35,096 bases of DNA. It comes from Nanobdellota archaeon (GTDB lineage: Archaea > Nanobdellota > Nanobdellia > Pacearchaeales > GW2011-AR1). This document shows positions 1 through 35,096 of the stretch, piece after piece. Position 1 is the first letter of the stretch. The number at the start of each line of letters is the position of its first letter. Where the stretch lies: NCBI GenBank assembly GCA_030647965.1, contig JAUSIT010000033.1:1-35096 (forward strand), written 5' to 3'. The notes beneath the pieces are model-generated. The model was not told where the DNA came from. It worked only from the letters and a program-made list of their open reading frames with translations, and did no database searches. Both the position numbers and the translations under genes were made by a program.

Positions 1-400
1 TTATTTTTATCTTGGCGGTATCTTCAATCACATCACCTGTTTTGTCGGGAAGCAGCCTCATGTTGTGAATGTCCATTCCCTGAATCTCTATTTCTACCTT
101 TCTAATGCTTGAATGGTTTGGAGTCAAAACAATTGTCTTATGGTCTGGCCCCCATTTCTTTTCAAATGTTCCTAAGGTATAATTAAATTTAGACAGAGGG
201 ATATTTGGGATAGAAGAACGATCTATTTTTAAATAGATTAAATAGTCTCCATAGGTCATTATAGGTATTGTGCTTTTTCCTTCTTTCTCGCTTTCTCTTT
301 CAAAAGCTTCTAAATCCTTTCTATGAATATAGTAAAGACTATCTTCTTTGTTTATGCAATTTGTTATCTCGTCCAGTTTGTCTTCTTTTGTTTGTTCCAT
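1..400 (-). CDS. Hypothetical protein, 3' end cut by the window
   Basis: An open frame of 133 codons runs from ATG at 400 to the window edge without a stop, so the C-terminus is missing. The product is hydrophilic and charged, with no signal peptide or membrane segment. It opens MEQTKEDKLDEI and has a central beta-rich stretch (MTYGDYLIYLKID) about residues 49-61. Its ATG lies just 1 nt after the stop of the small membrane-anchored protein gene at 402-608, so the two are probably co-transcribed. I do not recognise the family. The uninterrupted frame and typical AT-rich codon use support a real gene. Confidence 0.6.
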   Translation of the reverse strand, partial: MEQTKEDKLDEITNCINKEDSLYYIHRKDLEAFERESEKEGKSTIPIMTYGDYLIYLKIDRSSIPNIPLSKFNYTLGTFEKKWGPDHKTIVLTPNHSSIRKVEIEIQGMDIHNMRLLPDKTGDVIEDTAKIKI

Positions 401-401
401 T

Positions 402-608
402 TTATTTACCTAAAACCTGATTTATTGAATCTCCAATATCTCCAATTATATTTTGGTGCCATGTCCAGCAGAGTGCGCTTCCATCACTATCAATTCCAAT
501 ATCACAATTAGTTCCTATTTCTGCAGCCTGTGAACTTCCAACTAATCCCCATATAAGCAAAACTAAAAGAATAATTCCAACCCAGATTAATATAGTAAAT
601 TTTTTCAT
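402..608 (-). CDS. Small secreted or membrane-anchored protein
   Basis: A 68-residue protein from the ATG at 608 (MKKFTILIW). In-frame starts also exist at 617 (ATG) and 623 (TTG). I prefer 608 because it gives a standard signal-peptide N-terminus and a GGGA element lies about 9 nt upstream. Residues 4-25 are strongly hydrophobic and end near GSSQA, which could be a signal-peptidase site or a membrane anchor. The short exposed part has two cysteines (NCDIG and ALCW) and ends in an amphipathic stretch. It follows the 626-835 gene closely, so it probably belongs to the same operon. Function unknown. Confidence 0.55.
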   Translation of the reverse strand: MKKFTILIWVGIILLVLLIWGLVGSSQAAEIGTNCDIGIDSDGSALCWTWHQNIIGDIGDSINQVLGK

Positions 609-625
609 TTTATGCATTCCCAATT

Positions 626-835
626 TTATCCCCTATTTTTCCTAAATAAATCATTTTTTGGATTTCTACCAATTAAATAATAAATTATTGCAGTGATTAT
701 GCTGAAGAATAATGCACATACTATCCAAAGCACTTTCATACCATCAGATAATCTTTTATTATTTACAACTACATTATAAATAACCCATATTGCAGATATA
801 ATAGCTATAACTCCTAATATTGTACTGAAAACCAT
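626..835 (-). CDS. PLDc_N-like two-helix membrane protein
   Basis: A 69-residue protein with two hydrophobic helices (about residues 3-23 and 34-56) separated by a basic loop (NNKRLSDGMK). The second helix ends in AIIYYLIGRNPK. This layout, helix, basic linker with K-x-x-W, helix, then YxxxGR, is that of the PLDc_N family found at the N-terminus of cardiolipin synthases and as stand-alone membrane proteins. No catalytic HKD domain is present, so it is not an enzyme by itself. It lies between the DUF1328-like gene (27 nt upstream) and the small membrane-anchored protein, in the same direction. Confidence 0.6.
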   Translation of the reverse strand: MVFSTILGVIAIISAIWVIYNVVVNNKRLSDGMKVLWIVCALFFSIITAIIYYLIGRNPKNDLFRKNRG

Positions 836-862
836 TGTCTAAATTTAAAATTTAAAAAATGT

Positions 863-1051
863 TTAAGCCTTTTTAATAGTATGAGCTATTACTGAAATTA
901 TAAATAATATTACAAAGATTATTGTTAACCATCTAGCCATTGTAAATGAAAATCCTGAAATTAATCCAAATCCCAATACTCCTGCTATAATTGCAATTAT
1001 TAAAAATAATATTGCTAAAATTAACCAACCTGCTGTAGCTTTTGTGTTCAT
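863..1051 (-). CDS. DUF1328/UPF0391-type small membrane protein
   Basis: A 62-residue, almost wholly hydrophobic protein with two predicted helices. The pattern [23 protein letters not shown] followed by a second helix near residues 38-58 fits the DUF1328 (YtjA-type) family, whose members are stress-associated inner-membrane proteins of unknown mechanism in bacteria. A clear Shine-Dalgarno (GGAGG, minus strand, 1061-1065) supports the ATG at 1051. The promoter upstream has a TATA box (1090-1097) and the GTATGA...ATAC inverted repeat. It is probably the first gene of an operon running down to position 1. Confidence 0.7.
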
Positions 1052-1060
1052 TTTTATATT

Positions 1061-1065
1061 CCTCC
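1061..1065 (-). promoter_or_regulatory. Shine-Dalgarno site of the DUF1328-like gene
   Basis: GGAGG on the minus strand, 9 nt before the ATG at 1051. It matches the anti-SD CACCTCCT at the 3' end of the 16S rRNA in this window and fixes the start. Confidence 0.6.
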
Positions 1066-1089
1066 AATCATGTTAAAAGTAATTATGAT

Positions 1090-1119
1090 TATATATACCT
1101 GCGCTGTATGAAGACATAC
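1090..1119 (-). promoter_or_regulatory. TATA box and inverted-repeat operator of the DUF1328-like operon
   Basis: TATATATA at 1090-1097, then 8 nt including GCGCT, then the inverted repeat GTATGAAGACATAC at 1106-1119. The same arrangement with the same 8-nt gap precedes the ice-binding-like gene. The repeat lies upstream of TATA as read by the minus-strand gene, a place where an archaeal activator could help TBP/TFB. The regulator is not identified. The TrmB-type protein at 3436-4191 is the nearest candidate. Confidence 0.55.
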
Positions 1120-1216
1120 TCTTATTTTGAAGAGTTAAATTTTACGAAAATCCACCTATTTCTCATATTATATATAGGATATAGTAATTATATAGAATAA
1201 GAAAATAAAATTTTAT

Positions 1217-2578
1217 TTAAGAAGCATCTGCAGATATTAAAGACCACCAAGGTTTGTGCTCGCTTATAACTTTTCCTGTTTCAGCGTCAATATTTGTTTC
1301 TATATTCATCTTTGCCTTAAATAATCCAATAATTTTTACATTTTTTTGTGCCTTTACCTGATATACTACTTTAGCATCTGTTCCTGTTCCTACTTCTTTT
1401 AATGTAATTGTGCAGTTATTGTCTTCTGTGCAGACTTTTAACTTTAATCTTGCAATAGCTGTTTCAGAAGCTGTAACAGGCATAATTTTAATTTCAGATT
1501 TTATGCCGTTTGATTGAGTTACACTTAGAGTGTTTCCTTTAACTTCAACAGGAAGGTTTGTTTCAACTTTAACACTGCCAGAATTTAATCTTGTCAAACC
1601 ATTAACAGAACTAACTTCAGTAGTTTTACCATCTTTTATTATTTTAACAACTCCAGCGCCGATAGTTGTAGTTTCTTTAGGAGTGGTAGTTGTATTTTTA
1701 GGTGAACTAGTTGTTCCAGTATTTGTTCCAGTATTTGTTCCAGCAGAATTACTTCCTCCAGAAGAGCTAGTGCTTTCACTTCCTCCAGATGAAGTTGTTG
1801 GAGTTGGGTTTGGAGTTGGTGTTACTACCACATTGTTAACAATAGTATTAGCATCTAAAGTAACTGCTGTTTGTGCTAGTGCTTTTCCGTTTAGTGTTGC
1901 ACCAGTATTTAACACAATTGCTGTTTGAGATAATATATTTCCATTAAATTGAGATGTTGTTCCAAGAGTTGTTTGACCGCCAACTTGCCAGAAAATATTC
2001 TTTGCTTGTGCTCCACCACTTAAAGTAATAATGGCACCATTGCCTACTGTAAGATCTTGAGCTATTTGAAATATAAAAATATCATTTGCACCACCAGAAA
2101 GAGTAACACCATTATTAATTATAACTCCAGTACCCCACTTATAAAGTCCTGGTGTTATTGTTAATCCACTAATATCCCCAGCACCAAGTTCAGTAGCAGT
2201 AGGAAGCGTTCTTCCAGCAGCATCAGTGTATGCTGTTTCCATATCACTTATAGCTGTAGTCATTTTAGTTGGAGTAGGAGCAGTATAATCTGCTGCATAT
2301 ATTTTTCCAGTAACTAAAGATGATGTTGCAAATTGATTTGAAGAATCCATTATTGGTCCAAATCCTGTAATTGCAGTGCTACCAATTGGGCTTACACCAA
2401 TATTTCCGATAATTGAAGTGCTTCCAGTTGTTGAAATTCCTGATTTTGATAATATAACAAAATCGCCTGCTGTTCCAAGATTTACTGCGGTTTGTGCAGC
2501 ACTAACAAAAAACATGGATAAAATAATTGTAATTGAGAAGAGTGCGAAAATTAAAAATTTAGATTTATTTTTTTCCAT
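1217..2578 (-). CDS. Secreted ice-binding-like protein (DUF3494)
   Basis: A 453-residue protein with a signal peptide (hydrophobic residues 8-27, cleavage near VSAAQ). The next ~225 residues match the DUF3494/Ice_binding beta-solenoid. Signature segments occur in order: VNLGTAGDFVILSKSG, IIGNIGVSPIGSTAITGF, DMETAYTDAAGR, ELGAGDISGLTITPGLY, DIFIFQIAQDLTVGNG, NIFWQVGGQTTLGT and the final LNGKALAQTAVTLDANT. A Pro/Thr then Ser/Gly/Thr-rich linker follows, and a C-terminal region of about 140 residues that I do not recognise, with two cysteines close together (VCTEDNNC). The family includes ice-binding and adhesin-type surface proteins, so antifreeze activity is not proven. Its promoter carries the shared operator, and the gene stands alone. 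Confidence 0.85.
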   Translation of the reverse strand: MEKNKSKFLIFALFSITIILSMFFVSAAQTAVNLGTAGDFVILSKSGISTTGSTSIIGNIGVSPIGSTAITGFGPIMDSSNQFATSSLVTGKIYAADYTAPTPTKMTTAISDMETAYTDAAGRTLPTATELGAGDISGLTITPGLYKWGTGVIINNGVTLSGGANDIFIFQIAQDLTVGNGAIITLSGGAQAKNIFWQVGGQTTLGTTSQFNGNILSQTAIVLNTGATLNGKALAQTAVTLDANTIVNNVVVTPTPNPTPTTSSGGSESTSSSGGSNSAGTNTGTNTGTTSSPKNTTTTPKETTTIGAGVVKIIKDGKTTEVSSVNGLTRLNSGSVKVETNLPVEVKGNTLSVTQSNGIKSEIKIMPVTASETAIARLKLKVCTEDNNCTITLKEVGTGTDAKVVYQVKAQKNVKIIGLFKAKMNIETNIDAETGKVISEHKPWWSLISADAS

Positions 2579-2626
2579 TTTATTTTTTATTTAATTAATT
2601 TGATGGTTATTAAAGATTAAAAGGGG

Positions 2627-2656
2627 TATATATAGATGCGCTGTATGACTTCATAC
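2627..2656 (-). promoter_or_regulatory. TATA box and inverted-repeat operator of the ice-binding-like gene
   Basis: TATATATA at 2627-2634, an 8-nt gap ending GCGCT, then GTATGACTTCATAC at 2643-2656. This is almost a perfect palindrome and matches the element at 1106-1119 in sequence and spacing. The transcript leader (TTTTTAATCTTTAATA next to the TATA box, A-rich before the ATG) closely resembles that of the 3037-3318 gene. Confidence 0.55.
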
Positions 2657-2660
2657 TTCT

Positions 2661-3035
2661 TTAAAATTTCTGATCTCCGCAAAAATATAATTTTTCATTT
2701 ATTATTTTATCATCCTTCCAGTGTTGAACATTTACACGGTAAATTATTTTCTTTTCTCCATCTTTATTTTCAATATTTATAGCCCATTCTGTTACTGAAA
2801 CATTATCATCAATTCCCCCAAAAGTAACTGATTTTATTTCAGCACTGTTTAATTTTTCTATTTCCTGAAGAAAAATCATTTCTCTTTTTCTATTCTGCTC
2901 TTTTCCAGTTATGGGATGATTTCCATTCACTTGTATAATTACCTCTTCACCGTAATATTTTTCAAAGGCCTCCATAATCTTGCCCCCTTTAATTAATATA
3001 TTCAATTTTTCTACGTTATTTTTTATTTTAGTCAT
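2661..3035 (-). CDS. NTF2/SnoaL-like small protein
   Basis: A 124-residue protein without signal peptide. The run LNILIKGGKIMEAFEKYYGEE, then GNHPITGKEQNRKREMIFL and a C-terminal VQHWKDDKIINEKLYF fit the one-domain SnoaL/NTF2-like fold: two helices packed on a curved sheet, ending in W-K-D-x-K-I-x-x-E. Members bind small molecules or act as isomerases, and nothing here fixes a substrate. The ATG at 3035 follows the stop of the upstream 93-residue gene by 1 nt, so the two are co-transcribed. An internal ATG at 2975 has an AGGGGG element before it, but that start would cut off the first helix. Confidence 0.65.
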   Translation of the reverse strand: MTKIKNNVEKLNILIKGGKIMEAFEKYYGEEVIIQVNGNHPITGKEQNRKREMIFLQEIEKLNSAEIKSVTFGGIDDNVSVTEWAINIENKDGEKKIIYRVNVQHWKDDKIINEKLYFCGDQKF

Positions 3036-3036
3036 T

Positions 3037-3318
3037 TTATTTTAAGAAAAAAAAGTAATAAGCTCCAGCTGCTAAAACTGCTAATATTAATAGGGATATT
3101 GCTAAAGTTCTCCATGGATTTCTATCATTTATTTTTCTTCTATTAGAAGTCATTTCATCATTTCTTAATCTGTTCTCTTCCATAGTCTTATCTGCTTTAT
3201 TTCTTCTTTCTATAGTTAATTCATCATTTTTGATTCTATTCTCTCTTATTGTTTCGTCTTCTATTTCTCTCCTATTTACTGTTGCTATATCGTTTTTTGT
3301 TCTTTGTGCGTTTGCCAT
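3037..3318 (-). CDS. Repeat-rich, tail-anchored small protein
   Basis: A 93-residue protein. Residues 5-65 are very hydrophilic and built from imperfect repeats of about 20-22 residues with the core E-x-N-R-x-x-N-D-E-x-T-x-x-R-R (for example ENRIKNDELTIERR and ENRLRNDEMTSNRR). They probably form a long helix or coiled coil. Residues 69-91 are one hydrophobic helix at the very C-terminus, so the protein is likely tail-anchored with the repeats in the cytoplasm. It is first in a two-gene operon with the NTF2-like gene and has a promoter with an operator-like inverted repeat. Function unknown. Confidence 0.6.
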   Translation of the reverse strand: MANAQRTKNDIATVNRREIEDETIRENRIKNDELTIERRNKADKTMEENRLRNDEMTSNRRKINDRNPWRTLAISLLILAVLAAGAYYFFFLK

Positions 3319-3370
3319 TTTATTTTTTCTTTGATTAATTTAATTATAATCCTATTAAAGATTAAAAAGA

Positions 3371-3420
3371 GTATATAGTCTAATGTAGTAGCCTAGTATA
3401 ACTGTTGTATGAGAAGATAC
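3371..3420 (-). promoter_or_regulatory. TATA box and diverged operator of the repeat-protein operon
   Basis: TATA-like GTATATAG at 3371-3378, followed further upstream by the imperfect repeat GTATGAGAAGATAC at 3407-3420. The gap is 28 nt instead of the 8 nt at the two related promoters. The leader just downstream of the TATA box is nearly the same as that of the ice-binding-like gene. Confidence 0.4.
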
Positions 3421-3435
3421 ATTATTTTATAAAAA

Positions 3436-4191
3436 TTATACTACTTTTTCAGAATGATCCCAAAGAATATTATATAAATCAAGGTATTCTTTTGCAACAA
3501 TATCATTTTCTATTACAATTGTGTAAATTGGATCAATCCAAAGAGTAATATAAACTGCGTCATTACAGACTATTTGGGTTATTTGGGAAGTTTTTGATTG
3601 CTGACTTTTAGGCAAAAGCCTTGCTTCTGTAAATTTTAGATTACTAAGTGTTTTAATTTCTTCATGAGGAAATTTGTAAAAAAGCATTTTAAGTTCAATG
3701 TGTTTTTTTATTCTTTCAAGATGAAAAGAATTCATCAATCTATCATTTAGGATATTAATTATATTTTCATTTTCTGCAAGACCATATATCCAAACCTCTG
3801 ATTTTTTTTCTAAAAGCCCAAATAAAATACTTTTTACAGTATTTAATCCTTCGAGAGTATAAACTTTTGGAGTCTGGCCTGGAACATATGTTGTTTTTAT
3901 ATAGTTCATAGCTATTTTTAGGTTTTCTAATTTATCTTTTTCTTCATTAATAATTAAATCTGTTGACAAAGCAGCAAAAACCTGCTTTCCTTCTTTATTA
4001 GATAAATAAACAAGATTTCTTTCCTTAAGTTTTGTTAGAGTATCATATACATTGGCCCTATGCATCTTAGTCCTTTTTGAGACTTGTGTTGCAGTAGATT
4101 CTTTATTTTTTAGAAGATCTAAATAAACCATTGTCTGCATTTTAGGTATACCTATTGATTCAAAAGATTTTAATATATGTTCTTCAGTCAT
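3436..4191 (-). CDS. TrmB-type transcriptional regulator
   Basis: A 251-residue protein. The N-terminal 75 residues form a winged helix of the TrmB type: LKSFESIGIPKMQTMVYLDLL, then STATQVSKRTKMHRANVYDTL as the recognition region, and a wing around LVYLSNKEGKQVFAAL. A helical linker (residues 78-100) and a C-terminal effector-like domain follow. It lacks the long maltose-binding part of classical sugar-sensing TrmB, so the ligand is unknown. A TATA box (AGTATATAAC, 4211-4220, read on the minus strand) lies about 25 nt before the ATG, suggesting a leaderless transcript. It is a candidate regulator of the neighbouring GTATGA-operator promoters, though no such operator precedes its own gene. Confidence 0.8.
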   Translation of the reverse strand: MTEEHILKSFESIGIPKMQTMVYLDLLKNKESTATQVSKRTKMHRANVYDTLTKLKERNLVYLSNKEGKQVFAALSTDLIINEEKDKLENLKIAMNYIKTTYVPGQTPKVYTLEGLNTVKSILFGLLEKKSEVWIYGLAENENIINILNDRLMNSFHLERIKKHIELKMLFYKFPHEEIKTLSNLKFTEARLLPKSQQSKTSQITQIVCNDAVYITLWIDPIYTIVIENDIVAKEYLDLYNILWDHSEKVV

Positions 4192-4264
4192 AATATTTTT
4201 AAGATAATTGAGTATATAACATTTTATTAGATTTTAATACAAAAAAATAGGGCATATAACAGCA

Positions 4265-4276
4265 AACCTTATAAAT
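4265..4276 (+). promoter_or_regulatory. Probable promoter of the psmA operon
   Basis: AACCTTATAAAT resembles a BRE plus TATA box. Transcription would start near 4297-4300, giving a leader of about 40 nt. A second, weaker TATA-like stretch (AATATAAAT, 4301-4309) is closer to the ATG at 4340. Confidence 0.4.
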
Positions 4277-4339
4277 ACATTTTTGGCTACACTACAATAG
4301 AATATAAATGATTAAATAATCTTAATCTAATACTATAAA

Positions 4340-5047
4340 ATGGAAGACATGCAACATCAAGTAATGGGATATGACAGAACAGCAACTATGTTTGCTCCAG
4401 ATGGACATATATTACAAGTAGAGTATGCAGAAAAGACAGTTAGACTTGGGAGTGCATCTATTGGAATTGTATGTAAAGATGGAGTTGTTATTGTTTCTGA
4501 CAGAAGAACAAGAGATAAATTAGTTATTGGAGAGTCTGCAAATAAAATTTATGAAGTTGACGAACATATTATGGCTACTGCTTCTGGGATTATATCTGAT
4601 GCAAGAGTTTTAATTGAAAAAGCAAGAGTTATTTCTCAGCAACACAGAGTTACTTATGATTCAGAACCAAATACAGAATCAATTGTAAAGGAAATTGCAG
4701 ATATTAAACAGCAATTTACACAATATGGCGGAGGAAGACCGTTTGGAGTTGCACTAATGGTTGCAGGATTTAACAGCAAACCAGAACTTTTTACAACAGA
4801 TGTAACAGGAAATTATTTGGAATATCATGCAAATGCCATCGGAGAAAATGATGAAAAGTTAAAAGAAAAATTAAGAGAAAAATATAATGAAAATTTAACA
4901 TTAAATGAAGGAATGAAACTTGCACTTAGCATATTCAAAGAAACTTTAAAAGAAGATTTTAATATATCTAGGTTTGATATTTGTATAATCGATAAGAATA
5001 AAAAGATGAAAAGATTTATTGAAAGAGATTTAGAAGCATATAAATAA
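4340..5047 (+). CDS. psmA: 20S proteasome alpha subunit
   Basis: A 235-residue archaeal proteasome alpha subunit, forming the outer gating rings of the 20S core particle. The N-terminal signature GYDRTATMFAPDGHILQVEYAEKT is intact. The Tyr-Asp-Arg gate motif and the H0-helix region are therefore present. ASIGIVCKDGVVIVSDRR and the RPFGVALMVAGF segment follow as expected. Length is normal. It opens the conserved block psmA-SBDS-rrp4-rrp41-rrp42, the archaeal exosome-proteasome superoperon. The beta subunit and the regulatory ATPase are not in this window. Codon use matches its neighbours. Confidence 0.95.
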   Translation: MEDMQHQVMGYDRTATMFAPDGHILQVEYAEKTVRLGSASIGIVCKDGVVIVSDRRTRDKLVIGESANKIYEVDEHIMATASGIISDARVLIEKARVISQQHRVTYDSEPNTESIVKEIADIKQQFTQYGGGRPFGVALMVAGFNSKPELFTTDVTGNYLEYHANAIGENDEKLKEKLREKYNENLTLNEGMKLALSIFKETLKEDFNISRFDICIIDKNKKMKRFIERDLEAYK

Positions 5048-5073
5048 TAAGACTATTTAAAAAAAGAGATAAA

Positions 5074-5748
5074 ATGACTCAAACAACTGCAAGAATTAAA
5101 AGAGGGGGAAAGAATTTTGAGATTTTAATTGATTTAGACGAAGCTATCAAAGTAAAAAATGACAAGGGAAATATTAATGCTGCTGTTATAACTAATGCTG
5201 TTTTTCATAATTTAAAATCAGGTGAGCAAGCAAGCACTCAAGATTTAAAGAAATTTTTTGATACAGATGTTTTTGAAAATATTTGCTTGAAAATAATTAA
5301 AAATGGAGAAATTGAATTTCCAAAAGATTATTTAAAAGCAGAACAAGATAAAAAATACAAACAAGTTGTTGATTTTCTTATTAAAAATGCAGTTGACCAG
5401 CACTCAAGACCTTTTACACCTCAAAGAATTATGAAAGCTTTAGAAGAAGCTCATGTTAATGTAAAAAATAAGCCAATTGACTCTCAAATTTCAGAGATTA
5501 TTGAACAACTTCAAAAAATTCTTCCAATGAAAATTGAAATGAAAAAATTAAGTGTTTCTATACCTGCACAATATACAGGAAAGGCTTATGGAATAATACA
5601 TGAATATCTTGAAAAAGAAGACTGGCTTTCAAATGGGGATTTGCAGGCAACATTAAATATGCCTTCTGCAATGGTATTTGACTTTTATGATAAGTTAAAC
5701 GCAGTAACTCATGGAAGCGCGCTTTCTGAAGAGATAAAAAAAAGTTAA
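5074..5748 (+). CDS. Ribosome maturation protein SBDS/Sdo1 homologue
   Basis: A 224-residue SBDS family protein, which in eukaryotes helps release the anti-association factor eIF6 from 60S subunits. The N-terminal FYSH domain (ARIKRGGKNFEILIDLDEAI, then VITNAVFHNLKSGEQAS with KKFFDTDVFE) is clear. The middle helical domain (HSRPFTPQRIMKALEEAHVNV) and the C-terminal ferredoxin-like domain (MKKLSVSIPAQYTGKAYGIIHEYL) follow in order. Length is close to typical archaeal members. It lies between psmA and rrp4, its usual place in archaea, and is transcribed with them. Confidence 0.93.
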   Translation: MTQTTARIKRGGKNFEILIDLDEAIKVKNDKGNINAAVITNAVFHNLKSGEQASTQDLKKFFDTDVFENICLKIIKNGEIEFPKDYLKAEQDKKYKQVVDFLIKNAVDQHSRPFTPQRIMKALEEAHVNVKNKPIDSQISEIIEQLQKILPMKIEMKKLSVSIPAQYTGKAYGIIHEYLEKEDWLSNGDLQATLNMPSAMVFDFYDKLNAVTHGSALSEEIKKS

Positions 5749-5813
5749 AACATAGTTTTAAAAACCATGTTTCTTAATAATATTTGAACGAGAGAAAAAA
5801 CTTGAGTATTAAG

Positions 5814-6482
5814 ATGGAAGAAAGAAAAATTGTTGTACCGGGCGAAACTATTGTTACTGGAGAAGATTTCTTACCTGGCGACGGAACAAGAAGAGAAAAT
5901 GATGATATTGTAGCAGGCAAATTTGGGCTTTCTGATATTTCTGACAGACTTGTAAAAGTTATACCTTTATCTGGAGTTTATATTCCTAGAAGAGGAAACA
6001 CTGTAATTGGCCAGATTGTAGATATTACTTTTAATGGATGGTTAATTGATTTTAATGGACCTGCAAATGGATTTTTATCACTTTCAGAAATTCCAAGATA
6101 TATTAGCAAAGATGAAATGAGAGATTATTTGGATTTTGGAGATGTTGTTATTGCAAGAATTTGGAATGCAAAAGGAAAAGGAATTGATTTAACTTTAAAA
6201 GTAAGAGGTTTAGGACAATTAGAAGGCGGAATGTTAATGAAAATAAATCCTAACAAAGTTCCAAGAGTTATTGGAAAAGAAGGAAGTATGGTAAATTTAA
6301 TAAAAGAAGCAACAAATTGTGAAGTAACTGTTGGACAAAATGGTATGGTTTGGATTAAAGGAAATGAAATTGACAAAGAATTAAGAGCAAAAGAAATAAT
6401 TGAATTTATATGCAAGAATTCTTTTGTTGAAGGCTTAACAGAAATGGTTAAAGAATTTATAGATGGCGGGGTGAAAAAATGA
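5814..6482 (+). CDS. rrp4: Exosome RNA-binding subunit Rrp4
   Basis: A 222-residue Rrp4, one of the cap proteins of the archaeal RNA exosome that feed RNA into the Rrp41/Rrp42 ring. The N-terminal domain holds VPGETIVTGEDFLPGDGT. An S1 domain (VGQIVDITFNGWLIDF and FLSLSEIPR) and a C-terminal KH domain with its GxxG loop (RVIGKEGSMVNLI) follow. I start at ATG 5814 (MEERKIVVPGE) and not at the upstream TTG 5784, because the extra ten residues are not typical and TTG is a poorer start. The stop overlaps the next gene in an ATGA, indicating translational coupling. Confidence 0.93.
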   Translation: MEERKIVVPGETIVTGEDFLPGDGTRRENDDIVAGKFGLSDISDRLVKVIPLSGVYIPRRGNTVIGQIVDITFNGWLIDFNGPANGFLSLSEIPRYISKDEMRDYLDFGDVVIARIWNAKGKGIDLTLKVRGLGQLEGGMLMKINPNKVPRVIGKEGSMVNLIKEATNCEVTVGQNGMVWIKGNEIDKELRAKEIIEFICKNSFVEGLTEMVKEFIDGGVKK

Positions 6483-6724
6483 ACCAGGGTTTTTATGATA
6501 ATAATAAAAAAATAAATATTGATCCAGATTATTTAAACTTTAGAACTCCAACAATAATATCTGAGAGAAGTAAAACGCGAATTACCAATAAGGTAATTTT
6601 AAAAGGACATGAAATGGACAGAGAAACAGTTAATAGTGTTATTCAATTTCACACATTAGAAATGGGAAAAAATTTAGAAATGACAAAAGCAATTACAATA
6701 CTTGATGAGAGGTTTTACAGATAA
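6479..6724 (+). CDS. Small unknown protein between rrp4 and rrp41
   Basis: An 81-residue hydrophilic protein with no signal peptide, cysteines or membrane segment. Its ATG overlaps the rrp4 stop (ATGA), and its stop is 1 nt before the rrp41 ATG, so it is translated with the exosome genes. The second half is helical in pattern (DRETVNSVIQFHTLEMGKNL and MTKAITILDERFYR). I do not recognise it. In most archaea rrp4 and rrp41 are adjacent, so this is an insertion in a conserved gene pair. The tight coupling suggests, but does not show, a role in RNA processing or exosome assembly. Confidence 0.65.
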   Translation: MNQGFYDNNKKINIDPDYLNFRTPTIISERSKTRITNKVILKGHEMDRETVNSVIQFHTLEMGKNLEMTKAITILDERFYR

Positions 6725-6725
6725 A

Positions 6726-7439
6726 ATGGCAGAAGAAAAAAGCAAATATACTAAGAGAGCAGACGGAAGAAAATTCGATGAATTAAGAAAGGTAGAAGCA
6801 AAAGTAGGAATTATTCCTGAAGCAGACGGAAGTGCTATGTACAAAAGCGGAGACACTATTGCAATTGCTTCTGTTTTTGGTCCAAGAACTTTACATCCTC
6901 AACATATGCAAAATCCTGAAACAGGTATTTTAAGAGTAAATTATGACATGATGTCTTTTTCTGTTTATGAAAGAAAAAGACCAGGTCCAAACAGGAGAAG
7001 TCAGGAAATTTCAAAAGTAACAGAATGGGCTTTAGCACCTTGTGTTGATTTAAGTGAATTTCCAAATAGTGTTGTTGATGTTTTTATTGAAATTCCACAA
7101 GCAGATGCTGGAACAAGAGTTGCAGGAATTAATGCAGCTGCAATGGCCCTTGCACATGCAGGAATACCGATGAAAGAATTGGCTAGTGCAGTTGCTGTTG
7201 GAAAATTAGACAAAACAATTGTAGTTGATTTATCAAAAGAAGAAGAAGATTTTGAAGAAGGAGAGGGTGCAACAGATATTCCTGTTTGCTTTTTATCAAG
7301 ATCAAAAAAACTTTCCTTATTGCAATTAGATGGAAAAATTTCAACAGAGGAATTAAACAAGGCAATTGAACTTGGAAAAAAAGCATGTGAAGAAATAAAT
7401 AAAATTCAAACTAAAGCATTAAAGGAGATAAAAGAATGA
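6726..7439 (+). CDS. rrp41: Exosome catalytic subunit Rrp41 (RNase PH fold)
   Basis: A 237-residue Rrp41, the phosphorolytic 3'-5' exoribonuclease subunit of the archaeal exosome. It has RADGRKFDELRKVEAKVGI at the start, YDMMSFSVYERKRPGPNRRS, the phosphate-binding GTRVAGINAAAMALAHAGIP, and the acidic catalytic region around FEEGEGATDIPVCF. I choose ATG 6726 (MAEEKSKYTKRADG); the upstream in-frame TTG 6702 would lie inside the preceding gene. The stop overlaps rrp42 as ATGA. With Rrp42 it forms the hexameric ring that degrades or tails RNA. Confidence 0.94.
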   Translation: MAEEKSKYTKRADGRKFDELRKVEAKVGIIPEADGSAMYKSGDTIAIASVFGPRTLHPQHMQNPETGILRVNYDMMSFSVYERKRPGPNRRSQEISKVTEWALAPCVDLSEFPNSVVDVFIEIPQADAGTRVAGINAAAMALAHAGIPMKELASAVAVGKLDKTIVVDLSKEEEDFEEGEGATDIPVCFLSRSKKLSLLQLDGKISTEELNKAIELGKKACEEINKIQTKALKEIKE

Positions 7440-8251
7440 TAATGTCAAATTTGCAAAGAAAAAGAATAATTGAATATTTAAAACAAGGAAAAAGATTTGA
7501 TGGTAGAAAGCCTGAAGAATACAGAAAAATAGAAATTAAAACAGGGATAAGCAATAAAGCAGAAGGTTCTGTATCTGTTAAATTTGGAAATACAGAAGTT
7601 TATGCTGGAATAAAATTAGAGGTTATAAAACCATACCCAGACAGTTTAGATTCAGGAGTTTTAACAACAAGTTCTGAATTAAATCCAATGGCGTCCCCTG
7701 ATTTTGAAATGGGCCCTCCTAAAATAGAAGCAATTGAATTAGCAAGAATTGTAGATAGAGGAGTAAGAGAAAGTGGATTTATTGATTTTAAAAAATTATG
7801 CATTAAAGAAGGAGAAAAGGTTTGGGGAATTTATTTAGATATTTATGCTGTAAATGATTCTGGAAATTTAGTTGATGTTGCAGCACTTGCAGCTTTAATT
7901 GCCTTAGCAAATGCAAAGATGCCTGTTTATAATGAAAAAACAGAAAGAGTTGAACATGAATGGACAAAAGAATCTCTTCCATTAAATAAAGATGCAATGG
8001 CATTTAATATGACTATTCACAGAATTGATGGAGTTTTTATTTTTGATCCAGTAAAAGAAGAACAGGAAATAAGTGATTTTAGAATAAGCATTGCAGCTTC
8101 ATTAAATAAAGGAAAGGCAAGAATAAGTTCTATTCAGAAAGGAAAAGAAGGAACTATCTCTTCTGAAGAAATGGAAAAGGTTTTAAATCTAGTTGAAGAT
8201 AAAATTAAAGAGATATATCCTCAAATAATAAAATATAGCGAGTTAAAATAA
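7436..8251 (+). CDS. rrp42: Exosome subunit Rrp42 (non-catalytic RNase PH fold)
   Basis: A 271-residue Rrp42, the structural partner of Rrp41 in the hexameric exosome ring. Family features are [66 protein letters not shown] and [20 protein letters not shown]. As in other Rrp42 proteins it lacks the phosphate-binding GTRV motif and so should be inactive alone, though needed for RNA binding. The start overlaps the rrp41 stop; a second ATG at 7442 would remove two residues. rpoK begins 1 nt after the stop. Confidence 0.94.
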
Positions 8252-8252
8252 A

Positions 8253-8675
8253 ATGATGTTCAAGGAAGCTGAAAAATTTACAAAATATGAAAGAGCAAGA
8301 ATTCTTGGAGCAAGAGCTTTGCAAATTTCAATGGATGCTCCCATTTTATTAAAAGCAGATAACGAACTTCTTACAAACTTGAATTTTGACCCATTAAGAA
8401 TTGCAGAAAAAGAACTTGACACAGGTATTTTGCCAATAACAGTAAAAAGACCTATGCCAAAAAGAAAAAAAGAAAGTTTAGATAAAATAAAAATAAAAGA
8501 AGAAGAATTAAACAAAGAAGCAACACAAGAAACAGACGGAGAAAAAGTTCAGATAGAAGAAAAAGAATCAAAACAAATAAGTGAAGATGGAGAAATAATG
8601 GAAATGGCAAATCCAGAAGATGAAATATTTGAAACATCATCTGAATCAGAAGAATATAGCGGCGAAAGTGAGTAA
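8253..8675 (+). CDS. rpoK: RNA polymerase subunit K (Rpb6-like) with acidic tail
   Basis: The first ~70 residues are an RpoK/Rpb6 domain, the small polymerase subunit that clamps the largest-subunit C-terminus. It reads [20 protein letters not shown], then [11 protein letters not shown] and [17 protein letters not shown], all family hallmarks. Residues 71-140 form an unusual Lys/Glu then Glu/Ser-rich tail, ending [12 protein letters not shown]. RpoK is usually about 60-95 residues, so the tail roughly doubles it. It directly follows rrp42 here, while in many archaea rpoK precedes eno and rpsB, which come next on this strand after inserted genes. ATGs lie at 8253 and 8256. Confidence 0.9.
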
Positions 8676-8711
8676 GTAAACATTTTTAAATAACATCTTA
8701 TTAGTTATTTT

Positions 8712-9143
8712 ATGAATAAAAGAGGATTATTAATTCTGTTTTGTTTTCTTATTGTGATTTCTATATCTTTTTCATCTGCAAGTTTATGTACGAGCAAGGG
8801 ATATAAATGCATAAAAAATATTAATGTAAGCCCGGCTGCAGTTTGCCAATTGGCTGATTTAAATTATGCAGGAAATAGAACGTTAGATTTTTCATGCGAT
8901 GATTCTGGATTGACAATGTGCTGTAAAAAGTTAAGTGCTAAAAAAACATTTTATTGCTTAAATCCAATAATGTTTGATGGTGAAGGAATTACTACTGGTC
9001 CGAAAACATATACTCTTCCTTATGAAAAAATATTCTGGGCATTTCAGCCAGATTTAAATGCAACTTTAAAGCCATGCGAATGGAGATGCTATAAAAAAGG
9101 ATATGAAAAAGATTCTCTTGCAAGCAGATGCGTGAAGATTTAA
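8712..9143 (+). CDS. Secreted cysteine-rich protein
   Basis: A 143-residue protein with a clear signal peptide (MNKRGLLILFCFLIVISISF, cleavage near SSASL). The mature part has nine cysteines, including CTSKGYKC, SCDDSG, MCCKK, a YCL, and CEWRCYKKGYE near the end, so it is probably disulphide-bonded outside the cell. I do not recognise the family. A TATA-like TTTTTAAATA about 25-30 nt upstream suggests its own leaderless transcript. It sits in the rpoK-eno-rpsB block and is not a usual member. Its last 19 codons recur as a relic at 10621-10681. Confidence 0.7.
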   Translation: MNKRGLLILFCFLIVISISFSSASLCTSKGYKCIKNINVSPAAVCQLADLNYAGNRTLDFSCDDSGLTMCCKKLSAKKTFYCLNPIMFDGEGITTGPKTYTLPYEKIFWAFQPDLNATLKPCEWRCYKKGYEKDSLASRCVKI

Positions 9144-9160
9144 AAGTAAATATATATTTT

Positions 9161-10450
9161 TTATTTTTCTTTAAGAAGCCATTTCCAAACCGGCTTAACA
9201 ATTATTATCTTTTTACTATCTAATTTAATTTCTTCTTCTTGACTATTTGTTAAAATTAAAAGATTTTCACAATTAAACTCTTCCGAAGCTTTTAATAAAG
9301 ATTTAATTTCCCTGTCTTTTGTCATGAAATTAGAGAAATCATAACAAACCTGAATTAATTGAGTTACTTTTTTGCCTTTTTTAATTAAAAAATCTACTTC
9401 TTCATTTTGTGATGCCTGATAATATGAAACATCATTTTCTCTTCTAATTAACTCTAAAAAAACAAGGTTTTCCAATAGTCTTCCTTTGTCATCTATTTTA
9501 TTATTAGTTAATATTCCATTATCTATAAAATAAACTTTAGGTAAAGATTGCTCTGCTTTTTTATAGGATAGACTAAATTTATTTAATTTAAAAACAAAAA
9601 AAGCATCTTCTAAATAATCCAAAAATTTGTAAAGGGCGTCTTTGCTTGATTTAATCTGCTGGGACTTTAAATAATTATAAAACTTATTAATTGAAAATTC
9701 TTTTGCAGATAATAATGCTTTTATAAGATTTTTTAAAAGCATAGAATTTCTAATTTTATGTCTTTCTAAAACGTCTTTGAGTATTGCGGTATCAAAAATA
9801 TCTCTTAAAATTTTTTCCTTTTCAGAAGAAAAAAGAACTACTTCAGGATAACCTCCAAAGTTAAGATATTCTTCAAAATAATTTAAAAGTTGAGCCTTTT
9901 CACTAGAAGAATATGCTTTTTGCAGCTGAAAATTCTTAAAAAATAAAAATTCTTTAAATGAAAGAGGAAAAATTGAATAAGATAAATTTCTTCCACGCAT
10001 ACTTGTAGCTACCTCTTTGCTTAACAACTTTGAAGAAGAACCTGAAATAAATACTTTTATTCCGTCATCTAAGCAAGTTCTTACAAATAGTTCCCATTCT
10101 TTAACATTTTGAATCTCATCTAAAAAAAGCCAAATTTTTTTTCCAGAATTTTCTGGAAATAAAGAGTAATAAGATTTTAACATTAAAACTAAATCTAAAG
10201 AGTCTAATGTTCCGAAATCTGGCCTCTCAAAATTAATATAAAGAGTTTTATCTTTGCCATATTTTTTAGATATTTGCTTGGCTATATTAAATAGTTCAAA
10301 TGTTTTTCCAGCTCTTCTTGGACCTATTAAAGAAAAAACTCGATTAATGTCTAAATCAAAATCAATTTTAATATCCCGATTTATTATTTGTGGGAATTCC
10401 TTTTTATTCCAATCTTTTATTACTTCTAGCCAATATTCTTTATTTATCAT
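9161..10450 (-). CDS. AAA ATPase with DUF4143 domain
   Basis: A 429-residue archaeal-type ATPase. Residues near 38-48 hold the Walker A loop (LIGPRRAGKTF), a Walker B follows (IWLFLDEIQN), and FISGSSSKLLSKE looks like sensor 1. The C-terminal DUF4143 domain has LLENLVFLELIRR and the nuclease-like YYQASQNEEVDFLIKKG with the E-x-D...K pattern. Proteins of this type occur in many copies in archaea and anaerobes and are often near mobile or defence genes. Their role is not settled. It is convergent with the Cys-rich gene (17 nt between stops) and breaks the conserved rpoK-eno order. Flanking repeats suggest a local duplication. Confidence 0.88.
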   Translation of the reverse strand: MINKEYWLEVIKDWNKKEFPQIINRDIKIDFDLDINRVFSLIGPRRAGKTFELFNIAKQISKKYGKDKTLYINFERPDFGTLDSLDLVLMLKSYYSLFPENSGKKIWLFLDEIQNVKEWELFVRTCLDDGIKVFISGSSSKLLSKEVATSMRGRNLSYSIFPLSFKEFLFFKNFQLQKAYSSSEKAQLLNYFEEYLNFGGYPEVVLFSSEKEKILRDIFDTAILKDVLERHKIRNSMLLKNLIKALLSAKEFSINKFYNYLKSQQIKSSKDALYKFLDYLEDAFFVFKLNKFSLSYKKAEQSLPKVYFIDNGILTNNKIDDKGRLLENLVFLELIRRENDVSYYQASQNEEVDFLIKKGKKVTQLIQVCYDFSNFMTKDREIKSLLKASEEFNCENLLILTNSQEEEIKLDSKKIIIVKPVWKWLLKEK

Positions 10451-10461
10451 TATATCTATAG

Positions 10462-10488
10462 AAGGAAACTATTTATAAATGTTTCCTT
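10462..10488 (-). promoter_or_regulatory. Palindrome centred on the TATA box of the DUF4143 ATPase
   Basis: AAGGAAAC (10462-10469) and GTTTCCTT (10481-10488) form an 8-bp inverted repeat. Between them lies TATTTATAAAT, the likely TATA box, about 20-30 nt before the ATG at 10450. A dimeric repressor bound here would block TBP, so repression is plausible. A decayed copy lies near 10781-10805. Confidence 0.5.
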
Positions 10489-10620
10489 TTATAAACATAC
10501 ACTTTTCTGTTATCATTTTCATTATGTTAAGAATGCTTTGCTAAAACTGCATTCTTGAGCATCCCAAAAACCCCGCAACTAAACAAAAGGGTTTTTAGGA
10601 TCATTGCACAAAATATTTTA

Positions 10621-10681
10621 ATGGTTTTTATAAAAAAGGATATGAAAAAGATCCTCTTGTAAGTAGATGTGTGAAAATTTA
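10621..10681 (+). pseudogene. Relic of the 3' end of the secreted Cys-rich gene
   Basis: Read in frame, this stretch encodes FYKKGYEKDPLVSRCVKI and a stop. The Cys-rich protein ends CYKKGYEKDSLASRCVKI and a stop. DNA identity is high over about 58 nt. There is no start codon or upstream coding part, so it is a dead fragment. Together with the repeated promoter stretch it indicates that a unit of Cys-rich end plus ATPase was duplicated and the second ATPase lost. Confidence 0.75.
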
Positions 10682-10905
10682 GAAACTACTCACAATTATA
10701 TATTTTTCTATAAAGGTTTTCATTACTAATGCATAATATTGTTCATTGCTAATGAGCACTATTTTGATTATGTTTTCTATAGATGGAAACTATTTATACT
10801 TCTTTCTTTTTATGAATATATCTCTTTTATTACTCTTGATCATTGCATAAAATAACTGGTTTTAGTTAAAGCAACATTTATTAATTCTGTTTTGTTCTAT
10901 ATTTT

Positions 10906-12120
10906 ATGTTTATTAAAGAGGTAATACCAAGCATTATCAAAGATTCTCGTGAAGAAAATACTATACAAATTGAGATAGATACATTAAAAGGCAAATTTAT
11001 TTCAAGCGCACCTTCTGGAAAATCAAAAGGAGAGTATGAAGCTCCTGCTTATTCATCAAGAGGAATTCATTGGGATTTAAGATTATTAAAAATATTTGCT
11101 GAAAAAATAAAAAATAAAAATTTCTTTATTGAAGATTTTGAGGGATTGGGAGAATTAGATAATTTGATTAAAAATTTTGAAAACCAATATGAAAGCTTAG
11201 GAGCAAATTCAACCTATACGTTACAAACTGCTTTTTTAAAAGCAGCTGCAAAAGAAAATCAAAAAGAATTATGGGAATTTGTAAAATTGAAAAAAGTAAA
11301 GCCAAAAATTCCAATGCCTATTGGAAATTGCATTGGTGGTGGGATGCACTCTCATGGACTTCCTAAACCAGACTTTCAAGAATTTTTATTAATTTCTGAA
11401 GAAACAAGTTTTGCAAAAGCAGTTACAAAAAACTATCATGCTTATGAAAGCGCAAAAAAATTAATAAAACAAAAAGAAAAAAAATTGTTTTTAAGTGTAA
11501 ATGATGAACATGCATGGAGAACTTCTTTAAACAATGAAGATGCTTTAGAAATTTTAAATGAAGTTGCAGATAAATTTGGATTAAAAATTGGATTAGATAT
11601 AGCTGCATCAACTTTTTTTGATTCAAAAGGATACTACCACTACGATAATAAAAGATTTGCAATGGATAGAGAAGAGCATTTAAATTATATGAGAAATTTA
11701 ATTAAAAAATATGATTTATTTTATATTGAAGATTTAATGTGGGATAATGATTTTTCAGGATTTTCAGAATTAAATTCTAGTCAAAAAAGATTAATTGTTG
11801 GAGATGATTTAACTGCAACAAATGCAGAAAGATTAGATATGGCTGTTCAGGGAGAATCAATTAATGCAATGATTATAAAACCAAATCAAAATGGTTCATT
11901 ACTAGAGGTTGCAAAAATTGTAAAAATGTGCAAAGAGCATAAAATCAAAATAATTTTTTCTCATAGAAGTGGAGAGACAATGGATGATGCTTTAGCAGAT
12001 TATGCAGTTGGTTTTGGAGCAGATTATATTAAAACAGGAATTGCAGGAAAAGAAAGATTAGTGAAATTAAGAAGGATTATTGAGATAGAGAAGTCTACGA
12101 GATGGAAATTTTTAAGTTAA
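10906..12120 (+). CDS. eno: Enolase (divergent, short)
   Basis: A 404-residue enolase, converting 2-phosphoglycerate to phosphoenolpyruvate in glycolysis or gluconeogenesis. Sequence is divergent but key sites are visible: DSREENTIQIEI at the N-terminus, a catalytic-loop version SAPSGKSKGEYEA, DFQEFLLIS, VNDEHAW in place of the usual GDEGGF, GLDIAAS, YIEDLMWDNDF, IVGDDLTATN, the lysine in MIIKPNQNGS, FSHRSGET and the final YIKTG. The metal Asp/Glu/Asp set and both catalytic lysines therefore seem kept. It is some 20-30 residues shorter than most enolases. A TATA box about 25 nt upstream suggests a leaderless mRNA. It lies between rpoK and rpsB as in many archaea. Confidence 0.9.
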   Translation: MFIKEVIPSIIKDSREENTIQIEIDTLKGKFISSAPSGKSKGEYEAPAYSSRGIHWDLRLLKIFAEKIKNKNFFIEDFEGLGELDNLIKNFENQYESLGANSTYTLQTAFLKAAAKENQKELWEFVKLKKVKPKIPMPIGNCIGGGMHSHGLPKPDFQEFLLISEETSFAKAVTKNYHAYESAKKLIKQKEKKLFLSVNDEHAWRTSLNNEDALEILNEVADKFGLKIGLDIAASTFFDSKGYYHYDNKRFAMDREEHLNYMRNLIKKYDLFYIEDLMWDNDFSGFSELNSSQKRLIVGDDLTATNAERLDMAVQGESINAMIIKPNQNGSLLEVAKIVKMCKEHKIKIIFSHRSGETMDDALADYAVGFGADYIKTGIAGKERLVKLRRIIEIEKSTRWKFLS

Positions 12121-12178
12121 CTTCAAACACAATAGAAGTCAAAACAGCATTTATATAACAATATTATTTTAATATATT

Positions 12179-12808
12179 ATGGAAAAAACAGCACTATTAA
12201 TGTTTGTATTTATTTTAATTGCAATTCCATTGGTAAATGCAGACGTAATTATGCCTGGAACACATGCTGTAACAATAAATAATCAAATTACAAATATAAA
12301 TGATTTTCCAGATTATGCTTTTGTGAGTATTTGCAAATTAGGAAGTTATAGCCAGGTAAAAATTGTTGGAAGTGATGGAAAAATTGAGAGTTATTATAAG
12401 TTCTGTGATGTTTCTGTTTATGCTATACCTAAATCTAAATTTAAAGGTGTGGAAGATATGGAATATAACTTTAATAAAATAGTAAATGAAAGCATATATA
12501 TTTCTGGGGGCGATGAAATTAGAGAGAATTTTAATGACACATATTATAATGAAAAAACTCAAGAATATTTTAATTCTTTAAGTGCAAAAAAAGTAATAAG
12601 TGGGATATCTTCACAAAAAACACTTTCTGATTCAGATCCTACAAAAGAAATTACAGAGTATTATACAATTGAATTAAATAAAAACATAAATCAACCAAAC
12701 TTAATAACTAGCATTAAACAAAATTATTTTATTTATCTATATGTATTAGTTCCGGTTATTAGTTTAATTATAATTATTTATATAATTCTTAAAAGAAAAA
12801 ATAAGTAA
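12179..12808 (+). CDS. Membrane-anchored extracellular protein
   Basis: A 209-residue protein with a signal peptide (residues 1-21, cleavage near VNADV). The extracellular region is mostly beta and starts VIMPGTHAVTINNQITNINDF. It has two cysteines (SICKLG and KFCDVS) that could pair. A C-terminal helix (about residues 183-204, YLYVLVPVISLIIIIYIIL) with a basic tail (KRKNK) acts as a stop-transfer anchor. The layout resembles archaeal proteins with a surface domain and one C-terminal membrane anchor, but I do not recognise the family. TATA (ATTTATATAA) lies about 25 nt before the ATG. The next gene starts 1 nt after the stop. Confidence 0.65.
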   Translation: MEKTALLMFVFILIAIPLVNADVIMPGTHAVTINNQITNINDFPDYAFVSICKLGSYSQVKIVGSDGKIESYYKFCDVSVYAIPKSKFKGVEDMEYNFNKIVNESIYISGGDEIRENFNDTYYNEKTQEYFNSLSAKKVISGISSQKTLSDSDPTKEITEYYTIELNKNINQPNLITSIKQNYFIYLYVLVPVISLIIIIYIILKRKNK

Positions 12809-12809
12809 A

Positions 12810-13139
12810 ATGCAACCAGTATTAGTTTTTCTTTCAACATTTTTTATTGAGCTTATAGTTTATTTTACTTTGATAAAAAAAGAAGTAAAAGAAAATATTA
12901 TTTTATATTGCTTTCTGATTAATGCTTTCACCTGGCCTTTAGCAAATTTATTTTATGGCTTTTTCAATTTATTTTGGATTATAGAGTTAGGGGTATTTTT
13001 AGTAGAATTTGTTTTGATTAAATCATTATTCAGGATTGAATGGAAAAAAGCATTACTAATTTCATTTATAGCAAATTTGATAACTACTTTTATTGGCTAT
13101 TTATGGATGGTAATCTTCAGGGTTTATACTTCTGCTTGA
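12810..13139 (+). CDS. Integral membrane protein
   Basis: A 109-residue protein, almost all hydrophobic, with about four predicted helices (roughly residues 4-22, 30-50, 52-72 and 82-103). It has no recognised motif. The pattern of short helices with charged K/E turns (LIKKEVKEN and FRIEWKKA) is typical of small archaeal membrane proteins. It begins 1 nt after the membrane-anchored extracellular protein, so the two are probably co-translated and may interact in the membrane. It converges with the minus-strand gene at 13143. Confidence 0.6.
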   Translation: MQPVLVFLSTFFIELIVYFTLIKKEVKENIILYCFLINAFTWPLANLFYGFFNLFWIIELGVFLVEFVLIKSLFRIEWKKALLISFIANLITTFIGYLWMVIFRVYTSA

Positions 13140-13142
13140 TTA

Positions 13143-13391
13143 TTAATTTCCTTCTTCTACAACTTTTTCCAAGCCATTAAAATAATCAATTCTCATCTGC
13201 CTTTTTATTGATTTTTTTATTTTTCTTTTTGGCTGGGGGGTATTTGGTGCTAGATAAAATTCTATTAAATTATAATCCAAATGCCTATAACAATTATTGC
13301 AATAATTATTTTCTTTATCTGGCTTAAGGTGGCCGTTTGAATTACATTCTTCATATCTCTTTCTTAAGCTTTCTAGTTGTTTGATTATCAT
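13143..13391 (-). CDS. Small basic protein with a possible zinc site
   Basis: An 82-residue protein with an N-terminal helix (IIKQLESLRKRYEECN) followed by H-x(9)-C-N-N-C and a nearby H (NYCNNCYRHLDYN). With the earlier Cys this could form a small zinc knuckle. The C-terminal half is basic (KRKIKKSIKRQMR), which would suit nucleic-acid binding. A TATA-like element at 13412-13421 lies about 25 nt upstream of the ATG. I do not recognise the family. Confidence 0.5.
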   Translation of the reverse strand: MIIKQLESLRKRYEECNSNGHLKPDKENNYCNNCYRHLDYNLIEFYLAPNTPQPKRKIKKSIKRQMRIDYFNGLEKVVEEGN

Positions 13392-13411
13392 CTAAATAAT
13401 TAAAAACAAAT

Positions 13412-13421
13412 CTTTAAAAAC
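13412..13421 (+). promoter_or_regulatory. TATA element between the 82-residue gene and the rpsB leader
   Basis: CTTTAAAAAC is nearly the same as the TATA boxes in front of RNase P RNA (21296-21305) and tRNA-Phe (24174-24183). It could drive a transcript starting near 13441 on the plus strand, the minus-strand gene, or both. Confidence 0.35.
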
Positions 13422-13440
13422 CCTGCAAACAAGATAATTA

Positions 13441-13535
13441 TGCGTTGAACTTCGCCTTAAAAGACCAGAAATGGCTGGCGTACAATGACTTAAACGCAAA
13501 CTTTAGTGAACTAGTTAATTCTGGCCTCACTTTTG
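13441..13535 (+). ncRNA. Candidate small structured RNA upstream of rpsB
   Basis: No frame codes here, yet the base composition is richer in G and C than the flanks. The outer stem TGCGTT (13441-13446) pairs with AACGCA (13492-13497). An inner CGCC/GGCG stem lies within it, leaving an internal loop. A second hairpin (AGTGA/TCACT) follows. The start lies about 25 nt after a TATA element like those of the stable RNA genes. rpsB seems to have its own TATA-like stretch (CATTAAAAAT) about 25 nt before its ATG, so this need not be its leader. It does not show clear box C/D motifs or a clean H/ACA box. Confidence 0.3.
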
Positions 13536-13566
13536 TAAACATTAAAAATAAAAATTTTAGATTAAA

Positions 13567-14379
13567 ATGCAAAGATTAAAGAAAGAAAAAGTTGAAGAAA
13601 TTAAAGAAGAAATAAATGAAATTTCTGATGAAGAAAAAGCAAAAATTGCTGTTATTGAAGAAGAAAGATTAAAAAAAGAAAAAAAAGAAGATACAATACT
13701 GACTTCTCTTGATGATTATATTAAAACAGCTTCTTATTTAGGAACAAAAGTAATAACTCCTACAATGAGAAAATATGTTTATAGAAGAAGATTAGATGGT
13801 CTTGCAATTTTGAATACAAATATGGTTGACAAGAAATTAAAAGAAGCAATTGATTATATTGTTCAATTTAAACCTAATGAATGGACATTAGTTTGCAAAA
13901 GAGAATCTGGCTGGAGAGCAGTAAAAATGTTTTCAGAATTAACAGGAGTAAGAATATTTACAAAAAAATATCCTGCAGGAATTATTACAAATACAGAACT
14001 TCCAAATTTCTTTGAAACAAAAATGATGATGATTTGTGATCCATGGCTTGATAAAAATGCATTAAATGATGCAAAAAAAGCAATGATTCCTGTAACTGCT
14101 ATTTGTGATACAAATAATCACACATATAATATCGATGTTGTAGTAATTGCAAATAATAAAAGTAATAAATCTATTGGATTAATTTTCTGGCTTTTAGCAA
14201 AAGAATATATGAAAAAACATGGAATTGAAAAAGAACTTCCTTCACTTGAAGATTTTGTTGGAGAAAAATTAGTTTTAGAAGAACCAAAGAAAAAGAGAAA
14301 AGCAAGAGATGAAAAATCTGATGAGCAAAAAATTGAAGAAAAAATGAGAATGATTGGCAGAGCAGAAGAAGGCGTTTAA
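13567..14379 (+). CDS. rpsB: Small-subunit ribosomal protein uS2
   Basis: A 270-residue archaeal S2. The core spans about residues 40-225. It includes YIKTASYLGTKVITPTMRKYVYRRRLDGLAI, GWRAVKMFSELTGVRIF, the glycine/threonine region PAGIITNTEL, DPWLDKNALNDAKKAMIPVTAICDTNN and VVIANNKSNKSIGLIFWLLA. It carries a charged N-terminal extension of about 40 residues (KEKVEEIKEEINEISDEE) and a Lys/Glu-rich C-terminal tail, both longer than in many archaea. Archaeal gene order rpoK-eno-rpsB is kept, with inserted genes between. Confidence 0.93.
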   Translation: MQRLKKEKVEEIKEEINEISDEEKAKIAVIEEERLKKEKKEDTILTSLDDYIKTASYLGTKVITPTMRKYVYRRRLDGLAILNTNMVDKKLKEAIDYIVQFKPNEWTLVCKRESGWRAVKMFSELTGVRIFTKKYPAGIITNTELPNFFETKMMMICDPWLDKNALNDAKKAMIPVTAICDTNNHTYNIDVVVIANNKSNKSIGLIFWLLAKEYMKKHGIEKELPSLEDFVGEKLVLEEPKKKRKARDEKSDEQKIEEKMRMIGRAEEGV

Positions 14380-14432
14380 GATTTTTCTAAGTTTACTAAT
14401 TATTGCACTTCGTTAAGATACTAAATCGCCTT

Positions 14433-14486
14433 AAAAAAGTTTTACTCTTCTATCTAGTGTTACTTATTGCAAGAGCAAAACTTTTT
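14433..14486 (+). repeat. Hairpin repeat, copy 1
   Basis: Left arm 14433-14449 and right arm 14471-14486 (AAGAGCAAAACTTTTT) form a long stem. Four related copies occur in this window: two after rpsB, one after 16S and one after 23S. It is probably a terminator or processing signal. Confidence 0.5.
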
Positions 14487-14541
14487 GCGGCTCAAATTAT
14501 TTATTAATTATTCGAGGCTATCGCTAGATAGCTATTTTATC

Positions 14542-14595
14542 AAAAAGTTTTACTCTTTTTATTTTTAGTCACTTATTGTAAGAGCAAAACTTTTT
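14542..14595 (+). repeat. Hairpin repeat, copy 2
   Basis: Arms AAAAAGTTTTACTCTT (14542-14557) and AAGAGCAAAACTTTTT (14580-14595) are nearly the same as copy 1, including the TTATTG just before the right arm. Confidence 0.5.
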
Positions 14596-14689
14596 TTGCT
14601 TGTTAAAGCAAACTATCTCAACAAAGTTGTATATTAATTTAAGAATTTGAAAACAAAAAATATATAAACTTCTAAATAATAATTTAATT

Positions 14690-14935
14690 ATGGATAGACG
14701 TGATTTATTAAAATGGGTAACTCCTGTAATTTTAGTTTTTGGTCCTAAATATGCTGAAGGTAAAAAAGCAGATTCTCCTACACCTGGTGATTCAGTAATA
14801 CGTTATGGATCTGATTGTGGTGTTAGACAAAATTATGGCCAGTGTAAACCAAGAAATAATCAAAGTTGTGAACCAGTAAGATTTGGAAATGAATGTTATC
14901 CAAAAGAATCTGATCTTGAATCAAATTCAAGATAA
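14690..14935 (+). CDS. Small cysteine-containing protein with a Tat-like leader
   Basis: An 81-residue protein. The N-terminus MDRRDLLKWVTPVILVFGP has a twin-arginine motif (D-R-R-D-L-L-K) followed by a short hydrophobic stretch, close to the Tat consensus S/T-R-R-x-F-L-K. The mature part has four cysteines (DCGVRQ, QCKP, SCEP, ECYP) in a Gly/Asn/Pro-rich, poorly structured sequence. It may be exported folded or bind a metal. I do not recognise it. It stands alone between the hairpin repeats and the rRNA promoter and has a TATA-like element about 25 nt upstream. Confidence 0.55.
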   Translation: MDRRDLLKWVTPVILVFGPKYAEGKKADSPTPGDSVIRYGSDCGVRQNYGQCKPRNNQSCEPVRFGNECYPKESDLESNSR

Positions 14936-14977
14936 TAAATATAATAAAAATTTTATCTAATTTCTATCGAAAAAACA

Positions 14978-14993
14978 CCGAAACGTTTAAATA
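14978..14993 (+). promoter_or_regulatory. rRNA operon promoter
   Basis: CCGAAACGTTTAAATA combines an A-rich BRE (CCGAAAC) with a TATA box (TTTAAATA, 14986-14993), the classical archaeal rRNA promoter. Transcription should start near 15015-15020. The leader down to the 16S 5' end holds two hairpins (CTTCAGA/TCTGAGG and a T/A-rich one, about 15026-15072) before the 16S processing stem. Confidence 0.7.
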
Positions 14994-15069
14994 CTCCTGA
15001 ACGAATTTCTTTTTATAAAATGATAACTTCAGAAATAAAATCTGAGGCATCAAAAAATTTTATATTTTT

Positions 15070-15140
15070 TGAAGCTAGAATGAGTGCTTTATATTTTTAT
15101 AAAGTATGATGTAACAATCAATTCTAGTTTCGAAGCTTAC
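15070..15140 (+). repeat. Upstream arm of the 16S rRNA processing stem
   Basis: Three segments pair, in nested order, with sequence downstream of 16S: TGAAGCTAG (15070-15078) with CTAGCTTCA (16793-16801), AACAATCAATTCT (15113-15125) with AGAGTTGATTGTT (16779-16791), and AAGCTTAC (15133-15140) with GTAAGCTC (16766-16773). This is the long-range helix in which archaeal splicing endonuclease cuts a bulge-helix-bulge to free pre-16S. Confidence 0.75.
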
Positions 15141-15233
15141 AGTATGGATAGATCTTGTTTTTTAGAAATATTACCTTTAATTTTTCTAAGCTTGGAAAAA
15201 ATTTATTTTAAATAATAAATTATTTTCTTGTTA

Positions 15234-16676
15234 ATTCCAGTTTATCCTGCTGGAGGCTGCAGCTATTTGGTTTGGATTAAGCCATGCAAGTTTGTCGCAA
15301 GACAGCGAACTGCTCAGTAACACGTAGTTAATCTAACCTTAGGTCAAGGATACCCTCGGGAAACTGAGAAGAATACTTGATACGAGATTTTTTCTGGAAC
15401 GATATTTCTCTGAAATTCGAGCCTAAGGATGAGACTGCGGCTGATTAGGTAGTTGTTGAGGTAAAGGCCCAACAAGCCGATGATCAGTAAGGGCTCTTAG
15501 CGGAGTCGCCCTGAGAAGGAATCTGAGACACTATTCCTAGCTCTACGGAGTGCAGCAGGTACGAATTTTTTGCAATATACGAAAGTGTGACAGAGCGAAC
15601 CAAAGTGCTTTCCGCACAGGAAAGCTTTTCATTGCTGTAAAAAGGCAGTGGAATAAGGACTGGGTAAGACTGGTGCCAGCCGCCGCGGTAATCCCAGCAG
15701 TCCAAGTTGCAGCCATCTTTATTGGGTCTAAAACATCCGTAGCTTGCTTAATAAGTTTCTTGTGAAATCTTATATCTCAAGTATAAGCCGTTGCAAGAAA
15801 TACTATTAGGCTAGAGACCGGTAGATGTAAAGAGTATGTTCGAGGTAGTGGTAAAATATGTTAATCTCGGATAGACTAACGATGAGCGAAGGCACTTTAC
15901 AAGGACGGATCTGACAGTGAGGGATGAAGGCTAGGGGCGCAAAACGGATTAGATACCCGTGTAGTCCTAGCAGTAAACACTGCTCACTAAACATTGGTCT
16001 CTCTTCGGGAGAAATCAGTGCTGAAGCGAAGGCGAAGAGTGAGCTACCTGGGAAGTATAGTCGCAAGATCGAAACTTAAAGGAATTGGCGGGGAGACACT
16101 ACAACGAGTGACGCGTGCGGTTCAATTAGATTCTACACCGTGAACCTCACCAGGAGCGACAGCAGGATGAAGGTCATTCTAAAGGGCTTACCTGACACGC
16201 TGAGCGGAGATGCATGGCCGACGTCAGCCTGTGCTGTGAAGTGACCAGTTAAATCTGGTAACAGGCGAGACACTTGTGCATTATTACCACCGAAAGGAGG
16301 ACTTTATGCAGACTGCCTTGGTAACAAGGAGGAAGGTATGGGCTACGTTAGGTGAGTACGTCCCTAATCCCCTGGGCTACACGCGCGCGGCAATGGTATA
16401 CTCAATGAGATGCAACTCCGAAAGGAGAAGCTAATCCCCTAATGTATATCTCAGTCTAAATTGAGGGCTGCAACTCGCCCTCATGACACTGGAATTCGTA
16501 GTAATCGTTCATTAGCAGTGAACGGTGAATATGTCCCTGTCTCTTGCACACACCGCCCGTCAAACCAACCGAGTTATGCAGAGGTGAAGCTTTTTTAAGA
16601 AAAACCTTCGTATGATAAGGTAGGTTAAGTCGTCACAAGGTATCTGTAGGGGAACCTGCAGATGGATCACCTCCTA
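15234..16676 (+). rRNA. 16S ribosomal RNA
   Basis: A complete archaeal small-subunit rRNA of about 1440 nt. It starts ATTCCAGTTTATCCTGCTGG and ends with the anti-Shine-Dalgarno GGATCACCTCCT. The 530 loop (GCCAGCCGCCGCGGTAA), the archaeal AAACTTAAAGGAATTGGCGG, GATTAGATACCCGTGTAGTC and CACACCGCCCGTC are all present. Ends are set by comparison with known archaeal 16S ends and may be off by a few bases. Near the 3' end AAGTCGTCACAAGG replaces the near-universal AAGTCGTAACAAGG (C at 16634), which also weakens the common 1492R primer site. Short open frames inside it are chance. Confidence 0.97.
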
Positions 16677-16737
16677 AAAATTTTTACTCTTGATATAATA
16701 AGAAATTATTAAATCAATTGTAAAAGGAAAAATTTTT
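16676..16737 (+). repeat. Hairpin repeat, copy 3 (after 16S)
   Basis: AAAAATTTTTACTCTT (16676-16691) and GTAAAAGGAAAAATTTTT (16720-16737) form a diverged version of the hairpin seen after rpsB, inside the 16S side of the processing region. Confidence 0.4.
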
Positions 16738-16765
16738 CAAAATTTTTTTAAAAATTTTAAATTTC

Positions 16766-16801
16766 GTAAGCTCTTTTTAGAGTTGATTGTTCCTAGCTTC
16801 A
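16766..16801 (+). repeat. Downstream arm of the 16S rRNA processing stem
   Basis: GTAAGCTC, AGAGTTGATTGTT and CTAGCTTCA pair with the three upstream segments at 15070-15140, closing the pre-16S helix. Confidence 0.75.
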
Positions 16802-16899
16802 ATATATAAAATTAAATAAATAAAAATAAATTTGATTAGAAAAAATAAATAAAACAATAAACAAACATTTAAAAATAAAAACAGGCACCAATAAAATAA

Positions 16900-16970
16900 G
16901 GGCCTGTAGTCCAACGGTATAACACTTCGTTTGCACCGAAGAGATCCGTGTTCAATTCACGGCAGGTCCA
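16900..16970 (+). tRNA. tRNA-Ala (anticodon TGC)
   Basis: A 71-nt tRNA between 16S and 23S, the usual archaeal place for tRNA-Ala. The acceptor stem GGGCCTG/CAGGTCC carries the G3:U70 wobble that marks alanine tRNAs. The anticodon arm CTTCG-TTTGCAC-CGAAG gives anticodon TGC, and the T arm is CCGTG-TTCAATT-CACGG. The D stem is weak: only two good pairs are visible. No 3' CCA is encoded. Confidence 0.92.
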
Positions 16971-17294
16971 TTCGAGCAATTTCGCGAAGACAAAATAAAA
17001 TTGTCAATCACGAACGAGATTGCGAGTTGTTCTAAAAATGGAAATAGATAAATAAAAATCATAAATCACACTCACATCGAGGGAGAAGTCAACTTCAAAA
17101 ATGACATAGGATGTAAAAGTCCATCAATGATGAACTTTGCAAGATGTTTTGCAAAGGGAGTTTGATAATATGAAATCATATTAAATGAGAACAGTACTTA
17201 ATTAAAAAATTTTATTTTGTAAAAAAAATAAAATTTAAGTTTCCCACATTATGTGTGGAAGGAAGAAGAATATCCTACGATTTTGTTTAAATTT
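16971..17294. other. Spacer between tRNA-Ala and 23S rRNA
   Basis: No gene is seen in this 324-nt spacer. It holds several hairpins, including CTTTGCAA/TTGCAAAG (17135-17156) and AATATG/CATATT (17167-17182), and the upstream arm of the 23S processing stem. The exact 5' end of 23S within or just after it is uncertain. Confidence 0.5.
17188..17209 (+). repeat. Upstream arm of the 23S rRNA processing stem
   Basis: This 22-nt stretch (core AGAACAGTACTTAATTAAAA) is an exact reverse complement of 20176-20197, some 3 kb away on the other side of 23S. The pair forms the pre-23S processing helix. Confidence 0.85.
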
Positions 17295-20100
17295 TATTTA
17301 AGCAAAATTTTTGAAACTGTTAGACGAATAGCTTGGCTTAAATTACGACGAAGGACGTGGCAAGCTGCGATAAGCTTAGGCGAGCTGCATGCGAGCATTG
17401 AACCTAAGATTTCCGAATGTGAAACACTTTTATTCCGAGAGGAAGGAAAACGCCGAGAATTGAAACATCTTAGTACCGGCAGGAAAAGAAAATAAATTAA
17501 TGATTCCCCTATTAGCAGCGAGCGAAAAGGGAAAAGGGCAAGCTGAATCTTTGCTCGAAAGAGTGTAAGAGATGTGGTGCACGTAAATTTCTAAGTGAAT
17601 GATTTGAATTTTCTGGAAAGAAAGACCTTAGAAGGTGATAGTCCTGTAAAATAGTTCATATGAAATTGTGTATATGAGTAGGGCCCTCTGGATTGGGGGT
17701 CTGAATACAGCAGAATTAACTGCTAACCCTAAATATTGATTTAAGTCAGATAGCGCAAGAGTACCGCGATGGAAAGCTGAAAAGTACTCTCACAAGAGGG
17801 TTAAAAGACTTGAAATCTAACAGTTACAAGATTGCTACTGCCCTACGGGGTTGTAGCGTACGTTTTGAAGAACGGGCCGGGGAGTTTATCTTTGTGGCAA
17901 GGTTAATAAATGGAGCCGTAGCGAAAGCAAGTCTGAAATGGGCGTTAGTCACTGAGTTAAGACCTGATGCCAGATGATCTATACCTGAACAGGATGAAGT
18001 TTCTTGAAAAAGAAATGGAAGTCCGAACTAGTGCTATGTACATGTGCTTGGATGATTTGGGTATAGGGGTGAAAAGCCATTCTAATCTGGCGATGGCTGG
18101 TTCCTATTGAAATATGCCTGGGTATAGTTTTGTATTGCTTGTTAATGAGGTAAAGTACGGATAGGGTTTGCAGAGTCTTCTGACTACGGAACTCTTTCCA
18201 ACTCAGAACTTATTAACTGCAGAATACAAGAAGCAGCTTCGGTGCGTAAGGTACCGTGGCGAGACCCGAATAAGGGAGACTGAAGTTAAGGTCCCAAAAT
18301 ATTTGCTAAGTGTATCAAAGAGAGTTTTTATTCTAAGACAGTGGGGATGTAGGTCCAGAAGCCGCCACCATTTAAAGAAAGCGTAACAGCTCACCTATCG
18401 AGAATAGAAGCCTCGAAAATGGACCGGGCTAAAGCAAATTACCGATACTTCAGAGGTATCTAGTTAGATACTCTGGTAAATAGGCGTATTTCTTGCGTCG
18501 AAGCTTCTCTGTAAAGAGGAGTGGAGCGAGAAGTAATGCGGATCCCGGTGGAAGTAGGATCTGATCTTCCTGAGAACCGGAAGATGTCGAAAGGGCAAGG
18601 TTTCCTTGGCACTAACAATTATCCAAGGGTTAGTCGGTACCTAAGTTGTATCTTAACTGAGTACGACGATGGGCAACAGGTTAATATTCCTGTACTGACT
18701 ATTTTTGCTAAGATTTCAAATCACTTTCGGATAGATGGAATACCGAGAGGTATAATGAAAGAGAAATAAATGGATCGTAATGATAAGAAGTTTATGAATC
18801 TTCACTAATTCGTCAACTCCAAGAGTCAGTGAAAAGTTTGAAGTATAGAAAATAGTTAGCCGTACCGAGATCTAGCACTGGTGCCCTAGCTGAGAAGGCT
18901 AAGACATGAAAGGTTAAATTAGTTAAGGGAATTCGGCATATTAGTCCCGTATCTTCGGTATAAGGGATGTCTATTTTCTTGTATGAATTTTTATATGGGA
19001 AAGTAGATCACAGTAACAAGGATGGCCCGACTGTTTACCAAAAACGTAGCCAAGTGCAATTCCGAAAGGAGATATATACTTGGTGAAGTCTGCCCAGTGG
19101 TGGTGTCTAAAACTCTATTCCAATGGAGCTAAAGCCCATCAAACGGCGGGCGTAACTATGACGCTCTTAAGGTAGCGTAATGCCTTGTCGTCTGAATGGC
19201 GACGTGCATGAATGGCGTAACGAGGTTGTCACTGTCCCTAACTAAAACCTTCCGAACTCATTTACCGGTGAAAAGGCCGGTATCGCCTAGTGGGAAGCGA
19301 AGACCTTATAAACCTTTACTGCAGCCTGTTGTTGTGTTTTTATTGTAAGTGCATAGAGTAAGTAGGAGCATCGATGTCGCGATTTTGGTTGCGACGGAGC
19401 AAAAGTGTAACACTACTCATTCATGATGAAAATGCTCACTTTTCTAGGACAGCAATAGGTGGGCAGTTTGGCTGGGGCGGCGCCCGGTTGAAAAGATATC
19501 AATCGGGCCTAAAGACAGGCTCATCCAGGTCGGAAATCTGGAGTAGAGTGTAAGGGCAAAAGCTTGTCTGACTGTTTTTCGAAAAGCAAGAAAAGCAGGG
19601 ATGAAAGTCGGGCCTAACGAACCACCATAGCTTTTTAATGGGGCTTGGTGATGACAGAAAAGGTACTTTAAGGATAACAGGCTTGTCGCTCCCGATAGTC
19701 CACATTGACGGGGCGGTTTGGTACATCGCTGTCGGCTCTTCCTATCCTGGCTGTGCACAAGCAGCCAAGGGTGTCGGAGTTCACGCATTAAAAGGGATCG
19801 TTAGCTGGGTTAAGAACGTCGTGAGACAGTTTGTATGATATCTACTAGGTGTGTTATTGTCTGAGTGGAACGACTCTCTAGTACGAGAGGAACGTGAGTC
19901 GGAAGCCTCTGGTGTATCGGTTGTTATGAGCAGGCCGAGCAGCTACGCTTTATATCGATAAGAGCTGAAAGCATCTAAGCTCGAAGCGATCCGCAAAACG
20001 AGACAATTAAGGCCGCAACAAAAGATTGCGTTGATAGAGATGGGATGTACGCACGAAGGCAACGACGTGTTCAGTCCGCATCTACTAATAGCCTCATTAA
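17295..20100 (+). rRNA. 23S ribosomal RNA
   Basis: A complete archaeal large-subunit rRNA of about 2.8 kb. Hallmarks are GACGAAGGACGTGGCAAGCTGCGATAAGC split across 17346-17374, TAACTATGACGCTCTTAAGG, the P loop (GGCTGGGGCGG), AAGGATAACAGGC, GTCGTGAGACAG and the sarcin-ricin loop (CTAGTACGAGAGGAACG). The 5' and 3' ends are placed by analogy with other archaeal 23S sequences and are uncertain by tens of bases at the 5' end. Several peptidyl-transferase-centre bases differ from the near-universal ones (see findings). Many short open frames in this span are chance and should not be annotated. Confidence 0.95.
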
Positions 20101-20124
20101 TATATTCTTCTTTTTTGAAGAAAC

Positions 20125-20180
20125 GTAAAAATTTTTACTTTTATTATTAATAAAATAATTGTAAGAGCAAGAATTTTTTT
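20125..20180 (+). repeat. Hairpin repeat, copy 4 (after 23S)
   Basis: GTAAAAATTTTTACTTTT (20125-20142) and GTAAGAGCAAGAATTTTTTT (20161-20180) are a further diverged copy of the rpsB hairpins. Its right arm runs into the 23S processing stem. Confidence 0.4.
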
Positions 20181-20197
20181 TAATTAAGTACTGTTCT
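20176..20197 (+). repeat. Downstream arm of the 23S rRNA processing stem
   Basis: Exact reverse complement of 17188-17209, about 75 nt after the 23S 3' end. Another small hairpin (GTAG-CTTTG-CTTAC, about 20246-20260) follows and may help end the transcript. Confidence 0.85.
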
Positions 20198-20308
20198 TTT
20201 TTATTTGATTCTTTCTTTGAAAAAATTTAATAAAAAATTTAGAATGTAGCTTTGCTTACAAAAAATTGAAATAGAAAATCTTAAAAAATAAGATAAATCA
20301 AATAAACA

Positions 20309-20692
20309 ATGAATAATAAACCTAAAATATTTATTTATGATTGGAAAGGAAAAAATTATTTTGATAACCTTGCAAAAAAATCTGAAATAAACTTAGATAA
20401 AATTGTAGAGATAATTATGGTAAAAAATTTAGAAGACTTAAAAAAAGCAAATTTAGATGAATGTTCTGGAATTGTTATGCATAGCATTTATTTTGATCCC
20501 CATAATAATCTTAAAAATTATATATCTATTTTAAAAGATAAAAATATCCCATTAGTATTAGAATCATCAACAGAAGGTTTTAACAAAATTTACAGAGAAG
20601 GAATTGAATTATATGATTTAGATTATTCTAATTTACATATCCTAAATGTTGGTGAATTTATACCGAGAATTAATGAGATTTTTTTGAAATAA
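20309..20692 (+). CDS. Hypothetical cytoplasmic protein
   Basis: A 127-residue protein with no signal peptide or membrane segment. It starts PKIFIYDWKGKNYFDNLAKK and alternates beta and alpha elements (EIIMVKNLEDLKKAN, GIVMHSIYF, IPLVLESSTEGF, LHILNVGEF). This is the look of a small Rossmann-like or receiver-like domain. The usual receiver Asp/Lys pattern is not clear, so I do not call it a response regulator. It follows the rRNA operon directly and converges with the gene at 20713. Confidence 0.55.
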   Translation: MNNKPKIFIYDWKGKNYFDNLAKKSEINLDKIVEIIMVKNLEDLKKANLDECSGIVMHSIYFDPHNNLKNYISILKDKNIPLVLESSTEGFNKIYREGIELYDLDYSNLHILNVGEFIPRINEIFLK

Positions 20693-20712
20693 ATAGAATA
20701 AAGAATAAGAAT

Positions 20713-21213
20713 CTATATTCTTGTTAATTTATCTACCGGTGTTGTTTGAGCTAACCAGATTTCTGGGGCAAGATAGCTCCCATCATATTCATCTAAGGGA
20801 ACTGTTGATTCAAGATATTTATTTTCACCTTCAAGTACTCTAGAGTCATTAGAGTCAAGTCTTCCTTCTTCAACTTCCTTGAATAAATCTTCTCCCCATA
20901 ATTCCATAAATCTTTTTGAGGACCCGTGTGCATGTTCTCTTACAAAAGATTTTTTTCTATCTAATATTGGAACACTTAGAGCAACTTCTCCAGTAGTGTA
21001 TTTAAGAACATAATCCATTAATCCAGATTCAACCCATCCATTATCAAGAGGTCTTGGCATACATACTAAATATGAATCTGCTTTAAACATATTCTTAACT
21101 CTGTCAGATAATTCTCCACAACAATCATTTGGACCTGTCTTAGGAAGCAAAAATCCTGACTCTTGAATTCTTTCCCAATTCTCTTTTGAAGTATAATGAA
21201 CCACTTTTTCCAT
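20713..21213 (-). CDS. Hypothetical protein with an ART-like start
   Basis: A 166-residue soluble protein. The N-terminus VVHYTSKENWERIQESGFLLP resembles the H-x-T/S...I...G-x-L opening of ADP-ribosyltransferase-fold proteins (DarT or KptA type). The later triad residues are not clear, so activity is uncertain. A downstream segment has SFVREHAHGSSKRFMELWGE and a conserved-looking end YLAPEIWLAQTTPVDKL. A TATA box (GTATTTAAAT, 21232-21241, read on the minus strand) lies about 25 nt before the ATG, so the mRNA is probably leaderless. It stands alone. Confidence 0.5.
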   Translation of the reverse strand: MEKVVHYTSKENWERIQESGFLLPKTGPNDCCGELSDRVKNMFKADSYLVCMPRPLDNGWVESGLMDYVLKYTTGEVALSVPILDRKKSFVREHAHGSSKRFMELWGEDLFKEVEEGRLDSNDSRVLEGENKYLESTVPLDEYDGSYLAPEIWLAQTTPVDKLTRI

Positions 21214-21295
21214 AAGATATTAAAGAGCAACAAGTATTTAAATCTTTTTATTTGTAGTCATTTATAAGTAGTTAATATATATTAACAACCGCAAC

Positions 21296-21305
21296 TCTTA
21301 AAAAC
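21296..21305 (+). promoter_or_regulatory. Promoter of the RNase P RNA gene
   Basis: TCTTAAAAAC, with CCGCAAC just before it as BRE, lies about 25 nt upstream of the 5' end of the P1 helix at 21326. Confidence 0.55.
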
Positions 21306-21325
21306 TCTGTTCTACTAGAATATCT

Positions 21326-21707
21326 GTAAGCAGGATAGCTAATTCCGGGAATCGTGCTGTAAAAAGCAAGTTCTGAAAAATGAGAACTGATTTCTGAGGA
21401 AGGTCCGCACATCTGCAATGATTGAGTTCATTGTATTCCAAATGGAAAATTATCCTTGTGAAAGGATTGTTGTGAGACAAGGCACTATTACAGAAACGAC
21501 ACAGCCATCATTCATTGTGATGTTGGCCTTGCTGGATATTATTTGGCAACAAATAACAATTAGTGGGGGAAGCAACTGAAGTTTTTGATGGAAATGATGA
21601 AACGAATAACCTGATTGATGAAACCAGAGCATCTGGGCTTAGTCTGATGTTAGCACAAACTGTTCGCAAAACGAAGTTTGACAGAACGCGGCCTATTTCC
21701 TGCTTAC
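21326..21707 (+). ncRNA. rnpB: RNase P RNA
   Basis: The ends pair to form P1: GTAAGCAGGA (21326-21335) with TCCTGCTTAC (21698-21707). The conserved core is visible: GAGGAAGGTCCGCAC (21396-21410, region I), GAGACAAGGCAC then ACAGAAACGAC (about 21474-21500) and ACAGAACGCGGCC (21681-21693, region V). Length is about 382 nt, normal for archaea. This ribozyme removes 5' leaders from pre-tRNAs. A TATA box lies 25 nt upstream. Short minus-strand open frames over this region are chance. Confidence 0.9.
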
Positions 21708-21720
21708 GATTTTTTATTTT

Positions 21721-22173
21721 CTAGGATTTCAAATTTGACCAGATATAATATGCTTCATCAAAATGAACTATTTCATAAGATCTTGTTAGCTGTTCCAAAG
21801 AAGGTGAGTCAAATATCCCACAAGGTATATTAGAGTTTTCATGAAACCACATAAAATTCCACTCTTCTAAATTTACAGGATAATTTTTATCAACTTTCTG
21901 TTTTTTAGAAAGTATGTCTCTAAGAGATTCATCTGCCCATTGAATACCATAACATTTGTATCTTTCACCTTTCTTATGTTTTTCATAAGAATGATATTCA
22001 CGTGATTTTATCTGATAATCAAAATATCTTTGCAAAACTCTTTCATCATCTTCCCAAATATGCATCTGTAAATCAAAGTCTTTTTTAGGTGGCGTCCAGC
22101 CAGAGCTAACTTTATTAAGAAATTTTAAAAGTTTCCCAAAAGATGTTTTTCTTGTTTCTTTGTTATTTTCCAT
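21721..22173 (-). CDS. Hypothetical protein
   Basis: A 150-residue soluble protein rich in aromatic and charged residues, with many Trp (GWTPP, HIWEDDE, IQWADE, EEWNFMWF, YYIWSN). No signal peptide or membrane segment. I do not recognise a family. It starts 16 nt after the stop of the 208-residue gene, so the two form an operon transcribed away from the TrmB-type regulator. Confidence 0.5.
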   Translation of the reverse strand: MENNKETRKTSFGKLLKFLNKVSSGWTPPKKDFDLQMHIWEDDERVLQRYFDYQIKSREYHSYEKHKKGERYKCYGIQWADESLRDILSKKQKVDKNYPVNLEEWNFMWFHENSNIPCGIFDSPSLEQLTRSYEIVHFDEAYYIWSNLKS

Positions 22174-22189
22174 TTTGTTTTTTTAGCAG

Positions 22190-22816
22190 TTATTTTGAAT
22201 TCATCAATCTGTCCCTGATTTTACCGGCATTAATTATTTGATCAAAATCATCAAAAATAACAGGAGCATCTACCAAAACAGAAGGTTCTTTGTATTTTTT
22301 CACTGAAACATCTGAAATATTTTCTAATATTTCTCTTACAAAATTGAAATAACTATCTTTCCAAATGAACCAATTGTTCATTAACCTATCTACATCATCA
22401 TACCAAGAAAGAGGTTTTCTGATTCTATCAATTTTTAATCTATTTTTTTCTTTTAATCCTTTTCTAAATTTATTTTCTGTAATTCTATAAAAGAAGGGGT
22501 CTCCCTCTCGTCCAATAAAAGCACCGCCTACATCTTTTAATCCTAAGTCCCTTTGTTCTCTCCAATCAGGGTAGTATTCAAAGTCAGAATAAGTTCTTCC
22601 GCCATCAGTTTCAAAACTAGGATAAACACAGCATATAATCTCTGTACCAGTAATGCTTTTTTTGTTAGGGGTGCTGATAACAAGTCCTTCATCTAAATTA
22701 GAAACTACCTCTGCTACACTAAGTGAAAGAGGTTCTTTAGTACTAAAATCACATAAAGGATTGTCTTTAATTGTTTCTCTTTCATACATTTTATTCTCTA
22801 ATCTTTGATTTGTCAT
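22190..22816 (-). CDS. Hypothetical protein
   Basis: A 208-residue soluble protein. It has a cysteine pair (EIICCVYPSF), an aromatic stretch (YSDFEYYPDWREQRDLGLKD) and a Trp-rich helical part (RKPLSWYDDVDRLMNNWFIW). No family recognised. It is the first gene of a two-gene operon divergent from the TrmB-type regulator. It shares with the 2578 and 3318 genes an A-rich leader (AATTAAATTAAT then AAAAAATAAA before the ATG). A second ATG ten residues in (MYERETIKDN) is possible. Confidence 0.5.
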   Translation of the reverse strand: MTNQRLENKMYERETIKDNPLCDFSTKEPLSLSVAEVVSNLDEGLVISTPNKKSITGTEIICCVYPSFETDGGRTYSDFEYYPDWREQRDLGLKDVGGAFIGREGDPFFYRITENKFRKGLKEKNRLKIDRIRKPLSWYDDVDRLMNNWFIWKDSYFNFVREILENISDVSVKKYKEPSVLVDAPVIFDDFDQIINAGKIRDRLMNSK

Positions 22817-22892
22817 TTTATTTTTTTCATTAATTTAATTCTTAGAACTCTTCTCTAAGGTCAACCACCTCAATAGAATGTTAAAAAATAAG

Positions 22893-22940
22893 AGTTATAT
22901 AAAATTATGTTGTAACAATAAACAACAACATTTATAAAAT
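22893..22940. promoter_or_regulatory. Divergent promoter region with palindromic operator
   Basis: ATGTTGT (22907-22913) and ACAACAT (22925-22931) are a perfect inverted repeat with an 11-nt spacer. A minus-strand TATA (GTTATATAAAAT, 22895-22906 as written) lies on one side and a plus-strand TATA (TTTATAAAAT, 22931-22940) on the other, about 25 nt before the regulator ATG. A bound dimer would touch both promoters, so autoregulation by the TrmB-type protein is likely (inferred). Confidence 0.55.
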
Positions 22941-22959
22941 CAAACCCATTAATAATCTG

Positions 22960-23679
22960 ATGAATGAACTTACAAAAGACCTTGAAGAAGCTGGATTAAG
23001 CAATAAAGAAGCAGAAGTGTACATAGCCCTGCTAAAAAATCAGCCAATAGGCGGGGGGAAATTATCCAAAACTCTGAATATGGACAGAACACATACTTAC
23101 AATGTTTTAAAAAACCTAGTCTATAAAGGGCTAGCAAGTAATATCATAAAAGATAAAAAAACATTGTTTCAAGCATCACCTCCAAAGAATCTTCTAAATC
23201 AGATTCAACAAAAAGAGCAAGTCATTAAATCAATTATCCCAAAATTAGAGTCTTTAGAGACGGTTAAACTAACAGAATCTGTTGCGAAAATATTACAAGG
23301 AAAACCTGGTTTAAGGACAATAATCCGCTTGCTACTTGAATCTAAAGAAAAAGAAATATTGGTTTATGGCGGGACTGGCAAGAGTTATGAAATATTAGGA
23401 TATGAAATGCCCCATGTTGCAAAAGAAACAGAACTATTAAAAATCAAAGGCAGGATTATTACAAGTGAAAAGCTACGGGGGCATCCTTTTACAAAATTAC
23501 CTAATTTTAAAATAAAATTTATTGAAGAACTCACTCCTTCTTCAACAATGATTTTTGGTAACCGGGTGTCAATCAATGTTTTTAATGAAAACCCTTTTGT
23601 GTTGTTAATAGAAGATAAATCTGTTGCAGATTCTTATAGACAGTATTTTGAATATTTATGGAAAATTGCCAGTAAATAA
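22960..23679 (+). CDS. TrmB-type transcriptional regulator
   Basis: A 239-residue regulator. The winged helix covers residues 1-70: DLEEAGLSNKEAEVYIALLK, GGGKLSKTLNMDRTHTYNVLKNL as the recognition helix region and a wing reading KGLASNIIKDKKTLFQA. A coiled linker (LLNQIQQKEQVIKSIIPKLESL) and a C-terminal domain follow, with a GGTGKSYEILG segment and a final YRQYFEYLWKIA that resembles the end of the other TrmB-type regulator (3436-4191). It is divergent from two unknown genes with a palindrome between. It has a TATA box about 25 nt upstream. Ligand unknown. Confidence 0.8.
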   Translation: MNELTKDLEEAGLSNKEAEVYIALLKNQPIGGGKLSKTLNMDRTHTYNVLKNLVYKGLASNIIKDKKTLFQASPPKNLLNQIQQKEQVIKSIIPKLESLETVKLTESVAKILQGKPGLRTIIRLLLESKEKEILVYGGTGKSYEILGYEMPHVAKETELLKIKGRIITSEKLRGHPFTKLPNFKIKFIEELTPSSTMIFGNRVSINVFNENPFVLLIEDKSVADSYRQYFEYLWKIASK

Positions 23680-23705
23680 TTTGCAGATTTTTAGTTATTT
23701 CCTGC

Positions 23706-24116
23706 TTACTTTTTTAAAATAGTTAAAAATTCAAATAAACTTCTTGAAGTTCTAAAATTGGTTTCAAAAACTTCTTTTAACTCTTTATCTGAAAATTTCT
23801 CTAAATAACTTTTAACATATTCTCTTGTTTCAGGAATATTACAATTAGTGCAATCCCAAATTCCTTTTAATGGAAGTTTTAAATGTTTAAAATAAAATCC
23901 TTGATTGTTAGTTATTTTGCATTTTCCTTCAGGTATTTCCATATCTTGCTGATATTCTGGGCAATAACAAAAAACACAAATTAATTTATTGTCATCAACA
24001 TTGTGGCATTTTTTTCCGTCAGTATTATTATAACACGGGCAAAAATCAGGGTCTTTTTTCTTTTTATTTGCAAAAGTATATTTATTAATTATTTTTTCTA
24101 TTAGTTCTTCTTTCAT
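23706..24116 (-). CDS. Cysteine-rich small-domain protein (COG2158-like)
   Basis: A 136-residue protein whose cysteines follow the COG2158/PF04071 pattern: FCPCYNNTDGKKCHN, LICVFCYCPEY, GKCKI and IWDCTNCNIPET. These probably bind zinc or an Fe-S cluster. Family members in methanogens lie near cobamide or metal genes, but no such genes are here. The C-terminal 40 residues are helical (EYVKSYLEKFSDKELKEVFE) and go beyond the domain. The gene converges with the TrmB-type regulator and lies just upstream, on the other strand, of tRNA-Phe. Confidence 0.65.
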   Translation of the reverse strand: MKEELIEKIINKYTFANKKKKDPDFCPCYNNTDGKKCHNVDDNKLICVFCYCPEYQQDMEIPEGKCKITNNQGFYFKHLKLPLKGIWDCTNCNIPETREYVKSYLEKFSDKELKEVFETNFRTSRSLFEFLTILKK

Positions 24117-24173
24117 TAAAATAGGGAAAAATATTTCTTTAAAAAAATATGGGTAATCCTTTTTATTCTAAAC

Positions 24174-24183
24174 CTTTAAAAAC
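24174..24183 (+). promoter_or_regulatory. Promoter of tRNA-Phe
   Basis: CTTTAAAAAC, preceded by CTAAAC, lies about 25-30 nt before the tRNA 5' end. Confidence 0.5.
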
Positions 24184-24205
24184 ATCAGTATATTTTTGTT
24201 TTTGC

Positions 24206-24325
24206 GGGGCTGTAGCTCACCGGGAGAGCATCCGGCTGAAGATATCGAAAATCCTGGATTTTCAGGATGTCCGAAATCTGATTTCAGACACCGGTTGGTA
24301 GGGGGTTCGACTCCCCCCAGCCCCA
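24206..24325 (+). tRNA. tRNA-Phe (anticodon GAA) with intron
   Basis: Acceptor stem GGGGCTG/CAGCCCC, D arm GCTC-ACCGGGA-GAGC, T arm GGGGG-TTCGACT-CCCCC. The anticodon loop reads CTGAAGA, giving GAA. A 48-nt intron sits at the usual archaeal place after position 37; removing 24242-24289 (or 24243-24290) leaves a normal 72-nt tRNA. The intron holds two hairpins (GAAAATC-CTG-GATTTTC and GAAAT-CTG-ATTTC). It should be cut by the splicing endonuclease at a bulge-helix-bulge. The outer anticodon-stem pair is a T-T mismatch in this reading. No 3' CCA is encoded. Confidence 0.88.
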
Positions 24326-24390
24326 TTTATATTCTAAAATAGAGATTAATTTATCATAATTATTATAAAGCTATTTTGAATAATAAAAAA

Positions 24391-24684
24391 ATGAGTTATA
24401 GTAAAATAGAAGCAATAATTAATTCTGATGGAAAAGAAGTTTTAAGAATAGAAGGAGAAATACACGGCTCATTAAATAAAACTCCAAATCCAGAAGTATA
24501 CATTTTCAAATTAAACGGAGATGAAGGAAGAATTTCAGGATTTAATTTCACTCCAAAAATAATGCGATTATCTGATTTTATGGTAGAATTTGGCAGGCAA
24601 CATTATGGTGATTATTCTATTCCTGAAGAAAGACCATTAAACTATTCAACAAGCATTAAAATAACTGAAGTAAAGGAAGAATGA
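24391..24684 (+). CDS. Hypothetical small soluble protein
   Basis: A 97-residue protein started at ATG 24391 (MSYSKIEAII). The in-frame TTG at 24376 is less likely. A TATA-like TTATAAAG about 25 nt upstream of 24391 fits a leaderless mRNA. The product is mostly beta (KVLRIEGEIHG-like strands, VYIFKLNGDEGRISGF) and ends with charged residues. No signal peptide, membrane segment or known motif. Confidence 0.5.
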   Translation: MSYSKIEAIINSDGKEVLRIEGEIHGSLNKTPNPEVYIFKLNGDEGRISGFNFTPKIMRLSDFMVEFGRQHYGDYSIPEERPLNYSTSIKITEVKEE

Positions 24685-24723
24685 TTTCAAAACATTTATA
24701 AAAGAAAAGATATTGATATACAA

Positions 24724-24912
24724 ATGTTAAAAGAGAGGGCAAAGAAATTAAGCATAATAGATATACAGCTGATTAAACTTGCTGTTTTCTTTTTTGCATT
24801 TTGGATTGCAAGTTATTTCCCTAATGAGATTATAATGCAATACAGATGGTTATGGTTTGGATTATTTATTGTATCTTCAATTAAACCTTTATGGAAATTT
24901 TTTAATAAATGA
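24724..24912 (+). CDS. Small membrane protein
   Basis: A 62-residue protein with two hydrophobic helices (about residues 15-32 and 39-56) after a basic N-terminus. TATA (CATTTATAAAAG, about 24693-24704) lies near 25 nt upstream. Its stop overlaps the next start (ATGA), so the two are co-translated. Family not recognised. Confidence 0.55.
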   Translation: MLKERAKKLSIIDIQLIKLAVFFFAFWIASYFPNEIIMQYRWLWFGLFIVSSIKPLWKFFNK

Positions 24913-25130
24913 ATTGTAGTTTAATAGATGCCTGTTGCTGGCATAAAAGTCCTGTGAATATATTATTACATTATGTCGCCGGTATTATTTTAATTTATGG
25001 ATTATGGTATCATCAATGGAGTTTTATTATTTCTGCTATTGTAATTGCAATAATTGGCCATATAATTCAATCATGTTTAATAAAAGAAAATAAAGGGGAT
25101 AAGAAAAATGCAAAAATTAAGAAAAAATAA
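24909..25130 (+). CDS. Small membrane protein
   Basis: A 73-residue protein with cysteines near the N-terminus (NCSLIDACCWHKS), two helices (about residues 17-33 and 37-56) and a very basic tail (KENKGDKKNAKIKKK). Translational coupling to the preceding gene by ATGA suggests a membrane partnership. Its end overlaps the start of the pilin-like gene by 23 nt. Family not recognised. Confidence 0.5.
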   Translation: MNCSLIDACCWHKSPVNILLHYVAGIILIYGLWYHQWSFIISAIVIAIIGHIIQSCLIKENKGDKKNAKIKKK

Positions 25131-25671
25131 TAAAGCAGCAATTGAATTATCTATTGGGACAATAGTTGTTGTTGTTTTAGCAATGTCTATGTTAATTTTA
25201 GGTTTAGTTTTAGTAAAAAATATTATGACTGGCTCTATAAATAATGTTGACCAAATAAACGAAAAAGTAAAGGGAGAAATTAACAAATTGTTTGTTGAAG
25301 ATAAAACAGTAGTATTATATCTTAAAAATGGTGAAGCTCAAATCAAGCAAGGTGGAAGCTGGGGAATTGCATTTGGAATAAAAAATTTAGAAACAGGAAC
25401 AACACAAGGTTCTAGTTTTACTTATGATGTAGAGGTTTCAGATAGTAAGATTGAAGATAAGTGTGGGATTACAAAAGAAGATGCAGAATTGTGGATTACA
25501 ACAGGAAAATCAGATGAATTTCAAATTGCTCCTGGAAAAACACAAACAGGAATTGTAAGATTTAATATTCCTACAGAAGCACCTTTATGCACAATAAGAT
25601 TTCATATGAATGTTCAAAAAGATGCAAAAGCATATCAAACAGAAATCTTTGATATAACTACAATAGCATAA
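25108..25671 (+). CDS. Archaellin/type IV pilin-like protein
   Basis: A 187-residue protein. A short basic leader (MQKLRKNNKA) runs into AIELSIGTIVVVVLAMSML, the class III signal-peptide pattern cut by archaeal prepilin peptidase, with the hydrophobic N-terminal helix kept for filament packing or membrane anchoring. The rest is beta-rich (LYLKNGEAQIKQGGSWGIAFGI). It has two cysteines, DKCGI and PLCTI, that may form a disulphide. The start overlaps the previous gene. AAAGGGGA about 10 nt before the ATG is a likely ribosome site. No pilus assembly ATPase or membrane platform gene is in the window. Confidence 0.7.
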   Translation: MQKLRKNNKAAIELSIGTIVVVVLAMSMLILGLVLVKNIMTGSINNVDQINEKVKGEINKLFVEDKTVVLYLKNGEAQIKQGGSWGIAFGIKNLETGTTQGSSFTYDVEVSDSKIEDKCGITKEDAELWITTGKSDEFQIAPGKTQTGIVRFNIPTEAPLCTIRFHMNVQKDAKAYQTEIFDITTIA

Positions 25672-25869
25672 ACAAATAAATCTAATTTTAATACAACTTC
25701 TTCGAATTAGTTTGTTCGCTGAACAAGGATATATGAATTTGCCTAGTGGCAAATTACGATTTATTAATAAATAACCTCTAGGAGCCGCTAGGCGACTTAG
25801 TATTTTAATGAAATGCTATAATTTTAGATCTTAAACAAGCTTTATTAATTCTATTTTAGTATTATTTTT

Positions 25870-26727
25870 ATGATGAAAATTCTAGCCATTGGTGACTTTC
25901 ACGGAGATTTTCCTGAAAAATTAAAAGTTCTAATAAAAAACGAAAAACCTAAATTAATTTTATCAACAGGAGATTATGCAGGGATAAAAGAATGGAGACC
26001 TTTGCTTAAAAAAATATTCAAAGCAAGAAACAATGGAAAAAATTTAAGTGCATTAGAAATTCTTGGGACTAAAAAATATAATTTATTATTAAAAAAAGAT
26101 TTTAATGACGGGAAAAAAGTTATAGAAAATTTAAATAAATTAAAAATAAAAACTTTTTCTGTTTTTGGTAATGGTGACTGGTATGAACCTATTCCAAATG
26201 ATTCGAAAAGAAACTATGCAAAATTAATAAAAAAACTAAATTATATTAAAAATATAAACAGGGGGCATGGAAGTTTTGAAAAATTAAAAATTACAGGATT
26301 TGGGGGCTATTTAGACCCAGATGCTTATTTTACAAAAATAGGTATAAAGGCAATTAATGAAGATAAAGAAACAAATAAAGAAAGAAAAATAGGCTATGAT
26401 TATGAAGAAGAAAAATTAATGAATTTAATAAAAAATAAACCTGAAATTCTTTTGATCCATTATACACCTTATGGTTGTTTAGATAGATTAAAAGAAAAAG
26501 ACTCTCCTTTAAATGGGAAAAATTTAGGAGTAAGCTCTTATAACAGGGCAATTGAAAAATTTAAGCCTGTTTTAGTTATCTGTGGGCATATGCATGAAAA
26601 TCAGGGCTCATGTAATATTGGAAAAACAATTATTGTAAATCCTGGTTCAGCATCTGAAGGAAAAGCTGCAATTATTGAGTTTGATGAAAAAGAGAAAAAG
26701 ATAAAAGGAGTGAAGTTCATAAAATAA
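25870..26727 (+). CDS. Calcineurin-like metallophosphoesterase
   Basis: A 285-residue metallophosphoesterase with the five metal-site motifs in order: GDFHGD, STGDYAG, FGNGDWYE, LIHYTPYG and ICGHMHENQG. The final NPGSASEGKAAIIEF is common in archaeal members of the family. The substrate is unknown; relatives act on phosphodiesters or nucleotides. The TATA-like TTTATTAATT (25840-25849) lies about 25 nt before the ATG at 25870 (a second ATG is at 25873). cysS starts 1 nt after the stop, so they form an operon. The upstream gap holds small hairpins (AATTTGCC/GGCAAATT, near 25735-25755). Confidence 0.85.
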   Translation: MMKILAIGDFHGDFPEKLKVLIKNEKPKLILSTGDYAGIKEWRPLLKKIFKARNNGKNLSALEILGTKKYNLLLKKDFNDGKKVIENLNKLKIKTFSVFGNGDWYEPIPNDSKRNYAKLIKKLNYIKNINRGHGSFEKLKITGFGGYLDPDAYFTKIGIKAINEDKETNKERKIGYDYEEEKLMNLIKNKPEILLIHYTPYGCLDRLKEKDSPLNGKNLGVSSYNRAIEKFKPVLVICGHMHENQGSCNIGKTIIVNPGSASEGKAAIIEFDEKEKKIKGVKFIK

Positions 26728-26728
26728 A

Positions 26729-28057
26729 ATGGCATTAAAAATTTATAATACACTAACGCGAAAAAAAGAAACATTTAAGCCAATAAAAAAAGGAGAAGTA
26801 AAAATTTATGTTTGCGGGCCGACAGTAAGTGGAGTTCCCCATCTTGGGCATGCACGCCAGCAGATTACATTTGATACTTTAAGAAGAGTTTTGCTTTATT
26901 CAAAATATAAAGTAAAATTTGTCTCAAATATCACTGACATTGAAGACAAGATAATAAACAAAGCAAATGAACTTGGTAGAGATATAAAAGAATTTTCGGA
27001 TGAAAATGAAAAGTTGCACAAAGAAGACTATGAAAAACTTGGAATAATGAAACCAGATGTTCAGCCACATGCAACAGAATATGTGAAAGAGATGATTGAA
27101 CTTATAAAAAAACTTGAGAAAAAAGATTTTACTTATGTGATTAAAAATGATGGGGTTTACTATGATGTTTCAAAATTTAAAGAATATGGAAAACTTTCCC
27201 ATCAAAAAACAGAAGATTTAATGGCAGGAGCAAGAATAGAAGCAAAAGAGCAAAAAAGAAACAAAGAAGATTTTGTTCTTTGGAAATTTTCAAAGCCAGG
27301 GGAACCGCAATGGGATTCTCCGTGGGGAAAAGGAAGACCTGGCTGGCATATAGAATGCTCTGCAATGTCTGAATCTATTTTAGGACTTCCCCTGGACATT
27401 CATGGAGGCGGGCAAGATCTAATCTTCCCACATCATGAGGACGAAATTGCACAGTCAGAAGCAGCTTTTGGAAAAAAATTTTCAAACTACTGGGTGCATA
27501 ATGGATTGGTCAATGTCGAAAAAGTTAAAATGTCAAAATCTCTTGGAAACTTCAAAACTATCAGAGATTTGTTTAAAGATTACAAACCCGAAGTGATAAA
27601 ATATTTTGTTCTGTCAACACATTATAGAAAGCCTATTGATTTCTCAAAAAATTCACTTGATGATGTAAAAAATTCTTATGAAAGAATAAAAAATATAATT
27701 TCTGAAATAAAAGATGATGGAAAAACAAATAAAAAATATGTTTTAGAATTCAAAAAAGTAATAAATGATGACTTAAATATGCCTCAAGCTTTAGCTATTT
27801 TCTGGGAATTGTTAAGAGATAAAAAAGCAGAAGGAAAAATTAATACAATAAAAGAAATGGACAAGATTTTCGGACTTAATTTATTAGAAAAAGAAAAGGA
27901 AGTAATCCCTAAAGAAATAATTCAACTTGCAGAAGAAAGAGAAGAAGCAAGAAAAAATAAAGATTGGGGCAAATCAGACAAACTAAGAGTAAAAATAAAA
28001 GAAATTGGCTATGAAATAAAAGATATGCCTAGCGGATTTGTATTAAGTAAGATTTAA
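26729..28057 (+). CDS. cysS: Cysteinyl-tRNA synthetase
   Basis: A 442-residue class I synthetase that charges tRNA-Cys. It has KIYVCGPTVSGVPHLGHARQ with the HIGH-type motif HLGH, the zinc ligands C (YVCGP), C (IECSAMS) and HHEDE (FPHHEDEIAQSE), WxxHNG (YWVHNGLV) and the KMSKS loop (KMSKSLGN). A helical tRNA-binding part follows, ending with REEARKNKDWGKSDKLRVKI. Length is normal for a compact form. It is co-transcribed with the metallophosphoesterase. The RuBisCO-fragment gene follows after 37 nt. Confidence 0.95.
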   Translation: MALKIYNTLTRKKETFKPIKKGEVKIYVCGPTVSGVPHLGHARQQITFDTLRRVLLYSKYKVKFVSNITDIEDKIINKANELGRDIKEFSDENEKLHKEDYEKLGIMKPDVQPHATEYVKEMIELIKKLEKKDFTYVIKNDGVYYDVSKFKEYGKLSHQKTEDLMAGARIEAKEQKRNKEDFVLWKFSKPGEPQWDSPWGKGRPGWHIECSAMSESILGLPLDIHGGGQDLIFPHHEDEIAQSEAAFGKKFSNYWVHNGLVNVEKVKMSKSLGNFKTIRDLFKDYKPEVIKYFVLSTHYRKPIDFSKNSLDDVKNSYERIKNIISEIKDDGKTNKKYVLEFKKVINDDLNMPQALAIFWELLRDKKAEGKINTIKEMDKIFGLNLLEKEKEVIPKEIIQLAEEREEARKNKDWGKSDKLRVKIKEIGYEIKDMPSGFVLSKI

Positions 28058-28081
28058 AATATCTAAAGATTATACTAATTA

Positions 28082-28091
28082 AAGGAAGGTG
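28082..28091 (+). promoter_or_regulatory. Strong Shine-Dalgarno of the RuBisCO-fragment gene
   Basis: AAGGAAGGTG, 3-5 nt before the ATG at 28095, matches the anti-SD (CACCTCCT) well. It argues that the 50-codon frame is translated and is not just a decayed relic. Confidence 0.55.
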
Positions 28092-28094
28092 AAA

Positions 28095-28247
28095 ATGAAA
28101 ACATTAGAATTTGTAAATTTGAATTATAAACCAACTAACAATGATTTAATATGTTTGTTTAAAATTATTCCTAATAAAATGTCTTTGCAAGAGGCAGCAA
28201 ATAATGTTGCTCTTGAATCTTCTATTGGAACATTAAATGAATGTTAA
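28095..28247 (+). CDS. 50-residue RuBisCO N-terminal-domain fragment
   Basis: An intact 50-codon frame (MKTLEFVNLNYKP at the start, LNEC at the end). It aligns without gaps of note to residues 16-62 of the RuBisCO next to it: LNYKPTNNDLICLFKIIPNK against VNFDLKNPKNGEYMLCVFHL, and EAANNVALESSIGT against QAAAEVAAESSTGT. Identity is modest, so the duplication is not very recent. It stops after the first helix of the N-domain and cannot be catalytic. A strong ribosome site precedes it and no frameshift is seen. It may be a maintained small protein, perhaps binding RuBisCO, or a truncated paralogue on its way out. Confidence 0.6.
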   Translation: MKTLEFVNLNYKPTNNDLICLFKIIPNKMSLQEAANNVALESSIGTLNEC

Positions 28248-28305
28248 GTTAAAAAGTGTTTTCCTGTTTAAAAAACTTTAAATAGTTTATAATTGTTTAA
28301 ATAAC

Positions 28306-28312
28306 AAGGGGG
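28306..28312 (+). promoter_or_regulatory. Shine-Dalgarno of RuBisCO
   Basis: AAGGGGG about 10 nt before ATG 28323. A TATA-like CTTTAAATAG (28276-28285) lies further upstream, so rbcL may have its own promoter after the fragment gene. Confidence 0.5.
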
Positions 28313-28322
28313 ATAAAAAGAG

Positions 28323-29777
28323 ATGGATATAAAAAAACTGCTGAAAACACTTAATCTACATCAAACAGCTTATGTGAATTTTGATCTGAAAAATCCAAAA
28401 AATGGAGAATATATGCTTTGTGTTTTTCATTTAGTTCCTGAAAAAAAATTAAATATATTGCAAGCTGCTGCTGAAGTTGCAGCTGAATCATCAACAGGAA
28501 CAAATTTTAAAGTTAATACTGAAACTCCTTTTTCAAGAAATTTGAATGCTTTAATATACCAGATTGATTTAAAGAGAAATTTAGTTTGGATAGCTTATCC
28601 ATGGAGATTATTTGATAGAAGAGGAAATGTTCAGAATATATTGACATATGTTGTTGGGAATGTTTTAGGAATGGGAAGTATAGTTGCTTTAAAATTATTA
28701 GATGTCTGGTTTCCTCCTACAATGTTAGAACAATATGATGGGCCCAGTTATACCTTGGATGATATGAGAAAATATCTAAAAGTGTATGATAGACCTATAC
28801 TTGGAACAATAATAAAACCTAAAATGGGGTTGACTTCGGCAGAATATGCAGAAGTATGTTATGATTTCTGGATTGGTGGAGGAGATTTTGTTAAAAATGA
28901 TGAGCCGCAAGCAGACCAAGATTTTTGCCCATATGATAAAATGGTTGAAAATGTAAAAGAAGCGATGGATAAAGCAGTAAAAAAAACAGGGAAGAAAAAA
29001 GTTCATTCTTTTAATGTTTCAGCTCCTGATTATGATACAATGATTAAAAGATGTGAGTTAATAAAAAATGCAGGATTTGAAAAAGGAAGTTATGCTTTTT
29101 TAATAGATGGGATAACCGCCGGGTGGATGGCTGTTCAGACGTTAAGAAGAAAATATCCTGATGTCTTTATACATTTTCACAGAGCAATGCATGGTGCTTT
29201 TACACGTCCTGAAAATCCAATTGGTTTTACTGTATTAGTTTTATCTAAGTTTGCAAGATTAGCGGGTGCTTCGGGAATACATACTGGAACAGCAGGAGTT
29301 GGGAAAATGAAGGGAAGTCCTGAAGAAGATATTGTTGCAGCACATAATATTCTACATTTAAAAGATAAAGGATATTTCTTTGAACAAGAATGGGCAAAAA
29401 TACCTGAGAAAGATAAAGATATGATGCATTTAGTGCATAGAGATTTAACACATCATGTTATATTTCAAGATGATAGTTGGAGGGGGGTAAAAAAGTGTTG
29501 TCCAATTATTTCAGGAGGTTTAAATCCTACTTTATTGAAACCATTTATAGATATAATGGGAACAATGGATTTTATAACAACCATGGGTGCAGGAGTGCAT
29601 GCTCACCCAAAAGGAACACAAGAAGGAGCAACTGCTTTAGTTCAGGCATGTGAATCATACAAGAAAAAGATAGATATACACAAATACGCTAAGACACATA
29701 AAGAATTAGCAGAAGCAATTAAGTTTTTTGAGAAAAATAAGAAAGAAGTGAAGAGTTCTAATAGTGAGAATAGTTAA
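28323..29777 (+). CDS. rbcL: RuBisCO large subunit, form II/III-like
   Basis: A 484-residue RuBisCO. Catalytic residues are kept: K165 in GTIIKPKMGL, the carbamylated K191 with D193 and E194 in GGGDFVKNDEP, H286 in IHFHRAMHGA, H320 in SGIHTGT, loop-6 K328 in GVGKMKG and the phosphate site SGG at 397-399. AAESSTGTN marks the N-domain. Compared with form II enzymes it has an insert of about 25-30 residues (about 352-390) before CPIISGGLNP, as in form II/III enzymes of methanogens and DPANN archaea. In such archaea RuBisCO works in the AMP/nucleoside pathway, giving 3-phosphoglycerate from ribulose bisphosphate; enolase here could use that product. AMP phosphorylase and the R15P isomerase are not in the window. 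Confidence 0.93.
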   Translation: MDIKKLLKTLNLHQTAYVNFDLKNPKNGEYMLCVFHLVPEKKLNILQAAAEVAAESSTGTNFKVNTETPFSRNLNALIYQIDLKRNLVWIAYPWRLFDRRGNVQNILTYVVGNVLGMGSIVALKLLDVWFPPTMLEQYDGPSYTLDDMRKYLKVYDRPILGTIIKPKMGLTSAEYAEVCYDFWIGGGDFVKNDEPQADQDFCPYDKMVENVKEAMDKAVKKTGKKKVHSFNVSAPDYDTMIKRCELIKNAGFEKGSYAFLIDGITAGWMAVQTLRRKYPDVFIHFHRAMHGAFTRPENPIGFTVLVLSKFARLAGASGIHTGTAGVGKMKGSPEEDIVAAHNILHLKDKGYFFEQEWAKIPEKDKDMMHLVHRDLTHHVIFQDDSWRGVKKCCPIISGGLNPTLLKPFIDIMGTMDFITTMGAGVHAHPKGTQEGATALVQACESYKKKIDIHKYAKTHKELAEAIKFFEKNKKEVKSSNSENS

Positions 29778-29788
29778 TTGGGAATAAC

Positions 29789-30100
29789 ATGGATAAAATA
29801 AAAAAAAGAATAATAGAATCAAGAGAAAGAGCCATAAAACATGGGAGAATATTTAAAAAAGAAATTTTTAATTCTACAAATACTGCGATTGTTGCTGCAT
29901 TTGGTTTTCTTATTGCACTTACATGGAAAGATGTTATTACAGAAGTTGTTGGAAAAATAGAACAATTTGATTCGATAAGTGGAAAGCTGATAAGCGCTTT
30001 GCTGATTACAATAATTTGTGTTGCAGGAATTTTAATAACAACAAAACTTCTTTCAAATGAAATGGAAAAGCCAGATTATGCTAAGATAATAAAGGCGTAA
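29789..30100 (+). CDS. DUF5654-like small membrane protein
   Basis: A 103-residue protein with a basic amphipathic start, then FKKEIFNSTNTAIVAAFGFLIALTWKDVI, then a second helix (about residues 66-88, LISALLITIICVAGILITT). The pattern of F..E...T.AI..AFGF.IAL.WKD and two helices fits DUF5654, a family of archaeal membrane proteins of unknown role. It follows rbcL by 11 nt and may share its transcript. Confidence 0.6.
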   Translation: MDKIKKRIIESRERAIKHGRIFKKEIFNSTNTAIVAAFGFLIALTWKDVITEVVGKIEQFDSISGKLISALLITIICVAGILITTKLLSNEMEKPDYAKIIKA

Positions 30101-30192
30101 ATGAAAGATTATTATTTAATTTTATAAATTTATATTCTAGAAGAATTTATTAACTAGAAGTACTTAGTAAAAGTAGTAAAGAGACAATATAA

Positions 30193-31209
30193 ATGGGGCT
30201 AAAAAATCTTATATCAAAGGTTGCTTTGATTTCTTGTTTAAGTTTTGCTGGTTTGAACAATGGTTGTTATACTGTTATGGCACATAAAGATATTATAAAA
30301 ACTGAAAATGCAAGAATAGAACAAAAAATTGAAATAAATAATTATAATGCAGAATATTCTGGTGGCGGAGGATATGTTTATAATTCTCTTGGACAGGATT
30401 TTTATAATCCTTTTTGGAGTTTACATAATCCTTTTTGGAATAATTATAATTATGGAGATAGATATTATGGACCTGATTTTGGTTTTGGGTATAGTTATTA
30501 TGATCTTGGTTTTAGGCCTTGGCATAATGATTTTTGGTTAGATTATTATTCTCCCTATAGGTCTCATTCTTTTAGACATTACCCTCATATTCCTTTTTCT
30601 AGAGATTCTTCAAGAGATTGGGAAGATGAAAGAGAAGATAGAAACGGGAGAAGTGATGGACAAGAACCAAAAATTAATTACCGAACTAATGAAAGACAAA
30701 TAAGAATGGACAGACTTGGAACAACAATTAGAAGAACTTCACAAACTCCTCAATTAGATAGACAAAATGTAAATAAACCAGACCAGCAAAATCCAATTAA
30801 CAGAAGTCAAAGAAATTATCAAAATCAACAAAGAATAGATAGAACTGATTCTCAACAACCACAAAGAACAGAAAGAAGAAATTATCAATCAACACAACCT
30901 CAACAAACACAACCTAAACAATCAGAACAATATCAACAACCTAAATCAAATCAATCAAACACAGAAAGACCTTTAACTCAACAACCAAGAGTTTCTCCAC
31001 AACCTCCAGTAAGAAGAAATTCAGAAAGTATAACAATAACTTCAAGAAGAGAGTCTCAACCTGTTTCACAACCTAGACCTGCTCCACAACCTCAAATAAA
31101 ATCAGATAAACCTGTTTCACAACCACAATCTTCTCCAAGACAACAAAGAGCCCCAACTCAACAAAATAGTTCTGAAAAAGAAAAACCAGTAAGAAGAGGA
31201 ATAAAATAA
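30193..31209 (+). CDS. Secreted Gln/Pro/Arg-rich low-complexity protein
   Basis: A 338-residue protein. The N-terminus (MGLKNLISKVALISCLSFAG) is signal-like and ends in NNGC at residue 25, a possible but imperfect lipobox. Residues 55-135 are rich in Tyr, Phe, Trp, Asn, Gly and Asp (YNPFWSLHNPFWNNYNYGD). From about residue 140 it is highly charged and then Gln/Pro/Ser/Arg-rich to the end, very likely disordered. Such Tyr/Trp then Gln/Pro layouts are known mostly from bacterial envelope proteins. The gene stands alone before the amidase operon, with a TATA-like TTTTATAAAT about 60-70 nt upstream. Confidence 0.6.
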   Translation: MGLKNLISKVALISCLSFAGLNNGCYTVMAHKDIIKTENARIEQKIEINNYNAEYSGGGGYVYNSLGQDFYNPFWSLHNPFWNNYNYGDRYYGPDFGFGYSYYDLGFRPWHNDFWLDYYSPYRSHSFRHYPHIPFSRDSSRDWEDEREDRNGRSDGQEPKINYRTNERQIRMDRLGTTIRRTSQTPQLDRQNVNKPDQQNPINRSQRNYQNQQRIDRTDSQQPQRTERRNYQSTQPQQTQPKQSEQYQQPKSNQSNTERPLTQQPRVSPQPPVRRNSESITITSRRESQPVSQPRPAPQPQIKSDKPVSQPQSSPRQQRAPTQQNSSEKEKPVRRGIK

Positions 31210-31249
31210 TTATTATTTATCAATTAGTAGTGAAAATTAGGATATAATC

Positions 31250-31257
31250 TTAAAAAT
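31250..31257 (+). promoter_or_regulatory. Promoter of the amidase-ligase operon
   Basis: TTAAAAAT, with ATAATC before it, lies about 25 nt upstream of ATG 31278. The mRNA would begin at or near the start codon (leaderless). Confidence 0.4.
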
Positions 31258-31277
31258 GCTTTTTTCATTCTAGAGTA

Positions 31278-31883
31278 ATGAAAATTCATGAAGAAAAATT
31301 AAAATTTTATGATAGAACTTATACTTTAAAAACAGAAGGATTAAGAGAAAATAAGCCCGAATTTATTGTTATGCATGCAACTTATTCTTATGTTGACTTT
31401 GAGGGTGTTTTAAAAAAACATAAATCATTTGGATGGAATGGAGTAGGGTATCATCTTTTTATTTCTGGTGAAAATAGCATCTATCAAGGCAGGCCGTTTA
31501 ATTTAGAAGGCAGTCATGCACTGGGATTTAATACAAAATCGATTGGTATTTGCTTTTATTTACCTAAATGTATAAATGAAAAAAGAATAAAAACTGCAAA
31601 TGAAATTTTGAGTTTTATTAATGAATCAGATAATCTCGAAGTTATACCTCACACCTTAGCACAAATTGTATATGACAATAAACTACTAAGAGATTTAGAA
31701 GTAGACAAACAATTTCCTGAAGCAATAGATGTTGTTAGTGAAAAAAGATTTGAAAAAATAAAAAAGGATATGAGTTCTCTTGCAGATATATTAAATGATT
31801 CTAAATATAAAAAAATAAATTGGCTATTAAGGTCCTTTAAAAATTGTCCAGGACCTTTATTCTATAATTTTAGGAGATATTAA
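31278..31883 (+). CDS. Amidase_2/PGRP-fold amidase, cytoplasmic
   Basis: A 201-residue protein with the fold signature of zinc N-acetylmuramoyl-L-alanine amidases (T7 lysozyme and PGRP family). Aligned to T7 lysozyme, the zinc ligands are H33 (IVMHATYS), H125 (VIPHT) and C190 (NCPGPLF), and the catalytic tyrosine is Y58 (GWNGVGYHLFI). IYQGRP and GSHALGFNTKSIGICF complete the core. About 60 residues are inserted between H125 and C190, where the family normally has only a few. There is no signal peptide, so it should act inside the cell. It cleaves amide bonds in known relatives; the substrate here is unknown. Its stop overlaps the next start (TAATG), so it is coupled to the ligase-like gene. 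Confidence 0.82.
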   Translation: MKIHEEKLKFYDRTYTLKTEGLRENKPEFIVMHATYSYVDFEGVLKKHKSFGWNGVGYHLFISGENSIYQGRPFNLEGSHALGFNTKSIGICFYLPKCINEKRIKTANEILSFINESDNLEVIPHTLAQIVYDNKLLRDLEVDKQFPEAIDVVSEKRFEKIKKDMSSLADILNDSKYKKINWLLRSFKNCPGPLFYNFRRY

Positions 31884-33562
31884 TGGCTGATAAATACATA
31901 GGAATTGAGAATGAATTGACTAGTTTTAATGATGAAAATGAGGAAATTGATTTTAAGAAGTATTTTGATAGATTTGCCAATGATTCTGATTATAGAAAAG
32001 CAAGAAATGCAATACGAACAACAACTGGAAATGGGTTTTATGTTGATGGTGCGGAAATTGAGATTTTAACACCGCCAATTTTGATTAATAAAGGATTTGC
32101 AACAAGATTAACTGATTCTTTAATGATTGGAAGAGATAGAGTTGTAAAATCAATTCCAGAATTAAGGAATACTGGATATTCAATGCACTGGAATTTAAGC
32201 TCACAAAAAGAACTTCAAGAAATTTCTGATAATTATAGGATTGAAAAAATCTCAGATTTTTATAAAAGATTAATAATTCCATTTCATTTATTTGGATTGA
32301 CTCCCCTATCTGTAGGGTTAGCAATACGAGATAGAACTAGTTTGGGCAGATATGAATTATTGGGAGATTCTATAAATAACGAAGAGCAGATTAATGCACT
32401 TGGTTTAATGTTAGGGGCTTATAGCCATTTAGCATCAAATTTAGATAAACATGATAAAAATTTTCATTTATATTATTCAAATTTTAATTTTTTTAGTGTT
32501 AATTGTAGAATAGATTCATTTTTGAAAAATAAAAGATACAGTTATTTTGATTCAAATCAGGGAGAAATTCAGGCACAGCAATATTTAGAAATGTTTTACA
32601 AGTGGATTGAACCGTTTGTTTCTGTATTAGGAACTAAAAAAGAAGTTCAGAATTTAGAGGATTTTATAGAAGGAAGAAAACAATTAGAATTTGATAAATT
32701 CAAGTATTATAATTGTTTAAATGAAATGAATTTTAAGTCTGGAGGGACTTATTTGCCAAATGAACTTTTTAAAGCAATCACCTTAACTGAAACAAGAGAA
32801 AGAAAAATTCCATTAGAAGGAGAACTTTTAGGAGAGATTGTAAAACAATTAAAAGATAAAATAGAGGAAATGTCCTGGAACAACATTACAATTAATGATA
32901 ATAACTCAGAAATAAAAGGAATAAGAGAAATTTATGAATTTGCAAGAAGATTAAATACAAAATTACCAACACTAAAAGAAATTAATTTAGATGAATTGCA
33001 AACTCAACATATTGATTTTGGAGATTTATTAGATAGTGCTGGAATTAAACAAGATGTTAGCAAAGATACATCCTTAGATTTGCCAGAAAAGGATATTAAA
33101 GAATTTTTTAAACTGAACCTTAGCCCCCCGGTTTATTGCAAAAATAAATTAGGAAGATTTAGTAAATATTATGATAATGAAACAAGAAAAGCTAAAGATG
33201 TAGTTTGTGAGGAATGTGCCGCCCATAATAATTGTTATCCCGAAATAAGAGATAATGAAAAACCAGAACATGGTCTTGAATATAAGATAAAGGGATTGGA
33301 GGATTTTAGAGAACACCTTCTTCATTTCAATGGCCAAAATTTTAATTATCGAATAGAATATATTTTTGATGAAAGTGGAAGAAGAATAGGAACAAGAAAC
33401 AGAAGAACTTCATCTATAGAAGGAACTGATTTACAAGATAATGAGATAATCCCTCCATTAATATCTTTAAGAAATGGAGATATATCCAGATATTTGGATG
33501 TATTAAATCCAGATAGAAGAGAAGAAAGAAACAATGAAGAAGGAGAAAATAATGACAGATAA
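31883..33562 (+). CDS. Carboxylate-amine ligase-like protein (PafA/Dop-like), paralogue A
   Basis: A 559-residue protein. Motifs in the order of Pup ligase/depupylase are: YIGIENEL (E9, E11), GNGFYVDGAEIEILTPP (D55, E58, E60; compare NGARLYLD..HPEY), GYSMHWNLS (H102, N104; compare YGCHENYL), LIIPFHLF with G nearby (compare LLPFLVTRQ), and GRYELLGDSINNEEQI (R156; compare RRLHVIVGDSNMSE). These map to ATP/Mg and catalytic sites of that family, including the base Asp. Amidoligase_2 or GCS2 relatives are alternatives in the same superfamily. A possible zinc knuckle lies at C419, C442, C445, C451. About 105 further residues form a tail missing in paralogue B. No signal peptide. TAGGAGAT before the ATG is a good ribosome site. 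Confidence 0.62.
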   Translation: MADKYIGIENELTSFNDENEEIDFKKYFDRFANDSDYRKARNAIRTTTGNGFYVDGAEIEILTPPILINKGFATRLTDSLMIGRDRVVKSIPELRNTGYSMHWNLSSQKELQEISDNYRIEKISDFYKRLIIPFHLFGLTPLSVGLAIRDRTSLGRYELLGDSINNEEQINALGLMLGAYSHLASNLDKHDKNFHLYYSNFNFFSVNCRIDSFLKNKRYSYFDSNQGEIQAQQYLEMFYKWIEPFVSVLGTKKEVQNLEDFIEGRKQLEFDKFKYYNCLNEMNFKSGGTYLPNELFKAITLTETRERKIPLEGELLGEIVKQLKDKIEEMSWNNITINDNNSEIKGIREIYEFARRLNTKLPTLKEINLDELQTQHIDFGDLLDSAGIKQDVSKDTSLDLPEKDIKEFFKLNLSPPVYCKNKLGRFSKYYDNETRKAKDVVCEECAAHNNCYPEIRDNEKPEHGLEYKIKGLEDFREHLLHFNGQNFNYRIEYIFDESGRRIGTRNRRTSSIEGTDLQDNEIIPPLISLRNGDISRYLDVLNPDRREERNNEEGENNDR

Positions 33563-34982
33563 ATACATAGGAATTGAAAATGAATTAGTTAGTTTTTATG
33601 AAGAATATGAGCAGACTAGTTTTCAAAACTATTTTGATAGATTTGCAGATGATTCTGATTATAAAAAATCTAAAACTGCAGTAAGAACAACAACTGGAAA
33701 TGGATTTTATGTTGATGGGAGTGAAATTGAGATTTTAACACCCCCAATTTTGATAAACAAAGGATTTGCAACAAGATTAACTGATTCTTTGATGATTGGA
33801 AGAGAGAGGGTGGTAAAATCAATTCCTGAATTAAAGCATACAGGATATTCAATGCACTGGAATTTAACAGCTGAAAAAGATTATGACAAGATAGAACAAT
33901 TTTACAGAATTATTGCAATCCCTTTTCATTTATTTGGCTTGACTCCTTTATCTGTTGGATTAAATATGAGATGGAAAGTAGATACAGATGATGGTGAGAA
34001 AGAAGTTATAAAAAGATATGAATTATTAGGAGATTCTATAAATAATGAAGAGCAGATTAATGCTCTTGCCTTGATGCTTGGTTCTTATTCCCATATAATG
34101 AGACATTTTGATTACTTGGGAAAAAAGCAATTTCCTTTAAAAGATTTGGATTTAGATTTAGATTATACTGAAAACTTAACTGAAAAATTTCTTCCAGAAG
34201 GAAGATCTAGTTTTATTAAAGCTATAGTGAATAAACCTATTCAGGCACAGCAATATCTGGAATTGTTTTACAAATGGATTGGGCCATTTGTTTCTAAATT
34301 AGGAAGTAAAAAGGAAATCCAGAATTTAGAGGATTTTATAGAAGCAAGAAAACCTCTTGAATTTGATAAATTCAAGTATTATAATTGTTTAAATGAAATG
34401 AATTTTAAAGAGCGGGGAGTTTATTTGCCAAATGAACTTTTTAAAAATATTGTCTTAACTGAAACAAGAGAGAGAAAAGTGCCATTAGAAGGCAGGCTTT
34501 TAGGCGAGATTGTAAAGCAGCTAGAAGATAAAATAGCAAGCATGGAATGGGATAAAATTTCATATAAATTATTAACTTTTTGCAAGATTTGTGAGGAATA
34601 TCATAATGAAGAAATTAAAGAAATTAAAGAAATAAGTAATATTTATAAATTTGCAAGAGGGCTTGATAAAGAATTGCCTGAATTTGAACAAAATAATTTT
34701 GATGATATAAAAATAACTGAGGGCAATATTATTTTAGAATATTTGGAAAAATTAGAAGAATTAAAATATCGTCCTGATAAAGATAATTCTTTAGATTTGC
34801 CAGATGAAGAGATAAGAAATTTTTTTAGAGGTATTGAAGAGGATTATGAGTGTCAAATACAACTAGAAAGATTTAGCAGCTATTATAATAATAGTAGCAG
34901 AAAAGCAGAAGATATAGTTTGCAAAGAATGTGATAAAATATGTTATAATAAAAAGAAAATAACGAAGAAGGGGAAAAACTAA
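33552..34982 (+). CDS. Carboxylate-amine ligase-like protein (PafA/Dop-like), paralogue B
   Basis: A 476-residue paralogue of A. I start at ATG 33552 (MTDKYIGIENEL), which matches the starts of the other two copies and has GAAGGAGA just upstream; ATG 33534 would add six residues. It overlaps the end of A by 11 nt. Residues about 44-98 are almost identical to A (VRTTTGNGFYVDGSEIEIL and onward), including every motif residue. The middle and the segment before IIPFHLF differ and have indels. The C-terminal cysteines are kept (ECQIQ, VCKECDKICY) but the protein ends soon after, without the tail of A. Same fold and caveats as A. Confidence 0.62.
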   Translation: MTDKYIGIENELVSFYEEYEQTSFQNYFDRFADDSDYKKSKTAVRTTTGNGFYVDGSEIEILTPPILINKGFATRLTDSLMIGRERVVKSIPELKHTGYSMHWNLTAEKDYDKIEQFYRIIAIPFHLFGLTPLSVGLNMRWKVDTDDGEKEVIKRYELLGDSINNEEQINALALMLGSYSHIMRHFDYLGKKQFPLKDLDLDLDYTENLTEKFLPEGRSSFIKAIVNKPIQAQQYLELFYKWIGPFVSKLGSKKEIQNLEDFIEARKPLEFDKFKYYNCLNEMNFKERGVYLPNELFKNIVLTETRERKVPLEGRLLGEIVKQLEDKIASMEWDKISYKLLTFCKICEEYHNEEIKEIKEISNIYKFARGLDKELPEFEQNNFDDIKITEGNIILEYLEKLEELKYRPDKDNSLDLPDEEIRNFFRGIEEDYECQIQLERFSSYYNNSSRKAEDIVCKECDKICYNKKKITKKGKN

Positions 34983-34983
34983 A

Positions 34984-35096
34984 ATGGAAAATAAGTATAT
35001 AGGAATTGAGAATGAATTGATTAGTTTTAATGATGAAAATGAACAAATTGATTTTGGGTATTATTTTTATAGATTTGTAAATGATTCTGATTATAA
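34984..35096 (+). CDS. Third ligase-like paralogue, cut by the window end
   Basis: Starts 1 nt after the stop of paralogue B with MENKYIGIENELISFNDENE and stays open to the last base (37 codons). It is closer to A than to B in this stretch (SFNDENE and the run FVNDSDY against FANDSDY). It shows that the tandem array has at least three members. Confidence 0.8.
   Translation, partial: MENKYIGIENELISFNDENEQIDFGYYFYRFVNDSDY

What the first reader, a model, noticed from the sequence alone, without database searches (positions are those of the whole stretch)
28095..28247. Stand-alone 50-residue RuBisCO N-domain peptide with a strong ribosome site
The frame is intact, aligns to residues 16-62 of the adjacent RuBisCO, and has AAGGAAGGTG just before its ATG. 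Divergence from the parent without any disruption hints at selection. A truncated N-domain could modulate RuBisCO assembly, or be a relic.
Basis: partly seen in the sequence, partly recalled or inferred. Interest (0 to 1): 0.6.

Follow-up and report, generated by a model that had tools for sequence, protein, structure and literature searches.

The report
Leftover start of a replaced RuBisCO
The small gene is the surviving first tenth of an older, different kind of RuBisCO that was swapped in place for the RuBisCO gene now beside it; it is most likely a genetic fossil, not a working peptide.

Summary
The ORF is real: 28095-28247 (+), 50 aa, start of a RuBisCO large chain (Pfam E 1e-10), with a ribosome site. 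The adjacent rbcL (28323-29777) is form II/III and only 43% identical to the peptide. The peptide is up to 75% identical to the start of intact ~430-codon type III RuBisCO genes in the same DPANN archaeal family, and a recent-duplicate origin is rejected (AU p = 0.0001). In relatives the intact type III gene sits in the same slot: pilin-like gene, cysS, rbcL, sometimes DUF5654. The window has cysS, the 5' stub, form II/III rbcL, DUF5654. No genome among 200 of the order carries both forms. Among 117 matches in the order, this is the only short stand-alone ORF away from a contig edge. The stub follows intact enzymes to Gly-Thr46, where they continue with Trp; residues 4-46 score at the median of intact genes. 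Best reading: the relic of a probably recent in-situ gene replacement. Neutral simulation shows the open frame is only weak evidence for selection. A functional microprotein cannot be excluded but has no positive support. It is an unusually clear example of a known process; interest is modest.

The parts
25108..25671 (+). pilin-like 187-aa gene, first gene of the conserved neighbourhood
   Evidence: homologues upstream of cysS-rbcL in many relatives, for example L060 60%, L040 43%, L041 38%; no Pfam or NCBIfam name, 'pilin-like' from its N-terminus read by eye
25870..26727 (+). phosphoesterase-like gene, also between pilin and cysS in some type III loci
   Evidence: TIGR00040/TIGR03729 matches below cut-off; same place in L057 and L060, and before cysS in L054
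26729..28057 (+). cysS, cysteine--tRNA ligase, left flank of the slot
   Evidence: TIGR00435 511 bits, cut-off 340; on the same strand upstream of intact type III rbcL in most family loci with enough flank
28082..28091 (+). Shine-Dalgarno-like AAGGAAGGTG, most likely inherited from the type III rbcL
   Evidence: sequence; similar sites stand before intact type III genes, e.g. gaggtgaac-ATG (L034) and gaggcgaaa-ATG (L071)
28095..28247 (+). 50-aa ORF: codons 1-46 (28095-28232) are the 5' stub of a lost type III rbcL, followed by LNEC and TAA
28233..28322 (+). junction region: non-homologous or heavily decayed sequence, two imperfect 28-nt direct repeats (28249-28276, 28278-28305), presumed promoter and ribosome site of the incoming gene near its 3' end
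   Evidence: homology to type III beyond codon 46 inconclusive; repeats; no RNA family
28323..29777 (+). intact form II/III rbcL (484 aa), the replacement gene
   Evidence: NF010002 636 bits, cut-off 489; best PDB matches 8vgs and 5mac; 76-83% to genes of 20 other genomes of the order
29789..30100 (+). DUF5654 membrane protein, right flank of the slot
   Evidence: PF18898 E 5e-14; directly downstream of intact type III rbcL in L041 and L071

Best explanation
The ORF is a relic: the ribosome site and first 46 codons of a type III (AMP-pathway) RuBisCO gene that once filled the slot between cysS and the DUF5654 gene. A form II/III RuBisCO gene, probably acquired laterally, now fills the rest of that slot. 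Shown: the type III kinship, the shared slot, the clean loss of homology after Gly-Thr46, the absence of the rest of the gene and of any second RuBisCO, and the absence of the stand-alone ORF elsewhere in the order. Inferred: that the form II/III gene made the old one redundant and displaced it by non-homologous recombination or by insertion plus deletion, that the event was recent, and that any peptide made is non-functional.
For: Identity up to 75% to intact type III rbcL of same-family genomes versus 43% to the adjacent gene. Tree: fragment inside the type III clade (100/100) and its family subclade (96/99); pairing with the adjacent gene rejected, AU p 0.0001. Same slot: pilin-like gene, cysS, type III rbcL in relatives, with DUF5654 next in L041 and L071. 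Intact genes read ESSxGTWT...; the stub reads ESSIGT then LNEC-stop. Own genome has no other type III piece. None of 200 genomes holds both forms. No other form II/III locus examined has a stub. Only 1 of 117 matches in the order is a short ORF away from a contig edge. Residues 4-46 score 133 versus family median 134, as expected if truncation was recent.
Against: The frame is still open and the residues are family-typical, which selection would also give; neutral decay of 0.1 substitutions per site would already usually spoil the score, so the relic reading needs a recent event or luck. Placing the fragment on the stem of all form II/III genes is not rejected by the tree alone (p 0.16). There are no read data to exclude an assembly join. 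No second genome of the genus is held to date the event.
Confidence: 0.9

Rival explanations
1. A retained microprotein: the truncated N-terminal segment is translated and kept by selection, for example to bind RuBisCO subunits or tune assembly.
For: Intact frame, ribosome site, residues 4-46 at the family median of intact enzymes. If the weak similarity after codon 46 is a true, decayed remainder, the contrast with the intact first 46 codons would favour selection.
Against: No other genome has it. An open frame survives neutral drift of 0.05 substitutions per site in 62% of simulations, 29% with indels counted. It holds only about a third of the N-domain and derives from a different form than the enzyme present, so the partner it evolved with is gone.
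Confidence: 0.04
2. Assembly artefact: the contig joins a type III strain's cysS region to a form II/III strain's gene.
For: The genome is a fragmented draft (45 contigs, 85% complete); no reads available.
Against: The DUF5654 flank also matches the type III slot, so two false joins would be needed; no other type III piece in the assembly; form II/III follows cysS in other genomes as well.
Confidence: 0.05
3. A partial duplication of the adjacent form II/III rbcL that diverged.
For: Adjacent, same strand, alignable at 43%.
Against: Much closer to type III; AU test rejects grouping with the adjacent gene, p 0.0001; its start (MKTLEFVNLNYKP) is type III-like and unlike the adjacent gene's.
Confidence: 0.01

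Closest known systems
Archaeal type III RuBisCO (TIGR03326), AMP pathway, in DPANN archaea
   Same: Sequence of residues 4-46, start context, and gene slot after cysS
   Different: Only the first 46 of about 420 codons remain; no catalytic domain
Form II/III RuBisCO (NF010002; PDB 8vgs, 5mac)
   Same: The adjacent intact gene is one, 636 bits
   Different: The stub is not a duplicate of it
Lateral transfer of RuBisCO forms among CPR and DPANN (Jaffe et al. 2019, doi 10.1093/molbev/msy234; seen only as cited in PMC9875498 and PMC8407392)
   Same: Patchy forms spread by transfer
   Different: Here a physical remnant of the displaced form remains in the very slot. I could not read that paper to see whether such stubs were reported
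In-situ xenologous gene displacement with a pseudogene remnant (general process, own knowledge)
   Same: Foreign gene in the native gene's place, leftover fragment
   Different: Nothing in kind; an unusually readable case

Membership tests
Type III RuBisCO (fragment of) | Nearest relatives and clade are type III rather than II/III | tested here: met
   sister to the adjacent gene rejected p 0.0001, but the stem of all II/III not rejected p 0.16
Type III RuBisCO (as an enzyme) | Full-length protein with catalytic domain over the curated cut-off | tested here: not met
   40 bits versus cut-off 497, residues 5-47 only
Pseudogene or relic | Truncated relative to intact orthologues in the same syntenic slot | tested here: met
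Pseudogene or relic | Relaxed constraint after truncation | tested here: inconclusive
   Codons 4-46 family-typical; single genome, so no dN/dS within the genus
Conserved small-protein gene | Same stand-alone ORF in relatives | tested here: not met
   No other among 200 genomes of the order; none in the other form II/III loci examined
RuBisCO N-terminal domain | Complete domain (120 profile positions) | tested here: not met
   Positions 1-44 of 120
Form II/III RuBisCO (adjacent gene) | NF010002 above cut-off | tested here: met
   636 bits, cut-off 489

The most novel reading that the evidence does not exclude
After the swap the type III N-terminal peptide was kept and is translated as a microprotein that acts on RuBisCO assembly.
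Probability: 0.03. Interest if true: 0.6.

Novelty: new member of a known kind. Interest (0 to 1): 0.27.

Why it matters
RuBisCO forms are patchy in DPANN archaea, and trees put this down to lateral transfer. Here the slot keeps the start of the old enzyme beside the new one, which is direct evidence of one-for-one replacement in place. In this order the two forms do not co-occur (0 of 200 genomes) and both are often found after cysS, so the locus could be used to count how often the forms were exchanged. It also warns that a short ORF with a good ribosome site and a domain hit can be a fossil.

Tried and rejected
Recent duplicate of the adjacent rbcL: rejected by tree. A conserved small gene before rbcL: searched in 200 genomes and in 21 other form II/III loci, none. 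Third own-genome hit C13:92260-92373 (E 0.003, one stop in frame): not recovered with either full-length RuBisCO query, taken as chance. Decayed continuation of the type III gene in 28233-28322 (a KVFS-like stretch): best score above all 21 control upstream regions, but p 0.08-0.14 by dinucleotide shuffle, 0.03 against AT-rich window segments, and no profile hit; left open. Structured RNA at the junction: no Rfam match. A 16-mer of the junction repeated at 32707 and 34379 lies in tandem paralogous coding genes; taken as coincidence. Structure prediction was not run, since a fold of a 46-residue piece would not decide between relic and microprotein.

Full report
Observation. The ORF at 28095-28247 (+) is as described: ATG, 50 codons, TAA, with AAGGAAGGTG at 28082-28091. 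It hits PF02788 RuBisCO_large_N at E 1.1e-10, but only profile positions 1-44 of 120, so it is the first third of the N-domain, not the domain. It hits the type III model TIGR03326 at E 2.2e-10, and its best solved-structure match is 2cwx, a RuBisCO that is more like the peptide than the adjacent gene is.

The neighbour is a different form. The intact rbcL at 28323-29777 scores 636 bits with NF010002 (cut-off 489) and misses the TIGR03326 type III cut-off (346 versus 497). Its best solved structures are 8vgs and 5mac; the depositors of 5mac call it type III, and I use 'form II/III' for this group from established knowledge. The peptide is 43% identical to the neighbour over 42 residues.

True parent. 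In the window's own family the peptide is up to 75% identical to the start of intact ORFs of about 420-440 codons. Two of these were checked and pass the type III cut-off, at 587 and 571 bits. Aligned, the peptide follows them from its start to ESSIGT (residue 46). All of them then read W; the window reads LNEC and stops. A tree puts the fragment inside type III (100/100) and inside the family subclade (96/99). Forcing it next to the adjacent rbcL is rejected (AU p 0.0001). Forcing it onto the stem of all form II/III genes is less likely but not rejected (p 0.16); so few columns cannot do more, and synteny carries the rest.

The slot. In relatives with enough flank, cysS (TIGR00435) usually lies upstream of type III rbcL on the same strand, in 11 loci within 200 bases, and often with the same pilin-like gene before it; three also have the phosphoesterase before cysS. 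In L041 the order is pilin-like, cysS, type III rbcL, DUF5654, with the last two overlapping. The window is pilin-like, phosphoesterase, cysS, stub, form II/III rbcL, DUF5654. The stub stands where the type III gene should begin, and the form II/III gene fills the rest.

One form per genome. Of 200 genomes of the order, 147 have a RuBisCO match at E 1e-20 and 21 have form II/III. Searched with a full type III enzyme, none of those 21 shows a second gene; the only extra match is the window's own stub. Genera g36, g37, g45, g59 and g90 each contain genomes with one form and genomes with the other, so exchange has probably happened repeatedly. Drafts are incomplete, so 'none' is provisional. About half of the form II/III genes also lie downstream of cysS, none with a stub. 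The window's form II/III gene is nearest, without strong support, to genes that mostly do not follow cysS. PMC8407392 states that RubisCO neighbourhoods in DPANN are not conserved; within this family the cysS link largely is.

Selection or not. The stub is unique: of 117 matches in the order every other lies in a frame of 358 codons or more, except two cut by contig ends. Its residues 4-46 score 133 bits against a family profile (median of intact genes 134), and it has two states not seen in the others, within the normal range. So it has not visibly decayed. Neutral simulation shows what that is worth: at 0.05 substitutions per site 62% of copies stay open (29% if indels are counted at a tenth of substitutions) and 76% of the open ones still score as family members; at 0.15 almost none do. 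The data therefore say 'truncated recently, or constrained', and uniqueness, the foreign partner and the incomplete domain favour 'recently'. The ribosome site is no evidence for a peptide gene, since some intact type III genes carry similar ones at the same distance.

Junction. Between codon 46 and the form II/III start are 90 bases, 79% A+T. They show a faint collinear resemblance to the next type III segment (AAAGTGTTTTCC... for KVFS) that beats 21 control upstream regions but not shuffles (p 0.08-0.14), and it is not found by a profile. If real, the old gene decayed there while the first 46 codons did not, which would favour selection; I mark this as open.

Context. The genome has one AMP phosphorylase-like gene (507 bits, just under the 535 cut-off, full-length match), so both RuBisCO forms would plausibly serve the same nucleotide pathway, which makes one-for-one replacement easy to understand (inference; PMC9875498 assigns both forms to that role and PMC8407392 does so for DPANN RubisCO).

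Verdict. A relic of in-situ RuBisCO replacement. It is ordinary in kind and unusually legible.

Noticed in passing
31883-33562 and 33534-34982 (a third match begins at 34984): Tandem large paralogs (57% and 78% over the matched parts) with no Pfam or NCBIfam match, next to an Amidase_2 protein at 31278-31883.
   Followed up: partly
29789-30100; L041, L071, L107, L108: A DUF5654 membrane protein gene lies downstream of rbcL of either form in several genomes; a possible functional link to RuBisCO.
   Followed up: partly
15234-20108: Complete archaeal 16S, tRNA-Ala, 23S operon (15234-16675, 16900-16970, 17300-20108).
   Followed up: yes
same-family genomes, e.g. G016, G053, G128, G137, G143, G146: A further RuBisCO group of about 470-510 codons, 45-48% to type III, with no match to the first 25 or so residues.
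   Followed up: no
28249-28305: Two imperfect 28-nt direct repeats (75% alike) just before the form II/III gene.
   Followed up: partly
30193-31209: 338-aa protein, secreted-looking by eye and rich in Q, P, R and N in its second half; no Pfam match.
   Followed up: no

Follow-up and report, generated by a model that had tools for sequence, protein, structure and literature searches.

What is encoded by an archaeal operon in which an amidase gene runs into a tandem array of Pup-ligase-like genes, and could its products add and remove a tag? The question is raised by the 3' end of the window (the whole stretch of DNA analysed, 35,096 nucleotides from a Nanobdellota archaeon), which lies within an operon made up of an Amidase_2 gene followed by two full-length ligase-like genes and the beginning of another:

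31278..31883, forward strand: Amidase_2 protein (PGRP / T7-lysozyme-type zinc amidase), cassette gene 1; Pfam PF01510
31883..33562, forward strand: predicted PafA/Dop-fold carboxylate-amine ligase 1, 559 residues; AF2 model, Foldseek, VIA, motifs, and hhalign
33552..34982, forward strand: predicted PafA/Dop-fold ligase 2, 476 residues from the ATG at 33552; 61% identity to ligase 1, motifs retained
34984..35096, forward strand: ligase 3, first 37 codons, truncated by the contig end; ORF read

These genes and their junctions are as described in the original prediction. The amidase and ligase 1 are joined by TAATG (stop 31881-31883, ATG 31883), ligases 1 and 2 overlap by 11 nt with the ATG at 33552 (the ORF list also offers a longer ligase 2 start at 33534), and a 1-nt gap separates the ligase 2 stop (34982) from the ligase 3 start (34984). 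Contig C31 of the same genome carries a partial ligase, two more ligases, a probable membrane protein, and a serine hydrolase of the class A β-lactamase fold. The rest of ligase 3 is probably found there (L009, 13712-15064), and we infer that contigs C18 and C31 are joined as one array. Their ends display zero exact overlap, and the join would imply that ~33 nt of ligase 3 are absent, or that extra copies lie in between. The 20S proteasome announced for this archaeon was located as an alpha/beta pair (window 4442-4990 and contig C3).

Sequence comparisons and structural models support a conserved amide-chemistry operon of DPANN archaea, as well as the predicted ligase and hydrolase types. The cassette is without a name in the libraries searched. 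Among the matches listed from the open-access literature, no apparent description of the cassette or of an archaeal PafA/Dop family was found; in the available text of PMC7947786 and PMC2588565, bacteria are the only reported source of PafA/Dop enzymes.

Predicted fold and motifs of the ligases

Sequence search by itself cannot place the ligase. The Pup_ligase model PF03136 gives zero matches at E <= 10 in the own genome (one genome) and is not among the Pfam matches of nine ligase proteins scanned. No ligase is named by Pfam (five own ligases, L033, two of L034, and L035), NCBIfam (two own, one of L034), PHROGs (five own), or PADLOC (two), and the PADLOC anti-phage defence models match none of six proteins at E <= 1. 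Scattered ligase matches to Pfam TssN (0.0018), TRI5 (0.0072), and PHROGs (0.08-0.48) are regarded as chance. Two matches, both with E about 1, come from a PDB profile search. Aligned by hhalign with a PafA/Dop profile, the ligase scores 34.8, whereas column-shuffled controls (two sets of 60 shuffles) reach at most 24.7 and 19.0; this match is weak by itself (P 0.0014, probability 17%, confident alignment at residues 4-68 only), and global hhalign yields nothing.

The AF2 model of ligase 1 has a mean pLDDT of 61, with 211 of its 559 residues at 70 or above. Its structural neighbours point to the PafA/Dop enzymes, which fill the best ten rows of Foldseek and the best eight of VIA. With Foldseek, PafA (4bjr_B) is matched at E 1.1e-7 and Dop at 4.3e-7 to 6.5e-6, with low TM-scores (0.34-0.49), as compared to 2.9e-3 for GCS2 (1tt4) and 5.6e-3 or worse for glutamine synthetase (GS)-type enzymes. 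With VIA, Dop 5lrt reaches Z 20.5 (rmsd 4.0, 330 residues aligned, model 3..360) and PafA 4bjr Z 18.1 (rmsd 4.3, 322 aligned), followed by GCS2 1tt4 (Z 15.3, rmsd 3.6, 253 aligned), with which the PafA entry 4b0t (Z 15.2) is level, and by glutamine synthetase (Z about 9). A small C-terminal domain is described as unique to pupylation enzymes (excerpts of PMC8599861). In this region, seven Dop/PafA rows extend to model residue 359-361 (316-331 residues aligned) and a further Dop row ends at 317, whereas GCS2 rows stop at 301-302; GCS1 rows extend to 324-344 at Z about 11, and GS rows in some cases to 399-416 at Z about 9. Model residues 301-370 have a pLDDT of 73-94. The modelled fold is supported as belonging to the PafA/Dop branch of the glutamine synthetase fold.

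The motifs had been predicted to follow the PafA/Dop order, and GIENE, YxD...E, HWN, and RxExLGD are indeed found in that order. GhExE, which marks PafA/Dop enzymes on core strand 1 (excerpts of PMC2588565), is kept as GIENE, GVENE, or GLENE in all 13 aligned rows covering it; a frameshift cuts row 14 (L018). The acidic D55 and E60 (strands 2 and 3) and the H102 and N104 of HxN (strand 4) are invariant in the 14 rows. The published strand-6 motif [QH]x4D is absent from the ligases, which instead display RxExxxD (R156, E158, and D162 invariant). In the depupylase Dop, the Dop-loop places 40-65 residues ahead of strand 2 (excerpts of PMC8599861). The distance from GhExE to the YxD aspartate is 43-61 residues in 13 ligases and 47 in C. 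glutamicum PafA; judged from this spacing, the ligases appear to lack a Dop-loop, as does PafA.

The tandem ligases of the own genome combine a conserved core with divergent segments. Core residues 49-106 are 93% identical (pN/pS 0.16), while segments 107-132 and 183-228 fall to 27% and 22% identity with pN/pS about 1, the alignment of these loops being uncertain. One catalytic core with several differing segments suggests that the paralogues probably share their chemistry and differ in their partners.

The hydrolases and the membrane protein

The window amidase is assigned to Amidase_2 (PF01510, E 9.5e-9, 36.1 bits vs. a cut-off of 26), a cut-off also exceeded by the L034 amidase. The family profile matches the N-acetylmuramoyl-L-alanine amidase 6srt (1.2e-20) and T7 lysozyme (2.3e-14), and phage amidase families match as well. 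H33, H125, and C190, which we take to be the zinc positions by analogy with T7 lysozyme, are invariant among eight aligned amidases, in line with the zinc ligands claimed earlier. The amidase thus resembles the Amidase_2 / PGRP / T7 lysozyme family in score and His-His-Cys positions, but it has 65 residues between H125 and C190, where classical Amidase_2 enzymes have a short spacing, and it comes with fixed partner genes. The signal peptide was said to be absent, and hydropathy agrees: in seven amidases the Kyte-Doolittle maximum over 19 residues is 0.40-1.20 (0.89 in the window amidase), short of a strongly hydrophobic segment, and no export signal was seen.

The enzyme set originally named, an amidase with ligases, holds but is incomplete: it missed the serine hydrolase, present in all eight intact-ligase loci, and the membrane protein, present in five. 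The hydrolase displays the class A β-lactamase fold (PF13354, 4.2e-30; VIA Z 21.9), with SxxK, SDN, and KxG invariant across eight rows. Its NCBIfam bla_class_A scores of 60-80 bits (three hydrolases scanned) miss the equivalog cut-off of 200. The best PDB sequence match is PBP-A of Thermosynechococcus (TLL2115; E 1.1e-23), with a Sphaerobacter β-lactamase entry close behind (2.4e-22). The DD-peptidase PBP-A is specific for muropeptides with an amidated D-isoglutamate (excerpts of PMC11189452). Fold and motifs are common to both, whereas the archaeal hydrolases have a longer omega-loop region, an operon with an ATP ligase, and a host without a Mur_ligase_M match. In the omega-loop, which holds the Glu166 deacylation base, no invariant Glu occurs between M145 and T169 in the eight rows. 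The comparison with PBP-A is alignment-dependent at this point: in one alignment the invariant L150 falls on the L158 position, in the other a column where three of eight rows have Glu. No export signal was seen in the hydrolases by hydropathy.

Five loci also encode a probable membrane protein that is propeller-like and has a hydrophobic segment at its N-terminus, in each case directly preceded by the ligase with the most hydrophobic C-terminal tail. The proposed membrane segments have marginal hydropathy values (1.17-2.44; above 1.6 in three of ten). Loci L019 and L021 have no propeller-like gene, and at L020, which ends within its second ligase, one may follow.

Distribution and linkage of the cassette

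Intact ligases are found at eight loci in archaea of several families, with one to five ligases per locus. Amidase and hydrolase share an uninterrupted gene run with the ligase in all eight, the own locus being counted across two contigs. More genes may follow at L020 and L017, since they end in the second ligase and in the hydrolase, respectively. Two further loci, excluded from the eight, have ligases broken by stops or frameshifts: L018 (G329) keeps the amidase and lacks the hydrolase, and in the part of L032 (G326) that was read, both are missing. At L019 a frameshift interrupts the amidase, which was excluded from the amidase alignment.

The cassette is rare, its ligase being present in 7 of 371 sampled genomes. 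A broader ligase profile, run on a 371-genome sample centred on G095 in which the own genome was not drawn, recovers the same six other genomes and none new. Close relatives of the hydrolase (E <= 1.6e-136) occur in five and of the amidase (E <= 1.8e-69) in six of the 371, all ligase-bearing. Because the profiles were built from cassette sequences, high scores of these members are expected; what counts is that ligase-free genomes never come near the thresholds. Genomes lacking a ligase do give weaker matches: 7 of the 371 match the hydrolase, at best at 1.3e-22 (limit 1e-10), and 7 the amidase, at best at 3.0e-38 in G149 (limit 1e-5). Identity matrices of ligase, amidase, and hydrolase are correlated over seven of the eight intact loci (L019 left out), with 33 to 102 of 5040 permutations reaching the observed r.

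The amidase and ligase thus occur together in distant relatives. With this conserved pairing and a fold of the PafA/Dop branch, neither outcome named as fatal to the original prediction, a fold other than that of glutamine synthetase-like ligases or neighbours not kept together, was found.

Possible functions

A Pup gene is expected as a neighbour of 50-90 residues ending in G[EQ] (excerpts of PMC2588565). None ending in Gly-Gly-Glu/Gln had been seen nearby, and the wider search agrees: no small ORF is common to the cassette flanks, which extend to 9 kb at most and less where a contig ends, and no ORF of more than 27 codons ends in GG[EQ] in the 85%-complete genome, the genome-wide scan covering this ending only. 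The conserved flank genes are limited to housekeeping synteny between L018 and L019 and a weak tRNA-synthetase-like pair between L021 and L009. Of the proposed set adding and removing a tag, the ligase fold and the amidase linkage stand, and conjugation itself is a candidate function.

We tentatively propose that the cassette is an ATP-driven module for ligation and cleavage of side-chain amides, perhaps reversibly tagging targets near the membrane. The ligase would phosphorylate a carboxylate, probably of glutamyl type, with ATP, and the activated carboxylate would be joined to an amine, forming a side-chain (iso)peptide bond. The ligase target may lie close to the membrane on its inner side, and the membrane protein might recruit targets or sense an outside signal. 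The tandem ligases would probably perform the same chemistry on different partners, with a peptide, an amino acid, or a murein-like fragment as candidate donor. Amidase and serine hydrolase could cut or process the bonds, which would make the modification reversible. A more specific form, a ubiquitin/SAMP-independent archaeal conjugation in which a bank of PafA-type ligases, sharing a core but with diversified segments, adds a non-Pup donor to membrane-proximal targets and two unrelated hydrolases (of PGRP and β-lactamase/PBP-A type), redirected from murein chemistry, erase the modification or process the donor, is rather unlikely. If the module is as proposed, an archaeal PafA/Dop-fold family in tandem arrays, tied to two amide hydrolases and a probable membrane partner, would extend this chemistry beyond Pup, and the cassette would be a testable candidate for isopeptide modification, or for a new peptide pathway, in DPANN archaea.

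The lack of a GG[EQ] ORF, together with the murein-peptide enzymes among the closest solved relatives of both hydrolases, keeps a peptide-building or salvage role in play. It is possible, if doubtful, that a small non-ribosomal peptide, of gamma-linked or murein-stem-like type, is built or trimmed by the cassette, each ligase adding one residue and the hydrolases trimming or cross-linking. The muropeptide DD-peptidase PBP-A as best match of the hydrolase, the N-acetylmuramoyl-L-alanine amidases as nearest relatives of the amidase, and the varying number of ligases fit this reading, as does the precedent of two uncharacterised GS-fold families, with transglutaminase-like fusions or peptidase neighbours, predicted to make peptides rather than tags (excerpts of PMC2588565). 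However, Mur_ligase_M has no match in the 85%-complete own genome, the amidases and hydrolases have no visible export signal, a one-core ligase bank with varied segments would be unusual for small-molecule steps, and the alignment of the ligase model spans the PafA/Dop length. Salvage or detoxification of murein fragments acquired from bacteria is improbable: it would suit two signal-less hydrolases with murein-peptide relatives in a host without a Mur_ligase_M match, but leaves the ATP ligase, its multiplication, and a hydrophobic-tailed ligase beside a propeller-like protein unexplained. Archaea may carry bacteria-killing peptidoglycan hydrolases, of whose archaeal homologues 32% (67/210) bear a known signal peptide while others may exit via injection systems (excerpts of PMC12352652), so that a missing signal does not exclude such a role; the phage-family matches of the amidase notwithstanding, an antibacterial or lysis set is very unlikely here, given hydrolases without a visible export signal, no peptidoglycan-binding domain by Pfam in the amidases and hydrolases of the own genome and L034, a ligase left without a task, and no ligase relative in phages (ligase 1), plasmids (one L034 ligase), or IMG/VR viral contigs (two peptide patterns, 37 stretches, none confirmed).

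The tagging reading can be set beside known systems. The PafA/Dop pupylation enzymes, the best structural neighbours, share the order of GhExE, YxD, HxN, and GD, and a 20S proteasome is also encoded in the own genome. Unlike them, the cassette ligases are archaeal, missed by Pfam and NCBIfam models, found without Pup, present in up to five tandem copies, some with a C-terminal hydrophobic tail, and linked to a zinc amidase and a β-lactamase-fold hydrolase. Other GS-fold ligase families are likewise uncharacterised and have fused or neighbouring peptidase-type or cyclotransferase partners, but these are transglutaminase-like, glutamine-amidotransferase-like, or of Aig2 type instead of Amidase_2 or β-lactamase folds (excerpts of PMC2588565). 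In the Pup ligases of Plesiocystis and Rhodopirellula, core strand 4 is followed by four TM segments, and a Pup gene lies alongside, whereas the cassette has one C-terminal hydrophobic segment, two amide hydrolases, and no Pup found; common to both are a tie to the membrane, an adjoining membrane-protein gene, and unlinked proteasome genes (excerpts of PMC2588565).

The operon and its probable continuation on a second contig

The operon opens with an Amidase_2 gene followed by tandem ligase-like genes and, as read from ORFs and contig, is cut by the end of the window, which is the entire contig C18 of a 982 kb, 85%-complete genome. A second contig of this genome, C31, ends in further ligases (L009 is a stretch of C31).

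31278-31883: Amidase_2 gene, first gene of the operon
31883-33562: ligase-like gene 1
33552-34982: ligase-like gene 2
from 34984: ligase-like gene 3, first 37 codons, truncated at the contig end
C31 end: a partial ligase and two complete ligases
L009 9460-10749 (C31): probable membrane (propeller-like) protein, 429 aa, with an N-terminal hydrophobic segment
L009 8093-9457 (C31): β-lactamase-fold hydrolase, 454 aa
C31, after the β-lactamase-fold gene: Methyltrn_RNA_2 gene

The original prediction had described genes joined by TAATG, an 11-nt overlap and a 1-nt gap, and these junctions were borne out on re-reading the ORFs. Both contigs break off in a part of the ligase gene where the copies are near-identical; their ends share no exact overlap and are compatible with a single gene lacking ~33 nt. 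For these reasons, the single operon with five ligases across C18 and C31 is one that we infer. The hydrolase and propeller-like genes of L009 complete the cassette outside the window. Directly upstream of the operon lies a Gln/Asn/Pro-rich 338-aa protein (30193-31209), belonging to no Pfam family and with a lipoprotein-like N-terminus by eye, and a RuBisCO large chain gene is found at 28323-29777 (Pfam, 1.1e-91). L009 also carries a possible toxin-antitoxin pair (3305-4011; weak YoeB-like match, E 0.05).

The five ligases alternate between conserved and variable segments. Residues 49-106 are 93% identical (pN/pS 0.16), followed by residues 133-182 (76%, 0.35), 229-312 (74%, 0.40) and 1-48 (67%, 0.56). 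Residues 313-450 are 45-31% identical (0.72-0.89), and the values for residues 107-132 (27%, 1.01) and 183-228 (22%, 1.09), as for variable segments generally, hinge on an uncertain alignment. This pattern fits enzymes that would share the same chemistry and act on different partners. The first variable segment comes after core strand 4, the place where the Pup ligases of Plesiocystis and Rhodopirellula are described as having a membrane insertion (PMC2588565).

Predicted fold of the ligases

None of the family libraries searched names the ligases. An AlphaFold2 model built from eight rows has a mean pLDDT of 61 and a pTM of 0.62, with pLDDT of 70 or more in 211 of 559 residues. Its ten best Foldseek matches are all PafA (Pup ligase) or Dop (depupylase), with E-values of 1.1e-7 to 4.1e-4, probability 1.00 and TM-scores of 0.34-0.49. 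The VIA comparisons set it against other glutamine-synthetase-fold enzymes as well.

Comparison of the ligase model with known structures (VIA)
Dop 5lrt: Z 20.5, rmsd 4.0, 330 residues aligned
PafA 4bjr: Z 18.1, rmsd 4.3, 322 aligned
GCS2 1tt4: Z 15.3, rmsd 3.6, 253 aligned
PafA 4b0t: Z 15.2, rmsd 4.8, 296 aligned
Plant GCS: Z 14.3
GCS1: Z about 11
Glutamine synthetases (GS): Z about 9

Most PafA/Dop rows reach model residue 359-361 and thereby cover the position at which pupylation enzymes have a small C-terminal domain, called unique to them in PMC8599861, whereas GCS2 rows end at 301-302. Some GCS1 and GS rows also pass 320, at lower Z, so the ligases may, but need not, have this domain.

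A ligase profile compared with three PafA/Dop sequences scores 34.8 (P 0.0014, probability 17%); among shuffled controls, run as two sets of 60, the highest scores are 24.7 and 19.0. The alignment is confident at residues 4-68 only, where GIENE is paired with GIETE and YVD with YLD; forced to full length, it pairs HWN with HEN and ELLGD with VIVGD. The 13 ligases measured have no Dop-loop, the GhExE motif and the YxD aspartate being 43-61 residues apart, and an invariant RxExxxD stands in place of the strand-6 motif [QH]x4D published for pupylation enzymes (PMC2588565). We class the ligases as a PafA/Dop-fold family rather than as Pup ligases. Section 5 of PMC7947786 and PMC2588565 list PafA/Dop homologues from bacteria only. 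The folds of ligase, amidase and hydrolase are already known; what appears to be new is the ligase family, together with its host range and the cassette. Among the papers listed by searches of an open-access library, none seemed to describe such a cassette.

Partner proteins and possible function

Fold and motifs suggest that the ligases perform ATP-dependent ligase chemistry. Their product may be a side-chain amide, which the two hydrolases would reverse, making the cassette an ATP-driven module for side-chain-amide ligation and cleavage. A Pup-like protein is not evident: no small ORF is common to the cassette flanks, and the 85%-complete genome has four GG[EQ]-stop sites, with none of them in an ORF of more than 27 codons. 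The genome does encode a 20S proteasome. A peptide-building or peptide-trimming pathway comes close in likelihood to the amide module.

Murein-fragment salvage is a further rival. In the amidase, H33, H125 and C190 are invariant in the alignment; in the PDB it is closest to N-acetylmuramoyl-L-alanine amidases, and T7 lysozyme and PGRPs rank lower. The serine hydrolase keeps SxxK, SDN and KxG in all 8 rows. Its best PDB match is PBP-A (1.1e-23), which PMC11189452 describes as a DD-peptidase with specificity for D-isoglutamate-amidated muropeptides, with a Sphaerobacter β-lactamase entry near behind (2.4e-22), and its model is equidistant from class A β-lactamases and PBP-A (Z 21.9). No invariant Glu occurs in the omega-loop region of the 8 aligned rows; in two PBP-A alignments, the Glu166 position falls on an invariant Leu in one and on a column with Glu in 3/8 in the other. 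Mur_ligase_M has no match in the 85%-complete genome of the window. An antibacterial set is the remaining rival.

Amidases and hydrolases lack a strong hydrophobic segment (hydropathy maximum 1.35). The propeller-like protein, found in five loci, has an N-terminal one (1.19-1.67) preceded by 5-7 basic residues. FG-GAP repeats in it are just above the cut-off in L034 (9.5e-5), just below in L035 (FG-GAP_3, 2.4e-5), weak in L017 (0.17), and absent from the L033 protein and our own. In the five loci, the ligase gene directly before the propeller-like gene encodes the most hydrophobic tail (1.17-2.44), compared with 0.20-0.86 in the nine other ligases scanned. A membrane location is likely but not firm on these sequence features. 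The ligase targets may sit near the membrane.

Conservation and distribution of the cassette

Contigs of GTDB genomes yielded at least five further loci, a lower bound set by a search with two peptide patterns; four are titled Nanoarchaeota, Pacearchaeota or Woesearchaeota and one "archaeon". In a sample of the phylum, 7 of 371 genomes, from seven genera, possess the ligase: two of them correspond to the L018 and L021 contigs, and another four yielded new neighbourhoods. All eight loci with intact ligases (our own, L017, L019, L020, L021, L033, L034 and L035) hold the amidase and the β-lactamase-fold hydrolase within one uninterrupted gene run, in differing gene order; in L018 and L032, the ligases are broken and the hydrolase is missing. 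Close relatives of the hydrolase (5/371 genomes) and of the amidase (6/371) occur exclusively within the seven ligase genomes, with more distant relatives of each in seven others.

Beyond the cassette, a housekeeping context is common to L018 and L019 only, besides one weak tRNA-synthetase-like pair. Identity matrices of the three cassette proteins are correlated over seven loci (r 0.66-0.75; 33-102 of 5040 permutations reach the observed values), as expected if the cassette were inherited as a unit. Its distribution is patchy, since our genome alone has the ligase among the 56 searched around and including it.

Genome G149, a congener of G205, retains a diverged amidase (contig C3 602-1267; L057/L070); the sequence directly downstream matches the region past the L021 cassette, and hydrolase and ligase are apparently absent there. 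Ligase-less genomes of the phylum sample encode short Amidase_2/PGRP-like proteins of 125 and 146 aa (L058 1528-1905, L059 1450-1890). A TldD-like protein, named by eye, adjoins the broken ligase of G326 (L032 5767-7362), and L018 carries a DNA gyrase A-like gene with, by eye, an intein-like insertion (16161-19901).
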